A DNA stretch of 64,000 nucleotides from Desulfarculaceae bacterium (GTDB lineage: Bacteria; Desulfobacterota; Desulfarculia; Desulfarculales; Desulfarculaceae): positions 124,001 through 188,000 of the forward strand of contig JAHLKT010000004.1 in the NCBI GenBank assembly GCA_020444545.1, read 5' to 3'. Below, in pieces: positions 1-64,000 of the stretch (the stretch's first letter is position 1; each line of letters begins with the position of its first letter). Made by a program: the position numbers and the translations under genes. Under the pieces are notes generated by a model that did not search any database, was not told the origin of the DNA, and was given only the letters and a program-made list of their open reading frames with translations.

Positions 1-190
1 CGACGCGGGCGTCAACGAGGTCAAGGACGAGGCCACCGGCGAGAGCAAGTACGTGGGCGACTGCGAGCCCGACGTGGCCGATGTGGCCAAGGCCCTGAGC
101 CCGGTGCCGGGCGGCGTGGGCAGCCTCACCACCACCATCATCATGGGCAACGTGCTCAAGGCCCTGAAGCTTCAGGGCGCCGACAAGTAG
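1..190 (+). CDS. folD: FolD, methylenetetrahydrofolate dehydrogenase/cyclohydrolase (3' end)
   Basis: Only the last 62 codons lie in the window; the frame starts at base 2 and ends at TAG 188-190. The tail carries VPGGVGSLT followed by a helix ending in LKALKLQ. This is the C-terminal signature of FolD (family consensus PVPGGVGPMT), which lies beside the NAD(P) site. FolD interconverts methylene-, methenyl- and formyl-tetrahydrofolate in the cytoplasm. A dedicated cyclohydrolase gene (fchA) follows 12 nt later, so the pair would cover the C1-folate steps of the Wood-Ljungdahl methyl branch. The dehydrogenase N-terminus is not visible, so a monofunctional dehydrogenase cannot be excluded. Confidence 0.85.
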   Translation, partial: DAGVNEVKDEATGESKYVGDCEPDVADVAKALSPVPGGVGSLTTTIIMGNVLKALKLQGADK

Positions 191-202
191 GGAGGACGGA
201 CC

Positions 203-841
203 ATGGCGCAGCAAGTTTATGAAATGACCCTGAACGATTTCATCGAAATCGCGGCCTCCAAAAGCCACACCCCCGGCGGCGGCAACGTGTCGGCGGTGGT
301 GGCCACCCTGGGCGCTTCCATGGTGGCCATGGTGGGCAACCTCACCCTGAGCAACAAGAAGTACGAGGAGCACAAGGACCAGGCCCAGGGCTGCGTGGAC
401 CGGGTGATGGGCCTCATCGAGAAGCTCAAGGAGCTCACCATCAAAGACATGGAGGCCTTCGACGCCTACATGGGCGTTTTCAAGATGCCCAAGGAGACCG
501 ACGCGGACAAGGCCGCCCGCAAGGAGGCCATGGAAAAGGCCGCCAAGCAGGCCACCCTGGTGCCCCTGGAGATCTGCCAGACCTGCCTGAGCATCGTCGA
601 AGAGGCCGAGGAGCTTTCCAAGTACGGCAACCTCATGGCCATCAGCGACGTGGGCGTGGGCGCCATGGTGGCCGAGACCGCCATGCGCTCCTGCATGCTC
701 AGCGTGGACATCAACGTGCCTTCCATCAAGGACCAGGACTTCGTCAAGGACGTGCTGGCCGAGAAGGCCCGTTTGTTCACCCAGGCCGAGAAGCTCAAGA
801 TGCTGGCCATGGCCCGCGTCACCGAGAAGATGGGCGGCTAA
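203..841 (+). CDS. fchA: FchA-type methenyltetrahydrofolate cyclohydrolase
   Basis: This 212-residue all-helical protein is of the formiminotransferase-cyclodeaminase C-terminal (FTCD_C) family, which in acetogens and Wood-Ljungdahl organisms acts as a stand-alone methenyl-THF cyclohydrolase (FchA). The glycine-rich segment TPGGGNVSA at residues 23-31 is the family hallmark, and the length is typical. The ATG at 203 follows GGAGGA at 191-196. It lies 12 nt after folD and is followed by a strong terminator, so folD-fchA probably ends a C1 operon that begins outside the window. It could instead act in histidine or folate catabolism, but no hut gene is nearby. Confidence 0.85.
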   Translation: MAQQVYEMTLNDFIEIAASKSHTPGGGNVSAVVATLGASMVAMVGNLTLSNKKYEEHKDQAQGCVDRVMGLIEKLKELTIKDMEAFDAYMGVFKMPKETDADKAARKEAMEKAAKQATLVPLEICQTCLSIVEEAEELSKYGNLMAISDVGVGAMVAETAMRSCMLSVDINVPSIKDQDFVKDVLAEKARLFTQAEKLKMLAMARVTEKMGG

Positions 842-867
842 ATCCCGCTCGCTCTTTTGCGTTTCGC

Positions 868-901
868 GGCGGGGGCCCTTCGGGGCTCCCGCCTCTTTTT
901 T
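868..901 (+). terminator. Rho-independent terminator after fchA
   Basis: An 11-bp GC-rich stem (868-878 with 883-893, one G-U pair) closes a UUCG tetraloop and is followed by a six-T run. It lies 27 nt after the fchA stop. Confidence 0.9.
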
Positions 902-952
902 GGGGGCCCGGCGTCGCTTGCGGGGTCCAAGGCCCCATGATAAGGTTCAGCC

Positions 953-1360
953 ATGCGTAAGGGATTCTTATTTCGCTGGGTGGTCAGCGCTCTGGGCCTG
1001 CTGTTCGTATCCTGGTTGTTCGATGGCATCCGGGTGGACGGCGTGGGTTGGGCTTTCGTGGCCGCCCTCTTCTTGGGGGTGTTCAACGCCCTCATCCGGC
1101 CCATTCTCATCCTGCTCACCCTGCCCATCACCGTCTTGACCATGGGCCTGTTTATCCTGGTGATCAACGCCCTGATGCTCAAGCTGACCGGCTGGCTCTT
1201 GGCCGGTTTCCACGTGCAGGGATTCTGGACCGCCCTGGGCGGGGCCGTGGTCTTGGGGCTGATCAGCCTGGCGGCCAACAGCCTGGTGAACGACCGGGGC
1301 AGCTTCGAGGTGATCGAGATGAACCGGGGCCAGGGCGGCCGCTGGGAACGGAGAGGCTAG
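953..1360 (+). CDS. YvlD/phage-holin-4 family membrane protein
   Basis: A 135-residue integral membrane protein with about four hydrophobic segments (residues 8-25, 30-55, 57-83 and 87-107) and a short polar C-terminus. The segment around FNALIRPILILLTLPITVL matches the phage holin family 4 / YvlD group, small inner-membrane proteins of unknown function in many bacteria. Despite the name there is no lysis gene or phage gene nearby, so a holin role is unlikely. It starts after the fchA terminator and is followed by two small genes 4 and 9 nt downstream, suggesting a three-gene transcript. Confidence 0.75.
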   Translation: MRKGFLFRWVVSALGLLFVSWLFDGIRVDGVGWAFVAALFLGVFNALIRPILILLTLPITVLTMGLFILVINALMLKLTGWLLAGFHVQGFWTALGGAVVLGLISLAANSLVNDRGSFEVIEMNRGQGGRWERRG

Positions 1361-1364
1361 AGCC

Positions 1365-1634
1365 GTGGAACACAGCTCCCTGCAACTTAGGGTGGACTCC
1401 TGCCAGGAGGTAATCGACGACATCTCCCGCCGCCTCTCGGCCGAGGAGGTGAACCCCCGCATCGTGGAGCAGCTGGAGCGCTTGCGCGAACTTCTGACTA
1501 TGCTGGACCATCATTTGGTCAGCGAGACCGACCTGTACCGCATCGAGGTCTCCACCAACCAGCTCCTGCGCGAGCTGGGGGTGCTTTTCTCCCAGAAAGA
1601 ATTCGGCTCGCTCTACGACCACACCTTGCAGTAG
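1365..1634 (+). CDS. Small alpha-helical protein of unknown function
   Basis: An 89-residue acidic, heptad-rich protein (predicted mostly helical, no membrane segment, no cysteine). The start is GTG at 1365, 4 nt after the upstream membrane protein, so translation is probably coupled. The reading frame is clean and GC3-rich like its neighbours, which supports it as real. I do not recognise a family. Its position between two membrane-protein genes hints at a cytoplasmic partner, but that is inference. Confidence 0.6.
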   Translation: MEHSSLQLRVDSCQEVIDDISRRLSAEEVNPRIVEQLERLRELLTMLDHHLVSETDLYRIEVSTNQLLRELGVLFSQKEFGSLYDHTLQ

Positions 1635-1643
1635 CGAGCCGCC

Positions 1644-1757
1644 ATGCCGCTTCGCCTGCTTTCCCTGGCCGCCAACGCAACCATCCTGGCCCTGAACCTG
1701 ATCGTGTCCGGCCTGGTCATCGGCCTGCTGGTCCTGGGGCGTGCCCCCCGCGCCTGA
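1644..1757 (+). CDS. 37-residue single-pass membrane peptide
   Basis: A short ORF from ATG 1644 to TGA 1757 encodes 37 residues: a basic start (MPLRLL), then an almost uninterrupted hydrophobic stretch (about residues 5-32), then RAPRA. This is one transmembrane helix. It begins 9 nt after the preceding gene and would be its third operon partner. It is too short for usual gene callers. Hydrophobicity and operon spacing are the only support, and there is no strong ribosome binding site. Confidence 0.45.
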   Translation: MPLRLLSLAANATILALNLIVSGLVIGLLVLGRAPRA

Positions 1758-1794
1758 TCTTCCGCTAAAATTTGAGTGAGTATGCCTTGGCGGC

Positions 1795-2907
1795 TCAGGC
1801 CAGAGCCTGGCGGTATAGCTCGGCGTAGGCCCGGCACATGGCCTCCAGGGAGAAGCGCTCCTGAACCCGCGCGGCTCCGGCTCGGCCCATGGCTTGGGCT
1901 TGGGTTGGGTCGTCCAGAATTTGGGCCAACCCCCGGGCCAGGGCCTGGGGATCAGCCGGGGGCACCAGTAGGCCGGTGTCTCCCGGCAGCACCACCTCGG
2001 GGTTACCGCCCACGTTGGTGGCTACCACAGGCAGCTTGGCGGCCATGGCCTCCAGCAGGGCCATGGACACCCCTTCGCTCAGGGAGCTGAGCGCGAACAG
2101 GTCGGACGCGGCCAAGAGACGGGGCACGTCCCCCCGCGCTCCCAAAAAGCGCACCGCCTGGCCCAGGCCCAATTCGCGGGCCTTCTGCTCCAGCTTGGAC
2201 CGCTCCGGGCCGTCGCCCACCAGGAGCAAACACGGCGCGTCCTCCCGGCCGGCCAGCTCACCCACGGCAGCCAGCAACGTGCCGTAGTCCTTTTCCGGTG
2301 ACAGGCGGCCCACGCTGATGATCGCCGCCTGCCCCGCCTCCAGGCTCAGCCCGTCCCGCGCTGCCTCGCGCTGCGGGGCGGCGGCCGCGATCTCGCCAAG
2401 GTCGATGCCGTTGTAAACCAGGCGCAGGCGTTTGGGGTCGATGCGGTCCTGCTCGCGGGCCGCGGCCAGGGCGTCCTGGCTCACGCAGGCTACCGCCGCG
2501 CAGCGCCTTGCCAGCCAGCGGCGCAGCTTGCGGTGGCGGGCCGGGCCTTCGTAGTTGGCCCCGTGCAGAGTAGCCAGCACCGGCTTGCGGGTGATAAACC
2601 CGGCCATCACCGCATAGAGCAGAGAAAGCGTGTTGTGGGCGTGCAAGACATCGGCCCCGCTGCGGCGCGCCAGGGAGGCCAGGGAGCGGGCCAGGCGCAG
2701 GTCCAGGCCAGGCCCCTTGCTCAGCTCCCACAGGGTCAGGCCGTTCAGGGCCAGGCCCGGAGGCGCGGCCTCCCCGGCCAGGGTGACCACCTCGGCGGCG
2801 AAACCCTGGGCGGGCAGGCCCTTGGCCAGGTGCAAGACCACCCGCTCCATGCCTCCCACCTCCAGGGACCACACCACCTGGAGCACCTTGGGCTTAGCTG
2901 CGCTCAA
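1795..2907 (-). CDS. GT4-family glycosyltransferase
   Basis: A 370-residue GT-B glycosyltransferase. The N-terminal acceptor domain carries GGMER at residues 18-22 (the glycine loop of the GT4 family). The C-terminal donor domain carries RLSPEKD at 201-207 and the retaining E-x7-E motif EGVSMALLE at 278-286. It would transfer a sugar from a nucleotide sugar to a lipid- or glycan-bound acceptor on the cytoplasmic face of the membrane. It diverges from an asparagine-synthetase gene of the kind often found in exopolysaccharide or O-antigen loci. No polymerase or flippase adjoins it, so the substrate cannot be stated. Confidence 0.88.
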   Translation of the reverse strand: MSAAKPKVLQVVWSLEVGGMERVVLHLAKGLPAQGFAAEVVTLAGEAAPPGLALNGLTLWELSKGPGLDLRLARSLASLARRSGADVLHAHNTLSLLYAVMAGFITRKPVLATLHGANYEGPARHRKLRRWLARRCAAVACVSQDALAAAREQDRIDPKRLRLVYNGIDLGEIAAAAPQREAARDGLSLEAGQAAIISVGRLSPEKDYGTLLAAVGELAGREDAPCLLLVGDGPERSKLEQKARELGLGQAVRFLGARGDVPRLLAASDLFALSSLSEGVSMALLEAMAAKLPVVATNVGGNPEVVLPGDTGLLVPPADPQALARGLAQILDDPTQAQAMGRAGAARVQERFSLEAMCRAYAELYRQALA

Positions 2908-3063
2908 CGAAATCCTCTCTTGCCCCGGCGATCACGGCCCCGGGGCAGCGGCCTGTTCTCCACGTTAACCCCACCGCGCCCGGCAAGCAAGCGGGCTGGT
3001 GCGCCGGACCAAATGCTGGCAGAATTGAGACAACCCTTTTGGCGGCGCGGAGGCCTGTAATCC

Positions 3064-4965
3064 ATGTGCGGCATATTCGGCTTTTTCAGCTCCCCCTCGC
3101 AGCGTGCCGACCTCGAGGCCTGCCGCCGGGCCACCAACCTCATGGCCCATCGAGGCCCGGACGCGGATGGCGAGTGGTCCAGCCCGGACGGCGCGGTGTT
3201 CCTGGGCCACCGCCGCTTGTCCATCCTGGACCTCTCGGACGCGGCCAACCAGCCCATGCTTTCGCCGGGCGGCCGGGTGATCATCTTCAACGGCGAGATC
3301 TACAACTTCAGGGAGCTGCGCGACCAACTCGCGGCCGAGGGCATAAGCTGCACCACCACCGGGGATACCGAGGTGCTGCTCAAGGCCCTGGAGCAATGGG
3401 GCCCGCCCGCCCTGGAGCGCCTGCGGGGCATGTTCTCCCTGGTGCTGTGGGACCCGGAGCGCCGCCGCGCCCTCTTGGCCCGCGACCCCTTCGGCATCAA
3501 GCCGCTCTATATCTGGCAAGGGCCAAGCGGCGAGCTGTCCGTGGCCTCGGAGATCAAGGCCTTCTACGCCCTGCCCTCCTTCGTGCCCGAGCTGGACTCC
3601 AGCGCCCTGCCCGAGTACCTGCGCTTCCGCTCCCTGAGCGGGGGCCGCACCCTGCTGAGGGGCGTAAGCAAGTTGCCTCCCGCTAGTTATGCCTGGTTCG
3701 AGCCGGGCGGCCGCGTGGAGCCGCATATTTACTGGCGCCTGGCCGACACCGCCCCCGGCGAGATGGCCAAGGACAGCCTGGCGGCCAACACCGCGCGCTT
3801 CGTGGAGCTGTTTCGTTCAACCGTGGAGGCCCACCTGATCTCCGACGTACCCCTGGGGGCCCAGTTCTCGGGCGGGGTGGACTCCAGCCTGGTCTCGGCC
3901 GTGGCCCGCAAGGACCTGGGGGCCGACTTCGCGGGCTTCTTCTGCCGGGTGGCTCAGGAGGGCTTTGACGAAACGCCCTTTGCCGAGGCGGTGGCCGACG
4001 CCCTGGGTATGCGCCTGCACCGCAGCGAGCTGACTGCTGGGGTGCTCTTCTCCGAGCTCCTGGACCGCCTCACCTGGCACCAGGACGACCCCCTGACCCA
4101 TCCCAACTCCATGGGCATCTTTTTGCTCTCCGCCCTGGCCAAGGGCAAGGTCAAGGTGCTGCTCTCCGGCGAAACCGCCGACGAGATCTTCGCGGGCTAC
4201 GACGCTCATCGGCGGCTGCTGGCCTTTGCCCGCCTGGCCGGGGTGCCGGACTTCCTCTTGTCCCCGGCCCGCTCCTTGTGCCGCCTGAGCCCCCGCCTGC
4301 GCAGTATCGAGCTGCTCCTCAACGAGCGCTTGGGGCACGACCTGGACAGCCTAACCCTCACCCGGCGGCAGTATTTGGACGGCCCCTCCCTGGAGACCCT
4401 GCTGGGCCCCGGCGCGGACGCGGCCTCCCTGGCCGGCCGCCGGGCCGAGTTGGAGCCGCTGGCGGGAATGGACGCCCTCACCCGCTTCCAGCTCTACGAC
4501 GTGGCGGTGTATTTGCCGCCCATCATGGAGCGCCAGGACAAGATGTCCATGGCCGCCAGCATCGAGAGCCGGGTGCCTTTCGCGGACGTGCAGGTGGGGC
4601 GCTTCGCTTTTGGCCTGCCACCGGAGCAGCGAGCCACGGTCAAGCGGGGCAAGGTTATCCTCAAGGAGGCCCTGGCCCGCTACGTGCCCGTGGACACGGT
4701 AGAGCGGCGCAAGGCCGGCTTCGGCCTGCCCATGATCCTGTGGTTGAATTCCGCCGAAGGCCGTGCGCGGCGCGAGGCCCTGGCCGGGCCGGGCTCGGCC
4801 CTGGGCGGCCTGCTGGACCCCGACCGCGTGCGCCCTCTGCTGGCCGATCCCTCCGACGGACCCCGGGCAGACGTGCTCTGGAGCCTCATCGCCCTGGAGG
4901 CCTGGGCGCGGATGTTTTTGAACAAGGAGGCGGTGTTGGCTGCCCCCCGCGCCATCCCAATCTGA
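3064..4965 (+). CDS. asnB: Glutamine-hydrolysing asparagine synthetase family protein
   Basis: 633 residues. An N-terminal class II glutaminase domain has the nucleophile Cys2 (MCGIFGF), RGPD and GEIYNF. The synthetase domain has the PP-loop SGGVDSS at 269-275. It should make asparagine, or amidate another carboxylate, from glutamine and ATP. The length is close to that of AsnB-like amidotransferases associated with exopolysaccharide/exosortase loci, and a PEP-CTERM protein occurs elsewhere in the window (57.4-58.0 kb), so an envelope role is possible. GGAGG lies about 10 nt before the ATG. Its stop is 3 nt from the stop of the convergent SDR gene. Confidence 0.9.
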   Translation: MCGIFGFFSSPSQRADLEACRRATNLMAHRGPDADGEWSSPDGAVFLGHRRLSILDLSDAANQPMLSPGGRVIIFNGEIYNFRELRDQLAAEGISCTTTGDTEVLLKALEQWGPPALERLRGMFSLVLWDPERRRALLARDPFGIKPLYIWQGPSGELSVASEIKAFYALPSFVPELDSSALPEYLRFRSLSGGRTLLRGVSKLPPASYAWFEPGGRVEPHIYWRLADTAPGEMAKDSLAANTARFVELFRSTVEAHLISDVPLGAQFSGGVDSSLVSAVARKDLGADFAGFFCRVAQEGFDETPFAEAVADALGMRLHRSELTAGVLFSELLDRLTWHQDDPLTHPNSMGIFLLSALAKGKVKVLLSGETADEIFAGYDAHRRLLAFARLAGVPDFLLSPARSLCRLSPRLRSIELLLNERLGHDLDSLTLTRRQYLDGPSLETLLGPGADAASLAGRRAELEPLAGMDALTRFQLYDVAVYLPPIMERQDKMSMAASIESRVPFADVQVGRFAFGLPPEQRATVKRGKVILKEALARYVPVDTVERRKAGFGLPMILWLNSAEGRARREALAGPGSALGGLLDPDRVRPLLADPSDGPRADVLWSLIALEAWARMFLNKEAVLAAPRAIPI

Positions 4966-4968
4966 TCT

Positions 4969-5760
4969 TTAGGTAAGCCCCCGGTGCAGGCCGCCGTCGA
5001 TGAGGTAGCTGGCCCCGGTGATGTAGCTCGCGCGCTCGGAGGCCAAAAAGGCCACCAAGTCGCCGAACTCGGCTGGATCGCCCATGCGCCCCAAGGGGAT
5101 GGCTTCTACCACCTGGGCCTTGGCTTCCTCGGGGCTGATGCCCCCGGCCTCTGCCCGCGCGTTGAATAGCTGCTCCACTCTCGCGGTTAGCATCCATCCC
5201 GGCAGCACGTTGTTCACGGTGATGCCCGCCTCGGCCACCTCGTCGGCCAGGGTCTTGGCCCAGCCCACCACCGCCGCCCGGATGCTGTTGCTCAGGATGA
5301 GCCCGGGCAGGGGCTGCTTCACCGACACGCTGGTCATGTTGACGATGCGGCCCCAGCCTTGGGCCCTCATGCCGGGCAGCAGGGCCCGGGTCATGGCCTG
5401 GGCCGAGAGCAGGGTCAACTCCACCGCGCGGCGCCAGGCGTCCTCGCCCAGCTCCTCGAAGCGTCCCGGCGGGGGACCGCCCGCGTTGTTTACCAGGATG
5501 TCGATCTTGCCGTAGCGTTTGGCCGCCGCCTCGGCCAGGGCCTGGGCCGCGCCCCGCTCGCTTAGGTCCACGGCCTGGGCCCAGACCTCCACCCCGAACT
5601 CGGCCTCCATACGCGAGGCCAAGGTGTCCAGCTTGTCCTGGCTGCGCGCGGCCAGGGCCAGGTTGCAGCCCTCGGCGGCCAGCCCCCGGGCCACGGCCAG
5701 GCCCAGCCCCTTGCTGGAGCCGGCCACCAGGGCGGCCCGTCCCTTAATCCCCAGATCCAT
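4969..5760 (-). CDS. SDR-fold protein with altered catalytic site
   Basis: 263 residues with a Rossmann SDR fold: cofactor loop GSSKGLG (14-20), NNAG (91-94), PG at 187-188, and a C-terminal DGG. Where classical SDRs have Tyr-x3-Lys this protein has Ser157-x3-Arg161, so the catalytic pair is missing; S144/S146 may keep the catalytic serine. A known BKR-like SDR subgroup lacks the usual tetrad in the same way. It is often annotated as 3-oxoacyl-ACP reductase, but I would not assign that reaction. AAAAGGAGG precedes the ATG. It overlaps the ABC exporter gene upstream by 17 nt and so is the last gene of that operon. Confidence 0.85.
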   Translation of the reverse strand: MDLGIKGRAALVAGSSKGLGLAVARGLAAEGCNLALAARSQDKLDTLASRMEAEFGVEVWAQAVDLSERGAAQALAEAAAKRYGKIDILVNNAGGPPPGRFEELGEDAWRRAVELTLLSAQAMTRALLPGMRAQGWGRIVNMTSVSVKQPLPGLILSNSIRAAVVGWAKTLADEVAEAGITVNNVLPGWMLTARVEQLFNARAEAGGISPEEAKAQVVEAIPLGRMGDPAEFGDLVAFLASERASYITGASYLIDGGLHRGLT

Positions 5761-7885
5761 CGCGCTCCTCCTTTTCCTTGAGCCGTTGCAGGCGCACCAG
5801 GCGGGCGTAGAGTCCGTCCAGGGCCATGAGCCCGTCGTGGCGGCCCTGCTCCACGATGCGCCCCTGGTGCATCACCAGGATGTTGTCCGCCCGGCGGATG
5901 GTGCTCAGGCGGTGGGCCACCACCAGGCTGGTGCGCCCGGCCATGATGCGGGGCAGGGCCTGTTGGATCAACCGCTCGCTCACCGGGTCCACGCTGCTGG
6001 TGGCTTCGTCCAAGACCAGCACCCTCGGCGACCCGGCCACCGCGCGGGCAAAGGCCAAGAGCTGCCGCTGCCCTGCGCTCAGGCGGCGGGCGCCCTCACC
6101 CAGGGGCGTGTCCATCCCCTGGGGCAGCCGGGCCACGAACTCGGCCGCCCCGCTCACCGCCAGGGCGCGCTCCAGGGCCTCGTCGTCCACGCCCGCGCGG
6201 CCCAGCACGATGTTCTCGCGCACCGTGCCCGAGAGCAAAAATACCTCCTGCGACACCAGGGCCACCCGCCGGGCCACGTCGCCCCGGTCCATGTCCCGAA
6301 GATCGATCCCGTCGATCAACACCTCGCCCTGGTCAGGGTCGTAGAGGCGCATGATCAGGTTGACCAGGCTGGTCTTGCCCGCCCCGGTGGGGCCCACCAC
6401 GGCCCAGGCCTGGCCGGGCGGGATGCTGAAGCTCACCTCGTTGAGCACCGGGCGCTGGGGCTCGTAGCCAAAGGTCACGTCCGTGAAGCGCACCTCGCCG
6501 GGCCCGGCTTCGGGAGGCGCGGCTTGCCTGGGCGCGGGTAGGGTCTGTTGGTTGTCCAGCAAATGGAAGATGCGCTCGCCCGAGGCCATGGCCGCCTGCA
6601 TGATGTTGTACTTCTCGGCCATATCGCGCACGGGCCGGAAAAACATCTGCATGTAGGCGATGAAGGCCACCAGGGTGCCCAGGCTCAGCTGGTCCTGCAC
6701 CACCCTGCCGCCGCCGTAGAAGATAATCAGGCCCATGGCCAGCGAACTGAGCAGCTCGGTCAGCGGCAGGAACACCGCGAAGACCTTGACCTGACGCATC
6801 CCGGCCGCGAAATAGCCGTCGTTGAAGCGCTTGAACTCGGTGCGCCCGGCGGCCTCGGCCCGGAACAGTTTGACCACGGCCAGGCCGTCCAGGGTCTCGC
6901 CCAGCCAGGAGTTGATGCGCCCCAAATGCCCCTGCAAGCGCCGGAAGGCGTCGCGGGCCAAACGGGAGAAGGCCCAGGCCAGGCCGCCCACCACCGGGGT
7001 GAGGGCCAGGCACACCAAGGCCAACTTGAAGTCCAGCCACAGGAGCACCACCACGATGCCGCTGATCACGAAGAAGTCCTGGAACAGCGAGACCAAGGCG
7101 CTACTAAACATTTCGTTGAGGTTTTGCACGTCGTTGGTCAGGCGGGTGACCAGCTTGCCCACCGGGTTGCGGCCGAAGAAAAACTCGTCGCGGCTGAGCA
7201 GATGCTTGTAGAGCTGCTGGCGCATAGCCAGCATCATCTCCTGCCCGGCCCGCTCCAGGAGCACGGTCTGGCAATAGCCCAGGAGAAACACCCCGGTGGC
7301 GGCGGCCAAAAATACCAGGGCCAGCCGGGCCATGCCCCAGGCGTCCGGCGCGCGCAGGTCGATGAGCTGCTGCGAGGGCAGCTTGGCCAGCTCCGGCGTG
7401 GCGATGACCCAGCGCTCCCCGGCCCGGATGAACACCTTGGGGTGCTCCTTGGCCAGCTTGTCCGCCTCTGCCGTGGCCGGAGCCAGGTAGAAGGGATGCT
7501 TGCCCACGGCCCCGGCGGCGCGCAGCTTCACGGTGAGGCGCGGGTCCAGGCCGCGCCAGGCGGTCTCGGGCACATACACCGAGGTGCCCCGGCCGGGCAG
7601 GAAGGCATCGCCCGCTCCTGTGCGCAAGGCCTTGGCCAGCCCGGGCGGGGCCTTGGCCAAATCCACCTCCAGGGCCTGGCGCACCATGTAATTGTCAATG
7701 GCCAGGCGGGTGAGGTAGGGCAGCACCAAATCCAGGCCCGTGGCCAACAGAGTCAGCAGCGCGGCGAAGAGGATGATGCGCAGATGGGGCCGGGAATAGG
7801 AGGCCAGGCGCTTGAGCAGGCGCAGGTCATAGGGCTTGCCCAGCTGGTCGCCTTCCATGTAGCCGTAGTCCATGGTGGGAGGCAT
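5744..7885 (-). CDS. Heterodimeric ABC exporter, canonical-site half (BmrD/YheH-like)
   Basis: A 713-residue half-transporter with an N-terminal type IV exporter membrane domain and a C-terminal ATPase. Between TM1 and TM2 there is an insertion of about 110 residues (roughly 75-190), predicted on the outer face, as in BmrD/YheH. The ATPase has GPTGAGKT, a variant signature LSAGQ, and Walker B VLVLDE with the catalytic glutamate. It follows its partner by 3 nt. In the BmrCD family such pairs export drugs or lipids; the substrate here is unknown. Confidence 0.88.
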   Translation of the reverse strand: MPPTMDYGYMEGDQLGKPYDLRLLKRLASYSRPHLRIILFAALLTLLATGLDLVLPYLTRLAIDNYMVRQALEVDLAKAPPGLAKALRTGAGDAFLPGRGTSVYVPETAWRGLDPRLTVKLRAAGAVGKHPFYLAPATAEADKLAKEHPKVFIRAGERWVIATPELAKLPSQQLIDLRAPDAWGMARLALVFLAAATGVFLLGYCQTVLLERAGQEMMLAMRQQLYKHLLSRDEFFFGRNPVGKLVTRLTNDVQNLNEMFSSALVSLFQDFFVISGIVVVLLWLDFKLALVCLALTPVVGGLAWAFSRLARDAFRRLQGHLGRINSWLGETLDGLAVVKLFRAEAAGRTEFKRFNDGYFAAGMRQVKVFAVFLPLTELLSSLAMGLIIFYGGGRVVQDQLSLGTLVAFIAYMQMFFRPVRDMAEKYNIMQAAMASGERIFHLLDNQQTLPAPRQAAPPEAGPGEVRFTDVTFGYEPQRPVLNEVSFSIPPGQAWAVVGPTGAGKTSLVNLIMRLYDPDQGEVLIDGIDLRDMDRGDVARRVALVSQEVFLLSGTVRENIVLGRAGVDDEALERALAVSGAAEFVARLPQGMDTPLGEGARRLSAGQRQLLAFARAVAGSPRVLVLDEATSSVDPVSERLIQQALPRIMAGRTSLVVAHRLSTIRRADNILVMHQGRIVEQGRHDGLMALDGLYARLVRLQRLKEKEERDGSGD

Positions 7886-7888
7886 GGC

Positions 7889-9616
7889 TCAAGCCCCCAT
7901 TTCGGCCAGGAGGGCCTGCTCGGCGAACAGGTCGTGGTAGAGCCCGCCCTGGGCCAGCAGCTCGCGGTGGGTGCCCTGCTCGCGCACCCTGCCTTCGGCC
8001 AGCACGTAGATGCGCCCCGCAAAGGCCACGCTGCCCAGGCGGTGGCTGACCACCAGGGTGGTGCGCCCGGAACGCAGACGGGCCAGGTTGGCCAGGATGC
8101 GGGCCTCGGTGCCGGTATCCACGGCGGAAAGCGGGTCATCCAAGACCAGCACCGCCGGGTCGAGCAGCAGGGCCCGGGCCAGGCAGAGGCGTTGGCGCTG
8201 CCCGCCGCTCAGGGTGTGGGCCCGCTCGCCCAGCTTGGTCTCCAGACCCTTGGGCAGGGCCCGCACCTCGTCGGCCAGCTCCGCCGCCTCCAGGGCGGCC
8301 CACATGGCTTCTTCCGATGCGTCCGGCTGGCCCAGGGCCAGGTTCTTGGCCACCGTGGCGGAGAACAGGAAGGCCTCCTGAGGCACCTGCACCACATGGG
8401 CCCGCAGCTCGGCCTGGGCCAGGGAGCGCACGTCCAGGCCCTCCACCAGCACCGCGCCCTCGGGCGGCTCGTAGAGGCGGCCCAGCAGGCGCAGCAGGGT
8501 GGACTTGCCGCTGCCGATGGGCCCCACCAGGGCGGTGAGCTCGCCAGCCGGGGCGCGCAGGCTCACCCCGCTCAGGGTGTCCGTGGCCGCGCCGGGGTAG
8601 CGGTAGGTCAGGTCCTTTAGTTCCACCCCCAGCTCGGCCTCTTTGGGCAGATGCTCGGGCGAAGCCGCGTCACGCACCTGGGGCTCGGCCGAGAGCACCT
8701 CTCCCACCCGCGCCAGGGAGGCCTTGGCCCGCTGCATCAGGCTGACCACCCAGCCCAGGGCCATCATGGGCCAGGTGAGCATGCCCAGATAGGCGGTGAA
8801 GGCCACGAAGTCGCCGGCGGTGATCTTGTTGAACACGGCCAGGGGGCCGCCCATGCCCAGCACCACGGCCAGGCTGAGATTGGTGAAAAAGACCATCAAT
8901 GGGAAAAACAGGGCCATGATGCGGGCCAGGCCCAGGTTCTGCTCCAAAAATCCCCGGGCCGTGGTATCCAGGCGCTTTTCCTCGGGCCCGGCCAAGGCGT
9001 AGCTCTTGACCAGGCGCACCCCGCTGAGCACCTCGCGCACCTGCTCGGTCATGGCCGAAAAGGCCTCCTGCACCCTGTTATAGCGGTGATGGAAGCGGCG
9101 GCTCTGCTGGCGGGTGAGGATTACGATGGCCGGCATGGGCAGGATGGCCAAGAGAGCCAACAAGGGGCTGATGTAGAGCATGAAGCCGATGGCGGCCAGG
9201 CCCATGAAGGCGCCATCCACCGCCGCCACCAGGCCGATGCCCGTGGCCATGCGGATGTTGTTCAGGTCGTTGGTGGCCCGGGCCATGAGCTCGCCGGGGG
9301 GGTTGTCGTCCAAATAGCCCAGGTGCATTTCCTGGAGATGGTCGAACAGGCGGATGCGCAGATCGCGCTCCACCACCCGCGCAAAGCCCATCAAGAGCGG
9401 CCGCCACACCATGCGCAACAGGGCCATGCCCACGGCCAGGGCCAGAATGGCTCCGGCGATGGCCAGCAGGCTCTGGGCGTTGGCACGGCCATAGGTCAGG
9501 TCGTCCACCGCGTACTTGATCAAGCGGGGGATGTAGAGCTGGAACACGTCCACCAGGACCAGGGCCACGAAGCCCACGGCCAAGCCGCCGGCCTTTTGGC
9601 GCGCCAAGCGGCGCAC
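7889..9616 (-). CDS. Heterodimeric ABC exporter, degenerate-site half (BmrC/YheI-like)
   Basis: A 575-residue fused membrane/ATPase half. The ATPase has GPIGSGKS, a canonical signature LSGGQ, and Walker B VLVLDD: aspartate replaces the catalytic glutamate, so one of the two shared ATP sites is predicted to be degenerate, as in BmrC of BmrCD. It pairs with the 713-residue half downstream. The start is uncertain: the GTG at 9616 gives a rather short N-terminus, and the only good GGAGG lies about 20 nt upstream with no standard start codon at ideal spacing. The reading frame is open up to the stop of the TlpA-like gene. Confidence 0.87.
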   Translation of the reverse strand: MRRLARQKAGGLAVGFVALVLVDVFQLYIPRLIKYAVDDLTYGRANAQSLLAIAGAILALAVGMALLRMVWRPLLMGFARVVERDLRIRLFDHLQEMHLGYLDDNPPGELMARATNDLNNIRMATGIGLVAAVDGAFMGLAAIGFMLYISPLLALLAILPMPAIVILTRQQSRRFHHRYNRVQEAFSAMTEQVREVLSGVRLVKSYALAGPEEKRLDTTARGFLEQNLGLARIMALFFPLMVFFTNLSLAVVLGMGGPLAVFNKITAGDFVAFTAYLGMLTWPMMALGWVVSLMQRAKASLARVGEVLSAEPQVRDAASPEHLPKEAELGVELKDLTYRYPGAATDTLSGVSLRAPAGELTALVGPIGSGKSTLLRLLGRLYEPPEGAVLVEGLDVRSLAQAELRAHVVQVPQEAFLFSATVAKNLALGQPDASEEAMWAALEAAELADEVRALPKGLETKLGERAHTLSGGQRQRLCLARALLLDPAVLVLDDPLSAVDTGTEARILANLARLRSGRTTLVVSHRLGSVAFAGRIYVLAEGRVREQGTHRELLAQGGLYHDLFAEQALLAEMGA

Positions 9617-9665
9617 CAGGCCCGGCCCGCTGACCGCCTCCTTGTCTTGCTCCGTGGAGATGGCC

Positions 9666-11114
9666 CTACCTTTGGTAGGCCGCGCTGCAGGGACGAGTCA
9701 GGATGAATTCCCGGCTCCGGGCCAGCACGTTCTTCTGGGGGCCGATGAGCGCGGTGATCCACACCCGCAACTGGCCGCCCGGAGGCAGCTCGGGTATCTG
9801 GTCGCAACGCACGAACAGCAGGTAATCGTCCAGGAAGGTGCTGTCTATGCGGTGGTAAAGGCTCTCGGGCTCGCCGCCCCGCACCGCCCCACGGCCAAAG
9901 GAGTCCTCGGGCCACAGGTTCACCGCCATCCACAACCCCTGGTCGGTGGGCAGGTCGCTCAGTTCGGCCTTGATACTGAACAACACCCCGGGAACGCCGT
10001 CGTTCACGTAGTTTTCGTCCACCATGAGGCCCTTGATGCGTCCCATGGCCACGTCGAAGACCTGGGGCGCGCCTCCGCCACCGCCGCCGCCGGCCACGGG
10101 CGGGGCGGCCGGGGCCGGAGGACGGGCCGCCGGGGGCTGCGGGGCCGGGGGCGTGGCCGGCACGGTGCGCGGCTCATTGGTCTCGGGCTGGTCCCAGGAG
10201 AACTTCTTGGGCTCCGGGGCGGTCCCGGCGTATTGCCCGCCCACCCCGCAGGCCGAGGCGATGGGGAACTCGGGGCTGGACTCCACCACCCGCTGGTTAC
10301 TGTTGAGGATGGAGACCTGGGCCCTATAGGCCGAGGTCCCCACCAGGGGCGGTAGCTGGTCGCAGCGCACGAACATCACGAAGTATTCCAGGGACACGTC
10401 GTCGATGCGCAGGTAGAGCGTCTTCACCGGTCCGCTGCCGCCCTGGATGTTCAGGGCCAGCCACAGGCCGCGCACGCTGCGCTGGTCGGCCACGTCGGCC
10501 ACCACGTGAACGTTGAGGCCCTTTTGGCCGTCCACCAGCTCGTTGCCGGTCACCCACAGATCGATGAAGCGCGACTGGCCAGGCTGGCGGCGCTGGGTGC
10601 GGGCCGCCTCGGGCTGGGGATTTCTGGCCGCGGCCAGATAGGGCCCCACCGCGGCCATGAGATGGGGCCGCGACACCGGCCCCTCGAAACGGTGCATCAC
10701 CCGCCCCTGGGGGCTGATGATCAGGGTGGTGGGCAACACCCGCACCCCGGCGTTGGCCTGGGCCCAGTCCACCTGACCCAAGACCACCGGCATCTGCAAA
10801 CCCAGGCGAGCCACGAAGGGCTTGACCGCCTGGCGACCTCCCTGGTCCACGCTGAAAGCTATGGCGCTGACCCCCCGCCCGGCGTATTCCTTGGCGAACT
10901 TGTCCAGCTTGGGCAGGGCCCGCCGGCAGGGCTTGCACCAGGTGGCGAAGAACTCCAACACCACCACCCGCCCCCGGAATTGGGACAGGTTCAGGTTGCC
11001 TCCGTCCAGGGTGGGCAGGTCGAAGTTCAGGGCGGGAGGCGGCGCGGCTTGAACACCCACGGCCGCTAGGGATATGAGGAGGCAGATTAGCAACGCGGAC
11101 AGGGCCTTGGCCAT
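9666..11114 (-). CDS. Secreted TlpA-like thioredoxin with duplicated C-terminal module
   Basis: 482 residues from ATG 11114 (AAGGAG 6 nt upstream). A signal peptide covers about residues 1-23. The thioredoxin/TlpA domain is about 24-162 with active site WCKPC (59-63) and cis-Pro PTT (128-130). Two homologous modules follow (about 183-289 and 352-476). Each contains GLW(L/M)A(L/V)N, then LY.RID and FVRCDQ, and ends near a second cysteine; they are joined by a Pro/Ala-rich linker and a seven-glycine run. Cysteine spacing matches in the two copies (C251-C289, C437-C476). It is probably a periplasmic thiol reductase fused to binding modules. It is first in the minus-strand run with the ABC exporter. 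Confidence 0.85.
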   Translation of the reverse strand: MAKALSALLICLLISLAAVGVQAAPPPALNFDLPTLDGGNLNLSQFRGRVVVLEFFATWCKPCRRALPKLDKFAKEYAGRGVSAIAFSVDQGGRQAVKPFVARLGLQMPVVLGQVDWAQANAGVRVLPTTLIISPQGRVMHRFEGPVSRPHLMAAVGPYLAAARNPQPEAARTQRRQPGQSRFIDLWVTGNELVDGQKGLNVHVVADVADQRSVRGLWLALNIQGGSGPVKTLYLRIDDVSLEYFVMFVRCDQLPPLVGTSAYRAQVSILNSNQRVVESSPEFPIASACGVGGQYAGTAPEPKKFSWDQPETNEPRTVPATPPAPQPPAARPPAPAAPPVAGGGGGGGAPQVFDVAMGRIKGLMVDENYVNDGVPGVLFSIKAELSDLPTDQGLWMAVNLWPEDSFGRGAVRGGEPESLYHRIDSTFLDDYLLFVRCDQIPELPPGGQLRVWITALIGPQKNVLARSREFILTRPCSAAYQR

Positions 11115-11143
11115 GTTCACTCCTTGGCGGTTAGCTCTAACAG

Positions 11144-11171
11144 ATAATACCATTTGGCCGCGCCGGGGCAA
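11144..11171 (-). promoter_or_regulatory. Sigma70-type promoter for the TlpA-like gene
   Basis: On the minus strand: TTGCCC, a 16-nt spacer, TATTAT, then about 30 nt to the start codon. It is back to back with the promoter of the RNase II-like gene. Confidence 0.55.
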
Positions 11172-11172
11172 G

Positions 11173-11201
11173 TTGACACCCTTGGATGCCCCCGGTAGAC
11201 T
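11173..11201 (+). promoter_or_regulatory. Sigma70-type promoter for the RNase II-like gene
   Basis: TTGACA (11173-11178), a 17-nt spacer, TAGACT (11196-11201), 33 nt before the start codon. The -10 box lies inside a perfect dyad (11194-11209). Confidence 0.6.
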
Positions 11202-11209
11202 GGTCTACC
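11194..11209. promoter_or_regulatory. Operator-like dyad between divergent genes
   Basis: GGTAGACTGGTCTACC is a perfect 7-2-7 inverted repeat. It covers the -10 box of the rightward promoter and lies about 23 bp from the -35 of the leftward one. There is no T-run, so it is not a terminator. Position and symmetry suggest a repressor site; the regulator is unknown. Confidence 0.5.
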
Positions 11210-11234
11210 CAATTCCCGGCGAAAGCTAGCAATC

Positions 11235-13217
11235 ATGTCTGACCCCATAGGCCACCTGGTCGAATTCATCGAAAAGAACCGCGTGGAGCTGGGCCTGGTT
11301 TTGGCGGCCAAGAAAAACCGCCTCAACCTGCTCACCGTGGCGGGCCGCCAGGCGTCGCTCTCCACCAGCCGGATTCTGTTGATGTCCCCGGCGGCCATGG
11401 GCCCGGACGCCCCCCGCGCGGCCCAGCAGGAATACCTGCAAAACCTGCAGGAGCGGCGCGAGGAGCTGGCCGCCCAGGTGGACGTGGCCGAGCTGTGGGA
11501 GCTGGTGCACGAGGAGGATGAGCCCCTGCCGCTGAAGGACCTGGCCGAGCTGGCCTTCGGTCCCTCCCTGGATCATGACCAGACCTCGGCCGCCCTCAGG
11601 GCCCTGTTCAACGAGCGCACCCACTTCCGTCTGGCGGGCAACCAGTTCTTGCCCTTCAGCGTGGAGCAGTTGGAGGCCAAGGCCCTGCAAGCCGAGCGCG
11701 AGGCCGAGCGCCAGGCCCAGGTTGACCAGGCGGTTGAGTTCCTCAAGTCCCTGCCCGACAGCGGCCCCTGCCCCGAGCCTCCGGCCGAGCTGGCTGATCA
11801 GCTCCGCGACCTTTTGGTGTTCCAGGAAGACAGCCCCAGCGTCAAGCTGGCCAAGGAGGTGGTGAGCGCGGCGGGCATCGGCGGGCCCAAGGACCTGTTG
11901 GCCTTGCTGGTGCGCCTGGGCGTCCTGCCGCCCCATGCCAACCTGGAGCTGTTGCGCCAGGGATTCAGGGCCGACTTCCCGCCCGAGGTGATGGAGCAGG
12001 CCCTGGCCCTGGACCCGGCCCAGGCCGGGCCGGAGCGCAGCGACCTCACCGGGCTCTACACCTTCACCATCGACGGCGCCTTTACCACCGACTTCGACGA
12101 CGCCCTTTCCTTCGAGCCCGACGACAGCGGCGGAGCCACCCTGGGGGTGCACATCACCGACGCCGGGGCCATCATGCCGCTGACCGGGCCGCTGGAAGAC
12201 GAAGCCCGCGCCCGGGCCACCTCGCTCTATCTGCCCGATGACCGCCTGCCCATGCTGCCCCCGGCCCTCAGCGAGGACCAGCTTTCGCTCAAGCAAGGCC
12301 AGGTACGCCCCGCCCTGTCGGTGCTGGCCCGCCTGGACGCCGAGGGTCGCCTCATCGAGTACCGCCTGGAGCGCAGCGTGATTCAGGTGCACCAGCGCCT
12401 GACCTACGACGAGACCGACGACATGCTCGACAGCGACCGGCGCATGGCCGGGATGCACCGCATGTGTCATGCCCTGCGCTCGCGGCGCATGGAGGCCGGA
12501 GCCTACTTCCTGCCCCTGCCCGAGGTGCTGGTGGGAGTGGACCCGGCCACCCAGGAGGTGTGGGTGCGGCGTATCGACCGCAACGGCCCCAGCCGGGAGA
12601 TGGTGGCCGAGACCGCTATCCTGGGCAACTGGCTCTTTGCCCTGTTTTTGGCCGAGTCCGGGGCCCCGGCCCTGTTCCGCACCCAGGGCAAGCCCTCCGA
12701 GCCCATCGAGGAGCGCGACCCCAGCGACATCTACCATCACTTCAAGCAGCGCCGCCTGCTGAACCGGGTGGACATAACCACCAAGCCCGGCCTGCACTCC
12801 AGCCTGGGCATCCATCCCTACACCCACGCCACCAGCCCCATCCGGCGCTACCTGGATTTGGTGATGCAGCGCCAGATCGGCAGCGTGCTCTGCGGCGGCC
12901 CGCCGCTCTACAGCAAGCAGCAGCTCAAGGAGCTGGCCATGGAGCTGGAGCCCACCGTGCGGCGAGCCATGAAGGTGCGCCAGGCGCGGCAGCGCTACTG
13001 GCTCCTCACCTGGCTCAAGGCCCGCCAGGACCAGGCCCATCCGGCCGTGGTAATGGAGCGCCAGACGCGCCGCTGGCAGATTCTGCTCACCGACATCATG
13101 ATGCTGGTGACCATACCGGCCAACCAGGGCAAGAACCTGGCGCCCGGCATGGAGGTGGAGCTGATGATCGAGCGCATCGACCCCTTTGACGACATCCTCA
13201 GGGTGAAGCTGGCCTAG
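11235..13217 (+). CDS. RNase II/RNB-domain exoribonuclease
   Basis: 660 residues. The RNB catalytic domain occupies roughly 270-560, with the metal-binding aspartates D280, D286, D288 and D289 in the motif TIDGAFTTDFDDAL, matching the D-x5-D-x-DD spacing of E. coli RNase II. The N-terminal 250 residues contain a winged-helix-like region instead of a clear cold-shock pair. The C-terminus is a short beta-rich S1-like region. It degrades single-stranded RNA 3' to 5' in the cytoplasm. It is a lone gene divergent from the TlpA-like gene; its stop lies 3 nt from the stop of the next, convergent gene. Whether it is RNase II or a specialised paralogue cannot be told. Confidence 0.88.
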   Translation: MSDPIGHLVEFIEKNRVELGLVLAAKKNRLNLLTVAGRQASLSTSRILLMSPAAMGPDAPRAAQQEYLQNLQERREELAAQVDVAELWELVHEEDEPLPLKDLAELAFGPSLDHDQTSAALRALFNERTHFRLAGNQFLPFSVEQLEAKALQAEREAERQAQVDQAVEFLKSLPDSGPCPEPPAELADQLRDLLVFQEDSPSVKLAKEVVSAAGIGGPKDLLALLVRLGVLPPHANLELLRQGFRADFPPEVMEQALALDPAQAGPERSDLTGLYTFTIDGAFTTDFDDALSFEPDDSGGATLGVHITDAGAIMPLTGPLEDEARARATSLYLPDDRLPMLPPALSEDQLSLKQGQVRPALSVLARLDAEGRLIEYRLERSVIQVHQRLTYDETDDMLDSDRRMAGMHRMCHALRSRRMEAGAYFLPLPEVLVGVDPATQEVWVRRIDRNGPSREMVAETAILGNWLFALFLAESGAPALFRTQGKPSEPIEERDPSDIYHHFKQRRLLNRVDITTKPGLHSSLGIHPYTHATSPIRRYLDLVMQRQIGSVLCGGPPLYSKQQLKELAMELEPTVRRAMKVRQARQRYWLLTWLKARQDQAHPAVVMERQTRRWQILLTDIMMLVTIPANQGKNLAPGMEVELMIERIDPFDDILRVKLA

Positions 13218-13220
13218 CCT

Positions 13221-13691
13221 TTACCCGTTTGTCTTGCCTGCGAGGTGGTATATCTCGATGGCCAGCACGGCCACCATGCGCACCTTTTCGGGCAGCATTT
13301 GTTCGCCCGCGCCATGGCCGCAGTGCTTGGCGATCGCCTCTAGCCCGGCCAGCTTTTCGGCCTGGTCCTCCACCACCCGGCAGGCGCCCAGGCCCACCAC
13401 CGAGCGGTAGCGGGTGTCCCATTCGCAGGGCTGCTCGGCCTTGACGAACTCCACGCCCTCCATGACCGTGAAGCTCACCCTCGGGTTGGCGGCCAGAATC
13501 TCCATCTTCAGGCCCTTGACCCCGGTGTGCATGTAGATGCGGCCATCATGCAGGCCGTAGTTCATGGGCACCACGTAGGGCTGGCCATCGGAGCACAGAG
13601 CCAGGCTGAGCAGGTTGCCCCGCTCCAGAATGCCCATGACCAGGGCCTCGTCAGTGATGTGCATCTTTTCCTTGCGGGGAGCGCGCCGCAT
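13221..13691 (-). CDS. Pyridoxamine 5'-phosphate oxidase-family flavin-binding protein
   Basis: 156 residues with the split-barrel FMN-binding fold. The region LSLALCSDGQPYVVPMNYG and the later CEWDTRYRSVVGLG are typical of the NimA-like branch of the PNPOx family (putative flavin-nucleotide-binding proteins, some linked to nitroimidazole reduction). The ATG follows GGGAGG. It starts 2 nt after the stop of the DUF3524 gene, so the two are probably cotranscribed. The actual substrate is unknown; the genomic context argues for neither pyridoxal metabolism nor drug resistance. Confidence 0.78.
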   Translation of the reverse strand: MRRAPRKEKMHITDEALVMGILERGNLLSLALCSDGQPYVVPMNYGLHDGRIYMHTGVKGLKMEILAANPRVSFTVMEGVEFVKAEQPCEWDTRYRSVVGLGACRVVEDQAEKLAGLEAIAKHCGHGAGEQMLPEKVRMVAVLAIEIYHLAGKTNG

Positions 13692-13693
13692 CT

Positions 13694-14830
13694 TCAGCCT
13701 CCCTTGATGGTTTGCTCGATCATCTCGCGCCAGGCCGGGGCCTGGGCCTGCCAGGTGTAGCTTTCGGCCAGGCGACGCCAGTCCCCGCGCCGCGCCGCCT
13801 GGGGATCAACCGCCAAGTCGCGCAGAGCCGGACGCAGGCCGCCATGGCCGTAGCGCAGCTCTGGAGAATAAAGCTCGGGGTAGACCAGGGCGTCGGGCAC
13901 CAGGGGGCGGCAACCGGCCCACACCGCCTCGGCCACGGACATGCCGAAGTACTCCTGCTGGGCCGTGGAAACCGCCACATCGGCCCAGAACAGCCAGCGC
14001 CAGTATTCGCGCCGATCGTCCACATGACCCCACTGCTTGACGCGCGCGCCCAGGCTCTGCCGCGCGGCCACGAACACGGCGGGCGGCTTGGCCGGGGCGG
14101 GCCCCAGCACGGCCAGCTCAAAGGCCAGGCCCTCGCTGGCCAGCGCGTCCAGGGCCGCGAAAAAGCGCTTCGGGTCCTTGTCTTGGGCCCAGCGGTGGTT
14201 CCACAGGATACGCAGGGGCCCCTCGCGCGGCTCGCGTTCCAGGCCCGCCGCCTCGCCCGGGTCGATGGGCATGGGCAGGGCCGCGCTCTTAGCCGCGATC
14301 TCATCGGCCAAGCCCAGGGGCCGCATGTCGGGCAGGCGAGTTTCCAGCTCGCGGGCGGCAGCCAAAAACTCGTTGCGATGAAACTGGGAGTTGAACACTA
14401 CCCGCCGGGCAGCCTGGGCCGTGGTCAGGTTGCTGAAGGCCAGATACAGGTCGCGCTCTTGCAGCGAGGCTCCGGCCCGGCCAGGCGCGGGATAAGCCAG
14501 CTGGTTCTCGTGGAACACCACTAGGGCAGGCACCGTGGCCAGAGAGGGGACCAGGCCCCGCAGCTCGGCCAGTCCCAGCATGTCCGAGCAAACCAGGCCG
14601 TCCCAGGGCCGGGCCAGCTCTTCAGCCGCCGCGCGGGCCAGGTAGGCCGCCGCGCCGCGCATGCGCCAGCGCCAGTGGCGGCCGGGCAGGCCCAGGGCGC
14701 TCCAGCGGGCGGGCGCGTGGGCCATGAGCCCGCGCATGAAAGCGGCGTGGCTGGCCGTGAGGTAGGGCTCCACAAAAAGCAGGCGCGGGCCTTGTGAGCC
14801 CGCGCGCAGGATGGTCAGGTCCGCTGCCAC
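13694..14830 (-). CDS. DUF3524 GT-B protein, tRNA-queuosine mannosyltransferase-like
   Basis: 378 residues. The N-terminal half carries the DUF3524/QTMAN signatures in order: EPYLTASH (21-28), LPGRHWRWRMRG (48-59), SDMLGLAELRGL (82-93), FHENQLAYP (106-114) and NSQFHRNEF. The C-terminal half is a glycosyltransferase donor domain (NHRWAQDKDP; an EYFG..VAEA retaining-type motif). In animals this family (GTDC1/QTMAN) adds mannose to queuosine of tRNA-Asp; bacterial members are mostly uncharacterised. It starts at GTG, 1 nt after the stop of a GlmU-like gene, in a run with hisH-hisF. The family call is firm; the tRNA substrate is inferred from family only. Confidence 0.8.
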   Translation of the reverse strand: MAADLTILRAGSQGPRLLFVEPYLTASHAAFMRGLMAHAPARWSALGLPGRHWRWRMRGAAAYLARAAAEELARPWDGLVCSDMLGLAELRGLVPSLATVPALVVFHENQLAYPAPGRAGASLQERDLYLAFSNLTTAQAARRVVFNSQFHRNEFLAAARELETRLPDMRPLGLADEIAAKSAALPMPIDPGEAAGLEREPREGPLRILWNHRWAQDKDPKRFFAALDALASEGLAFELAVLGPAPAKPPAVFVAARQSLGARVKQWGHVDDRREYWRWLFWADVAVSTAQQEYFGMSVAEAVWAGCRPLVPDALVYPELYSPELRYGHGGLRPALRDLAVDPQAARRGDWRRLAESYTWQAQAPAWREMIEQTIKGG

Positions 14831-14831
14831 C

Positions 14832-15635
14832 TCAGCGGATCACGCTCTTGGCCTTGTGGAAACCGGCGGGCACGCTGGTGCAGGGGGCCACCAGACTGCC
14901 CCGGCCTAGAACGGTGCCCGGGTTGGTCACGCTGTTGCACCCGGTCTGGCAGTCATCGCCCATGATGGCCCCGAACTTGCGCCGGGCCACGTGATACACC
15001 GTGTCCCCGGCCTTGATGTGATAGGGCCGCTCCACGATCTTGAGGTTGGCCAGCTTGGTGCCCGCGCCCAGGTTTACTTCCCGGCCCAGGATGGAATCGC
15101 CCAGGTAGGCGAAGTGCCCGGCCTTGGCCCCGTCGAGCATCACCGAGTTTTTCATCTCCGTGGTGTGGCCCACCACGCAGCCCACCCCCACCAGACAGGC
15201 TCCGCGCAGATAGGCCCCCTGGCGCACCTCGGTGCCCGGCCCGATGTAGGTGGGGCCCTTGAGTAGCGCGCCGGGTTCCACCACCGCGCCCGGAGCGATG
15301 TGCACCTGATCGTCCATGAACACCGCGCCCGCATAGACCACGGTGGCGTCCTCCACCTCGCGGTCTCCCAGGAGCACCCGCATCTGGCCTTTGGTGGGGT
15401 CCCCGCCCAGTAGCTTGAAGTCGCTGTCGAACACCCGGCCGTGATGCAAGACCACGGTGCGGGGCACCGTCTCGCCGCTGCCGCGCAGCAGGGCCCCGGT
15501 GCGGCCCGCGTCGTCCACCAGGGCGGCGGCATAGGCCTTGATCTTGTCCAGCGCCTCCCACACCGCCTCGGCTCCCTGGAACAGATCGGCGAAGGTGGCC
15601 CCGTCCAAAGCGAACAGGTCTGACGCGGATACCAT
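14832..15635 (-). CDS. GlmU-like left-handed beta-helix protein (acyltransferase-type)
   Basis: 267 residues. From about residue 85 on, hexapeptide repeats form a left-handed beta-helix, with a GlmU C-domain-like segment GHTTEMKNSVMLDGAKAGHF and later LGAGTKLANLKI. The N-terminal 80 residues are short and helical and cannot hold a nucleotidyltransferase domain, so it differs from bifunctional GlmU. Proteins like this are annotated as glucosamine-1-phosphate N-acetyltransferase or UDP-GlcNAc pyrophosphorylase-related. The substrate is unproven. It lies between hisF (9 nt) and the DUF3524 glycosyltransferase (1 nt) in an apparent operon, so a sugar-nucleotide role is plausible. Confidence 0.75.
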   Translation of the reverse strand: MVSASDLFALDGATFADLFQGAEAVWEALDKIKAYAAALVDDAGRTGALLRGSGETVPRTVVLHHGRVFDSDFKLLGGDPTKGQMRVLLGDREVEDATVVYAGAVFMDDQVHIAPGAVVEPGALLKGPTYIGPGTEVRQGAYLRGACLVGVGCVVGHTTEMKNSVMLDGAKAGHFAYLGDSILGREVNLGAGTKLANLKIVERPYHIKAGDTVYHVARRKFGAIMGDDCQTGCNSVTNPGTVLGRGSLVAPCTSVPAGFHKAKSVIR

Positions 15636-15644
15636 GGCTGCCCC

Positions 15645-16424
15645 CTACCAGTATTTGCGGACCAGCACGCCCTCTCCGGCCAGGTGGTCCTTGATCTCGG
15701 CCACGGTGTAGTGGCCGTAGTGGGTCATGGAAGCGATGAGCGCGGCGTCGGCCTTGCCCTTGGTGAGCACCTCGGCCAGGTGCTCCGGCTTGCCCGCCCC
15801 GCCCGAGGCTATCACCGGGATGGACACGTGGGTGGAGATCAGCTCGGTGAGCGTCATCTCGTAGCCCTCCTGGGTGCCGTCGGCGTCGATGCTGTTCAAG
15901 CATATCTCGCCGGCCCCCAGGCGCTGGGCCTCCTGGGCCCACCACAAGGCGTCGAGGCCCATGTGCTTGCGGCCGCCGTGGATCACGATCTCGTAGCCGC
16001 TGGGGATTTGCTCGCTCACCGGCACCTTGAGCACATCCATGCCCAGCACCACGCACTGGGAGCCGAAGGCCTCGGCCCCCTGGCTGATGATCTCGGGGTT
16101 CTTCACCGCCGCCGAGTTCACGCTGATCTTCTCGGCCCCGGCCAACAGCACCGCGCGCATGTCTTCCACATTGCGCAGGCCGCCGCCCACCGAAAAGGGC
16201 ATGAAGATGCGCTCGGCCACCCGGCGCACCACGTCCAGCATGATGTCGCGGGCCTCGTGGCTGGCAGTGATGTCGTAGAACACCAGCTCGTCGGCGCCTT
16301 GCTTGTAGTAGAACTCGGCCATCTCCACCGGATCGCCGATGTCCACGTTGCCCTTGAACTTGATGCCCTTGGTCAGCTTGCCGTCGCGCACGTCCAAACA
16401 GGGGATGATTCGCTTAGAGAGCAT
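15645..16424 (-). CDS. hisF: Imidazole glycerol phosphate synthase subunit HisF
   Basis: 259-residue TIM barrel. The catalytic aspartates are at the canonical positions D11 (PCLDV) and D130 (VLGMDV). The phosphate-binding loops ([15 protein letters not shown]) are present. With HisH it converts PRFAR plus ammonia into imidazole glycerol phosphate and AICAR. The ATG lies inside the end of hisH (11-nt overlap), with AAGGAGG about 6 nt before it, so synthesis of the two subunits is coupled. Other his genes (hisB, hisA) are 43 kb away in this window. Confidence 0.93.
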
Positions 16425-17061
16425 CGGCGCCCTCCTTACCGTCCCAGGCCACGAAGTTCTCCAGAATCTTGAGCCCCGGCCGCCCGGACTTCTCGGGGTG
16501 GAACTGCACCGCCACCAAGGAGCCTTTGGCCACGGCCGAGCAGAAGTCGAAGCCGTAGTCCGTCACCCCGGCCACCAGCGCTTCATCGGAGGGTTGCAGA
16601 TAATAGGAGTGCACGAAGTAGTACTCCGCCTCTTCGGGCAGCCCGGCGAACACCGGGTGGCTGGTCTTCCAGCTCACCCCGTTCCAGCCCATGTGGGGCA
16701 CCTTGAGCGCCTCGCCGGTCTGGTCGCGGTGGTCCACCGGGAAGCGCACCACCTTGCCGGGCATCAGGCCCAGGCAGTCGGTGAGGTCCTCCTCGGAGTA
16801 GTCGAAAAGTATCTGGGTGCCGAAGCAGATGCCCAGGAAGGGCTTGCCCTGGGCCGTGGCCTGGGCCAACACCTTGTCCAGGCCCATGCGCCGGAGGCTG
16901 GCCATGCCGCTGCCCGCGCGGCCCACCCCGGGCAGGATGACGCGCTCGGCCTTGGCGATGAACTCCGGGTCCCGGCTGATGGCGCAGGGCGCGCCCAGGG
17001 AGTTCAGGGCCCGCTCCACGCTGGTCAGATTGCCGGCGTCGTAGTCTATGATGGCGATCAC
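16414..17061 (-). CDS. hisH: Imidazole glycerol phosphate synthase glutaminase HisH
   Basis: 215-residue class I glutamine amidotransferase with catalytic triad C79 (GICFGTQ), H188 and E190 (VQFHPEKSG). It supplies ammonia to HisF. GTG start with AAGGAG upstream. The nucleophile-elbow sequence is slightly divergent from the usual GICLGMQ, but all catalytic residues are intact. An 8-bp inverted repeat without a T-run (17081-17101) lies upstream, between hisH and the membrane-protein gene. Confidence 0.92.
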
Positions 17062-17127
17062 GGGTGCTCTCCTTATGGCCCGCCGGGCTACTTGCCCGGC
17101 GCGGCGCTTAAGGAATATATCATACCC

Positions 17128-17820
17128 TTACACCGTGGCCAGCGCCTCCGGCTCGTGGCCTGCTTCCACCGCCCGGGCGGCGGCGAAGAACATGCGAACC
17201 ATGACCACGCCGGAAAAAATAGCGGCCAACAGTCCCACTATCATGCAAGCTGCCAGCAAAACGTAAATGACCCCAGCCCACATGCCCGGGCTCGACCTGG
17301 TGAAGAGCCCGATCACCATGATTGCGATTGACACCAAAACCATGATGCTGAACGAGGTGGAGGCGGTCAACGAGCCGAGGGCCAACTTCCTCTGGTAGCC
17401 GAACAGCTCCGCCGGCCCCTTGAGCACCGCGAAGCCCAGGTAGTAGGCCAGGATCATCATGCCCAGCCCCAGCCCCAGCTGCACCAGCTGAGGCCAGAGC
17501 ACGAGATGGGCTGGGTTCAGCACCAGCTTCATGGCCGCGTAAACGATGTAACAGACGATCAGCAGGCTTATGCCCTTGTCGAGCTTGGCGCAGCCGAACC
17601 ACTCATTGAGCAGCATCCGGAATACCACCAGCAAATAAACCGCAATGGCGGTTGAGGCCACCAGGTAGGCCTTGAACCAGGGGGCGTCGGCCGCCCGCGC
17701 GGCCGGGCCCAACCCGCCTGGTTTCAGCAGGGTGGCGAACAAAACCGAGGCCAGGGCCATGACCCCCAACAAAACAACCAGCCATCCGGCGGCCCTCAGC
17801 TTGCCGGCTGTCAGCCTCAT
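17128..17820 (-). CDS. Polytopic membrane protein of unknown function
   Basis: 230 residues with about six hydrophobic segments (approximately 10-32, 50-72, 84-100, 108-134, 152-174, 182-212) and a short polar tail. No conserved motif is recognised. The ATG is preceded by AGGGGGG. It lies 66 nt upstream of hisH and 25 nt downstream of the 3-hydroxybutyryl-CoA dehydrogenase gene, so it may be cotranscribed with either. The residue pattern looks like an inner-membrane protein and not an exported barrel. Confidence 0.6.
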   Translation of the reverse strand: MRLTAGKLRAAGWLVVLLGVMALASVLFATLLKPGGLGPAARAADAPWFKAYLVASTAIAVYLLVVFRMLLNEWFGCAKLDKGISLLIVCYIVYAAMKLVLNPAHLVLWPQLVQLGLGLGMMILAYYLGFAVLKGPAELFGYQRKLALGSLTASTSFSIMVLVSIAIMVIGLFTRSSPGMWAGVIYVLLAACMIVGLLAAIFSGVVMVRMFFAAARAVEAGHEPEALATV

Positions 17821-17845
17821 GCGCCCCCCTGGTGAACCGTGATGC

Positions 17846-18694
17846 CTAGTACTGGTAGAAGCCCCGCTTGGTCTTGCGGCCCAGCCAGCCCAGGTCCACG
17901 TATTTACGCAGCAGCGGGCAGGGGCGGTACTTGCTGTCGCCCAGGTCGCGGTGCAGCACCTCCATGATGGCCAGGCAGGTGTCCAGGCCGATGAGGTCGG
18001 CCAGGGCCAGGGGGCCCATGGGGTGGGCCATGCCCAGCTTCATGATCTCGTCGATGTCCTCGGGTTTGCCCACGCCCTCCACCACGCAGTAGATGGCCTC
18101 GTTGATCATGGGCATGAGGATGCGGTTGGCCACGAAGCCGGGGTAGTCATTGGCCGGCACCGGAATCTTGCCCAGGGCCTTGGACAGGTCCATGACCGCC
18201 TTGAAGGTCTCGTCGTCCGTGGCTAGGCCCTTGATCACCTCCACCAGCTTCATCATGGGCACCGGGTTCATGAAGTGCATGCCGATGACCAACTCGGGGC
18301 GCTCGGTCACGCCGGCGATCTTGGTGATGCTGATGGAGCTGGTGTTGCTGGCCAGGATCACGCCCGGCCGGCAGATGCCGTCCAGCTTGCGGAAGATGTC
18401 GAGCTTCAAGTCCACCCGCTCGGTGGCCGCTTCCACCACCAGGTCGGCCGGGGCCATGTCTTCCAGTTTGGTGGAAGGCACGATGCGCCCCAGGGCCGCG
18501 TCCATATCGCCCTTGCTGATCTTGTCCTTCTTCACCAAACGGGCCAGGCTGCCCTCGATGACCTCCAGGCCCCGGTCCACGAACTCCTGGGCGATGTCGT
18601 TGAGGATCACCGCGAAGCCGTTCATGGCCGCCACCTGGGCGATGCCTCCGCCCATCTGTCCGGCGCCGATCACGCCGATGGTCTTGATCTCCAT
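17846..18694 (-). CDS. hbd: 3-hydroxybutyryl-CoA dehydrogenase
   Basis: 282 residues, the usual length. The N-terminal Rossmann domain has GAGQMG (10-15), and the 3HCDH domain has [15 protein letters not shown] with the catalytic His and the [10 protein letters not shown] segment. It oxidises (S)-3-hydroxyacyl-CoA to 3-oxoacyl-CoA with NAD in the cytoplasm, or works in reverse in butyrate formation. RBS AGGAAGG. An acetoacetyl-CoA synthetase gene lies about 10 kb away, so the organism can probably route C4 acyl units, although the other beta-oxidation genes are outside this window. Confidence 0.92.
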
Positions 18695-18706
18695 GAGCCT
18701 TCCTTC

Positions 18707-19372
18707 CTATTTGGCCGGGCCGCCGGTTTCGCGGCCTGGGTCGTACATTCCTCGGAACCAGTTCACGTAGTACATGGCGCTGGCCACCGCGCCCAGGGCC
18801 AGGGCGCTCCAGGCGCACATCCAGGCCAAGGCCAGCAGCCAGGTCCAGCCCGTCCAGGTGGCGATGATCATGAAGCCCAGGCCGCAGGCCAGGCCGAAAG
18901 TCTTCACCTTGCCCGCCTGGCTGGGGGTCACCTTGGGCGCGGGCCACACCGGCTGGCGCCTGATCGACTGCCGCAGGATGTGCATGAGGGGGATGAGCAC
19001 CGCGTGGGCCTCGATGGCCAGGATGGCGATCACCATGGGCCAGCCGATGACCCCGCGCTCCAGCACCACGATGGTGGCGGCCAGGGCCAGGATCTTGTCG
19101 CCCAGGGGGTCCAGGAAGGCCCCCAGCTTGGTCACCTGTCCCCGCTGCCGGGCCACGGCCCCGTCCAAGAGGTCGCTCATTCCGGCGGTGAAGCCCAAGA
19201 GCACCACCCAGCCCAGGCTGGCCCCGCTCATAGACACCGGCACCATGGCCAGGGCGCAGGCCAGGCGGAAAAAGCTGATGTGGTTGGGAGTGACGGCCTG
19301 GGGCACCAGGCGCACCACGCCCGAGGGGCGGCGCGGGGTTGCTTCAGCGGTCAGGGCGGCTTGCGGCGGCAA
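18707..19372 (-). CDS. CDP-alcohol phosphatidyltransferase (PgsA-like)
   Basis: 221-residue polytopic membrane enzyme with the complete CDP-alcohol motif D-x2-DG-x2-AR-x8-G-x3-D-x3-D at D67, D70, R75, G84, D88 and D92. It transfers a phosphatidyl group from CDP-diacylglycerol to an alcohol at the inner membrane. PgsA (glycerol phosphate acceptor) is the likeliest role, but inositol- or other-alcohol enzymes share the motif. The start is uncertain: TTG at 19372 is used here, with GGGGGAG about 10 nt upstream, giving a 25-residue extension before the first membrane segment. Upstream of hbd by 12 nt. Confidence 0.82.
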   Translation of the reverse strand: MPPQAALTAEATPRRPSGVVRLVPQAVTPNHISFFRLACALAMVPVSMSGASLGWVVLLGFTAGMSDLLDGAVARQRGQVTKLGAFLDPLGDKILALAATIVVLERGVIGWPMVIAILAIEAHAVLIPLMHILRQSIRRQPVWPAPKVTPSQAGKVKTFGLACGLGFMIIATWTGWTWLLALAWMCAWSALALGAVASAMYYVNWFRGMYDPGRETGGPAK

Positions 19373-19477
19373 AGGAGCTTACTCCCCCTGGCTTGGGCCG
19401 CGAGGACTTAAGCCAGGCATAACACGGCCTTATACACGGCCCGGACTATAGCGCGGAAGCGGGCGGGGGGCAAGGGC

Positions 19478-21376
19478 TTAATCCCGGGCCCCGGCCTGCT
19501 CCCGGCGGTGCAAGACCAGCTGCAACACGGCCAGGGCCGCCGGGGTCACCCCGGATATGCGCGCCGCCTGGCCCAGGGAGGCGGGGCGCACCTGGCTGAG
19601 CTTCTGCTTCACCTCGTGGCTCAGGCCCTCGATGTCCTGGTAGTCCAGGTCCGGTGGCAGGGCCACCGCCTCCTTAGCCCGGAAGCGCTCCACCTGATCC
19701 CGCTCGCGCTGCTCATAGCCCGCGTACACCGTCTTGATATGGACCTGCTCGGCCGCGTCGGCCGGCAGGGCGGCCAGCTCCTCCAGGGCCGGGTGCAGGG
19801 TGGCCAAGGAGGCCAGGTCCATGCCCGGCCGCCGCAACACGTCCCCGGCCGGATGGGGCCGCCTGAGCGGCGCGCTGCCCAGGGCCTGCAAGCGGTCGTT
19901 GGTTTCGCCGGTGGGGTTGAGGCGCACCTCGGCCAGAAGGGCCAGGGCCCGCTCCACCGCGGCCCGCTTGACGCTGAAAGAGGCCCAGCGCGCGTCGTCC
20001 ACCAGGCCCAGCTCGCGGCCCAGGGGGGTCAGGCGCAGGTCCGCGTTGTCCTCGCGCAGGGTCAGGCGGAACTCGGCCCGCGAGGTGAACATGCGGTAAG
20101 GCTCCTTGGTGCCCTTGGTCACCAAGTCGTCGATCAAGACCCCGATGTAGGCCGAGGAGCGGTCCAGCACCAGGGGCTCCTCGCCCCGCGCCCCACGGGC
20201 GGCGTTAATGCCCGCCCACAGGCCCTGGGCCCCGGCCTCCTCGTAGCCGCTGGTGCCGTTGATCTGTCCGGCCAGGAACAGCCCGGCCAGGAGCTTGCTC
20301 TCCAGCCAGGGGGTCAGTTCGCGGGGATCGGAGTAGTCGTACTCGATGGCATATCCCGGCCGGGCGATCACCGCCCGCTCGCAGCCGGGCAGGGTGCGCA
20401 CCATCTGGGCCTGCACCTCGGCCGGCAGGCTGGTGGGGATGCCGTTGGGATAGAACAGCGGCGAGTCCAGGCCCTGGGGCTCCAGGAACACCTGGTGCGA
20501 ATCCTTGTCCGGGAAGCGCACCACCTTGTCTTCCAAAGAGGGGCAATAGCGCGCGCCTACCCCGGTGATCACCCCGGCGTACATGGGCGCCTGGTCCAGG
20601 TTGGCTCGGATCAGCTCGTGGGTGGCCTCGGTGGTGTGGCTGAGCCAGCAGGAACGCTGGGGCAACACCGGCTCGCTATTGAGGAAGCTGAACATGCGCG
20701 GGTGCGCGTCGCCGGGCTGCTCGGGCAGGCCAGCCAGGTCCAGGCTGTTGGCCTCCAGGCGCGGCGTGGTGCCGGTCTTGAGCCGCCCCAGGCGCAGGCC
20801 CAGTTCCCGTAGCTGGTCGCTCAGCGCGTCGGCCGGGGGATCGCCAAAGCGCCCGCCGCGCGACTGGTTCAGGCCCACGTGGATCACCCCGCGCAAAAAG
20901 GTGCCCGTGGTGAGCACCACCGCCCGGGCCGCGATCTCCCCTCCCCTGCCCGGCCGGATGCCCGCCACCCGGCCCTGCTCGACCACCAGGCCCTTGACCT
21001 CGTCGTCCAGGAGCCAAAGGTTGGGCTGGGCCGCGCAGACTCGGGCCATGCGCGCGGGGTAGCGGTCGATGTCCACCTGGGCCCGGGAGGACCACACCGC
21101 CGGGCCCTTGCCCTGGTTGAGCAAACGGAACTGGATGCCCGTGGCGTCGGTGTTCAGGCCCATCTCCCCGCCCAGGGCGTCGATCTCCTTGACCAGATGC
21201 CCCTTGGCCAGGCCGCCCACGGCCGGGTTGCAGCTCAGGGCCGCGATGTGCTCCAGGTTGATGGTGGCCAAGAGGCATTTGGCCCCCAGGCGGGCCGCGG
21301 CCAGGGCCGCCTCGCAACCGGCGTGGCCCGCGCCCACCACCACCACGTCGAAGCTATGGGGGAATGGCGCGCTCAA
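19478..21376 (-). CDS. mnmG: MnmG (GidA) tRNA wobble-uridine modification enzyme
   Basis: 632 residues. FAD-binding GAGHAG (15-20), the [12 protein letters not shown] segment with the conserved cysteine, the [13 protein letters not shown] block and the C-terminal YAGYEQRE segment are all characteristic. With MnmE it installs cmnm5U34 in tRNAs. The start is TTG, overlapping the stop of the upstream flavin-reductase-like gene (TTGA), so translation is coupled. MnmE is not in the window. Confidence 0.95.
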
Positions 21377-21864
21377 CTCAGCCCCAGATAGGCGTGGTCC
21401 AGCTCATCGGTGGCCAGCACCGCGCCGCTCCGCCACACCGCGCCCATCGGCTCGGCCAGGAAGAGTTCGTGATCACCGGGGCGGGTGCTGGAAAGAATGC
21501 GGCAGCACAGCGCTCCCGGGCCCTCGGCCAGGATGGGCAGGCCCAGTTCGCATTCGGCCAGGGCCACGCCCGCGAAGCGCTGCCCGGCTGGGCGGGCCAG
21601 GGCGCGGGCCAGGTCCATGTCACCCGAGGGCAACAGGTTTATGGCGAACTTGCCTTGCTCGGCCAGCGTGGGCAACAGGGCGCGATTGTGGCGCACGCCG
21701 ACCTGAACCAACGGCGGTGCACAACTCACCTGGCTAACCCAGGAGACCAACATGCCCCGGGGCTCATCCAGGCTGCCGGTGGTGAGCAGATACAGACCGT
21801 AGACCAGGCCGCCCAAGGCGCCGGCCATGGCGGGCGGCGGGGCGGAAGCGCGCTCGAGCATCAC
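21373..21864 (-). CDS. Flavin reductase-like split-barrel protein
   Basis: 163 residues with the flavin-reductase-like FMN-binding split-barrel pattern: [22 protein letters not shown] in the first half, KFAINLL, then [16 protein letters not shown] and DHELFLAEP near the end. It could bind FMN and reduce it or act as a ferric/rubredoxin reductase component. Start GTG 21864 or ATG 21861, overlapping the end of ydcF; the AGGAG spacing favours the GTG. It is cotranslated with mnmG. Confidence 0.75.
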
Positions 21865-22664
21865 GGGTTGACTCCTCGCGGGCTGAGGCCCACCGACTGC
21901 CTGAGGCGCAGCCAGACCAGGCCCAGGTATTCGTAAAAAGCTTCCTCGCTGCCCTTGAGCCCCCCGGCCTGGGGGATGAAGGAATAGAAGCTCAGTCGGT
22001 AATCCCGCGTGCGGAAATCGGCCGGCGCGGGCAGCGGTTCCATGCCGTAGGAGCGGAACAGGGCCAGGGAGCGGGGCATGTGGCTGGCCGAGGTGACCAG
22101 GGCAAAAGGCCGCCGCCCCAGCAAGGAGCGCAGCTGTTGGGCCTGCTCCTCGGTGTCCCAGGATTTGGTCTCCATGATCATGGCCTTGGGCGGTACCCCC
22201 AGGGCCAGGGCCATCTCGCCCATGGCTTGGCCCTCGCTCATTTCGCCGCCAAAGCTGCCGCCGGTGAGCACCAGCTTGGCTCCGGGCATTTGCCGCCAGA
22301 GGCGCACCCCCTCCAGAAGGCGCTTGAGGGTGGCCTGGGACAGGCGGTCGGCCCGGCTGGCCGAGCCTTCACTAAAGCCGCCGCTGAGCACCACCACCGC
22401 AGCGGCCCCCTGCTGCCTGAGGGCGGCCGGATTGGCGTAGCGGTAATTGCGCAGCTCCAGTTGGTGGAGCAGCAAGGTGCCGGTGATGGGCAGGGAAAGC
22501 ACCAGCAGCCACAGCCCCCCGGCCAGCATGAGCAGCGGGCCCAGGCGGCGCTGGGGACGCCGCCACCAGATCAGCGCGCCCGCCAGCCAAAGCAGCAGCA
22601 CCTGACCCACCGGGAACAGCAGCCGGCCGATCACCTTCTTGGCTATGAACAAAACTACGGCCAT
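21861..22664 (-). CDS. YdcF/ElyC-type DUF218 membrane protein
   Basis: 267 residues. Two N-terminal membrane segments (about 10-35 and 40-64) are followed by a DUF218 domain with VVVLSGG, VLTGGS, E-SWDT-EQA and VTSASHMPRS motifs. Members include ElyC and SanA, linked to envelope integrity and undecaprenyl-phosphate-dependent steps in E. coli. AAGGAG precedes the ATG. It is first of a ydcF-flavin reductase-mnmG run with overlapping ends; the operon promoter should lie in the 174-nt gap to the divergent cupin gene. Confidence 0.82.
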   Translation of the reverse strand: MAVVLFIAKKVIGRLLFPVGQVLLLWLAGALIWWRRPQRRLGPLLMLAGGLWLLVLSLPITGTLLLHQLELRNYRYANPAALRQQGAAAVVVLSGGFSEGSASRADRLSQATLKRLLEGVRLWRQMPGAKLVLTGGSFGGEMSEGQAMGEMALALGVPPKAMIMETKSWDTEEQAQQLRSLLGRRPFALVTSASHMPRSLALFRSYGMEPLPAPADFRTRDYRLSFYSFIPQAGGLKGSEEAFYEYLGLVWLRLRQSVGLSPRGVNP

Positions 22665-22838
22665 GCGACTCCTTGCCGCCTCAGGAGCGGCGCCCTAATT
22701 ATGCCAGGCCGGGCCCGGACGCGAAAGCGGCGGCCATGGCCGCGATCCGGCCCTTGCATCGCCGCGCCGAGGCCCGCAAGCTGTAGGAGAGGAACCCGAA
22801 GCCAACCCCTCCTCACGGGAGGCACCCAAGGAGCGCCC

Positions 22839-23198
22839 ATGGACCAGCCCCAGCTGCTAAAGAACATCGCTTTTGCCCAGGCCCTGGATCTGGACGGCCT
22901 GGTGGACTACGCCGAGGGCCAGGTGGTCAGCCGCACCCTGGCCCAGAACAACGCGCTCAGCCTGACCCTGTTCGCCTTTGACCAGGGCGAGGGCATCAGC
23001 GCCCACACCGTGCCCGCCGACGCCCTGGTGCTGGTGTTCGACGGCACGGCCTCGGTGGAGATCGACGGCAACAAGATGAAGGTGACCGCCGGCCAGGTGG
23101 TGGCCATGCCCCAAGGCAAGCCCCACGCCCTCACCGCAGAGGAGCGATTCAAGATGCTCCTGGTGGTGGTGCGCGCCCCGCAACAGCTACAGCTCTAG
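22839..23198 (+). CDS. Small cupin-domain protein
   Basis: 119-residue single-domain cupin. It has the two cupin motifs in reduced form: GEGISAHTVPADALVLVFDGTASVEI and, later, VVAMPQGKPHAL. Only some metal-ligand histidines remain (H at ISAH and KPHA), so metal binding is uncertain. Similar small cupins are common in anaerobes and have no assigned reaction. AAGGAG 5 nt before the ATG. It ends inside the last codons of the convergent LutB-type gene (4-nt overlap). Confidence 0.75.
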   Translation: MDQPQLLKNIAFAQALDLDGLVDYAEGQVVSRTLAQNNALSLTLFAFDQGEGISAHTVPADALVLVFDGTASVEIDGNKMKVTAGQVVAMPQGKPHALTAEERFKMLLVVVRAPQQLQL

Positions 23199-25351
23199 GG
23201 CTTGCCGCCCCGCTTGGCCTGGGCCAAAGCCGAGGCCAAGTGTTTCACCTTTATGCCCGAGCCCCGCTGATCCAAGCCGCCCTCCAGCTGCAACACGCAG
23301 CCCGGACAGTCGGTGACCAGGATGTCCGCGCCGGTGGCTTCCACCTGGTCCAGCTTGCGCTTGAGCACCGCCGCCGAGAGCTCGGGGAACTCCAGGGAGA
23401 AGGACCCGCCAAAACCGCAGCACACCTCCTCGTCCTCATAGGGCGCGTATTCCAGGCCCGCCTGCTCGATGAGCTCGCGCGGGGCCTGGTGCACCTCCAT
23501 GCCCCTGCAGAGGTGGCATGGCGCGTGATAGGCCGCCTTTAGCCCAGGGGCGGCATCGCCTTCCAGGCCCACCACGTCTTTCAGGAAGCTGGCGCAGTCG
23601 ATGACCTTGGCCGCCATGGCCTGGGCGCGGGGCTCCCACACCGGGTCGCCGGCCAGCAGGCGGGGATAGGCGTTCTTCAGGTGGCTGGCGCAGGAAGCGC
23701 ACAGGGTGAGCACGTAGTCATGGTGCTCCGCGTCCAGGGCCGCGAGGTTCTGCCTGGCCACCTCGCGGGCGGTCTCTTCCTCGCTGGCCATGGCCGCGGG
23801 TAGGCCGCAGCAGGTCTGGTCCATGGCGAAGTCGAGCGAGATGGCCTGGCCCTCGAGCAGCTCCAGCAAGGCTTCGCCCTGCTCGGGGTACACGAAGTCC
23901 ACCAGGCATCCGCCGAAAAAGGCCACCTTGAGCTTGGGCGCGTCCGGGCGCGGGGCCAGCTCGGACCAACGGTCGCGCAGGGGCCGGGCCGCGACCACGG
24001 GCAAGGAGCGGAAGCCCTGCTCATCGCCGAAGAAGCTGGGCAAATGGCGGATGAGCCGGCCGCCCTGGGCCAGGGGTTTCTGGGCCAGATAGGCCCGGCG
24101 CAGCAAAAAGTGGAACAAGCGGCGGTTGGTCATCACCCGGCGCATGAGCTGGTTCTTGAGCGGCGCGCCTTCCTGCTGGTTCACCCGCCCGGCCACGCCC
24201 TTGATGAGCTGAGGCAAATCGATGCCCGCCGGGCAGTTGACCTTGCAGGCCTGACAGTTGAGGCAGTTCTTGGCCAGCTCCCGGGCCGCCTCCACCCCGT
24301 GATAGAAGTAGGTCAGCACCAGGCCGATGGCCCCGATGTACACATGGCCGTAGGTGTGGCCCCCCACCTGGCCCCAGATGGGGCACACGTTGGCGCAGGA
24401 GCCGCAGCGCACGCAGCGCAGTACCTCGGAGAACACCGGGTCCTGGGACAGGGCCAAACGGCCGTTGTCCAGGAACACGATGTGCAGTTCCTTGCGCCCC
24501 GAGGCCGCGGCGGCGCATTCCACCGCGCCGGTGATCCAGGTAACGTAAGTGGCGGCCAGCTGGCCCACCGCGCTGCGGGGCAGCACCTTGAGAATCTTCA
24601 AGGCCGTGTTCAGGTCGGGCACCAGCTTTTCCAGGCCAATCAAAGCCACGTGCACCGGCGGCAGGGTGGTCACCAGCCTCGCGTTGCCCTCGTTGGTCAC
24701 GGTGGCAAAGGTGCCGGTCTCGGCGATGGCGAAGTTGGCCCCGGTGATGCCCAGGTCCGCCGAGAGCATCACCTGCCTGAGCTCCTGGCGGGCCACCTCC
24801 ACCAGGGAGGCGATGTCCTCGGGGTCCTGCTCCTGGCCGGTGACCTCGCTGAACAGCTCGGCCACCTCGGAGCGCGAAAGATGAATGGCCGGAGCCACCA
24901 TGTGGCTGGGGCCCTCGCCCCGGAGCTGGATGATCCACTCGCCCAGGTCGGTCTCGGTTACCTTGAGGCCTTGGCCCTCCAGATAAGCGTTGAGATGAAT
25001 CTCCTCGCTGGTCATGGACTTGGACTTGATGATGCTCCGGGAGCCGGTCTGGGCGGCGATATCGGCGATTATCTCGCGGGCCTGGGCCGCGTCCACGGCC
25101 AGGTGCACCTTGGCCCCGGCCGCCTCGGCCGAGGCCTTGAACTGCTCGTACAGCTCGGGCAGATGGGAGATGGCCGCGTCCTTGGCCTGGGCCACGTCTT
25201 GGCTGAGGGCGGCGAAGTCCAGGCCCGCGAAGCCCGCCGCGCGCGAGGCGCGGTAGTGTTTTTGGAAACGCTTGAGGGTCTGGCCCAGGAACTCGTTGTC
25301 CAGGGCGGCGTGCAGGCGGGCGTGATACTGACGGCGGGAGGCGCGGCTCAT
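23195..25351 (-). CDS. Fused LutB-LutA type lactate oxidation iron-sulfur protein
   Basis: 718 residues, about the sum of B. subtilis LutB (476) and LutA (238). Order: an LUD domain (about 60-300); two [4Fe-4S] motifs at C313-C323 (CVRCGSCANVC) and C363-C373 (CLNCQACKVNC); then two CCG cysteine-rich domains with CCG at 514-516 and 644-646. It therefore joins the Fe-S/LUD subunit to the CCG subunit of the L-lactate dehydrogenase complex. It passes electrons from lactate towards the membrane pool or other carriers. Starts at ATG overlapping the lutC stop (ATGA). No lactate permease is adjacent. Confidence 0.88.
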   Translation of the reverse strand: MSRASRRQYHARLHAALDNEFLGQTLKRFQKHYRASRAAGFAGLDFAALSQDVAQAKDAAISHLPELYEQFKASAEAAGAKVHLAVDAAQAREIIADIAAQTGSRSIIKSKSMTSEEIHLNAYLEGQGLKVTETDLGEWIIQLRGEGPSHMVAPAIHLSRSEVAELFSEVTGQEQDPEDIASLVEVARQELRQVMLSADLGITGANFAIAETGTFATVTNEGNARLVTTLPPVHVALIGLEKLVPDLNTALKILKVLPRSAVGQLAATYVTWITGAVECAAAASGRKELHIVFLDNGRLALSQDPVFSEVLRCVRCGSCANVCPIWGQVGGHTYGHVYIGAIGLVLTYFYHGVEAARELAKNCLNCQACKVNCPAGIDLPQLIKGVAGRVNQQEGAPLKNQLMRRVMTNRRLFHFLLRRAYLAQKPLAQGGRLIRHLPSFFGDEQGFRSLPVVAARPLRDRWSELAPRPDAPKLKVAFFGGCLVDFVYPEQGEALLELLEGQAISLDFAMDQTCCGLPAAMASEEETAREVARQNLAALDAEHHDYVLTLCASCASHLKNAYPRLLAGDPVWEPRAQAMAAKVIDCASFLKDVVGLEGDAAPGLKAAYHAPCHLCRGMEVHQAPRELIEQAGLEYAPYEDEEVCCGFGGSFSLEFPELSAAVLKRKLDQVEATGADILVTDCPGCVLQLEGGLDQRGSGIKVKHLASALAQAKRGGKP

Positions 25352-25896
25352 GAGGCGTCCTCCAGGAGCAGGATGTGCAGTTGGCGCGGGCCGTGCGCCC
25401 CCAGGGTGAGCACCAGTTCGATGTCCCCGGTGCGGCTGGGGCCGGTGATGTTGGCCATGTAGCCCGGCGCGGCGGCCAGGATGGCGGCCATCTCGCTCTC
25501 CAGGGCAAAGAGGTCCTCGCGCAGGTTGGCCTTGGGCAGGATTGCCACGTGGGTCTCGGCCAGCATGGAGGCCAGGCGCACCTGCTCGTCATGCGAATCC
25601 ACGATAATGGTGCCGGTCTCGGCCACGCCCCACTGGGCAGTAGTTAGGCCGGTATGGAAGCGCCCCACCTCGGCGCGCAGGCCGCTGGTTATCAGCTCCA
25701 CCCCGGCGTGGGCGCAGGCCTCGCCAAGGGCCTGGTGGTGCTCCATTTCCCAGCCGGGCGCGGCCAGGCAGGCCCCGCCTTGGCTCGCGGTGAGCCCGGC
25801 GGCGTAGGCAAAGGCCTCGGCCAGGTCGGCCGCCGGCCTGACCACCGCGGCCACCGCCTCGGCCCGCTGGGTGAATCGCGCAATCAGATCGTCCAT
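25348..25896 (-). CDS. lutC: LutC-type LUD-domain subunit
   Basis: 182 residues. A compact LUD domain containing the family segments WGVAETGTIIVDS and ITGPSRTGDIELVLTLGAHGP. LutC is the third part of the LutABC lactate-oxidation complex. It sits first in the minus-strand operon with the LutB-LutA fusion, the stop and start codons overlapping. It is divergent from the GlcD-like gene across a 153-nt regulatory gap. The GGAGG lies 10 nt before the ATG. Confidence 0.88.
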   Translation of the reverse strand: MDDLIARFTQRAEAVAAVVRPAADLAEAFAYAAGLTASQGGACLAAPGWEMEHHQALGEACAHAGVELITSGLRAEVGRFHTGLTTAQWGVAETGTIIVDSHDEQVRLASMLAETHVAILPKANLREDLFALESEMAAILAAAPGYMANITGPSRTGDIELVLTLGAHGPRQLHILLLEDAS

Positions 25897-25974
25897 GATC
25901 CCAATGCCTCCAAGGGTCGGTGAGGCCTCAATTTTATCAGATCGCCCGAGTGATTTAATGGTTCACCGGAATCA

Positions 25975-26003
25975 TTGGCAAATCGTGCCGGGCAGCATAT
26001 ATT
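25975..26003 (+). promoter_or_regulatory. Sigma70 promoter of the GlcD-like gene
   Basis: TTGGCA (25975-25980), a 17-nt spacer, TATATT (25998-26003). Predicted transcription start about 26010, giving a 40-nt leader to the ATG at 26050. This near-consensus site excludes the upstream TTG at 25975 as the start codon. Confidence 0.75.
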
Positions 26004-26049
26004 AGGGAGCGGCCCATCCCCCGCTAAAAAAGCCAAGCCTGGAGCCAGG

Positions 26050-27435
26050 ATGATCGCCCCAGCCCTGCAAAAAGAGTTCGCCCGCCTGGTGGGCGAGGAT
26101 AACGTCTTCAGCGACGCCTCGGACCTGCTCACCTATTCCTATGACGCGGCCCTGTTGCCCCACCAGTCGCCCGGCCTGGCCGTGCGCCCCACCAGCCTGG
26201 AGGCCCTGGGCCAGGTGGTGGCCCTGTGCAACCAGGAGGGCCTGCCGCTGACCATCCGGGGAGCCGGCACCAACCTCAGCGGCGGGGCCATCCCCCGGGG
26301 CGAGGGCGTGGTGGTGGTGACCACCGCCCTGAACCGCATCGTGGAGATAAACCCGGCGGACATGTACGCGGTGGTGGAACCGGGGGTGATCAACCAGAAG
26401 TTATTCGACGCGGCCATGGCCCAGGGGCTTTTCTACCCCCCCGATCCGGGCAGCCAGGCGGTGAGCACCCTGGGCGGCAACGTGGCCGAGAACTCCGGCG
26501 GGCTGCGCGGCCTCAAGTACGGGGTCACCCGCGACTACGTGATGGGCCTTAGCTTCTTCGACACCGAGGGGCAGCTGGTCAAGACCGGCTCGCGCACCGT
26601 GAAATGCGCCACGGCCTACAACCTGGCCGGGCTCATGGTGGGCTCCGAGGGCACCTTGGGGGTGTTCGGCGAGATCACCCTTAAGCTGATCCCCCCTCCC
26701 CAGGCCAGCCGGGCCCTGCTGGCAGTCTACGACTCCATGGAGCCGGCCAGCCAGACCGTGGCCGAGATCATCGCGGCCAAGATCGTGCCCGCCACCCTGG
26801 AGTTCCTGGACAACTTCACCATCCGCACGGTGGAGGATTTCTCCGGGGCCGGCCTGCCGGTGGAGGCGGCGGCCATGCTGCTCATAGAGGTGGACGGCCA
26901 TCCGGCCCAGGTAGCCGACGAAGCGGCCAAGGTGGAACAAATCTGCCGCGCCCAGGGGGCCACCGAGGTGCGCCCGGCCCGGGACGCGGCGGAGCGCGAC
27001 CGTATCTGGACCGCGCGGCGCTCGGCCATCCCCGCCCTGGCCCGGCTAAAGCCCTCGGTGGTGTTGGAAGACGCCACGGTGCCCCGCAGCCAGGTGCCCG
27101 CCCTGGTGCGCTTCATCCGGGGCCTGGCCCAAAAGCACGACCTGACCATCGGCACCTTCGGCCACGCCGGGGACGGCAACCTGCACCCCACCATCGTCTT
27201 TGACCAGCGCGACGACGCCCAGTTCGCCCGGGTGCGGGCCGCGGTGGAGGAGCTGTTCGACAAGGCCCTGGAGCTGGGCGGCACCCTGAGCGGCGAACAC
27301 GGCCTGGGCCTGACCAAGACCCGCTTCCTGGTCAAGGAGGTGGGCTCGGCCACGGTGGAGTGGTCGCGGCGGCTCAAACGGGCCATGGACCCCAAGGGCA
27401 TCCTTAACCCCGGCAAGATCGTGGAGGAAGCGTAA
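26050..27435 (+). CDS. FAD-linked oxidase, GlcD / D-lactate dehydrogenase type
   Basis: 461 residues (ATG 26050, GGAG 5 nt upstream). The N-terminal PCMH FAD-binding domain has PLTIRGAGTNLSGGAIP, GLRGLKYGVTRDYVMGL and GSEGTLG. The C-terminal FAD-oxidase domain has FGHAGDGNLHP and LSGEHGLGLTK. Such proteins oxidise D-lactate or glycolate and need an iron-sulfur partner, which is the next gene (stop/start overlap TAATG). Together with the divergent Lut genes the locus could oxidise both lactate enantiomers. Glycolate cannot be excluded, since no glcE is present. Confidence 0.9.
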   Translation: MIAPALQKEFARLVGEDNVFSDASDLLTYSYDAALLPHQSPGLAVRPTSLEALGQVVALCNQEGLPLTIRGAGTNLSGGAIPRGEGVVVVTTALNRIVEINPADMYAVVEPGVINQKLFDAAMAQGLFYPPDPGSQAVSTLGGNVAENSGGLRGLKYGVTRDYVMGLSFFDTEGQLVKTGSRTVKCATAYNLAGLMVGSEGTLGVFGEITLKLIPPPQASRALLAVYDSMEPASQTVAEIIAAKIVPATLEFLDNFTIRTVEDFSGAGLPVEAAAMLLIEVDGHPAQVADEAAKVEQICRAQGATEVRPARDAAERDRIWTARRSAIPALARLKPSVVLEDATVPRSQVPALVRFIRGLAQKHDLTIGTFGHAGDGNLHPTIVFDQRDDAQFARVRAAVEELFDKALELGGTLSGEHGLGLTKTRFLVKEVGSATVEWSRRLKRAMDPKGILNPGKIVEEA

Positions 27436-28727
27436 TGGCCGGCGTGGCCCAATTGGCCCGGTTGTTGGGCGAGCTGGAGGAACAACTCCTGGCCTGCATG
27501 CGCTGCGGCTTTTGCCAAAGCGTGTGCCCCCTGTACAACCAGACCGGCCGCGAGGCCGACGTGGCGAGGGGCAAACTGGCCCTATTGGATGGCCTGGCCG
27601 CCGAGATATTAAAGGACCCCCACGCGGTGCAGGAGCGCCTGGAGCGCTGCCTGCTCTGCGGCTCCTGCGCGGCCAACTGCCCCTCCGGGGTCAAGGTGCT
27701 GGATATCTTCCTGAAGGCCCGGGCTATCCTCAGCGGCTATCTGGGTCTGCCCCCGGCCAAGAAGCTGGTGTTTCGCCAGCTGCTGGCCCGGCCCGCCCTG
27801 TTCAATCGCCTGCTCAGCCTGGCCCCTCGCTTCGAGCGGGTCTTCGCCTCGCCGGTGGACGATCTGTTGGACACCTCCTGCGCCCGTTTCTTTCCACCCC
27901 TGGGCGAGCGCCACTTCAAGCGCCTGGCCCGGGTGCCCCTGCACCGCACCATCCCCGAGCGCCACAGCGCGCCGGGAGCCTCGGGCATCAGGGTGGGCTT
28001 TTTCACCGGCTGCCTCATCGACAAGCTCTACCCATCCGTGGGCCAGGCCGCGCTAAAGGTGCTGGAGCATCACGGCGTGGGCGTGGAGATGCCCGCGAGC
28101 CAAGGTTGCTGCGGCATCCCGGCTCTCTCGGCCGGAGACAGCGAGACCTTTACCAAGCTCCTGGCCTACAGCCTGGACCGCTTCGACCCGGAGAAGATCG
28201 ACTATCTGGTGACCGCCTGCGCCACCTGCGCCAGCACCATCGCCAAGATGTGGCCCCTGATGAGCGGGGGCCTGGACGCGGCGGGCCAGGCCAAGGCCGC
28301 CGCCCTGGCCGCCAAGACCCGCGACCTGGGGCAGATGCTGGTGCAGACCGGCCTGATCAGCGGCGAAGCGCCCGCCCCGGCCGAGGGGGCCAAGACCGTC
28401 ACCTATCACGACCCCTGCCACCTGAAAAAATCCCTGGGCGTGTCCGCCGAACCACGGCGGCTCATCGCGGCCAATCCCAACTGGCGGCTGGTGGAGATGA
28501 GCGAGAGCGACTGGTGCTGCGGCCTGGGAGGCAGCTTCAGCATCCAGCACTATGATCTCTCCAAGCAGATCGGCGGGCGCAAGCGGGAGCACATCGAGCA
28601 GAGCGGGGCCGCGGCCGTGGCCACCGGCTGCCCGGCCTGCATGCTCCAGATCAGCGACATGCTCTCCCAGGCCAAGGACCAAATCGCGGTCAAGCACGCC
28701 ATCGAGATCTACGCCGAGAGCTTGTAG
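27435..28727 (+). CDS. GlcF-type iron-sulfur / CCG-domain partner of the FAD oxidase
   Basis: 430 residues. Two 4Fe-4S motifs at C21/24/27/31 and C72/75/78/82 are followed by two CCG domains (GCCGIPAL; YHDPCHLKKSLG; WCCGLGGSF; GCPACMLQ). The protein accepts electrons from the preceding FAD oxidase and delivers them to the quinone pool or other carriers. The ATG overlaps the upstream stop by one base, so the two subunits are made together. A strong terminator follows. Confidence 0.9.
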   Translation: MAGVAQLARLLGELEEQLLACMRCGFCQSVCPLYNQTGREADVARGKLALLDGLAAEILKDPHAVQERLERCLLCGSCAANCPSGVKVLDIFLKARAILSGYLGLPPAKKLVFRQLLARPALFNRLLSLAPRFERVFASPVDDLLDTSCARFFPPLGERHFKRLARVPLHRTIPERHSAPGASGIRVGFFTGCLIDKLYPSVGQAALKVLEHHGVGVEMPASQGCCGIPALSAGDSETFTKLLAYSLDRFDPEKIDYLVTACATCASTIAKMWPLMSGGLDAAGQAKAAALAAKTRDLGQMLVQTGLISGEAPAPAEGAKTVTYHDPCHLKKSLGVSAEPRRLIAANPNWRLVEMSESDWCCGLGGSFSIQHYDLSKQIGGRKREHIEQSGAAAVATGCPACMLQISDMLSQAKDQIAVKHAIEIYAESL

Positions 28728-28758
28728 GGAGCCGGAAGTAACACGTTTTGACAAGCAA

Positions 28759-28798
28759 ACGGCCGGTGACCCCGAGGGGCCGCCGGCCGTGGTTTTTT
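28759..28798 (+). terminator. Rho-independent terminator after the GlcF-like gene
   Basis: Perfect 8-bp stem ACGGCCGG/CCGGCCGT (28759-28766 with 28783-28790) with an internal GC-rich sub-hairpin, then GG and a six-T run. It lies between two convergent genes. Confidence 0.8.
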
Positions 28799-28812
28799 CT
28801 TTTGCCTAACCG

Positions 28813-30762
<1,950 letters not shown>

Positions 30763-30786
30763 TAAACGAGCTCCCCTTTTAAAGCG

Positions 30787-30807
30787 GGGCGGGCCCATGC
30801 CCCGCCC
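30787..30807 (-). terminator. Weak hairpin between the kinase-like and synthetase genes
   Basis: A perfect 7-bp GC stem (30787-30793 with 30801-30807) in the 79-nt gap, followed on the minus strand by CGCTTTAAAA instead of a proper T-run. It could partly terminate transcription of the upstream gene. Confidence 0.4.
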
Positions 30808-30841
30808 TTCCGGCTTGTAGGCATCATGCCGGGACTGGCTA

Positions 30842-31660
30842 TCAGTAGCCCAACTCCGTGGTGACGAGTTGGTTGTCCACCGCGCTCACGCCGGGATGGG
30901 CCAGCGCGATGTCCTCGGCGTGCTTGCGCGCTTGCTTGTCCTGCACCGCGCCCTGAAGGACCAGGCGGCCGCCCCCCTGGTTGAGCACCTCCACCTCGCG
31001 CACCGGCACAGTGACCACTTTTTTCTTGATGGCCGCTTCCACGGCCTTGGCCAAGGCCAGGCCGGCGTAGGCGGTCTTTTGCTCCGGGCCCACCGGCCCG
31101 GCGGCCTCGGCGGCCAGGCAGATAAGCTTGCTCACCAGCTCCACGCCCAGGTCCTTGGTGTTGAGCACCATGTCATATAAAGACCAATCGCTCAAGTCTT
31201 TATGGAAGATGCTCTCGATCAGGGCCCGGCGCTGGCGGTCATGACGGCCTAGGAAGCTGGCCGCGTCGTCCAGGCTGAAGCCCTGGCGCTGGGACAGGCG
31301 CTCCACCCTGAGCTGGCGCGGGGCCACCACCCGGACCCGCAGCACCTTGGGGTCGTCGGCCATGACGATCTGCGCGCCCCGGCCCAGGATCACCGCGTCG
31401 CCCAGGGCGGCCTCGGTGTAGACCAGCGAGGCGAACAGGCTGGTGTTGGCCGGGTGGCGCATGAAGAGGCGCTCGAAGAACCCGGCGGGTTTCTCGGTCT
31501 CGAAGGCTCGGCACTCCTTGGCGAAATCCTCGTCGCACTCCTGGGCCTTGGCATGGAAATGATCCCCGCCCACCAGGCGGGCCCCCAAGTCGCGGCACAC
31601 CTGCTGGGCGATCTCGTCGCCCCAGCTACCGATTTGGCGGGAAATGGTAACTATGGCCAT
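30842..31660 (-). CDS. Cytidylate kinase-like protein fused to a BON-like domain
   Basis: 272 residues from ATG 31660 (AAGGAGG upstream). The N-terminus VTISRQIGSWGDEIAQ is the altered P-loop of the cytidylate-kinase-like family, which lacks the usual lysine, and the kinase-like region runs to about residue 185. Residues about 200-270 (VPVREVEVLNQGGGRLVLQGAV..HPGVSAVDNQLVT) look like a BON domain, normally an envelope or ligand-binding module. The nucleotide substrate is unknown. The protein has no signal peptide, so the BON-like part would work in the cytoplasm. Confidence 0.72.
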   Translation of the reverse strand: MAIVTISRQIGSWGDEIAQQVCRDLGARLVGGDHFHAKAQECDEDFAKECRAFETEKPAGFFERLFMRHPANTSLFASLVYTEAALGDAVILGRGAQIVMADDPKVLRVRVVAPRQLRVERLSQRQGFSLDDAASFLGRHDRQRRALIESIFHKDLSDWSLYDMVLNTKDLGVELVSKLICLAAEAAGPVGPEQKTAYAGLALAKAVEAAIKKKVVTVPVREVEVLNQGGGRLVLQGAVQDKQARKHAEDIALAHPGVSAVDNQLVTTELGY

Positions 31661-31885
31661 GAAGCTCCTCCTTGCATTTAGGGCGCACTCCCCGGAGTTG
31701 TCGTCGCGCCCCCCCTCAAGGCCGTCACCGGTGGCGCTACCAAGCCATGATAGCAAAACCGCGCACTTTTGGGGGCCGAAGCCGAGCCCCCCGCCGGGGC
31801 TTGGGGTCTGGCTTAGGATGTGCTAATTTGCCATCAGGGGGAGTTATAGATTACCGCCATCCATTTTGTTGCTGGAGGAGTCCCA

Positions 31886-32425
31886 ATGGATCTGATGGAA
31901 GCCATCCGCGAACGTCGCAGCATACGCAAATATGAGGACAAGCCCATCCCCCAGGAGGTGGTGGACCAGCTCATGGAGGCGGTGATGTGGTCGCCTTCCT
32001 GGGCCAACACCCAGTGCTGGGAGCTGGTGAAGGTGGACGACCCCGCCGTGCGCGAGGCCTTGCAGGCCAGCATGGGCAAGGGCAACCCGGCCACCAAGGC
32101 CATTGTGAGCGCTCCGCTGCTGTTCGTGATCTGCGCCCGCAAGGAGGCCTCGGGCTACTACAACGGCGTGGTGACCACCAAGCACGGCGATTGGATGCTC
32201 TTTGACCTGGGCATCGCCTGCCAAAACCTGTGCCTGGCCGGCCATGGCCTGGGCCTGGGCTCGGTGGTGGTGGGCATGTTCGATCACGACGCCGCGGGCA
32301 GGGCGGTCAAGATGCCCGAGGGGTACGAGCTGGTGGCCATTGTGCCCATGGGTTACCCCGCCCAGCAGGTGAAGGCTCCCAAGCGCCGGCCGCCCGAGGA
32401 GTTCCTGACAGTGGACCATTTTTAG
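31886..32425 (+). CDS. Nitroreductase-family FMN oxidoreductase
   Basis: 179 residues. N-terminal IRERRSIRKYEDKPIP is the FMN-phosphate-binding arginine cluster, followed by SPSWANTQCWELV and the C-terminal GLGLGSVVVGMF. It is a small dimeric flavoenzyme that reduces nitro, quinone or other acceptors with NAD(P)H. RBS GGAGGAG before the ATG. It stands alone, divergent from the kinase-like gene across a 225-nt gap in which I see no strong promoter. Confidence 0.87.
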   Translation: MDLMEAIRERRSIRKYEDKPIPQEVVDQLMEAVMWSPSWANTQCWELVKVDDPAVREALQASMGKGNPATKAIVSAPLLFVICARKEASGYYNGVVTTKHGDWMLFDLGIACQNLCLAGHGLGLGSVVVGMFDHDAAGRAVKMPEGYELVAIVPMGYPAQQVKAPKRRPPEEFLTVDHF

Positions 32426-32436
32426 GCGCTCTGCTT

Positions 32437-32442
32437 TATAAT
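32437..32442 (+). promoter_or_regulatory. -10 box upstream of the aldolase gene
   Basis: A perfect TATAAT 66 nt before the aldolase ATG. The nearest -35-like hexamer, TGGACC (32412-32417), is 19 nt away and weak. Confidence 0.45.
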
Positions 32443-32507
32443 TTAGCCAGAACGACATAACCGCAACGCCCCGCGTCCGGCGGGGCCTTTCCGGAAAGGC
32501 CAAAGCC

Positions 32508-33794
32508 ATGTCCGCCGACTATGCCCGGGATTTCGCCCAGGCGCTCTCCATAGGGCGTCCGCCCAACATCACCCGCCTGTTCCCCAACTCCAAGGCCCTC
32601 CTGGTGAGCGGCAAGGTCATCGACCGGGCCCTCCTGGCCAAGGGCAAGGCCATGACCATCGCGGCCAACGGGCGCAACCACTTCGTGATCCGGGGAGCCT
32701 TGCGGGCGGCGCAAAAGGCCAACGCCTGCCTGATCCTGGAGATCGCCAAGAGCGAGGGCGGGCGAAGCGCCTACTGCGCGGTGAACTACTGGAACCTGGC
32801 CCGCCAGGCCGACCAGGTGATCAACGAGCTGGGCATCACCGTGCCAGTGGCCATCCACGCCGACCACTACGGCATCAAGGGCGACCAGGACGTGGCCGAG
32901 GCCAAGGTGGAGATACCCTCCATGTTCGAGGCGGGCATCACCTCCATCGCGGTGGACGCCTCCCACCTGCCCGACGACCAGAACCTCCTGGCCAGCCTGG
33001 AGATCAACCAGTACATCCCGGCCTGGGCCTGCCTGGAAACCGAGGTGGGCGAGATCAAGGGCAACGAGGGGCTCTCCACCCCGGAGGACGCCCTGTTCCT
33101 CATCCAGGGGCTCAACGCCCACGGCATCTTCCCTGACTGGATCGCCCTGAACAACGGCACGGCCCATGGCATCCAGACCTCGGACCAGGGCATCCAGGTG
33201 GAGCTGACCGCCGAGGTCCACAAGGCTTTGGCCCCCTACAAGGTCTCGGGCGCCCAGCACGGCACCAGCGGCAACACCTCCGAGCGCCTGCGGCGCATCG
33301 CCCAGGAGACCCAAACCACCAAGGCCAACGTGGCCACCGCGCTCCAGATGATCTCCTGGGGGGTGAAGGTCAACGAATTCGGCAACGCCGAGCTGGACGA
33401 AAACGGCGACTTCATCAAGTTGCCCGGCCAGGGCGTCAGCGATGAGATGTGGGCCGAGATGCAGGCCTACGCCGCGGACAAGGGCTGGAAGAGCGGCAAC
33501 TACAAGAAGCTCAACCTGCCATTCGAGAACAAACTCTTGGCCCAGCCCGCCTCGGTGCGCGCCCGCATGGTCCAGGCGGTGGAGGACTTCGTCTACGAGC
33601 TGTTGACCAAAGTGTTCAACGCCCAGGACACCGCGCCCCTGGGGGTGGAGGCCATCCTGAAGGCCGGCGGCTACGACCTGGGCCCCAAGGGCCAGCAAAT
33701 GGAAGATCCGGCCCAGTGGACCCCGGAGCTGATCCACGCCAAGGCCCAGAACCTGGACAGCGACAAGGGCCCGGCCGGCGACTTCGACGACTAG
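32508..33794 (+). CDS. Class II fructose-bisphosphate aldolase
   Basis: 428 residues. The zinc/catalytic motif HADHYG at 117-122 (D119 catalytic, H120 zinc ligand), VDASHLP, and the later LNNGTAHG and SGAQHGTSGN loops are typical of zinc-dependent class II aldolases. It cleaves or forms fructose-1,6-bisphosphate in glycolysis/gluconeogenesis. It is longer than E. coli FbaA (359) and belongs to a larger subfamily, so related ketose-bisphosphate substrates are possible. Single gene with its own -10 box and terminator. Confidence 0.87.
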   Translation: MSADYARDFAQALSIGRPPNITRLFPNSKALLVSGKVIDRALLAKGKAMTIAANGRNHFVIRGALRAAQKANACLILEIAKSEGGRSAYCAVNYWNLARQADQVINELGITVPVAIHADHYGIKGDQDVAEAKVEIPSMFEAGITSIAVDASHLPDDQNLLASLEINQYIPAWACLETEVGEIKGNEGLSTPEDALFLIQGLNAHGIFPDWIALNNGTAHGIQTSDQGIQVELTAEVHKALAPYKVSGAQHGTSGNTSERLRRIAQETQTTKANVATALQMISWGVKVNEFGNAELDENGDFIKLPGQGVSDEMWAEMQAYAADKGWKSGNYKKLNLPFENKLLAQPASVRARMVQAVEDFVYELLTKVFNAQDTAPLGVEAILKAGGYDLGPKGQQMEDPAQWTPELIHAKAQNLDSDKGPAGDFDD

Positions 33795-33815
33795 GCCCGC
33801 GCCCCGCGCTAGCAT

Positions 33816-33853
33816 CGTCCCGCCGGGAGCTCTTCCCGGCGGGACGCTTTTTT
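33816..33853 (+). terminator. Rho-independent terminator after the aldolase gene
   Basis: A perfect 13-bp stem (33816-33828 with 33834-33846) closes a GCTCT loop and is followed by C and six Ts. Confidence 0.95.
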
Positions 33854-34032
33854 CCTCGGCCCGGCGGACGGACAAAAAATTTCTCGAAGGCGCGGGCAAG
33901 GCTTGGCCGGGCACAGCCAGAAGCCGGAAGACAAGGCGCCGGCAAGCGACGGACGGAGATTTAGCCCGTCCTGCAGCGAGTCCGGAGCGCGGCCCGGCAA
34001 CGCCGTATTCCGGATTCTGGCGAAGCCCCGTG

Positions 34033-34061
34033 TTGACAGGTTTGGGAGCCGGGGCCATAAT
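34033..34061 (+). promoter_or_regulatory. Sigma70 promoter of tRNA(CAU)
   Basis: Consensus TTGACA (34033-34038), a 17-nt spacer, CATAAT (34056-34061). The tRNA 5' end lies 20 nt further. Confidence 0.8.
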
Positions 34062-34080
34062 AACTATTCCGGTTCGGCAT

Positions 34081-34156
34081 GGGCCCATAGCTCAGTTGGT
34101 AGAGCCTCCGGCTCATAACCGGATAGTCCCTGGTTCGAGGCCAGGTGGGCCCACCA
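34081..34156 (+). tRNA. tRNA with CAU anticodon (elongator Met, or Ile2)
   Basis: A 76-nt cloverleaf with encoded CCA. Acceptor stem GGGCCCA/TGGGCCC; D-arm with AGCTCAGTTGGTAGAGC; anticodon loop CTCATAA with CAT at 34114-34116; T-loop GTTCGAGGC. The first pair is G-C, so it is not the initiator, which has a mismatched first pair. Elongator tRNA-Met and tRNA-Ile with lysidine at C34 share this anticodon and cannot be separated with certainty here. Confidence 0.93.
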
Positions 34157-34249
34157 AATCTTTAGCGGGAGAGCACCTTATGACCGCGTGGTTCTTGCCC
34201 GGGCATCGAGCCGGGGCGGGAAAACGCTCCATCGTGAAGGGCTCTGCAA

Positions 34250-34280
34250 CGGGCGCCCCCGATCAAGGGGTGCCCGCTTT
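34250..34280 (+). terminator. Terminator-like hairpin after tRNA(CAU)
   Basis: A 10-bp stem (34250-34259 with 34267-34276, one G-U pair) with a seven-nt loop, followed by CTTTATT. It lies 10 nt before the Nif3-like start codon and would separate the tRNA from that operon, or attenuate it. Confidence 0.6.
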
Positions 34281-34289
34281 ATTGGGTTT

Positions 34290-35438
34290 ATGAGCAAGCA
34301 AAGCGCACAAGCCACTGTCGGCCAGGTAATGCAGTTGATGGAGCAGTGGGCTCCGGCATCGGCGGCCGAGGAGTGGGACCGGGTGGGCCTTCAGGTGGGC
34401 CGCCCCGCCGCTCCGGCCGAGCGCATCTGGACCGCCCTGGAGCTGGACGACACCTGCCTGGACGCGGCCTTGGCCGCCGGGGTGCAGATGCTCCTGGTGC
34501 ACCACCCGCCCATCTTCAAGCCGCTGGGCTCCCTGCGCGGCGACCGCCCGGAAGCCGCCCGCCTGATCAAAGCCGCGGCCGCGGACATGGCCATCTTCGC
34601 CGCCCACACCAACCTTGACTCCGCCCCCGGCGGAGTCAACGACGTTTTGGGGAGGCGTTTGGGCCTCACCGGCCTGGCGCCCCTTACCCCTGGGCGTTCC
34701 GGCGGCCTGATCAAGCTGGTGGTGTTCACCCCGGCTGAGGCCTTGGACCAGGTATCGGCCGCGCTGTTCGCCAGCGGGGCGGGCCGGGTGGGCGACTACA
34801 GCGAATGCTCCTTTGCCGGCTTGGGAGTGGGGGCCTATCGCGTGCCCCCCGATGGCAAGCCCTATGTGGGAAGCCCGGGCCAAAGGGAGATGTTGGAGGA
34901 GTTGCGCCTGGAGGTGCTCATCCCCGCTTCCGCCGCGCCCCGGGCCTTGGCCGCCCTGAGCCAGGCCCACCCTTACGAAGAACCGGCCGTGGATCTGTAT
35001 CCCCTGGAGCAGTCCCCGGCTGGTTTTGGTTTGGGCCGGGTGGGTGAGCTGGCCGCGCCGGTGGAGGCCGGGGCCTTTGCCCGCCGCGCGGCGGCGGAGC
35101 TGAAGGCGGGCTGGGCCCATATGGGCGGCGCGCCGCCCCAGAGAATTTCACGGGTGGCCGTGGTGGGGGGCTCGGGCGGCGACATGCTGCCCGCCGCCGC
35201 CGCCAGGGGCGCCCAACTGCTTATAACCGGCGAGGCCCCGCACCACGCCGCCCAGCAAGCGGCCGATCTGGGCCTGGGCATCCTGTGCCTGGGGCACTAC
35301 CAGACCGAGGTGGTGATCGTGGAGCCCTGGGCCGCGCGCCTGGGCCGCGAGCTTAGCGGGCTTGGCCTCGACTGCACCGTTGAACCGTACACCGGAGGGG
35401 TGGACCCCTGGCATCCGGTTGTCCATAAGGAGGAATAA
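34290..35438 (+). CDS. Nif3/YbgI-like dinuclear metal protein
   Basis: 382 residues from ATG 34290. The conserved metal-ligand pair LVHHPP has H71 and H72; AAHTNLD and the C-terminal GEAPHHA..LG..CLGHYQTE complete the dinuclear site. Between them is the inserted PII-like domain (about residues 140-250) seen in the long members. Family function is unproven, despite the old label GTP cyclohydrolase I type 2. No good RBS is visible. It overlaps closely with the zinc-ribbon gene, the usual neighbour in this clade. Confidence 0.87.
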   Translation: MSKQSAQATVGQVMQLMEQWAPASAAEEWDRVGLQVGRPAAPAERIWTALELDDTCLDAALAAGVQMLLVHHPPIFKPLGSLRGDRPEAARLIKAAAADMAIFAAHTNLDSAPGGVNDVLGRRLGLTGLAPLTPGRSGGLIKLVVFTPAEALDQVSAALFASGAGRVGDYSECSFAGLGVGAYRVPPDGKPYVGSPGQREMLEELRLEVLIPASAAPRALAALSQAHPYEEPAVDLYPLEQSPAGFGLGRVGELAAPVEAGAFARRAAAELKAGWAHMGGAPPQRISRVAVVGGSGGDMLPAAAARGAQLLITGEAPHHAAQQAADLGLGILCLGHYQTEVVIVEPWAARLGRELSGLGLDCTVEPYTGGVDPWHPVVHKEE

Positions 35439-35440
35439 CC

Positions 35441-36211
35441 TTGCTCGAGCAGCTCCGTCTTTTGGTAAGGCTGCAAGCCACCGACAAAACCATGTTCGAC
35501 CTGAGCCAAGAGCGGGACGCCATCCCCGCCCGCCTGGCCGAGCTCACCCGAGGCGAGGAGACTCTGGGCGCCGAGCTGGCCCGCGAGCAGGCCCAGCTGG
35601 ACGAGCTGCTGGGGCGGCGCGCCGCCCTGGAAGAGATCGCCGACAACATCCGCACCCGCCTGCGCCGGGCCGAGAACCGCCTCATGGGCTCCAAGACCCC
35701 CAAGGAGTATCAGGCGGCCAACGCGGAGATCGACGACAACAAGGACGCGCTCAAGGACAACGACAATCAGCTCCTGGAGCTGATGGAGTTTGTGGAAGCC
35801 CTGGAGCAGAAGGTGGCCGGTCTGAGCGAGCGCCTGAGCGCGCTCAGCGCCGCCTCCAAGGACGAGCGGGCCCAGCTGGAGGAGCGCTACCTCAGCCTGG
35901 AGGCCGAGGTGCGCCGCCTGGAGGCCAAGCGCGGCAAGCTGACCGGCGACGTGGACTCCAAGCTGATGAAGGACTACGACTTCATCCGCCAGGCCCGCGA
36001 CGGCATCGCCATCGCCGCGGTGAGCGAGGGCAGCTGCAACGCCTGCCACATGGGCATCCCGCCGCAGCAGTTCAACGAGTTGCAGCGCATGGACAAGATC
36101 ATGACCTGCCCCTCCTGCCGCCGGCTCATCTACTGGGCCGACGCCCCGGGTTTCGAAACGGACGAGGCCAAGGCCAAGAAGGCCGAGGCCGCGGAGGCGG
36201 AGGCCGAATGA
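35441..36211 (+). CDS. Coiled-coil protein with C4 zinc ribbon (CT398-like)
   Basis: 256 residues. Two long antiparallel coiled-coil helices (about 1-180) end in a zinc ribbon with C199, C202, C223 and C226 (CNAC, CPSC). The tail is Ala/Glu/Lys-rich. Relatives such as CT398 bind RNA-polymerase or secretion factors in some species, but the general role is unknown. The TTG start is 6 nt after AAGGAGG, which decides it. Two nt separate it from the Nif3-like gene, and it overlaps the RNase HI start (ATGA). Confidence 0.85.
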   Translation: MLEQLRLLVRLQATDKTMFDLSQERDAIPARLAELTRGEETLGAELAREQAQLDELLGRRAALEEIADNIRTRLRRAENRLMGSKTPKEYQAANAEIDDNKDALKDNDNQLLELMEFVEALEQKVAGLSERLSALSAASKDERAQLEERYLSLEAEVRRLEAKRGKLTGDVDSKLMKDYDFIRQARDGIAIAAVSEGSCNACHMGIPPQQFNELQRMDKIMTCPSCRRLIYWADAPGFETDEAKAKKAEAAEAEAE

Positions 36212-36624
36212 GCCCCGAGGCGCTCTCGCTGACCCTGCAAGCCGACGGCGGGTCCCGGGGCAATCCCGGCCCGGCCGGCTCCGGGGCGGTGCTCTACGAC
36301 AACCAAGGCAACGAGGTGGCCGCGCTGAGCCGCTATTTGGGCGTGGCCACCAACAACGAGGCCGAGTACCAGGGCCTGATCATGGGCCTGGAAGAGGCCA
36401 AGCGCCTGGGAGCCAGCGAGCTTAACATCAAGCTGGACTCCGAGCTGATCGTCCGCCAGATCGAGGGGCGCTACAAGGTCAAGGCCCCGGGCCTCAAGCC
36501 GCTGTTCGCCAAAGCCAAGGGCCTGTTGCAATCCTTCGCCAAAGTGAGCATCTTACACGTACCTAGGGCCCAGAACGCCCGCGCCGACCAGTTGGCCAAC
36601 CTGGCCATGGACCGGCGCGCCTAG
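36208..36624 (+). CDS. RNase HI-fold protein
   Basis: 138 residues. The catalytic acidic residues fall at D13 (QADGGSRGNPG), E53 (NNEAEY), D77 (LDSEL) and D127 (ARAD), the RNase HI arrangement. It is of the short 'reverse-transcriptase-like' RNase HI type common in anaerobes and archaea, without the basic handle of E. coli RnhA. It would remove RNA from RNA-DNA hybrids. The gene for RNase P RNA follows after 26 nt. Confidence 0.88.
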   Translation: MSPEALSLTLQADGGSRGNPGPAGSGAVLYDNQGNEVAALSRYLGVATNNEAEYQGLIMGLEEAKRLGASELNIKLDSELIVRQIEGRYKVKAPGLKPLFAKAKGLLQSFAKVSILHVPRAQNARADQLANLAMDRRA

Positions 36625-36635
36625 GGCGCTTGGGT

Positions 36636-36641
36636 TATACT
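36636..36641 (+). promoter_or_regulatory. -10 box of RNase P RNA
   Basis: TATACT placed 10 nt before the 5' end of the RNA. No good -35 is visible in the end of the RNase HI gene. Confidence 0.5.
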
Positions 36642-36650
36642 TCCTAGTAC

Positions 36651-37031
36651 CGGAGCGGAGCCGGCCGGATGGCCGCCGGCCCTAACTTTAGGGCGGGAGG
36701 AAAGTCCGGGCACCGCAGGGCAGGGTGCTGGCTAACGGCCAGGGGGGGCGACCCCACGGAAAGTGCCACAGAGAAAAGACCGCCTCCGCTTGTTAAGCGG
36801 CGGTAAGGGTGAAACGGCGAGGTAAGAGCTCACCGCTGGGGCGGCGACGTCCCAGGCACGGCAAACCCCACCCGGTGCAAGACCAAATAGGGGAGCGACA
36901 CGAGGGCGGCCCGCCCCATGCTCCCGGGTAGGTCGCTGGAGGCGGCGGGCAACCGCCGCCCTAGATGAATGGTCATCGTCCGGCCTTTTTGGCTGGGAAC
37001 AGAACCCGGCTTACACGCCGGCTCCGCTCCG
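36651..37031 (+). ncRNA. rnpB: RNase P RNA (class A)
   Basis: The 5' and 3' ends pair as a perfect 15-bp P1 helix (36651-36665 with 37017-37031). Conserved core elements occur in order: GAGGAAAGTCCGGGC near 36700, the ACAGAGAAAAGACCGCC block near 36770, GGTAAGGGTGAAACGG, and the 3' core AGATGAATGG plus ACAGAACCCGGCTTA before P1. It is the catalytic RNA that matures tRNA 5' ends. The total of about 381 nt is typical for A-type. The next gene starts 22 nt later without a clear terminator. Confidence 0.96.
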
Positions 37032-37053
37032 GTTCTTCCCTCACCTTGGCGAG

Positions 37054-37860
37054 GTGCGCGCCTTGAACCGTCCCCTGGTGGCCATAGGCCGGCGACTGGC
37101 CCGCTTCCCCCAGATCACCACCCTGGGGCCGCGCCCCAACCTGGACGACTATTCCCCCGCAGAGCTGGAGCTGATCCGCGCGGCGGATACGATCTATTAC
37201 CCCACCGCCGCCCTGGCCCCCCAGTTGGCGGCTCTGGGCAAGCGTCTGTTTCCCTCCCTGGCTTGCCATCTGCTGGAGGGCGACAAGATCAAGCAGACCA
37301 CCCTGTTCAAGCTGCTGGGCCTGCCTCATCCCCGCACCCGGGTGTTTTATGGCAAGCAGAGCCGGGGCATTCTGGATCACTTCAGCTTCCCCTTTATCGC
37401 CAAGCAACCCCGGGCGTCCTCCCAGGGGCGCGGCGTGTATCTCATCGAGAACCAGGCCCAGCTGGAGGCATACCTTGCCGAGAACAAGGTGGCCTATATC
37501 CAGGAGCGCCTGCCCATTGACCGCGACCTGCGGGTGGTGGTGATCGGCTATGAGCCGGTGTGCGCCTACTGGCGGCTGCCGCCCGAGGGCGAGTGGCGCT
37601 CCAACGTGGCCCGGGGCGCCTCGGTGAGCTTTGACGACGTGCCCCCGGCGGCGGTGGAGCTGGCCGTGCGCGCGGCGCGGGCCGGGGGCCTGGACGAAGC
37701 GGGCTTTGACGTGGCCGTGGTTTCGGGTGAGCCGCTGCTGCTAGAATTTAACGTGATGTACGGACGCCGGGGACCGGCCCTGGCGGGCATCGACGTAGTT
37801 GAGTATGTGGCCCGGGAGATTCTGGCCGGGCGCCTGCCTTGCCCAAGGAGCGAGCCATGA
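37054..37860 (+). CDS. RimK-like ATP-grasp protein
   Basis: 268 residues. The ATP-grasp core has FIAKQPRASSQGRGVYLI (ATP-binding lysine and glycine loop), YIQERLPIDRDLRVVVIG, and the metal-binding LLEFNVMYG near the end. It resembles RimK-type ligases that add amino acids to peptides or small molecules. The substrate is unknown. Start GTG 37054 (TTG 37063 is possible); neither has a good RBS. It overlaps the following 113-residue gene by 4 nt, so the two probably work together. Confidence 0.75.
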   Translation: MRALNRPLVAIGRRLARFPQITTLGPRPNLDDYSPAELELIRAADTIYYPTAALAPQLAALGKRLFPSLACHLLEGDKIKQTTLFKLLGLPHPRTRVFYGKQSRGILDHFSFPFIAKQPRASSQGRGVYLIENQAQLEAYLAENKVAYIQERLPIDRDLRVVVIGYEPVCAYWRLPPEGEWRSNVARGASVSFDDVPPAAVELAVRAARAGGLDEAGFDVAVVSGEPLLLEFNVMYGRRGPALAGIDVVEYVAREILAGRLPCPRSEP

Positions 37861-38198
37861 GCCGCTGGATGCAGATACGGGTGCACGTGGACCCGGTGTA
37901 CAAGAAGAGCTTCGCCAAGGAGTTCCCCAAGCTCTATCGGGTGGTGACCGGTCTGGACAACAGCCTGATGGACACCAACCCCACCTTCATGGACCTGGTG
38001 CCCCTGGTGGTGCGTCTGAGCCACGAGCATGAGCTGGAGCCCGGGCTCTCCAGGGCCATCGAGCACTACGGCCCCAAGATCGTGGAGCTGCACCAGAAGA
38101 TCACCGAGGCCATCGGCGGCTGGAAGCTCTCCGAGGCCGAGACCCTGCTCTACGAGCTGGAGGATCTGTTCGTGGCGTTCGAGAAGGAGCTGGGCTAG
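37857..38198 (+). CDS. Conserved small protein coupled to the ATP-grasp gene
   Basis: 113 residues, soluble and helix-rich, with no signal peptide or cysteine. The ATG overlaps the stop of the ATP-grasp gene (ATGA). I do not recognise the family. The coupling suggests a partner or substrate-carrier for the ligase, which is inference. Confidence 0.55.
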   Translation: MSRWMQIRVHVDPVYKKSFAKEFPKLYRVVTGLDNSLMDTNPTFMDLVPLVVRLSHEHELEPGLSRAIEHYGPKIVELHQKITEAIGGWKLSEAETLLYELEDLFVAFEKELG

Positions 38199-38612
38199 GG
38201 AGATAAAGAAGCGGATAAGGCCCAGGCAACGCCCTGCCCTGCCCCGGCACTATCGCCTCATCAAAAGCGGCCGTTTCGTTACCAGGCCCCCGCGCGCCAA
38301 CCGCCGGGGGCCGCGATGTCTGGGCGGAGCGCATCGTCCCGATGACCCGTCCCGGTCCCGCCGCCGTCGGGGCTAGGCAACGTTATCTCCCGGCTCTCCG
38401 CCCGCTTTCTTTTTTTCCAAACCTCTTTATCAGCCCCCTCCGCAAGCAGCCCCCCCGCGCACCTAGCGCTGGAGGCCGCATCGTTTAGGGCGGCCACGCT
38501 TGCCTATCCCCTTTCCCATTATTCCCAACTCTCTTTTCTCTTCCCCCCCAAAGCAAACGGAGGGAAGCAACGCTCCCCTCCGTCAAGATCGGAGAATTAT
38601 GTCGGCCGCGGC
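38199..38612. other. 414-nt intergenic region with pyrimidine-rich tracts
   Basis: No credible ORF or RNA gene. It holds two pyrimidine-rich stretches on the plus strand (about 38398-38440 and 38500-38552). The second, read on the minus strand, contains GTTGGGAATAA and belongs to a four-copy motif family in this window. The end holds the terminator of the PagL-like gene. Confidence 0.6.
38557..38583 (-). terminator. Terminator of the PagL-like gene
   Basis: A 12-bp stem (38557-38568 with 38572-38583, one G-U on the minus strand) with a 3-nt loop, followed on the minus strand by TTTGCTTT. Confidence 0.7.
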
Positions 38613-39167
38613 TTAGAAGGCCCAGGCCACGCCGAACTGCACCTGGTTGGAGGTCACGCCGTGGTTGCGATCATCCAAGCCCGCGTTGGAGATGTGGCGC
38701 AAACGGTAGCCGACCTCCAGGCTCATGTTGTTCTTGAGCGGGAAGCGCAGACCCACCCCGCCGTAGGACAGGAAGTTGAAGCCGATGCCCAGCTCCTGGA
38801 TGTCCAGGCTGTTGTAGGAGGGGCCGATGCCGCCTTCGATGTAGGGCTGCACCGCCATTTTGCCCACGTACAGGCGCAGGGCCGGGATGATGCCCACCTC
38901 CACGCCATTGCCGTAATCCCAGAAAGCACCGAACAGGCCCTCCACCCGGAAGTCCAGGCGGATGTCGGAGTTGTTCACCAGGGGCATGGCCACGTGGCCG
39001 ATCACACCGGCCTCGTAGAGGTCCGCGTTGTCGATGTCCATGCTCAGGTTGCCGAAGGCGGTGAGGCCCCATTCCTGGAAACGCAGGCCGTCGGCCTGGG
39101 CCGGCACGGCCAGGCCCACAAGAAGCAGTACCATCAGGGGCATGATCAGGCGTAAACGTTTATGCAC
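38613..39167 (-). CDS. PagL-family outer-membrane barrel (lipid A deacylase-like)
   Basis: 184 residues from GTG 39167 (GGAGG 7 nt upstream). A signal peptide ends at about residue 25 (AQA). The rest alternates polar and hydrophobic residues as in an eight-stranded barrel and ends in phenylalanine (AWAF). The motif HISNAGL at 158-164 supplies the PagL catalytic His158 and Ser160. The Glu that completes the triad in Pseudomonas PagL lies 12 residues after the Ser; the matching position here is Thr172. So it is PagL-like in fold, but 3-O-deacylase activity is uncertain. Confidence 0.78.
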   Translation of the reverse strand: MHKRLRLIMPLMVLLLVGLAVPAQADGLRFQEWGLTAFGNLSMDIDNADLYEAGVIGHVAMPLVNNSDIRLDFRVEGLFGAFWDYGNGVEVGIIPALRLYVGKMAVQPYIEGGIGPSYNSLDIQELGIGFNFLSYGGVGLRFPLKNNMSLEVGYRLRHISNAGLDDRNHGVTSNQVQFGVAWAF

Positions 39168-39301
39168 GGTTTCCTCCCGGATACCCATTGGGGTTCAGTG
39201 TCATGAAACCGCCCCGGGGCCGTAGCCGCCACAGGCGCACTGCCCAAAATATTGCCGATAAAATCGCTTCGGTGTCAAGTATACAACGCTGGGGCGTGGG
39301 T

Positions 39302-39330
39302 TTGACTTTGGGCCGGGATTAGCGTATCTC
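39302..39330 (+). promoter_or_regulatory. Probable promoter of the GT-A glycosyltransferase
   Basis: TTGACT (39302-39307), 17-nt spacer, TATCTC (39325-39330), 49 nt before the ATG at 39380. The -10 is weak. Confidence 0.4.
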
Positions 39331-39379
39331 TAAGCGGTAATTGAAGTTCACCCGCCTGAATGCAGACGAGGAGACCTCG

Positions 39380-40603
39380 ATGACTGAGGCGCACCTGGAA
39401 GAGAACCCCCAAAACATAACCTCGGCCGAGATGGTGGTGGCCATCCCCTCCTACCGGGAGGCCAAGCTTATCGCTTATCCCACCACCCAGGCGGCCCAAG
39501 GGCTCAAACGCTACTTTGGCGACAAGAGCTGTGTAATCATCAACTGCGATAACAATTCCGATGACGGCACCAAGGAGGCCTTTTTCGAGGCCGACACCGA
39601 GGACGTGCCCCAGATCTACCTCTCCACTCCACCGGGGGTGAGAGGCAAGGGCAACAACTTCCAAAACCTGTTCCGCAAAGTGGTGGAGCTGGGCGCCCAG
39701 GCGGTGGTGGTGGTGGACGCGGACCTCAAGTCCATCACCCCCCAGTGGATCCGCCACCTGGGCGAGCCCCTGTTCAACGACTTCGGCTACGTGGCGCCCC
39801 TGTACGTGCGCCACAAGTACGACGGCACCATCACCAACGCCATCGCCTATCCCTTCACCCGCGCCCTGTACGGCCGCCGGGTGCGCCAGCCCATCGGCGG
39901 AGACTTCGGTTTCTCCGGCGACCTGGCCCGGGTCTACCTGGCCAGTCCCACCTGGTCCGAGGCGGTGAGCCAGTTCGGCATCGACATCTGGATGACCACC
40001 CTGGCCATGAACAACAACGTGCCCATCTGTCAGGCCTTCATGGGCCGGCCCAAGATCCACAAGCCCAAGGATCCGGGCAGCGACCTGGGCCCCATGTTCA
40101 GCCAGGTGGTGGGCACCATCTTCGACCTGATGCGCCACAGCGCGGGCTACTGGATGCGGGTGAAGTGGTCCAAGCCCACCTCCATCTACGGCTTCGGCCT
40201 GGGCGAGGTGGAGATGCCGCCCCCGGTGAAGGTGACCCAGGAGAAGCTGGCCGAGAACTTCCGGGAGGGCATGGGCAAGTATCGTGACGCCTGGCAGGAG
40301 ATTCTCACCGAGCCCATCTTCGCCAAGGTGGAGGAGGTGGCCGGGCTGCCCGAGGACATGTTCGATTTCCCCACCCAGACCTGGGCCAAGCTACTGTTCG
40401 ATTACGCGGTGGCCTATAATAAAGGGGTAATGGACAGCCAGGCCCTGCTGGATTCGCTGATTCCGCTGTATTTCGGCAAGACGCTCTCCTATGTGCGCAA
40501 GACCGAGCGGATGAGCGTTCAGCAGGCCGAGGAGTACATTGAGACTGAATGCATGGTCTTCGAGGAGACCAAGCCCTACCTGGTGGATCACTGGGTGGCC
40601 TAG
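39380..40603 (+). CDS. GT-A glycosyltransferase, glucosyl/mannosylglycerate-synthase-like
   Basis: 407 residues (ATG 39380 after GAGGAG). The GT-A fold starts with AIPSYREA; the DXD-like motif DAD is at 113-115, followed by a typical RHKYDGTITN segment and RQPIGGDFGFSG. These last two resemble the retaining synthases that join a sugar nucleotide to D-glycerate, making the compatible solutes glucosylglycerate or mannosylglycerate. No membrane segment. A lone receiver protein follows after 18 nt. The family call is moderate; the acceptor is inferred. Confidence 0.7.
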   Translation: MTEAHLEENPQNITSAEMVVAIPSYREAKLIAYPTTQAAQGLKRYFGDKSCVIINCDNNSDDGTKEAFFEADTEDVPQIYLSTPPGVRGKGNNFQNLFRKVVELGAQAVVVVDADLKSITPQWIRHLGEPLFNDFGYVAPLYVRHKYDGTITNAIAYPFTRALYGRRVRQPIGGDFGFSGDLARVYLASPTWSEAVSQFGIDIWMTTLAMNNNVPICQAFMGRPKIHKPKDPGSDLGPMFSQVVGTIFDLMRHSAGYWMRVKWSKPTSIYGFGLGEVEMPPPVKVTQEKLAENFREGMGKYRDAWQEILTEPIFAKVEEVAGLPEDMFDFPTQTWAKLLFDYAVAYNKGVMDSQALLDSLIPLYFGKTLSYVRKTERMSVQQAEEYIETECMVFEETKPYLVDHWVA

Positions 40604-40621
40604 CGATCGTAAGAGGTGATC

Positions 40622-40990
40622 ATGGCCAAGATACTGATCGTTGACGACGAAGAACACATCCGATTCCTGTACTCCGAGGAGCTGGCCGACGAAGGCTACG
40701 AGGTGATCACCGCGGACAGCGGGTATCAGCTTCTGGAGCGCATTGAACAGGAGAAACCGGACCTGGTGGTCTTGGACATCAAGATGGTGGACTACAACGG
40801 GCTGGACCTGTTGCAGGACATCCGCAACAAGTACTACGACCTGCCGGTTATCCTCTGCACCGCCTACGACACCTTCAAGGAGGACATGAAGTCCATCGCG
40901 GCGGACTTCTACGTGATCAAGTCCTTCGACCTCACCGAGCTGAAGAACAAGATCAAGATGGCCCTGGAGACCAAACTCCCCGAGGAATAA
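40622..40990 (+). CDS. Stand-alone response-regulator receiver domain
   Basis: 122-residue CheY-like domain with the acidic pair D8/D9, phosphoacceptor D52, T80 and K100, all intact. There is no output domain, so it must act by protein contact. The ATG at 40622 has AGAGG 5 nt upstream (the GTG at 40616 is less likely). It is cotranscribed with the glycosyltransferase; no histidine kinase is nearby. It may gate that enzyme or an unlinked phosphorelay. Confidence 0.9.
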   Translation: MAKILIVDDEEHIRFLYSEELADEGYEVITADSGYQLLERIEQEKPDLVVLDIKMVDYNGLDLLQDIRNKYYDLPVILCTAYDTFKEDMKSIAADFYVIKSFDLTELKNKIKMALETKLPEE

Positions 40991-41014
40991 GCCGCACCCA
41001 AGCCCGAAACATGG

Positions 41015-41052
41015 CCGCGCCCCCTGGTGATTTCCGGGGGGCGCGGTTCTTT
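41015..41052 (+). terminator. Rho-independent terminator after the receiver gene
   Basis: A 13-bp stem (41015-41027 with 41034-41046, one G-U pair) and a six-nt loop, then TTCTTT. Confidence 0.85.
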
Positions 41053-41069
41053 GTTTGGCAAAGAAAAAG

Positions 41070-41441
41070 CTAGTGGGTTACGGTGTCCACCCCCAGCTCG
41101 CCCTTGAGCCAGGCCTCGATCTCCGGGGTGAGGCCGTAGAGGCCCTTGTGCCCGTTCCAGTACTCCTGGAAGCGCTGCTTGAGCTCCTCGGGCAGCTCGA
41201 TCACGGCCAGCTCGTCCACCCCGGCGGTGTCGCGGCGCAAGAAGTGCAGCACCGGGCCGTCCTCCCAGGAGTAGACCACGAAGTAGTAGGCCTCCTGCTC
41301 GGGGCTGCGCACCATGCGGCCCAGGTGATCCCAGCCGTTGCCCCACTCAAGGTATTGCGACACGGCCAGCTCGGGGGTCATTTCCCAATCGATCTCATTG
41401 ACCAAGCGCTGATCAGCGCGGATTTCCTGCAAGGTCAACAC
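41070..41441 (-). CDS. DVU0772-like conserved protein
   Basis: 123 residues. The segment LVNEIDWEMTPELAVSQYLEWGN and the following YFVVYSWEDGPVLHFLRR resemble a family known from Desulfovibrio (DVU0772 type), of unknown function and largely limited to sulfate reducers and relatives. Start GTG 41441 is chosen because GGAGG lies 7 nt upstream; two in-frame ATGs further up would place the GGAGG inside the gene. Soluble, no cysteine, single gene. Confidence 0.6.
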   Translation of the reverse strand: MLTLQEIRADQRLVNEIDWEMTPELAVSQYLEWGNGWDHLGRMVRSPEQEAYYFVVYSWEDGPVLHFLRRDTAGVDELAVIELPEELKQRFQEYWNGHKGLYGLTPEIEAWLKGELGVDTVTH

Positions 41442-41565
41442 GGCAACCTCCATTAGCATTAGTAACTATTCCTGAATATATTGTAAGGCCGTGGGCCCGG
41501 AAAGCAAGCCCAATCAGAACGCGGATTGTTTGGCTGGAATTACAGTTGTTTGCGGGCCGGGCCGC

Positions 41566-42645
41566 CTATTGCTTGACGTGGGTGAACATCAGCACCCCGA
41601 ACAGGCCGAAAATTAGGTTGGGCAGCCAGGCGGCCAGCACCGGCGGCAAGACCCCGTCGTAGCCGAAGATGGATTTGCAATAGCTGAAGCCCACCCAATA
41701 GAACAGGGCCACGCCCAGGCCGATGATCACCGCCGCGGGCAAAAAGCGCCCCTTTTCCTTGAACAAGGCCAGGGGTATGCCGATCAGGGCCATGATCAGG
41801 CACACGAAGGGGAAGGATAGCTTGGCTTGCAAATCCACCCGCTGCCGGAGCGGGTCGAAGCCCTTGGCTTCCACCTTGGCCACGTAGCGGGCCAGCTCGC
41901 CCAGGCTCATCTCCTCGGAGGGCTTGGCCAGGCGGTTGAAGTCGCCGGGCTTCTCGGGCAGGGACATTTCGAGCTGTTTGAATATCTGGGTGCCGTAGCC
42001 CCCGCCGGGCACCCGCTTCTGATAGAGCCCGTCGAAGAAGATCCACTTGCCGCCCAAATAGCGGGCCCGCTTGGCGTCGATGCGCTCACTGAGCACGAAA
42101 TCCGGGCCGAAGCGGTAGAGGCTCACGTCGGACAGGCTCTGGCTGTCAGGCTGGTAGAAGCCCACCTGGTAGATGGAGCCCGTGCCTTTGTACCAGAAGC
42201 GCTCCTTTTGATAGAGCTTGCCCGGCTGCTTCTCCACCCGCACGTTCCAGATGAAGTTGGTGCGGGTCTTGGTGATGGGCAGCACCACCTCGTTGATCAG
42301 GGCCACGGTAAGGGCCAACACCAGGGACAAGAGCACGATGGGCAGGGTGAAGCGGAACATGCTGATGCCGCTGGACTTGACCGCCACGATCTCGTTCTTC
42401 TTGGCCATGAGCCCCAGGGAGAGCACCGAGGCCATGAGGATGGCCATGGGGATCATCAAGGCGGTGATCTCCGGCACCTGCAAGATGAAGTAGCTCATCA
42501 TGGTGGAGGTGGGCACGCCCGCCTCCAGGAAGTTGTCCACCTTTTCGATGAAGTCGAACAGGGTGAAGATGGCCACGAAGCCGATGACCAAAAAGCTGAA
42601 CAGCTTTAGAAACTCGCGGGAGGCGTATAGCGAGAGGATGCGCAA
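41566..42645 (-). CDS. lptG: LPS export permease LptG
   Basis: 359 residues. YjgP/YjgQ family: membrane segments at about 15-35, 55-80, 97-120 and then 270-355, with a periplasmic jellyroll-like domain between. LptG forms the LptB2FG inner-membrane transporter that extracts lipopolysaccharide. TTG start, GGAGG 7 nt upstream inside the end of lptF; one nt separates the two genes. lptB is not in the window. Confidence 0.92.
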   Translation of the reverse strand: MRILSLYASREFLKLFSFLVIGFVAIFTLFDFIEKVDNFLEAGVPTSTMMSYFILQVPEITALMIPMAILMASVLSLGLMAKKNEIVAVKSSGISMFRFTLPIVLLSLVLALTVALINEVVLPITKTRTNFIWNVRVEKQPGKLYQKERFWYKGTGSIYQVGFYQPDSQSLSDVSLYRFGPDFVLSERIDAKRARYLGGKWIFFDGLYQKRVPGGGYGTQIFKQLEMSLPEKPGDFNRLAKPSEEMSLGELARYVAKVEAKGFDPLRQRVDLQAKLSFPFVCLIMALIGIPLALFKEKGRFLPAAVIIGLGVALFYWVGFSYCKSIFGYDGVLPPVLAAWLPNLIFGLFGVLMFTHVKQ

Positions 42646-42646
42646 C

Positions 42647-43837
42647 TCAGGCCTCCGGCGCGGCGGGCTTGGAGCGCAGGGCCCGGATACGGGCCAGCAG
42701 CAGGGGCAAACGCTCCAGCAGGTTTAGCAGGGGGTTGGGCTTTTCCTTGAGCTCCTGACGGAACATGAACGCGCCCAAGAGGCCGAACACGATATTGGGC
42801 ACCCACATGCCCACCACCGGCGGATAGAAGCCGCTCTCGCCCAGGGACCAGGCGGTGGAGAGCAGCAGGTAGTAGGACAAAAACACCACCAGGGCCACGG
42901 CCACGCCCCAGGAGCGCCCCGAGCGCGAGTGGATGCCCAGAGGCAGCCCGATCAGGGCCATGACCAGGCAGGCGAAGGGCAGGCTGAACTTCTTCTGCAG
43001 CTCCATGTCCACCAGGTAGTAGCGCTTGGAGTCGGGCGGGGCTTTTTTCAGCTCGGCCAAAAGCTCGGAGACGTACATCTCCTTTTCGTGCTTTTCCTTG
43101 CGCTGCTGGGCCACGAAGGCCCCGGCGTCCAGGGTCACGTCGTAGGTCTCGAAGTCCGCGGTCTGGGACGAGCGACGGTCAGGGCTCACCGCGTAGATGC
43201 CGCCCTCGTAGAGCCGAAGGGTGAGCTTGCCACCCTTGGCCGGGAAAAACTTGCCCCGCTTGGCCACGATGGTGTGCTGCTTCTCCGGGTCGCGCTGGTC
43301 GACGATGAACACGTCCTTGAGCACCCCGTCGCCGGGCAGCTTGTCGATGTAGATGATCAGGTGGGGGAAGGTGTCGATGAAGGAGCCTTCCTTGAGGGCC
43401 AGCTCGGCCTGGGAGGATGCTACCTTGTACACCAGGTTCTCAAAACTGTTGTTGCCCCAGGGCAGGGCCCAGAAGGCCAGGGCGCTGGTGACCGCCCAAG
43501 AGAACAAGGCCAGGGTGGCCACCGGGGGCAGCAGCTTGCTCAGGCTGATTCCGGCCGCCTTGATGGCCACGATCTCGTTGTCCGAGGATAGGCGCAGGAA
43601 AGCGATGAGCACGCCCAGCAAGGTGCCCATGGGTATGGTGAAGACCAGGAAGTATGGCATGGTGTAGAGAAGGAGCCGCCCCACCACGTCCAGGCCCACG
43701 CCCCGGCTGACCACCAGGTCGGTGAGCTCCATGATCTTGGCCATGAGCAAGACAAAGGTAAACACCCCCAGGGCCACGAAGTATGGCCCCAGCATCTCGA
43801 AAAAGAGATAACGATGGATTATCCTTGCCTTGGGCAT
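42647..43837 (-). CDS. lptF: LPS export permease LptF
   Basis: 396 residues from ATG 43837. Same architecture as LptG: N-terminal membrane pair, periplasmic beta domain (about 125-270), C-terminal three or four membrane segments. It starts with IIHRYLFFEMLGPYF, typical of LptF. There is no Shine-Dalgarno sequence before the ATG; a promoter whose predicted start coincides with the ATG suggests leaderless translation. Divergent from dgt. Confidence 0.92.
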   Translation of the reverse strand: MPKARIIHRYLFFEMLGPYFVALGVFTFVLLMAKIMELTDLVVSRGVGLDVVGRLLLYTMPYFLVFTIPMGTLLGVLIAFLRLSSDNEIVAIKAAGISLSKLLPPVATLALFSWAVTSALAFWALPWGNNSFENLVYKVASSQAELALKEGSFIDTFPHLIIYIDKLPGDGVLKDVFIVDQRDPEKQHTIVAKRGKFFPAKGGKLTLRLYEGGIYAVSPDRRSSQTADFETYDVTLDAGAFVAQQRKEKHEKEMYVSELLAELKKAPPDSKRYYLVDMELQKKFSLPFACLVMALIGLPLGIHSRSGRSWGVAVALVVFLSYYLLLSTAWSLGESGFYPPVVGMWVPNIVFGLLGAFMFRQELKEKPNPLLNLLERLPLLLARIRALRSKPAAPEA

Positions 43838-43844
43838 GCCAGGG

Positions 43845-43873
43845 AGTCTAAAGGTTGGGGTGGCTTTTGTAAA
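43845..43873 (-). promoter_or_regulatory. Sigma70-type promoter of lptF (possible leaderless start)
   Basis: On the minus strand: TTTACA, a 17-nt spacer, TAGACT, then seven nt to the A of the lptF ATG. Its -35 overlaps the ribosome-binding site of dgt. Confidence 0.55.
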
Positions 43874-43883
43874 GGAGGCAGGC

Positions 43884-44936
43884 ATGAACCTACGCGAGCA
43901 ACGGGAGCAACTGGAAGAGGCCATGTTGAGCCCCTACGCCACGCGCTCGGCGGCCAGCCAGGGGCGGCAACACCCCGAGCCCGAATGCAGCATCCGGCCG
44001 GCCTTTCAGCACGACCGTGACCGCATCCTCTATTGCAAGTCCTTTCGCCGCCTTAAGCACAAAACCCAGGTATTCCTGGCCCCTACCGGCGACCACTACC
44101 GCACGCGCCTGACCCACACCCTGGAGGTGTCCCAGATCGCGCGCACCGTGGCCCGCGCCCTGCGCCTTAACGAAGACCTCACCGAGGCCATCGCCCTGGG
44201 CCACGATCTGGGGCACACCCCCTTCGGCCACGCCGGCGAGTCGGTGCTGCATCGCCTGTTGCCCGGCGGCTTTCACCACCACGACCAGTCGCTGCGCGTG
44301 GTGGATGTGCTGGAAAACGACGGCCAAGGCCTGAACCTGACCTTCGAGGTGCGCCAGGGCATCGCCGGGCACTCCAAGGGCAAGGGAGCCTTTTTGCCCA
44401 AGCGCGGCGAGAAGACCCGCCTGACCCTGGAGGGCCAGGTAGTGCGCGCGGCCGACGTGGTGGCTTACATCGCCCACGACACCGAGGACGCCATCCGGGG
44501 CGGAGTGATCGAGCGGGCCGAGCTGCCCAAGCCGGTGGTGGAGGTGTTGGGGGCCAAGCTCTCGCGCCAGATCGACACCATGGTGCGCGACCTCATCGCG
44601 GCCAGCCTGGCCAACGGCGGCAAGGCCCTGGCCATGAGCCCCCGAGTGGAAGAGGCCATGGTGGGGCTTCGGGAGTTCCTCTACCAGCGGGTGTACGAAA
44701 ACATGGAGGTGCACGAGGACTTTGAGAAGGCCTCCAAGGTGGTCAGGGAGCTGTTCGAGCGGCTCTGCGAACCCAAGTACGACGAAACCTACCGTAAATA
44801 CCTGGGCGGGGACCCACCCAGCGACATGGGCCTGCGCCAAAAGGCCGCGGCCGACTACATTGCGGGCATGACCGACCGCTACGCCTTGCACCTGTACGAC
44901 GAGGTGTTTTTGCCCAGGCCGTGGGGGAGGATGTAG
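43884..44936 (+). CDS. dGTPase-like HD-domain dNTP triphosphohydrolase
   Basis: 350 residues from ATG 43884 (AAAGGAGG upstream). HD-domain ligands H78 (THTLEV), H107-D108 (GHDLGHTPFGH) and a later D (ADVVAYIAHD) form the metal site. It would release tripolyphosphate from dGTP or other dNTPs. It is of the shorter type 2 group (dGTPase-like) and not E. coli Dgt (505 residues). The promoter must lie within lptF or be shared, since only 46 nt separate them. Confidence 0.88.
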   Translation: MNLREQREQLEEAMLSPYATRSAASQGRQHPEPECSIRPAFQHDRDRILYCKSFRRLKHKTQVFLAPTGDHYRTRLTHTLEVSQIARTVARALRLNEDLTEAIALGHDLGHTPFGHAGESVLHRLLPGGFHHHDQSLRVVDVLENDGQGLNLTFEVRQGIAGHSKGKGAFLPKRGEKTRLTLEGQVVRAADVVAYIAHDTEDAIRGGVIERAELPKPVVEVLGAKLSRQIDTMVRDLIAASLANGGKALAMSPRVEEAMVGLREFLYQRVYENMEVHEDFEKASKVVRELFERLCEPKYDETYRKYLGGDPPSDMGLRQKAAADYIAGMTDRYALHLYDEVFLPRPWGRM

Positions 44937-44952
44937 GGGCTGGGTTAAGGCA

Positions 44953-44982
44953 GGGGAGAAGGAAGAGGTAGGTAAGGAAAAA
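44953..44982 (+). repeat. Purine-rich intergenic tract, copy A
   Basis: Almost pure purine with the core GTAGGTAA. Related to copies near 54486, 58120 and (minus) 38505-38552. It lies directly before an AT-rich gene. Confidence 0.4.
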
Positions 44983-44986
44983 GGGC

Positions 44987-45664
44987 ATGGCTTTTTCTTG
45001 GGGGGATTGGGCGAAGAGCAAGGCTGATATTGCTTTGGCGCTAAATGAGGGGGGATGCGGGTGCGGTTATAGCGAGGCCGCACTTATTCTGTGTGCTGCG
45101 ATAAGTGCTATGGCGGCGGAAGCGTGGCCGGGAAGAGGGATAGATAAAAAGCGTTTTGTGGAAGTATTAATCCATTTCGCAAAAGCCACTGACCTCCCGG
45201 CCACAATCAGTGTGCCTCTGTTAATTGAATCATTAGAACAAAAGCGAGAACGTGAGGTTTTAAAAAAGACTTTCTTAAATTTTTCCTATGGACGAATCCT
45301 GCTGGGGCCTGACGTTGACCAATCTGAATCGGTGATAAGGGACATCTGTCCTAGCCTGACCCCGGAAAAACTGCGCCCTTTCAGCTATGCTAATCTTCTG
45401 TACAAACTAATTCGCTCAGCATATGCGCACGAATATATGCCCGATAAAAATGCTTGTCCCTTCCCTATGACCAAAGATGAATCGGTGGGAGTAAGTTATG
45501 TAAATAGACTAATTTCGCTAGAACCACATGCGGGTTATCGTCATCTTATTTATTTCCACACATCATGGTTGTCAAATTTGGTCTCGGACCTGGGACAGAC
45601 CATTGACGCACAGAACTTGTCTTTCCCTTTAACAACTCCCACAAAGTGGTGGGTTGAGGGATAG
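44987..45664 (+). CDS. AT-rich orphan protein with an R-x4-H motif
   Basis: 225 residues in a reading frame whose base composition is clearly AT-richer than its neighbours, a sign of recent acquisition. ATG after GGAAAAAGGG. No known domain is certain. The segment IRSAYAHEY has R143-x4-H148, the spacing of the HEPN RNase motif, followed by a generally helical C-terminus. HEPN proteins are often toxins or defence effectors, but no antitoxin or partner adjoins it. The function is unknown. Confidence 0.7.
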   Translation: MAFSWGDWAKSKADIALALNEGGCGCGYSEAALILCAAISAMAAEAWPGRGIDKKRFVEVLIHFAKATDLPATISVPLLIESLEQKREREVLKKTFLNFSYGRILLGPDVDQSESVIRDICPSLTPEKLRPFSYANLLYKLIRSAYAHEYMPDKNACPFPMTKDESVGVSYVNRLISLEPHAGYRHLIYFHTSWLSNLVSDLGQTIDAQNLSFPLTTPTKWWVEG

Positions 45665-45703
45665 ACCGCCTCGTAGGCCGCTATATTCGTTAACTGCCCT
45701 CCC

Positions 45704-47257
45704 CTACTTCTTCTCCGGCACCCGCGTGAACAGCCCGCCCGCCTCGTTGGCCAACACGCTCATCACAAAGCTATCCACCACCCCGTCGCCGTTGTTCATG
45801 AAGTTCACCTGGCTGAAGGGCTCGGTGGGGTCGATGATGTCCATGGCCACGAACACGTCGCGGTCCCAGGGCTTGAGCTGCATCTCCACCTTCTTGGGGC
45901 CCATCAAGAGCACCAGATCCTTGCCCCGCACCTTCACCACGGTCTTTTTGTAGACCGGGTTGCTGTACACGCCCGCGTAGTTTTTGAGCGGCTGGGGCGG
46001 CAGAGCGTTCTTGGGGCGCGGCGGCAGGCCCGCTTCCTTCTCGGCGGCCAGCACCTTCTTCAACTCATCGCCGGCATAGTCGCCCGGCTCCTGGCCAACG
46101 TAGAGGTCAAAGAAGTAGTGAGCCAGGCGGTCCATCAGGTTGACCCCGCCCAGGTTGGAAAGCATTACGATGCCCACCTTGCGGCCGGGCATGAAGGCCA
46201 TCATGGTGTGGTTGGCCGTGGTGTCGCCGTTGTGGAAGATCATGGTGTAGGGGGCTGCGTAGCGCACGTAGACCCAGCCCTGGCAATACTGGTATAGCTC
46301 GCCCTCGCTTATCTTGGCCATGGCCGGAGTGGCCGGGGTGTGCAGGAAGTCCACCGTCTCGGGCTTTATGATCTCTTTGCCGTCCACGGTGCCCCGGTTG
46401 ATGTGCAGGCGCAGCCACTGGGTCATGTCCATCACGTTGGAGCAGATGCCCCCGGCCGCGGCGAACTGGTAGGTCCAGTCCGAGAAGGCCCAGTCCTTGG
46501 CCAGCATCACCACCTTGCCGCCGTGGCGCTGGTGCAGGCGGGTGACGTTCTTGCCCTTGGTCAGGCCGCTCTTGGGCACGCTGGTGCTCTTCATGCCCAG
46601 GGGGGTGAAGATCAGCTTTTGCAGGTCAGAGGCATAATCCCCGCCGGTGTAGCGGTTGACCATGGCCGCGCCTACCAGGAAGGGGATGTTCTGGTAGGCA
46701 AAGGCCGAGCGGAAGCTGGTGATGGGCTCCATGTATTGCAGGGAGTCGATCATCTGCTGGGTGGTGAAGCCCAGGAAGGCCTGGGTCTCCCCGGCATGGG
46801 GGGCCAGGCCGGTGTGCTGGGCCATCAGGTCTTTGACCAGGAAGTTGCGCGTGACCCAGGCGTCGTGCATGAGGAAGCCGGGGTAGTGCTTGATCACCGG
46901 ATCATCCCAGGAGAGCTTGCCCTGGTCGGCCATGATACCCACCAGCCCGGCGGTGAAGGACTTGGAGGCCGAGCCGATCTGGAAGATGGTCCGGGGGTTG
47001 ACCGGCGCACCGCCCTTCAGGGCGGTGCTGCCCAGGCCCTTGGACCAGATCACCTTGTCATCGGCCACCACCGCAATGGCCATGCCCGGCACGCCAAAGG
47101 CCTTGCGGTTCTTCTCGGCATAGGCCTCGAAGCGTTGGAAGAGCTTGGCGAGCGCCTCGCCCTGGGGCGCGGTTGCTCGGGCCGGGGCGGCCAGGGCCAG
47201 GGACAAGCAAAGCAAAAAGCAGGCAAGGGCAACACGGCTTAGACGACTGGCAAGCAT
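45704..47257 (-). CDS. Secreted beta-lactamase-family serine hydrolase
   Basis: 517 residues. Signal peptide about 1-28. The class C beta-lactamase / penicillin-binding-like domain has SASK (catalytic S96, K99), AYQN (the YxN motif) and HNGDT. The C-terminal 120 residues form a DUF3471-like beta-rich module. The ATG at 47257 is chosen because the signal peptide begins there; upstream sequence is non-coding in character. Probable role: periplasmic esterase or D-amino peptidase, not necessarily antibiotic resistance. Confidence 0.85.
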   Translation of the reverse strand: MLASRLSRVALACFLLCLSLALAAPARATAPQGEALAKLFQRFEAYAEKNRKAFGVPGMAIAVVADDKVIWSKGLGSTALKGGAPVNPRTIFQIGSASKSFTAGLVGIMADQGKLSWDDPVIKHYPGFLMHDAWVTRNFLVKDLMAQHTGLAPHAGETQAFLGFTTQQMIDSLQYMEPITSFRSAFAYQNIPFLVGAAMVNRYTGGDYASDLQKLIFTPLGMKSTSVPKSGLTKGKNVTRLHQRHGGKVVMLAKDWAFSDWTYQFAAAGGICSNVMDMTQWLRLHINRGTVDGKEIIKPETVDFLHTPATPAMAKISEGELYQYCQGWVYVRYAAPYTMIFHNGDTTANHTMMAFMPGRKVGIVMLSNLGGVNLMDRLAHYFFDLYVGQEPGDYAGDELKKVLAAEKEAGLPPRPKNALPPQPLKNYAGVYSNPVYKKTVVKVRGKDLVLLMGPKKVEMQLKPWDRDVFVAMDIIDPTEPFSQVNFMNNGDGVVDSFVMSVLANEAGGLFTRVPEKK

Positions 47258-47342
47258 GACCGGACTCCCGATTGGGGGATGGAATAAAGGCGAAGGGCCT
47301 ATATCCACTATAAACCGGATGCACTGTCGGAAATAGGGCTTT

Positions 47343-48203
47343 TCAAGCCAGGCGCAGCAGCTCCAGCAGGGTGCCGGCGGCGACCATCTCCCGCTCGCCG
47401 CTGGTGAGCGGCAGGTCCTCGAACCATTCGCGGAAGGCCACGGGCTCGCGCCAGGGGGCGTCGGTGCCGTAGATGACCCGCTCCGGGCCCTTGCTGCGGA
47501 TGATCTCCATGACCGCGTGGGGTTCCAGCAGGCCGTTGACATAGGCCAGGTCGAAATACACGTTGTCCAGGGCCAGCAGCTCGCCCAAATGGGGCCAGCC
47601 GTAGAGGCTGCCCATGTGGGCCGCGATGATGGGAAGCTCGGGGTTGGCCTTGGCCAGGGCCGCGATCTGGTGGGGCTGGCAGCCCATGAACCCGAAGAAC
47701 TTGAGCACGTCGCGGAGGTGGGGCTTGGCCGCGAACAGGCCCTCCATGTGGATGGTGTCCAACAGCACGGGCAGGCGCTCCCCGGCCAGGCGGCGGAACA
47801 AGGCCGCCGCCTCGGGGCGGTCCAGGTCGATGCGCTGGATGAAAGGATGCAGCTTCACGCCCTTGAGGCCCAGTTCCAAAAGCTGGGCCAGTTGGCGCTC
47901 GGGCTCGGCCGTGGGGTGCAGGGTGCCGAAGGGGATGATGCCGGGATGGGCGGCGGCGGTGGCCGCGGCCCAGCGGTTCAGCTCGCCGATGCGGCCCTTG
48001 GAGCCGGTGACCGGCAACAGAACGTAGCGATCGGCCCCGCAGCGCTCCATGGAGGCGGCCAGGGCCTCGGCGGTGCCCCCGGCGTGGATCTGCCATTTGT
48101 TGGGGTCTTTGGCCCCCAAATCGCTGTCCAGCATCTCCAGGCGCTCGCCCAAGACCTCTAGGTCCTCGGGCAAAAAGGCGTGAGTGTGCGCGTCGACCAG
48201 CAT
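47343..48203 (-). CDS. Amidohydrolase-family TIM-barrel protein
   Basis: 286 residues from ATG 48203 (GGGAGGGGAG upstream). The metal motif DAHTH (H6, H8), KLHPF, AAHMG and the conserved aspartate in YGTDAPW fit the Amidohydro_2 subset (gamma-resorcylate decarboxylase/ACMSD-like). It may be a hydrolase or a decarboxylase; the substrate is unknown. Divergent from leuS; it lies 85 nt upstream of the serine hydrolase. Confidence 0.8.
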   Translation of the reverse strand: MLVDAHTHAFLPEDLEVLGERLEMLDSDLGAKDPNKWQIHAGGTAEALAASMERCGADRYVLLPVTGSKGRIGELNRWAAATAAAHPGIIPFGTLHPTAEPERQLAQLLELGLKGVKLHPFIQRIDLDRPEAAALFRRLAGERLPVLLDTIHMEGLFAAKPHLRDVLKFFGFMGCQPHQIAALAKANPELPIIAAHMGSLYGWPHLGELLALDNVYFDLAYVNGLLEPHAVMEIIRSKGPERVIYGTDAPWREPVAFREWFEDLPLTSGEREMVAAGTLLELLRLA

Positions 48204-48282
48204 GGCTCCCCTCCCTGGGACGCCCCCAGCATTGGCCATGAAGCTGCCTCAGTCAAGTACCCCGCCGCACCGGGGGAGCGGG

Positions 48283-48311
48283 TTTACAGGTGTGCGGCAC
48301 TGTGGTAAAAA
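48283..48311 (+). promoter_or_regulatory. Sigma70-type promoter of leuS
   Basis: TTTACA (48283-48288), 17-nt spacer, TAAAAA (48306-48311). Start predicted near 48318, giving a leader of about 77 nt. Confidence 0.6.
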
Positions 48312-48322
48312 TCGCCATACGT

Positions 48323-48343
48323 CCCGCCGAAGCGGGCGTTTTT
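48323..48343 (+). other. Short GC hairpin plus T5 in the leuS leader
   Basis: CCCGC/GCGGG with a CGAA loop, followed by CG and five Ts. Only 5 bp and close to the predicted RNA start, so early termination is unlikely; it may stabilise the 5' end. Confidence 0.35.
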
Positions 48344-48394
48344 CTTGAGCAAGGGGCACCGGGCCCGCGCGCCCGAGGCCAGCAAGGCATCAGC

Positions 48395-50887
48395 ATGGAA
48401 CAAAAGCAGCTACGTTACGATCCCCACGCCATCGAATCCCGCTGGCAAGACCGCTGGGACTCCGACCGGGTCTTCGCGGTGGGCGAGGATTCTGACAAAG
48501 AAAAATATTACCTGCTGGAGATGTTCCCCTATCCCAGCGGGCGCATCCACATGGGCCACAGCCGGGTCTACACCATCGGCGACGCCTTGGCCCGTATCAA
48601 GCGAATGCAGGGCTTCAACGTCTTGCACCCCATGGGCTGGGACGCCTTCGGCATGCCCGCGGAAAACGCGGCTATTGCCCGCAAGACCCACCCGGCCAAG
48701 TGGACCTACGAGAACATCGACTACATGCGCTCCCAGCTCAAGAAGCTGGGCTACTCCCACGACTGGAGCCGGGAGTTCGCCACCTGCGACCCCAGCTACT
48801 ACCGCTGGGAGCAGCTGGTTTTTTTGAAGATGTGGGAAAAGGGCCTGGTCTACCGCAAGAAGTCGCTGGTCAACTGGTGCGACACCTGCCAGACCGTCTT
48901 GGCCAACGAGCAGGTGGAAGCGGGCAACTGCTGGCGCTGCGACAACCCGGTGGCCCAGCGGGAGCTATACGGCTACTTCTTCAAGATCACCGAGTACGCC
49001 GACGAGCTCTTGGACTACCTGGACAAGCTGGACGGCTGGCCCGAGCCGGTCAAGGTGATGCAGCGCAACTGGATCGGCAAGTCCTACGGCGCGGAGATCC
49101 ACTTCCAGCTAGAGGGCCGCGACGAGGTGGTGCGCGTGTTCACCACCCGGGCCGACACCCTGTGCGGGGCCACCTTCATGAGCCTGGCCCCGGAGCACCC
49201 CCTAGCCCTGGAACTGAGCGCGGGCACCGAGCAGGAGCAGGCGGTCAAGGATTTCATCGCCAAGGTCAAGCGCCAGTCATTCTCCGAGCGGGCCGACGAC
49301 AAGACCAAGGAAGGCGTGTTCACCGGGGCCTACTGCGTCAACCCCATGACCGGTCGGCGCATGCCGGTGTACGTGGCCAACTTCGTGCTCATGGAGTACG
49401 GCACCGGCGCGGTGATGGCCGTGCCCACCCACGACCAGCGCGACTTCGAGTTTGCCAAGGAGTACAACCTGGACCTGGTGGAGGTGATCGTGGGCCCGGA
49501 CGGACCCATGGGCGTGGAGAACATGACCCAGGCCTTCACCGACTACGGCACCCTGGTCAACTCCGGCGAGTTCGACGGCATGAGCTCCGACGAGGCCAAG
49601 CGGGCGGTGGCCGCCGCCCTGGAGGCCAAGGGCCAGGGCCGCGAGACCATCAACTACCGGCTGCGCGATTGGGGCATCAGCCGCCAGCGCTACTGGGGCG
49701 CGCCCATCCCGGTGGTGCACTGCCCCAAATGCGGCGAGGTGCCGGTGGCCGAGAAGGACCTGCCGGTGGAGCTCCCCTTGGAGGCCCAACTGTCCGAGAC
49801 CGGCGGCAGCCCCCTGCCCCACCTGGAAAGCTGGCTCAACACCACCTGCCCCTCTTGCGGCGGCCCGGCCCAGCGCGAGACCGACACCATGGACACCTTC
49901 GTGGAGTCCTCCTGGTACTTCGCGCGCTACGCCTGCCCGCACTACAACCAGGGGCCCCTGGACCCCGGCCCCACCGATTACTGGATGCCCGTGGATCAGT
50001 ACATCGGGGGCATCGAGCACGCGGTGCTCCACCTGCTCTACAGCCGCTTTTTCACCAAGGTGCTCCGCGACCTGGGCTATCTCAAGGTAGACGAGCCTTT
50101 CACCAACCTGCTCACCCAGGGCATGGTGATCAAGGACGGGGCCAAGATGTCCAAGTCCAAGGGCAACGTGGTGGACCCGGACCACATGGTGGACAAGTAC
50201 GGCGCGGACACGGTGCGCCTGTTCATCCTCTTCGCCGCCCCGCCCGAAAAGGAGCTGGAGTGGTCGGACCAGGGGGTGGAGGGAGCCTCGCGCTTCCTGG
50301 GCCGTTTGTGGCGTTTGGGGCTGAGCGTGGCCGAGCAGGCCGAGGGCGTGGCGCCCTACAGCGGCGGCGAGCTGGCCCCGGGCCTGGCCGCCCTGCACGC
50401 CAAGACCCACGAGACCATCAAGAAGGTGAGCCAGGACGCGGGCGACAAGTTCCAGTTCAACACCGCCATCGCCGCGGTTATGGAGCTGGTCAACGCCATC
50501 AGCCTGGCCGAGCAGGACGAGGCCCTGGCAGGGCTCCCCGGCCGCGAGGCGGCCCTCAGGGAGGCGGTGGAGACCGCAGTGATCCTGGCCAGCCCCATGG
50601 CCCCGCACATCGCCGACGAGCTGTGGCGGCGCCTGGGCCACGAGGGCTACCTCGTCGACCACCCCTGGCCCTCCTGGGACGAGGCCGCCCTGGTGCGGGA
50701 GGAGAAGACGGTGGTGGTGCAGGTGCAGGGCAAGGTGCGCTCCAAGCTGACCCTGCCCGCCGAGGCCGGCGACGCCGAGCTGGAGGCCGCGGCCCTGGCC
50801 GATGAAAAAGTGCAGAAATTCATCGACGGCAAGCCGCTTAAAAAGGTAATAGTAGTCCAGGGCAAGCTGGTCAATATAGTGGTGTAG
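48395..50887 (+). CDS. leuS: Leucyl-tRNA synthetase
   Basis: 830 residues, class I. HIGH motif as HMGH (52-55), KMSKS at 584-588, CP1 editing domain between (including the [12 protein letters not shown] segment) and a leucine-specific C-terminal tail ending in [14 protein letters not shown]. It charges tRNA-Leu and edits misacylated tRNA. ATG 48395 is the usual start. First of a leuS-lptE-holA run, the standard order in many proteobacteria. Confidence 0.98.
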
Positions 50888-50908
50888 GCCCGACGAAAGG
50901 AACGTGTC

Positions 50909-51427
50909 GTGAAGAGCAAGCTTTCGGTGACGGCGATCCTGATTCTGGCGGTGTTGGTGGCGGCCTGCGGGTATGAGTTCCGCGGCAAGCAGAACAACCT
51001 GCCCTCCGACGTGAGGAGCATCGCCATCCCGGTCTTCAAGAACAAGACCAACGAGATTCGCATCGAGCAGATCTTCACCGACGCGGTCATCTTCCAGTTC
51101 ACCCGCAGCCAGATGGTGCGCGTGGTTTCCGAAGGCCAGGCCGACGCGGTGCTTTCGGGGACCGTGGAGCGGGTGGAGATCGTGGACGTGGCCCTCACCT
51201 CCGGCGACACCAGCCGCCAGCGCCGCATCACCATCTGGGTGAACGCCAAGCTGGTCCGCAAGAAGGACGGCAAGGTGCTGTGGCAAAACAAGAGCCTGTG
51301 GCAGAACGCCACCTACAACGTGAGCAGCAGCACCACGGCCACAGAGTCCAACAAGCGCGCGGCCATCACCGCCTTGGCCAAGACCATGGCCCAGACTCTG
51401 CACGACAGCGTTTTTGAGAACTTCTAG
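50909..51427 (+). CDS. lptE: LptE, LPS-assembly lipoprotein
   Basis: 172 residues. Signal peptide with lipobox LVAAC (lipidated C20), followed by GYEFRG, the typical LptE start. The rest has the two-helix/four-strand pattern of the LptE family. It plugs the LptD barrel at the outer membrane. GTG start after GAAAGG. It lies 21 nt after leuS and 14 nt before holA. Confidence 0.9.
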   Translation: MKSKLSVTAILILAVLVAACGYEFRGKQNNLPSDVRSIAIPVFKNKTNEIRIEQIFTDAVIFQFTRSQMVRVVSEGQADAVLSGTVERVEIVDVALTSGDTSRQRRITIWVNAKLVRKKDGKVLWQNKSLWQNATYNVSSSTTATESNKRAAITALAKTMAQTLHDSVFENF

Positions 51428-51441
51428 ATAACGGAGCGGCC

Positions 51442-52458
51442 GTGGCTTCGCCCGGCAAGCGCAACACCGACCCCGGCGATCTGCCCTGGCCCGAAGTGGC
51501 CGGCGGAGCGCCGGGGCCGCTTTATGGCCTATTCGGCGAGGAGGACTTCCTGGTTTCGGCCGGGGTGGCCGCCTTTATGGATTCGCCCGGGTTCAGCGAG
51601 AATCCCTCGCTCAACGTGGAGCGCTTTCTGGCCGCCGAGACCGGCGCGCCCAAGGTATTGGACAGCGCCCGCACCCTGCCCTTTCTGGGCAGCCGCCGCC
51701 TGATCATCGTCAGCGAGGTGCACCTGTACAAGGCGGACCAGGCGGCCGAGTTCATCACCTACCTGGAGGACCCAACCCCCTCCACCACCCTGCTCCTGAC
51801 CGGCGCCAAGCTGGACGCGCGCACCAAGTTCGCCAAGGCCCTGAACAAGGCGGGCAAGGTGCACACCTTCAAGAAGATGTACGCCCGCCAGATCGCCCCC
51901 TGGCTGCAAGGCCGGGCGCGCCTTCGGGGCAAGAAGCTGGCCCCGGCGGCGGCGAGCTATTTGGCCGAGCTGGCCGGGCTGGGCCTGGGGGCCCTGGACT
52001 CGGAGGTGGAGAAGCTTTCGCTCTTCGTGGGCAAGGCGCCGGCCATCGACCTGGCCACGGTGCAGGAGCTTTTGGGCGGGTCGCGGCTCTACAGCATCTT
52101 CGACTTCACCGACGCGGTGGCCGCCCGCTCCCTGGCCCGGGCCCTGAGCTCCTACAACCAGCTCGACTCCCTGGGCGAGCCGGCGGTGCGCGTCTTGGCC
52201 ATGCTCACCCGGCTGTTCCGGCAGCTATTGGAGACGCGGGCGGTGCTGGACCAGGGCGGCGATCAGGGCGCGGTGCAGCGCACCCTGCGCACCCCGCCCC
52301 AGGCCACCGAGACCCTGGTGAAGCGGGCGCGGCGCGAGAGCGCGGCCAGCCTGGCCAAGGCCCTGAAGCTGGTCTTGGCCGCCGACGTGGCCCTGAAGTC
52401 CTCGCCCGGCTCGGACCGGGTGATCATGGAACGCCTGGTTTTGGATATATGCGCCTAG
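51442..52458 (+). CDS. holA: DNA polymerase III subunit delta
   Basis: 338 residues. HolA family: an N-terminal AAA-like domain with LYGLFGEEDFLV, DSARTLPFLGSRRLIIV, no functional Walker A, and a C-terminal helical clamp-loader collar. It opens the beta clamp. GTG start, ACGGAG upstream. Third gene of the leuS operon. Confidence 0.9.
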   Translation: MASPGKRNTDPGDLPWPEVAGGAPGPLYGLFGEEDFLVSAGVAAFMDSPGFSENPSLNVERFLAAETGAPKVLDSARTLPFLGSRRLIIVSEVHLYKADQAAEFITYLEDPTPSTTLLLTGAKLDARTKFAKALNKAGKVHTFKKMYARQIAPWLQGRARLRGKKLAPAAASYLAELAGLGLGALDSEVEKLSLFVGKAPAIDLATVQELLGGSRLYSIFDFTDAVAARSLARALSSYNQLDSLGEPAVRVLAMLTRLFRQLLETRAVLDQGGDQGAVQRTLRTPPQATETLVKRARRESAASLAKALKLVLAADVALKSSPGSDRVIMERLVLDICA

Positions 52459-52485
52459 GGGTGGCGTCAGAATGGCAAAACAACG

Positions 52486-52513
52486 GCCTGGACCGGCAAA
52501 TGCCGATCCAGGC
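52486..52513 (-). terminator. Terminator of rpsT
   Basis: 12-bp stem (52486-52497 with 52502-52513, one G-U on the minus strand), AAAT loop, followed on the minus strand by GTTGTTTT. On the plus strand the same place has one C-A mismatch, so it is better for rpsT than holA. Confidence 0.8.
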
Positions 52514-52544
52514 GCGTAAATCGTCGATTAAGAGCGCCGAGAGG

Positions 52545-52805
52545 CTAGAGGCCCGCTACCTGGCTGGACAGGCGGGAAACCTTGCGCGAGGCGTTCTTCT
52601 TGTGCAGCACGCCCTTGCTGGCGGCCTTGTCGATCACCGGCACGGCCTTGCTCAGAGCGGTCTGGGCGGCCTCGGCGTCGCCGGCCTCGATGGCCTGACG
52701 GACCAGTTTGACCACCGAGCGCACGCGGGTGCGGTAAGCCTTGTTGCGAGCGTTGCGCTTAAGGTTTTGGCGGGCCCTTTTAAGGGCCGAAGCATGGTTA
52801 GCCAA
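52545..52805 (-). CDS. rpsT: 30S ribosomal protein S20
   Basis: 86 residues, basic and helical, starting ANHASALKRARQN and holding KAVPVIDKAASKGVLHKKNA, the S20 signature. It binds 16S rRNA early in assembly. The start codon is TTG with GGAGG 8 nt upstream, as in E. coli, where UUG takes part in S20 autogenous control. Confidence 0.97.
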   Translation of the reverse strand: MANHASALKRARQNLKRNARNKAYRTRVRSVVKLVRQAIEAGDAEAAQTALSKAVPVIDKAASKGVLHKKNASRKVSRLSSQVAGL

Positions 52806-52870
52806 CGGTACTTCCTCCGAATAAGTTCAGGCTCCGGGCGTTTAGGGCCCATCGCCCCGACAGACCCAAA

Positions 52871-52899
52871 CTTTTAACGGTAGCCGGGCGTACTGTCAA
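52871..52899 (-). promoter_or_regulatory. Sigma70 promoter of rpsT
   Basis: Minus strand: TTGACA, 17-nt spacer, TAAAAG, then about 66 nt to the TTG. It lies directly before the divergent murJ gene. Confidence 0.65.
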
Positions 52900-52908
52900 G
52901 AGGTTTTG

Positions 52909-54480
52909 ATGGAAAAAGGCAGCGAACAGCACAAGATGACCCGCGCCGCTGGGGTGGTGGGCCTGGCCACCCTGGCTTCGCGCGTGCTGGGTTTCGTGCG
53001 CGACGTGGTCATCGCCTATTTCTTCGGGGCCGGGGCTGCGGCGGACGCCTTTTTCGTGGCCTTCCGCATCCCCAACCTGCTCCGGCGGCTGTTCGCCGAA
53101 GGCACCCTGACCATCGCCTTCATACCCGTGTTCACCGAGGTGCTCAAGAAAAAAGGGCGCGAGGAGGCCTTTCTCCTGGCCCGCTCCACCCTTTCGCTCC
53201 TAGCCCTGAGCCTCTTGATCGTAACCGTCCTGGGGGTGGTCTTCGCGCCCGAGGTGGTGCGGGCCATCGCGCCGGGCTTCACCCCCGGGGCGGGCACCTT
53301 CGGCCTGGCCGTGGAGCTGACCCGCTGGTGCCTCCCCTACATATTCTTCATCAGCCTAGTGGCCCTGGCCGGGGGGGTGCTCAACTCCATGGGCCACTTC
53401 TTCGCTCCGGCGGCGGCCCCGGCTCTGCTCAACCTTTGCATCATCGCGGCGTCGGTGGGGCTCTCGGGCTATGTGGACCCGCCGGTGTTCAGCCTGGCCC
53501 TGGGCGTGATCCTGGGTGGGGCGGCCCAGCTTCTGATGCAGCTGCCCTACCTCCGGGCCAAGGGAGTGCCCTTCCGGCCCGCCTGGGACATCAAAAACCC
53601 GGCCCTCCGGCGCATGTTGCGCCTCATGGTCCCGGCCATCTTCGGGGCGGCGGTGTACCAGGTGGCCGTGCTCATGGACACCATCCTGGCCTCGTTTTTG
53701 CCCAGCGGCACGGTCAGTTATCTCTACTACGCCGACCGGCTGATCCAGTTCCCCCTCGGCATATTCGCCATCGCGGTGTCCACGGCCATCCTGCCCAGCC
53801 TCTCGCGCCAGGCGGCGGACAACGACCAGGCCGCGCTGCTGAACACCATGCGCTACGGCCTCAGGCTTATCCTGTTCATCACCGTGCCAGCCATGGTGGG
53901 GCTATTGGTCCTGGCCCGGCCCCTGGTGGTGTTGCTGTTCATGCGCGGCGAGTTCACCCTGGACACGGCCAGCCAGACCGCCGGGGCGGTGATGGGCCTG
54001 GCCACGGGGCTGTGGGCCATCGCTGGAGTGCGGGCCGTGGTACAGGCCTTTTACGCCAAGAAGGACATACGCACCCCGGTGATCGTGGCCGCGCTGTGCC
54101 TGGTGGTCAAGCTGGTGCTCTCCCTGGCCCTGATGTGGCCGCTCAAGCAGACCGGCCTGGCCCTGGCCACCTCGGCCTCGGGCATCACCAACCTGATTCT
54201 CCTGCTGTTCCTATTGCGGCGCAAGCTGGGGCTCCTGGGCGGGCGCAGCCTGCTGCGCTCGGGCCTGGGCACCTGCGCGGCGGCGGCCTTCATGGGCCTG
54301 GTGGTGGGGCTCATCGCCTTTGGTCCGGACTGGGGCGCGGAGAGCGGGGCCCTGTGGCGCTGGGCCCGTCCGGCCGCGGCCCTCCTCGCCGGGGTGGGGG
54401 TCTACTTCCTGGCCGCCAAGCTCATGCGCCTTCGGGAGCTGGGCGAGCTGTGGCAGGTGTTTCGCGGCAGGCGGGCGTAG
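52909..54480 (+). CDS. murJ: Lipid II flippase MurJ
   Basis: 523 residues. MOP-superfamily transporter with about 14 hydrophobic helices. It begins with LATLASRVLGFVRDVVIAYFFGAG, including the essential R of the MurJ pattern, and has FFVAFRIPNLLRRLFAEG. It moves lipid II across the inner membrane for peptidoglycan synthesis. ATG 52909 has GAGG upstream. Confidence 0.95.
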   Translation: MEKGSEQHKMTRAAGVVGLATLASRVLGFVRDVVIAYFFGAGAAADAFFVAFRIPNLLRRLFAEGTLTIAFIPVFTEVLKKKGREEAFLLARSTLSLLALSLLIVTVLGVVFAPEVVRAIAPGFTPGAGTFGLAVELTRWCLPYIFFISLVALAGGVLNSMGHFFAPAAAPALLNLCIIAASVGLSGYVDPPVFSLALGVILGGAAQLLMQLPYLRAKGVPFRPAWDIKNPALRRMLRLMVPAIFGAAVYQVAVLMDTILASFLPSGTVSYLYYADRLIQFPLGIFAIAVSTAILPSLSRQAADNDQAALLNTMRYGLRLILFITVPAMVGLLVLARPLVVLLFMRGEFTLDTASQTAGAVMGLATGLWAIAGVRAVVQAFYAKKDIRTPVIVAALCLVVKLVLSLALMWPLKQTGLALATSASGITNLILLLFLLRRKLGLLGGRSLLRSGLGTCAAAAFMGLVVGLIAFGPDWGAESGALWRWARPAAALLAGVGVYFLAAKLMRLRELGELWQVFRGRRA

Positions 54481-54485
54481 GGTTT

Positions 54486-54525
54486 AGGGAAGAAAAAAGA
54501 AGTAGGTAATAGAAAGAAAGACGCG
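54486..54525 (+). repeat. Purine-rich intergenic tract, copy B
   Basis: GA-rich with core GTAGGTAA, a relative of copy A. It follows the murJ stop. In the same gap, 54565-54580 is a perfect 16-nt palindrome AGGGCGGCGCCGCCCT. Confidence 0.4.
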
Positions 54526-54748
54526 GGAAAATCTGCCCGCTGGGGTGTGGCCTAATATGACCCAAGGGCGGCGCCGCCCTGGTGGAGCGCCCCGCCCCCG
54601 CCATGATAGAGGCTACCGGCTGGTAGACCAGGGGCCAGACAGCGCCCCGCCCCGGAACCAACTCACCGGCTTTCCTTTTTCAAAACTCTTTCTGGATTTT
54701 TGGCCTGCCATAACCCAGCGGCAAACCGCAGTGCGGCGGACCGGCCCC

Positions 54749-55051
54749 TTACTGGGCCGCCGGCCCCTCGATGCGCTCCAGGATCTTGCCGTTCTCATCC
54801 ACCAGGTAGAGGCTGAACCCGTCGTCGCGGGCGGCCTCGCCGATCTGTTCGCGGTGCATGGCCTCCACGGTGCGTTGCACGTCCGGGTCCACGGGCAGGC
54901 GGCCCATGAGGATCAAGGCATGGTCCTTCTCGGCGGTCACCGGGATGAAGCGCTCGCCCGCCTCGTCCTCCAGGCCCAGGAAGTTCTCGTAATCCTTGCC
55001 GCGCTGGGTGATCACCCAAACGTACTTGCTTTCGTCGGTCTTATCGCTCAT
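54749..55051 (-). CDS. Small conserved-looking acidic protein
   Basis: 100 residues, soluble, acidic. It contains VWVITQRGKDYENFLGLEDEAGERFIPVTAEKDHA near the N-terminus, then a helical region, then a beta-hairpin-like tail. I cannot assign a family. The start is supported by GGAGAGAG upstream and GC3-rich codons. Confidence 0.6.
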   Translation of the reverse strand: MSDKTDESKYVWVITQRGKDYENFLGLEDEAGERFIPVTAEKDHALILMGRLPVDPDVQRTVEAMHREQIGEAARDDGFSLYLVDENGKILERIEGPAAQ

Positions 55052-55375
55052 GGCTCTCTCCGGGCCGAAATTGTCGTGTGCCTAAAACTTAGGGTCTGAG
55101 AAGCTTCCCGTCAAGGCGGGGCTTGCGCGGGGGGTGCGTGGCGGCCATTATTAATCCATGTGCACCTGCCGGGAATACAAAGAGCCCTACCGCCCGCCCA
55201 GCCCGGGCGGCGCGGCCCGCCGCCGGGCCCTCTTGGCTGCTAGCGCGGCGGCTTGCCCGGGCCCCGGCTCCCCGAAGCAACCCGAGGATACGCCCCAAGG
55301 CAGCGCCTCCCTTGCGCGCCCCGCCCGCCCGCGCTAGAGTAGCCCCTCCACACGCTGGAGAAAGGCAATAAGCGC
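55052..55375. other. 324-nt GC-rich gap without a supported gene
   Basis: Contains a 59-codon ATG frame (55158-55337) rich in Pro/Ala/Arg without an RBS, and dense GC inverted repeats. I see no tRNA or clear terminator. Confidence 0.4.
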
Positions 55376-55999
55376 ATGGGACTGCTCAAGGGACGGGCCA
55401 GCATCACCCGCTACAAGGTCAGCGGCGAGCCGCCCGCCGGCTTCTGGGACTTCATCGACCGCCGGGTGAAAGCCCACGTCTTTAAGGACATCGAGAACAG
55501 CACCGAGGAGATCTCGGTGGGCTGGTGTTCCATCAACGATTTCCTGGACACCGAGTTCGCCTTCATGGCCTACGCCATGGAGCCCTACGTGCTCTTGGGC
55601 CTGCGGGTGGACCAGCGCAAGGTGAGCGCTTCCCTGCTCAAGAAATACCACCGCCTGGAGATGGACAAGGCCCTGAGCTTCATGGACGAGGGCCGCAAGC
55701 TGGGCCGGGTGCGCCGCGAGGAGCTAAAGGACAAGGCCCGCTTGGGCCTCTTGGCCCGCATACCGCCCGAGACCAAGCTCTACGAGGTGATCTGGGACAC
55801 GGCCAGCAATGAACTGTGGCTGGGCGCGGGCAGCCGCAAGGTGCTGGACCTGTTTGAGGAGCATTTCGTGGCCAGCTTCGGCCTGGAGCTGACCCCCCGC
55901 CTGCCCTTCCTGGTGGCGCGCGACCTGCTGGCCGGTAGCCTGGACCTGGCCCGCCTGGAAGAAGCCCGCCCCTGGGGACCCCTGGCCGTGGAGGCGTAG
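55376..55999 (+). CDS. RdgC-like protein
   Basis: 207 residues. The N-terminus MGLLKGRASITRYKV, followed by EEISVGWCSINDFLD and LLGLRVDQRKVSASLLKKY, and the end FGLELTPRLPF match the short RdgC family members in Geobacter and relatives (E. coli RdgC is 303 residues). RdgC is a DNA-binding ring linked to control of RecA and to recombination. The short members are not tested. The following 175-residue gene, 3 nt downstream, appears to be a fixed partner. Confidence 0.72.
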   Translation: MGLLKGRASITRYKVSGEPPAGFWDFIDRRVKAHVFKDIENSTEEISVGWCSINDFLDTEFAFMAYAMEPYVLLGLRVDQRKVSASLLKKYHRLEMDKALSFMDEGRKLGRVRREELKDKARLGLLARIPPETKLYEVIWDTASNELWLGAGSRKVLDLFEEHFVASFGLELTPRLPFLVARDLLAGSLDLARLEEARPWGPLAVEA

Positions 56000-56002
56000 C
56001 AG

Positions 56003-56530
56003 ATGGACCTGATGGAGCTGCTCAATCAGAAGGTTTTCCTGGGCCAGGAGTTCCTTACCTGGCTGTGGTACTTGGGCGAAAACGAAGGCGGGGCCGACCT
56101 GGGCGAGCTGAACTGGGTGGAGGTGGCCCTGGGCGAGCGCTTGGTGCTGGGCCCGGCCATGGGCGCTGAGGGCTCGCGGGTGACGGTCAGCGGAGCCGAG
56201 GGCTCCCTGGCCGAGGCGCGCGAGGCCCTGCGCCAGGGCAAGCTGGTGGAGTCGCTGCGCCTCAACCTGGAGATTCACGGCGAGGAGTATGCGCTCAGCC
56301 TGGACGCGGCCGAGCTGGCCGTGAAGAGCCTGAAGCTGCCCAGCGCCGGCCCGGCCGGCGAGGAGCCGGATGGGCTGGAGGGCCTGGCCCTGGAGCGGGT
56401 GGCGCTCATGGAAAGCGCCCTAAAGGCGGTGGACGGCCTGTTCAAGATGTTCCTGGCCCAGCGCCTGGACAACATCGAAGGGCCCCAGCTGCGCGAAACC
56501 CTGACCGCCTGGGCCGCCGAGGAGGGCTAG
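56003..56530 (+). CDS. Conserved partner of the RdgC-like protein
   Basis: 175 residues, soluble. The start (LLNQKVFLGQEFLTWLWYLGE) and the leucine-rich end (ALERVALMESALKAVDGLFKMFLAQRL) resemble proteins paired with short RdgC homologues in related bacteria, as far as I recall. Function unknown. GGAGG 8 nt before ATG. It overlaps the convergent downstream gene by 4 nt. Confidence 0.65.
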   Translation: MDLMELLNQKVFLGQEFLTWLWYLGENEGGADLGELNWVEVALGERLVLGPAMGAEGSRVTVSGAEGSLAEAREALRQGKLVESLRLNLEIHGEEYALSLDAAELAVKSLKLPSAGPAGEEPDGLEGLALERVALMESALKAVDGLFKMFLAQRLDNIEGPQLRETLTAWAAEEG

Positions 56531-56961
56531 CCCCTCCCGGCCGCGGCGTGGGCCTCGCGGGCCCGCGCCAGGCAATAGACGCCCAGCTCCGGGTCGTCGC
56601 CTTCCACGTCGAAGCAGAAGCCGTCTCCGCCGTACATGCCGTCCGGAATCAGATTGCCCAGCTCCTCGGGGTCGTTGACCTCATCCCCGAAAAAGCAGAT
56701 GGAGAGCATCAGCTCGTCGGCGCCCAGGGGCACCACGTCGGCCATGGCGAACAAGGGCCGCTCGCGCCCGGCCGGCCGCTGGGCCAGATCCCAGCGCAGG
56801 CTGTAGCTCACCCCCGGGCGGGGCAAAAAGGTCTCTTTTACCCCGGGAAGCGCGCGCACGCCCGCCAGGAAGCTCTGGTATATCCCCTTCAGGGCTGCCT
56901 GCTCGCCGGGCCACTCCGCCAAAAACTGCTCCAGGGTCATATCGCTACCGGTGTCGCTCAT
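56527..56961 (-). CDS. DUF3786-like protein (putative)
   Basis: 144 residues from ATG 56961. It has RPGVSYSLRWDLAQR, PLFAMADVVPLGADELMLSICFFGDEVNDPEE and GDGFCFDVEGDDP. This pattern resembles small proteins with DUF3786 in anaerobes, but I am not sure. Soluble with few cysteines. GAGG lies 10 nt upstream. Confidence 0.5.
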   Translation of the reverse strand: MSDTGSDMTLEQFLAEWPGEQAALKGIYQSFLAGVRALPGVKETFLPRPGVSYSLRWDLAQRPAGRERPLFAMADVVPLGADELMLSICFFGDEVNDPEELGNLIPDGMYGGDGFCFDVEGDDPELGVYCLARAREAHAAAGRG

Positions 56962-57062
56962 GAGTCGCATCCTCGGGTTGATCAAGGTATGGCCGACACA
57001 TAGCACAAAGCGGCCCGCCTGGCCACAAAAAGCCCTACATTCATCAGGTTTTTATCGGGAGA

Positions 57063-57404
57063 CTAGGGTTCCAGGTGGTGCAAATGGGGGCTCCGCTCCA
57101 GGATGGCGCGCAGGGAGCGCTCGGTGCGGCGCAGGTGGGCCAGGTTGCGGATGATCAGAGTAAGGCCCAGGCTGATGAGTCCCAGGCAAACCGCGATGAG
57201 CGGGGCCAGGTAGCCGATGTTGTCCCAGAAGTGATAGAGCCGCGAGGTCACCACCAGCAGCGAGATGATGCCCATGGGCACGGCCAGCACCGCCAGGCCG
57301 GTGCGCACCGCCGCCAGCAGGGTGCGCTTCTGGGCCAGGAGGAACTGGGCCTCGTTGATGAGGATGCCTTCGGGCTCGGGCTGGGTGGTCTCTTCCAGGG
57401 GCAA
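57063..57404 (-). CDS. YidH-like (DUF202) small membrane protein
   Basis: 113 residues. The segment AQKRTLLAAVRTGLAVLAVPMGI resembles the LANERTFLAWIRTGLAL core of DUF202, and two membrane segments are visible (about 33-54 and 65-86). Members are inner-membrane proteins of unknown function. It lies 18 nt after the PEP-CTERM gene on the same strand. Confidence 0.65.
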   Translation of the reverse strand: MPLEETTQPEPEGILINEAQFLLAQKRTLLAAVRTGLAVLAVPMGIISLLVVTSRLYHFWDNIGYLAPLIAVCLGLISLGLTLIIRNLAHLRRTERSLRAILERSPHLHHLEP

Positions 57405-57422
57405 GGCTTTCTCCCCGGCGAC

Positions 57423-58019
57423 CTAGCGCCGCCGGCGGCGCACCCAGGCCACCAGGCCCACGGCCGAGGCCAACAGCAGGCCGCTGGCCGGCTCCGGGGT
57501 GCCCGCGCTGGGGGTGGTTTTGTCGAAAAACACCGAATTGATCTGGATGTTGGCGTCGCGCACCGGGCTGTAGTTGGAGCCGTACTGGTCGTTGAGCCAG
57601 GAGAAGCGGATGGTGTAGAGGCCGTCACTGAATATCTGGGCGGTCTGCTGGCCCACATAGGCCTTGTCGTCGCTGGCCGGGATGTACATGGTCTGGCCGG
57701 TGATGGACTCCTTCACGTGGAAGGCGCTGTACCAGTTAGTGCCCAGGTAGCCGCGGTTGATGACCTCCAGGCCGTAGGTCCACTCCCCGGCGGTGAGGTA
57801 GACCTCGTACTCCACCCACCCGCTCCAGGCGGTATAGGTGGCCCCGCCGGCCAGGTCGGTCCAGCCCTTGCCACTGGAGCCGCTGGCGCTGTAGGCCGAA
57901 CCGGCCAGGATCAACTCGGCCGAGTCGAAGTTGTCAGCCCGGGCCGTATGGGCCGAGGCCCACAACAGACCCAGGGCCAACAGGCAGGCCAGGAGGCTAT
58001 GTGACCAGGAAAATCGCAT
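57423..58019 (-). CDS. PEP-CTERM sorted exported protein
   Basis: 198 residues. Signal peptide about 1-28. A beta-rich middle part with Ser/Gly/Tyr-rich sequence. The C-terminus has the PEP motif at 175-177, one hydrophobic helix and five arginines: a PEP-CTERM sorting signal processed by exosortase (XrtA/EpsH). The protein would be released or attached to the cell surface in organisms that make exopolysaccharide. No exosortase gene lies in the window. Confidence 0.85.
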   Translation of the reverse strand: MRFSWSHSLLACLLALGLLWASAHTARADNFDSAELILAGSAYSASGSSGKGWTDLAGGATYTAWSGWVEYEVYLTAGEWTYGLEVINRGYLGTNWYSAFHVKESITGQTMYIPASDDKAYVGQQTAQIFSDGLYTIRFSWLNDQYGSNYSPVRDANIQINSVFFDKTTPSAGTPEPASGLLLASAVGLVAWVRRRRR

Positions 58020-58117
58020 ACGCGGATAGCTTCCCACAAATTGATTGTTTTAATTGTAATGGGAAAATCGTCTGGAGGCCAGGGGGTTTCCGGAGCATGG
58101 GGCAGCGGGGCGGCGAG

Positions 58118-58152
58118 AAATAAGAGGTTGGGAATAAGGAAAGAGGGGTGGT
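58118..58152 (+). repeat. Purine-rich intergenic tract, copy C
   Basis: Contains GTTGGGAATAA followed by GGAAAGAGGGG; copy D at 38505-38552 on the minus strand shares the same 11-mer. Confidence 0.4.
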
Positions 58153-58207
58153 GGCTGATGTTGCTAATCCGCCAAGACCACATCTTGTCGTACGCAAAAA
58201 AAGGCCG

Positions 58208-58600
58208 CTACGGCTTGCCGTTAAAGCGAACGGCGTCTCCACTGCAAGTCACACTTGACCAACAATTAGTACCTAAGTTGGTCCCGAGAGAGTCACAAGC
58301 GACATTAACAAACCCGTCCGCACCCTTCCGATAGCCTTTTATTCGCAGTTGCTCAAGAGCATTACCCGTCGTCGCTGCATCATCCCACATCCAGTGCTTG
58401 CAAGACGTAGCCTTCATTTGGCCGAGAAACTCTAAAACCGGCGGATATTCATCCGATCCGCGATAAATTTTGATCTTGAAGGCTGCGTTGCGTTCTGCCG
58501 GCGGCACCTTATTAACGTCCATGACATCCACAAAGGGGACACAGCCGGCGGATAAAGCCATGAGTAAAAAACAACCAAATGCCAACTTGTTAAAAAACAT
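58208..58600 (-). CDS. RcsF-like outer-membrane lipoprotein, AT-rich
   Basis: 130 residues. Signal peptide with lipobox LSAGC (lipidated C20). The C-terminal domain (ALEQLRIKGYRKGADGFVNVAC..CW..VTCSGDAVR) resembles RcsF. Its four cysteines C67, C102, C113 and C119 are spaced 35-11-6, almost the same as in E. coli RcsF (C74, C109, C118, C124: 35-9-6), where they form two non-consecutive disulfides. The gene is AT-richer than its surroundings. RcsF senses envelope stress, but no RcsCDB is present here. Confidence 0.75.
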   Translation of the reverse strand: MFFNKLAFGCFLLMALSAGCVPFVDVMDVNKVPPAERNAAFKIKIYRGSDEYPPVLEFLGQMKATSCKHWMWDDAATTGNALEQLRIKGYRKGADGFVNVACDSLGTNLGTNCWSSVTCSGDAVRFNGKP

Positions 58601-58733
58601 TTACTTTCCCAACTTCCTTTTTAACCGCAGCAAACTAACATAATCAGGATTCTCTGGGCAAATCATGCTATCAGGGCTTTAATTGTGGTGGGTGCCCGTC
58701 GAACACTCACATTCCCACCCTTCCCCTCCCCCA

Positions 58734-58763
58734 CAAAAAAAGGAAGGCCGTGAAGGCCTTCCT
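58734..58763 (-). terminator. Terminator of tRNA-Ala
   Basis: A perfect 9-bp stem (58741-58749 with 58755-58763) and, on the minus strand, an uninterrupted run of at least seven Ts. Confidence 0.92.
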
Positions 58764-58779
58764 CGATGCGATCAAGTTG

Positions 58780-58855
58780 TGGTGGAGCTGAAGGGACTCG
58801 AACCCTCGACTTCCACGTTGCGAACGTGGCGCTCTCCCAGCTGAGCTACAGCCCC
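58780..58855 (-). tRNA. tRNA-Ala (CGC)
   Basis: A 76-nt cloverleaf with encoded CCA. Acceptor GGGGCTG/CAGCTCC (one G-U), D-arm AGCTCAGCTGGGAGAGC, anticodon stem CCACG/CGTGG with loop TTCGCAA (anticodon CGC), T-loop GTTCGAGTC. It reads GCG, a common codon in this GC-rich genome. Confidence 0.95.
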
Positions 58856-58897
58856 ACGGAACGAGGCCCGGCTTGGCTTCCGGGCCAGCGTGGGAGG

Positions 58898-58926
58898 AAT
58901 ATACCGGCGAGGCGGGGCAAAGTCAA
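58898..58926 (-). promoter_or_regulatory. Sigma70 promoter of tRNA-Ala
   Basis: Minus strand: TTGACT, 17-nt spacer, TATATT; 42 nt to the tRNA 5' end. Confidence 0.75.
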
Positions 58927-59006
58927 CCAATGCCCGGCATATCCCACCATGCCTAACAATATACCAGCCCTTACCTAATCGGCCCCGTCCCCCGGCCCCT
59001 AGGCTC

Positions 59007-59035
59007 TCGACAGCCAGGCCCCACCGTGCTAGCAT
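59007..59035 (+). promoter_or_regulatory. Probable promoter of hisB
   Basis: TCGACA (59007-59012), 17-nt spacer, TAGCAT (59030-59035), 76 nt before the hisB ATG. Confidence 0.45.
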
Positions 59036-59111
59036 CTCAGGCAAAACGGGCCTTGCGGGGCCCGGGGCGGTGGGGTGTGCCCGCCGTGCCTTTGCGGTGA
59101 AGGATTTTAGC

Positions 59112-59699
59112 ATGAGCCGCCGAGCCGAAATTAAACGCGAGACCAAGGAAACCGAGGTCAGCCTGTCCCTGGACCTGGATGGCACCGGCCAGAGCGAAAT
59201 TTCCACCGGAGTGGGCTTTTTCGACCACATGCTCACTCATGTGGCCTTCCACGGCTATTTCGACCTGAAGCTCACGGCCAAGGGCGACCTGGAAGTGGAC
59301 CCCCACCACACGGTGGAGGACGTGGGCATCTGCCTGGGTCAGGCCATGAAAGAGGCCCTGGGCGAGCGCAGCGGCCTGGTGCGCTACGGCTCGTCCTTCG
59401 TGCCCATGGACGAATCCCTGGCCCAGGTGGTGGTGGACCTGTCCAACCGCCCCCTTTACAAGGGCGTGTATCAGCGCCGCCCCGGCACGGTGGGCGGCTT
59501 CGACGGCCAGCTGGCCGAGGAATTTTGGCGGGCCCTGGCGCTCAACGCCGGCCTGACCCTGCACGTGCGCCTTATTTACGGCGACAATGATCACCACATG
59601 CTGGAGGCCGCCTTCAAGGCCCTGGGACGGGCCTTGGACCAAGCCACCGCCCGGGAGGACCGCGGTCGCGGCTCTTCCTCTACCAAGGGGGTGTTATGA
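59112..59699 (+). CDS. hisB: Imidazoleglycerol-phosphate dehydratase HisB
   Basis: 195 residues, monofunctional. The manganese motifs FFDHMLTHVAFHG, DPHHTVEDVG and GDNDHHMLEAAFK are complete. It dehydrates IGP to imidazole acetol phosphate. ATG 59112 with GAAGGA. It overlaps the next lipoprotein gene by 4 nt, with hisA 4 nt beyond that. Confidence 0.95.
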   Translation: MSRRAEIKRETKETEVSLSLDLDGTGQSEISTGVGFFDHMLTHVAFHGYFDLKLTAKGDLEVDPHHTVEDVGICLGQAMKEALGERSGLVRYGSSFVPMDESLAQVVVDLSNRPLYKGVYQRRPGTVGGFDGQLAEEFWRALALNAGLTLHVRLIYGDNDHHMLEAAFKALGRALDQATAREDRGRGSSSTKGVL

Positions 59700-60403
59700 A
59701 AGCCCGGAGTATGGTTTCTCTCCTGGCGGCCGGCGCTTTGCTGGCCGTGGTGGCCCTGGGGCTGGGCTGCGCGCCCCCGCGGGACACCACCATCAACCGC
59801 GACCTGACCTGGGTGCCCAAGAAAATGGCGGTGCTGCCTTATCAAAAGGTGCTGCCCAACAAGGAAACCGGCCCCAGCGTGTCCTGCCCCCTCACCGGGT
59901 CGGTGTTTACTTGCGGCCAGATCGTGGTGACCGCCGAGAACACGCTCAACGAGCAGCTCAACGAGCAGCTCAAGCAGTTCTCCAAGGTGCCTTTCATCCC
60001 TTACCCCCAAGCCGGCCTGACCTATAGCGTGGTGGCCGGGCGCAGCCTTACCGACACGGTCCGCGAAGAGATCGTGGCCACGGGCAAGGAGCTGGGCGTG
60101 GACGTGGTGCTCACCGGCTTCGTCTACCGCTACCGTCAGCGCGATGGCGACGCCTACGGGGTGAACAATCCCGCCTCGGTGGCCTTCGACCTGTCGGTGG
60201 TCAGGGTGCGCGACGGTTCGGTGATCTGGAAGAACTCCTTTGACCAGACCCAGAAGTCGCTGGCGTCCGACCTGTTCAACCTCGGGCAATACATGAAGCA
60301 CGGCCTGCGCTGGCTCACCGCCGAGCAGCTGTCGAACATCGGCATGACCCAGATCATGGAGACCTTCCCCTGGCGCAAGGCTCCGCCCAAGAAAAAAGAG
60401 TAG
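59696..60403 (+). CDS. Lipoprotein between hisB and hisA
   Basis: 235 residues. Signal peptide with lipobox LGLGC (C25). The mature part has KMAVLPYQ and later VDVVLTGFVYRYRQRDGDAYGV and SVIWKNSFDQTQKSL; this is like CsgG/TolB-N-type or GNA1162-type envelope lipoproteins that assemble at the membrane. Its place between two histidine genes is unexplained, since it has no evident role in the pathway. Function unknown. Confidence 0.7.
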   Translation: MKARSMVSLLAAGALLAVVALGLGCAPPRDTTINRDLTWVPKKMAVLPYQKVLPNKETGPSVSCPLTGSVFTCGQIVVTAENTLNEQLNEQLKQFSKVPFIPYPQAGLTYSVVAGRSLTDTVREEIVATGKELGVDVVLTGFVYRYRQRDGDAYGVNNPASVAFDLSVVRVRDGSVIWKNSFDQTQKSLASDLFNLGQYMKHGLRWLTAEQLSNIGMTQIMETFPWRKAPPKKKE

Positions 60404-60407
60404 AGCC

Positions 60408-61136
60408 TTGGAGGCAATACCCGCCGTAGACCTGAAGGGCGGCCGCTGCGTGCGTTTGCAGCAGGGCCGCATGGACAAGGAAACCGTGTTCAGCCACGAC
60501 CCGGTGGCCATGGCGCGCCATTGGGAAGAGGAAGGCGCTCGTCGCCTGCACGTGGTGGACCTGGACGGCGCGGTGGAAGGCCGCCCGGCCAACGCCGCGG
60601 TGATCGAGAGCATCTGCTCCGCCCTGAGCATTCCGGTGCAGCTGGGCGGCGGAGTGCGCGACCTGGAGGGCCTCAAGCGGACCCTGGACCTGGGGGTGGA
60701 CCGGGTGATCCTGGGCACCCTGGCCGCGCGCGAGCCCTACACGGCCTTGCAAGCGGCCGAGCTGTTCCCGGGCCGGGTGGTCATCGGCATCGACGCCCGC
60801 GACGGCATGGTGGCGGTGCAGGGCTGGACCGAGGACATGGGCCTGCATTTCCTGGAGGCGGCCAAGCCCTTCGACATTCCCCAGGTGGCGGCGATCATCT
60901 TCACCGACATCTCCCGCGACGGCATGCACACCGGGCCCAACCTGGAAAGCACCGCCCAGCTCTGCCGCTCGGTGGCCGTGCCTATCATCGCCGCGGGCGG
61001 GGTGCACGACCTGGACGACGTGCGCCGCCTGATGGAGCTGGCTCCCGCTGGCCTGGCCGGGTTCATCACCGGGCGGGCCATATACGAAGGCACCCTGGAC
61101 CTGGCCGAGGCCATCGCGCTGGCCGCCTCGGCCTGA
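60408..61136 (+). CDS. hisA: HisA, ProFAR isomerase
   Basis: 242-residue TIM barrel. Catalytic D8 (IPAVDLKGG) and a second aspartate in GIDARDGMVAVQGW, with phosphate loops QLGGGVRD and AAGGVHD. It isomerises ProFAR to PRFAR for HisF. TTG start, no strong RBS, 4 nt after the lipoprotein gene. The KDG of the usual motif is KGG. Confidence 0.92.
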   Translation: MEAIPAVDLKGGRCVRLQQGRMDKETVFSHDPVAMARHWEEEGARRLHVVDLDGAVEGRPANAAVIESICSALSIPVQLGGGVRDLEGLKRTLDLGVDRVILGTLAAREPYTALQAAELFPGRVVIGIDARDGMVAVQGWTEDMGLHFLEAAKPFDIPQVAAIIFTDISRDGMHTGPNLESTAQLCRSVAVPIIAAGGVHDLDDVRRLMELAPAGLAGFITGRAIYEGTLDLAEAIALAASA

Positions 61137-61236
61137 CCCCGCCCCAGCTGGAGATCGTGGCAATTTGGTGAAACCCTTGCGGGGCGCCCCGGCCCCGGCC
61201 AGAGTATAGGCAGGCAACCCCGTTCAGGATGATCAT

Positions 61237-62022
61237 GTGAAGCCTCCCCAGCCAGCATCCCCGGAACCGGAGACCGCCCCGCCGGCCAAAAAGGGCCCCT
61301 CCCGCCTTGGCCTGGTCCTCAGCGTCCTGGGCCTGGTGGCGGTGGTGGTCCTGATGATCGTGTTCTGGAAGCCGCTGATGGACTACACCTGGCAGCTGTG
61401 GGAGCTGTTGCAGGACAAGGAGGCCTTCCGGGCGCGCATCGAATCCTACGGGGCCTGGGCCCCGGCGGTCTTCATCGTCTTCCAGATATTTCAGGTGCTG
61501 GTCTCGCCCATACCCGGCGAGCTGGTGGGCGCGGCCGGAGGCTATGTCTTCGGCTGGCTGCCCTCGCTGATCTACTCCACCATCGGGCTTTCCGTAGGCT
61601 CCTGGATCAACTTCTTCGCCGCGCGCCTTTTGGGCAAGGAGTTGGTGGAGCGGATGATTCCGCCCAAGTTCCTGGCCAAGATCTCCTATCTCATGGAGCG
61701 CCAGGGGGTCATCGCCAGCTTCATCTTCTTCATCATCCCCGGCTTCCCCAAGGACTACTTCTGCTTCGCCCTGGGCCTGTCGCCCATAAGCTGGCGCATC
61801 TTTCTGGTCATCAGCTCCATCGGGCGCATCCCGGGCACCCTGATGCTCTCGCTGCAAGGCGCGGCGATCTACAACGAGAACTACTGGAGCTTCATCGTGC
61901 TGGGGATACTCAGCGTGGGCTTCATCATTCCGGTGTGGATCTGGCGGGAGCGCATCTATCAGATGCTTTATCGCCTGGACAAGGACCGGGGCCCCCTGAA
62001 CGGGGACAACGAAGAGCAATAA
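61237..62022 (+). CDS. VTT-domain (TVP38/DedA-like) membrane protein
   Basis: 261 residues. One N-terminal TM helix (26-46), then a VTT/SNARE-associated domain: VSPIPGELVGAAGGYVFGW, GSWINFFAARLLGKELVE, FFIIPGFPKDYFCFALGL and SSIGRIPGTLMLSLQG. DedA-type proteins take part in lipid (undecaprenyl phosphate/phosphatidylethanolamine) scrambling or flipping. GTG start with AGGA. Its transcript may be linked to hisA. Confidence 0.8.
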   Translation: MKPPQPASPEPETAPPAKKGPSRLGLVLSVLGLVAVVVLMIVFWKPLMDYTWQLWELLQDKEAFRARIESYGAWAPAVFIVFQIFQVLVSPIPGELVGAAGGYVFGWLPSLIYSTIGLSVGSWINFFAARLLGKELVERMIPPKFLAKISYLMERQGVIASFIFFIIPGFPKDYFCFALGLSPISWRIFLVISSIGRIPGTLMLSLQGAAIYNENYWSFIVLGILSVGFIIPVWIWRERIYQMLYRLDKDRGPLNGDNEEQ

Positions 62023-62025
62023 GCC

Positions 62026-62271
62026 CTAGCGGCGCAGGGCCAGGGGCATGAACAGCACCTTGCCGGCGCCCTCGCCGGCGGCGCGCTGTGCCGGGCCGCG
62101 CCACAGGGAGCAGGGCTGGCAGGTGAACGAGGGCCAACGCCGCTTGACCACCACCTCCAGGCACATCCCGTAGAGGCCGCAGGTCATGTTGCGGTGTTCG
62201 CGCACCTGTTCGAAGGTCAGCGGCCGGTCCCAGAAGGCCGGCCCGTGGGGCCTGTGATTGCGAGGACGCAT
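62026..62271 (-). CDS. Small cysteine-containing protein
   Basis: 81 residues, basic. Four cysteines in the pattern C-x5-C and C-x2-C could bind a metal. I do not recognise the family. The start is uncertain (ATG 62271 or GTG 62292). It is convergent with the VTT gene, 3 nt apart. Confidence 0.5.
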   Translation of the reverse strand: MRPRNHRPHGPAFWDRPLTFEQVREHRNMTCGLYGMCLEVVVKRRWPSFTCQPCSLWRGPAQRAAGEGAGKVLFMPLALRR

Positions 62272-62350
62272 CTTCAACGCTGCCTTTTTCACCGGGTTGG
62301 TGGAGCAAATTTAGCACACCGACGCGGCCCAAGCCAACCCCGCTCAGTGC

Positions 62351-62379
62351 TTGCCCCGGCCGCCAGGGAGCGATATTCT
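62351..62379 (+). promoter_or_regulatory. Promoter of the methyltransferase (possible leaderless start)
   Basis: TTGCCC (62351-62356), 17-nt spacer, TATTCT (62374-62379), seven nt before the ATG at 62387. A TTG start at 62351 is thereby unlikely. Confidence 0.5.
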
Positions 62380-62386
62380 TATAGGA

Positions 62387-63127
62387 ATGGATCGAATCTT
62401 TGAAGCGGCCGAGGCCAAAAAGTACGAACGCTGGCTGGAGAGCGGCCAGGGGCGGGACTACGTCCGCCTGAGCACCACCCTGCTGGACCGCGCCCTGGAC
62501 TTCCGCCCCGGCTGGCGGGTCTTGGACGTGGGCTGCGGCCTGGGAGTGCACCTGGCCCATCTGGCCAAGCGCGGGGCCCTGACCTGGGGCCTGGAGGCAG
62601 GGCCGGTTACCGCGCGCATGGCCGCCGGGCGCCTGGGGCCCAAGGCCGAGGTGGAGCTGGGCGACGCCCATGAGCTGCCCTACGAGGACAACAGCTTCGA
62701 CGCGGTGATCCTGGTCAACACCCTGGAGTTCACCGAACGCCGGGCTCAGGTGGTGGCCGAGGCGGCTCGGGTGGCCTCCAGCCGTCTGTGCCTCATCTCG
62801 CTCAACCCTCTTTCGCCCTGGCAGTGGCTGGCCCGGCGGCCCGGCTCGGCCCACCCCTTCGCGGACGCGGCCCTGTTGCCGCCCTGGTCCTTGTTCCGCC
62901 TGGTGCGCGAGGTGCTGGGCCCGGTGCCCCGTTCCTGGGCGGGCAGCCGGCCCTGGCCGGGATCGAGCCTGCGTCACTGGCCCCTGGGGAGGCTCTTCGC
63001 GGTGTGCGCGGCGGTCACCCCCATCTACCGTACCCGCCCCCTGACCGTGAAGGCCCACCACGGCGGGCAGCAGGCCCAGCCGGTGGCCGGGCACGGGCGG
63101 GTTAGCGTTTTGCAGCGTGTCAAATAG
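62387..63127 (+). CDS. Class I SAM-dependent methyltransferase
   Basis: 246 residues. Motif I VLDVGCGLG (45-53), motif II/III DAHELPYEDNSFDAVILVNTLEF, characteristic of the UbiE/Methyltransf_11 group. The C-terminal 100 residues lack known motifs and are rich in Pro/Trp/Arg. Substrate unknown. It begins a run with fmdE (13 nt gap). Its start has no leader on the predicted promoter. Confidence 0.82.
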   Translation: MDRIFEAAEAKKYERWLESGQGRDYVRLSTTLLDRALDFRPGWRVLDVGCGLGVHLAHLAKRGALTWGLEAGPVTARMAAGRLGPKAEVELGDAHELPYEDNSFDAVILVNTLEFTERRAQVVAEAARVASSRLCLISLNPLSPWQWLARRPGSAHPFADAALLPPWSLFRLVREVLGPVPRSWAGSRPWPGSSLRHWPLGRLFAVCAAVTPIYRTRPLTVKAHHGGQQAQPVAGHGRVSVLQRVK

Positions 63128-63140
63128 GGATGGCATAAAC

Positions 63141-63791
63141 ATGGACCCAAGCGACGCCCGAGGACTGCACCCCATGCCCCCGGTTCCCCCCGCCGACCAG
63201 GTGGAGGCCCTGGTGGCCGCCTCTTCCCGCGCCCACGGGCACCTCTGCCCCGGCCAGGTGATCGGGGTGCGCATGTCCATCCTGGGGCTAGGCCTGTTGG
63301 GCTATCCCTGCCCCCTGCCCTACCCGGAGATAAAGAACATCATCGGGGTGGTGGAGATCGAGCGCTGCCTGGCCGACGCGGTGGCCAGCTCCACCGGCCT
63401 GCGTTTTGGACGCGGTTCGCTCAAGCTGATAAATTTGGGCCTTTTGGCCGCCACCTTCGGCGAGATCTCCAGCGGCCGGGCGGTGCGGGTGGTCTCCAAG
63501 GACTCGGCCCGCGATTTGGCCCGGCGCTACGCCCCAGGGGCGGCCAACGATCATCAGGCCCAGACCGAGGCCTATGCCGTAATGCCCGACTCCGAGCTGT
63601 TCGACGTAGCCCGGATCGAGCTGAAGATCCCGGCCGATCAGATGCCGGGAGTGCGCCCGGAAAAGGTGCCCTGCGCCCAGTGCGGCGTGTTGGTGCGCAG
63701 CGGACAGGCCAGGCTTCGCGAGGGGCGGAGCCTGTGCGCGGTCTGCGCCGGGGATGCTTATTTCGACTTGGGAGAGGTAGTGGAGCTGTGA
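63141..63791 (+). CDS. FmdE-family protein with zinc ribbon
   Basis: 216 residues. The FmdE signature HGHLCPG at 32-38 is complete; the domain covers about 25-165. A C-terminal zinc-ribbon with CAQCGV and CAVCAG (two CxxC) follows. FmdE is named after formylmethanofuran dehydrogenase but is found in many anaerobes without it, often near molybdopterin genes; here a molybdopterin-binding protein follows with stop/start overlap. Role unknown, perhaps in Mo/W cofactor delivery. Confidence 0.85.
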   Translation: MDPSDARGLHPMPPVPPADQVEALVAASSRAHGHLCPGQVIGVRMSILGLGLLGYPCPLPYPEIKNIIGVVEIERCLADAVASSTGLRFGRGSLKLINLGLLAATFGEISSGRAVRVVSKDSARDLARRYAPGAANDHQAQTEAYAVMPDSELFDVARIELKIPADQMPGVRPEKVPCAQCGVLVRSGQARLREGRSLCAVCAGDAYFDLGEVVEL

Positions 63792-64000
63792 TGGAATTCG
63801 ACTGCGGCGACCAGTGCGCCGCCGGGCCGGTGGGGAGGCTGGTCACCCTTGACGATGCGGTGGGCCTGGTCTTGGCCCACGACATGACCGAGATCGTGCC
63901 CGGCAAGAGCAAGGCGCCCGCCTTCAAGAAGGGCCACGTGGTGCGCCCCGAGGACCTGGAGCGCCTGGCCCGCATGGGCAAGCGCCACCTCTACGTCCTG
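63791..64000 (+). CDS. Molybdopterin-binding protein (5' end)
   Basis: The first 70 codons only; it continues past the window. The start has AVGLVLAHDMTEIVPGKSKAPAFKKGH, the N-terminal motif of MoeA-like/molybdopterin-binding proteins. Overlaps the FmdE stop (TGATG), so translation is coupled. The pair may act on molybdenum or tungsten enzymes such as formate dehydrogenase. Confidence 0.8.
   Translation, partial: MEFDCGDQCAAGPVGRLVTLDDAVGLVLAHDMTEIVPGKSKAPAFKKGHVVRPEDLERLARMGKRHLYVL

What the first reader, a model, noticed from the sequence alone, without database searches (positions are those of the whole stretch)
13694..14830. Bacterial QTMAN-like (DUF3524) glycosyltransferase
All N-terminal family signatures are present (LPGRHWRWRMRG, FHENQLAYP). 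In animals the family mannosylates queuosine in tRNA-Asp. A bacterial member sitting next to a GlmU-like protein and hisF raises the question of sugar-modified queuosine in an anaerobe.
Basis: partly seen in the sequence, partly recalled or inferred. Interest (0 to 1): 0.6.

Follow-up and report, generated by a model that had tools for sequence, protein, structure and literature searches.

The report
Bacterial relative of tRNA-queuosine mannosyltransferase
This bacterium carries a clear relative of the animal enzyme that adds mannose to the tRNA base queuosine, and its genome holds the genes for the expected substrates, so bacteria may also make sugar-coated queuosine, which the literature I could search reports only from animals.

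Summary
In detail: window 13694-14830 (minus strand, 378 aa) is a member of Pfam PF12038, QTMAN_N (181 bits against a cut-off of 25, whole domain), followed by a GT4-type GT-B donor half with an EX7E motif. It is single-copy in a complete Desulfarculaceae-type genome. The family is widespread but patchy in bacteria (37/247 genomes of its phylum). Of 50 family-positive genomes from many phyla, 48 have queA; in an actinobacterial class 42/43 family-positive genomes have queA against 104/155 of the others (p=6e-6, not corrected for relatedness). Neighbours do not point to queuosine: no que gene lies near any of 80 family loci, and GlmU-like and hisF carry no information on it. The family does not exclude GluQRS. 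Best reading: a retaining glycosyltransferase acting on queuosine in tRNA, probably mannose on tRNA-Asp; acceptor, donor and tRNA are inferred. I found no report of mannosyl-queuosine in bacteria.

The parts
13694..14830 (-). QTMAN-family glycosyltransferase, 378 aa (GTG start at 14830)
14264..14782 (-). QTMAN_N domain (PF12038), residues 17-189; presumed acceptor-side half with S27 H28, W55 R56, H107 E108 Q110 Y113 P114
13871..14227 (-). GT4-like C-terminal donor half (residues 202-320) with R213, K218 and EX7E motif E293-E301
   Evidence: Pfam PF00534/PF13692 below cut-off; invariant columns; fold
14832..15635 (-). 267-aa left-handed beta-helix protein like the C-terminal half of GlmU; it ends one base before the glycosyltransferase start
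   Evidence: same order in L003-L009 and L073
15645..16424 (-). hisF
   Evidence: TIGR00735 353 bits
16414..17061 (-). hisH
   Evidence: TIGR01855 217 bits
13221..13691 (-). PPOX/Nim-like flavin oxidoreductase family protein downstream; a similar-sized gene follows in L003-L006, L009, L010

Best explanation
The gene encodes a GT-B, GT4-type retaining glycosyltransferase of the QTMAN family that adds a sugar, most likely mannose from GDP-mannose, to the cyclopentenediol of queuosine at position 34 of tRNA, most likely tRNA-Asp. Shown: family membership, predicted fold, EX7E motif, single copy, the Tgt/QueA/QueH pathway, tRNA-Asp(GUC), a mannose-1-phosphate guanylyltransferase-like gene, and association with queA across genomes. 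Inferred: that the acceptor is queuosine, that the donor is GDP-mannose, that the tRNA is tRNA-Asp, and any effect on decoding of GAU/GAC.
For: PF12038 at 181 bits over the whole domain. Model of mean pLDDT 91.9; best PDB matches are retaining GT-B enzymes (GlgM, MshA, mannosyltransferase 7qsg, PimA with GDP-Man; TM about 0.63-0.69); profile hits in the PDB include PimA and other GT4 enzymes, over the C-terminal half. Own genome has Tgt, QueA, QueH, tRNA-Asp GUC and an intact 358-aa mannose-1-phosphate guanylyltransferase-like ORF. 48 of 50 family-positive genomes from many phyla have queA; in the actinobacterial class 42/43 against 104/155, p=6e-7 when genomes near 1 Mb are left out. Animal QTMAN makes alpha-linked manQ (PMC12518689, PMC8654956), as expected of a retaining enzyme.
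Against: No tgt, queA, queH or queG-like gene lies within the fetched flanks (up to 6 kb) of any of 80 family loci. Queuosine genes are near universal in this phylum (242/247), so their presence here is weak evidence alone. Four family-positive assemblies lack a queA match (G192, G346, and the genomes of L016 and L019). The family does not exclude GluQRS, the other tRNA-Asp queuosine modifier: 6/37 against 24/210. Identity to a tested animal QTMAN was not measured, only the Pfam profile match.
Confidence: 0.62

Rival explanations
1. It glycosylates queuosine, but with another sugar (for example glucose, galactose or N-acetylglucosamine) or on another GUN tRNA than tRNA-Asp.
For: The C-terminal donor half scores only weakly against general GT4 families and its nearest folds use ADP-, UDP- and GDP-sugars. 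GluQRS and the family coexist in 6 genomes, which is easier if they act on different tRNAs or hydroxyls. The family is deeply divergent in bacteria (31-43% identity outside the close clade).
Against: The only known activity in the family is mannosylation of Q in tRNA-Asp; a GDP-mannose-forming enzyme is present.
Confidence: 0.2
2. It is a GT4 glycosyltransferase of a cell-surface glycan, lipid or small molecule, unrelated to tRNA, and the QTMAN_N name is carried over from the animal members.
For: GT4 is large and functionally mixed; no que gene is a neighbour; one family locus (L012) has a second GT4 gene next to it; a few family-positive assemblies lack queA.
Against: Association with queA; neighbours are mostly housekeeping genes, not glycan clusters, and some are tRNA or rRNA modification genes (mnmG at L014, thiI at L026, pseudouridine synthase at L028); S27 H28 H107 E108 Q110 Y113 P114 in the acceptor half are invariant in 56 sequences.
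Confidence: 0.15
3. It glycosylates free queuine/queuosine or a queuosine precursor (salvage or storage) and not tRNA.
For: Same association with queA; not excluded by any test here.
Against: Bacteria with queA make queuosine on the tRNA itself (established knowledge); the animal enzyme acts on Q-tRNA (PMC12518689).
Confidence: 0.03

Closest known systems
QTMAN (GTDC1), animal tRNA-queuosine alpha-mannosyltransferase
   Same: Whole QTMAN_N domain with its signatures, GT-B fold with a GT4-like C-terminal half, retaining-type motif
   Different: Bacterial, in an organism with its own Q pathway; activity, donor and tRNA untested
GluQRS (YadB), which puts glutamate on Q34 of tRNA-Asp
   Same: Proposed to act on the same nucleoside and tRNA
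   Different: Unrelated protein (aminoacyl-tRNA synthetase paralogue), different group added; not present over cut-off in this genome
QTGAL (B3GNTL1), animal tRNA-Tyr queuosine beta-galactosyltransferase
   Same: Sugar on the cyclopentenediol of Q
   Different: Different transferase gene, beta linkage, homoallylic hydroxyl (PMC11705514, PMC12518689)
PimA and other bacterial GT4 mannosyltransferases
   Same: Fold (TM about 0.64) and donor half
   Different: N-terminal acceptor half unlike in sequence; lipid acceptor

Membership tests
QTMAN family (PF12038) | QTMAN_N domain over the curated cut-off | tested here: met
   181.2 bits against 25, profile 2-168/168
QTMAN family (PF12038) | GT-B fold with GT4-type donor half and EX7E motif | tested here: met
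   pLDDT 91.9 and PDB matches; E293-E301 in the sequence, E301 nearly invariant
QTMAN as tRNA-queuosine mannosyltransferase | Queuosine available on tRNA (Tgt, QueA, QueG or QueH) | tested here: met
   Tgt, QueA, QueH; QueG-like hit only below cut-off
QTMAN as tRNA-queuosine mannosyltransferase | tRNA-Asp with G34 | tested here: met
   ARAGORN tRNA-Asp gtc in L090, loop CTGTCAC
QTMAN as tRNA-queuosine mannosyltransferase | GDP-mannose supply | tested here: inconclusive
   358-aa ORF with TIGR01479 match over 2-364, 301.6 bits, under the cut-off of the two-domain model (372.95), which a one-domain enzyme would hardly reach
QTMAN as tRNA-queuosine mannosyltransferase | Transfers alpha-mannose to the allylic hydroxyl of Q in tRNA-Asp | not testable with these tools
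   needs enzymology or tRNA mass spectrometry
QTMAN as tRNA-queuosine mannosyltransferase | Orthology to the animal enzyme in a tree | not tested
   no animal sequence was available in the collections; only bacterial members were placed

The most novel reading that the evidence does not exclude
Bacteria in many phyla carry a sugar on queuosine in their tRNA, made by QTMAN-family enzymes, so that glycosyl-queuosine is an old bacterial modification and the animal enzyme one branch of it.
Probability: 0.55. Interest if true: 0.7.

Novelty: new member of a known kind. Interest (0 to 1): 0.45.

Why it matters
A 2024 review describes galQ and manQ from vertebrates and glutamyl-Q as known only in bacteria (PMC12710937). 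A widespread bacterial QTMAN family that tracks queA predicts glycosyl-Q in bacteria. One LC-MS run could settle that. It would give simple organisms for studying what the sugar does in decoding, and it bears on what form of Q animals take up from microbes.

Tried and rejected
Searched 80 family loci for tgt, queA, queH or queG-like neighbours: none. Looked for a shared neighbour: only lineage-specific ones. Tested whether the family excludes GluQRS, as two enzymes for one site might: it does not (6/37 against 24/210, p=0.42). The same-phylum queA comparison is uninformative because queA is in 242/247 genomes. phmmer of the single protein against the PDB found nothing; the profile found GT4 donor halves. 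Paper searches for DUF3524 or QTMAN in bacteria found no report.

Full report
What is there. The minus-strand ORF 13694-14830 is 378 aa with a GTG start. NCBIfam gave no match for it. It is the only such gene in its genome (4.38 Mb, 11 contigs, completeness 100).

Anatomy. An alignment with 55 relatives from other loci keeps S27 H28 H107 E108 Q110 Y113 P114 N147 R213 D217 K218 G243 P312 invariant and W55 R56 E301 nearly so. The sequence QEYFGMSVAEA holds an EX7E motif (E293, E301), and R213/K218 are where GT4 enzymes usually hold the donor phosphates (inference). The AlphaFold2 model has mean pLDDT 91.9 and pTM 0.89. Its best PDB matches are GT-B enzymes, nearly all retaining, among them GlgM, MshA, SenB, mannosyltransferase 7qsg and PimA with GDP-mannose, TM mostly about 0.62-0.69. 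The match to PDB sequences by profile falls mainly on the donor half, so the acceptor half is what is special to the family.

Setting. The gene follows, one base apart, a 267-aa left-handed beta-helix protein that resembles only the C-terminal half of GlmU, then hisF and hisH upstream of that. The beta-helix gene precedes the glycosyltransferase in eight of nine close relatives (L003-L009 and L073; in L010 the simple gene finder used here did not call it), so this is a conserved order of the Desulfarculaceae group. Outside that group the neighbours differ: mnmG, thiI, an RluA-type pseudouridine synthase, RNase D, an AI-2E transporter, malate dehydrogenase, alanine racemase and others. No queuosine gene was found within the fetched flanks (up to 6 kb) of 80 loci.

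The genome has Tgt (E 5e-150), QueA (E 7e-113), QueH (200 bits), and a QueG-like hit under the cut-off. A tRNA-Asp with anticodon GUC and loop CTGTCAC is present. A 358-aa mannose-1-phosphate guanylyltransferase-like ORF lies about 57 kb away on the same contig. So none of the parts looked for is missing. GluQRS is absent over its cut-off.

Association across genomes. In the window's phylum PF12038 is in 37 of 247 genomes and QueA in 242, so co-occurrence there says little. In 50 genomes reached through family loci in many phyla, 48 have QueA. In a class of Actinomycetota, where QueA is absent more often, PF12038 is in 43 of 198 and QueA in 146; 42 of the 43 have QueA against 104 of the other 155 (Fisher one-sided p=6e-6; 6e-7 without genomes near 1 Mb). 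The genomes are related to each other and the test takes no account of that, so the p value is a guide only. The four family-positive assemblies without QueA (G192, G346, those of L016 and L019) may be gaps in draft genomes, but I could not show that. The family does not exclude GluQRS, so a simple picture of two enzymes competing for one site in tRNA-Asp is not borne out.

Tree. Seventy-two bacterial members form a deep and patchy tree; the window's protein sits in a fully supported Desulfarculaceae-type clade of ten, and major phyla are mixed outside it. This suits old presence with many losses and some transfer, but binning errors in MAGs could also mix the labels; animals were not included.

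Conclusion. Membership in the QTMAN family is solid. Glycosylation of queuosine is the best-supported function, because a family-wide tie to QueA is hard to explain for a surface-glycan enzyme. Mannose and tRNA-Asp are carried over from the animal enzyme. In the literature held here, manQ and galQ are attributed to vertebrates or animals, and glutamyl-Q is said to be known only in bacteria (PMC12710937); I found no paper on bacterial QTMAN, though the library lacks most subscription journals, and the Pfam family already covers bacterial members.

Noticed in passing
window 19478-21376 (-): mnmG (gidA)-like gene, by its sequence another tRNA wobble-position modification gene, lies 5 kb from the glycosyltransferase; in L014 mnmG is directly upstream of the family gene.
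   Followed up: partly
window 11235-13217 (+): RNase II/R-type exoribonuclease with a double HTH domain, convergent with the operon and kept beside it in relatives; it falls under all NCBIfam cut-offs, so it is a divergent subtype.
   Followed up: no
genomes G316, G332, G380, G391, G405, G407, G420, G428 and others: Some actinobacterial genomes have only a divergent QueA-like protein (about 230-250 bits), and others have it beside a normal QueA; it may be a QueA paralogue with another role.
   Followed up: no
G326:C24:5205-5714: A second PF12038 copy in one actinobacterial genome, with one in-frame TGA.
   Followed up: no
L012:2099-3406: A second, ordinary GT4 glycosyltransferase lies convergent to the family gene; an ORF cluster containing this gene recurs in L023, L029, L041, L068 and L069, but some members may simply be other GT4 proteins.
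   Followed up: partly
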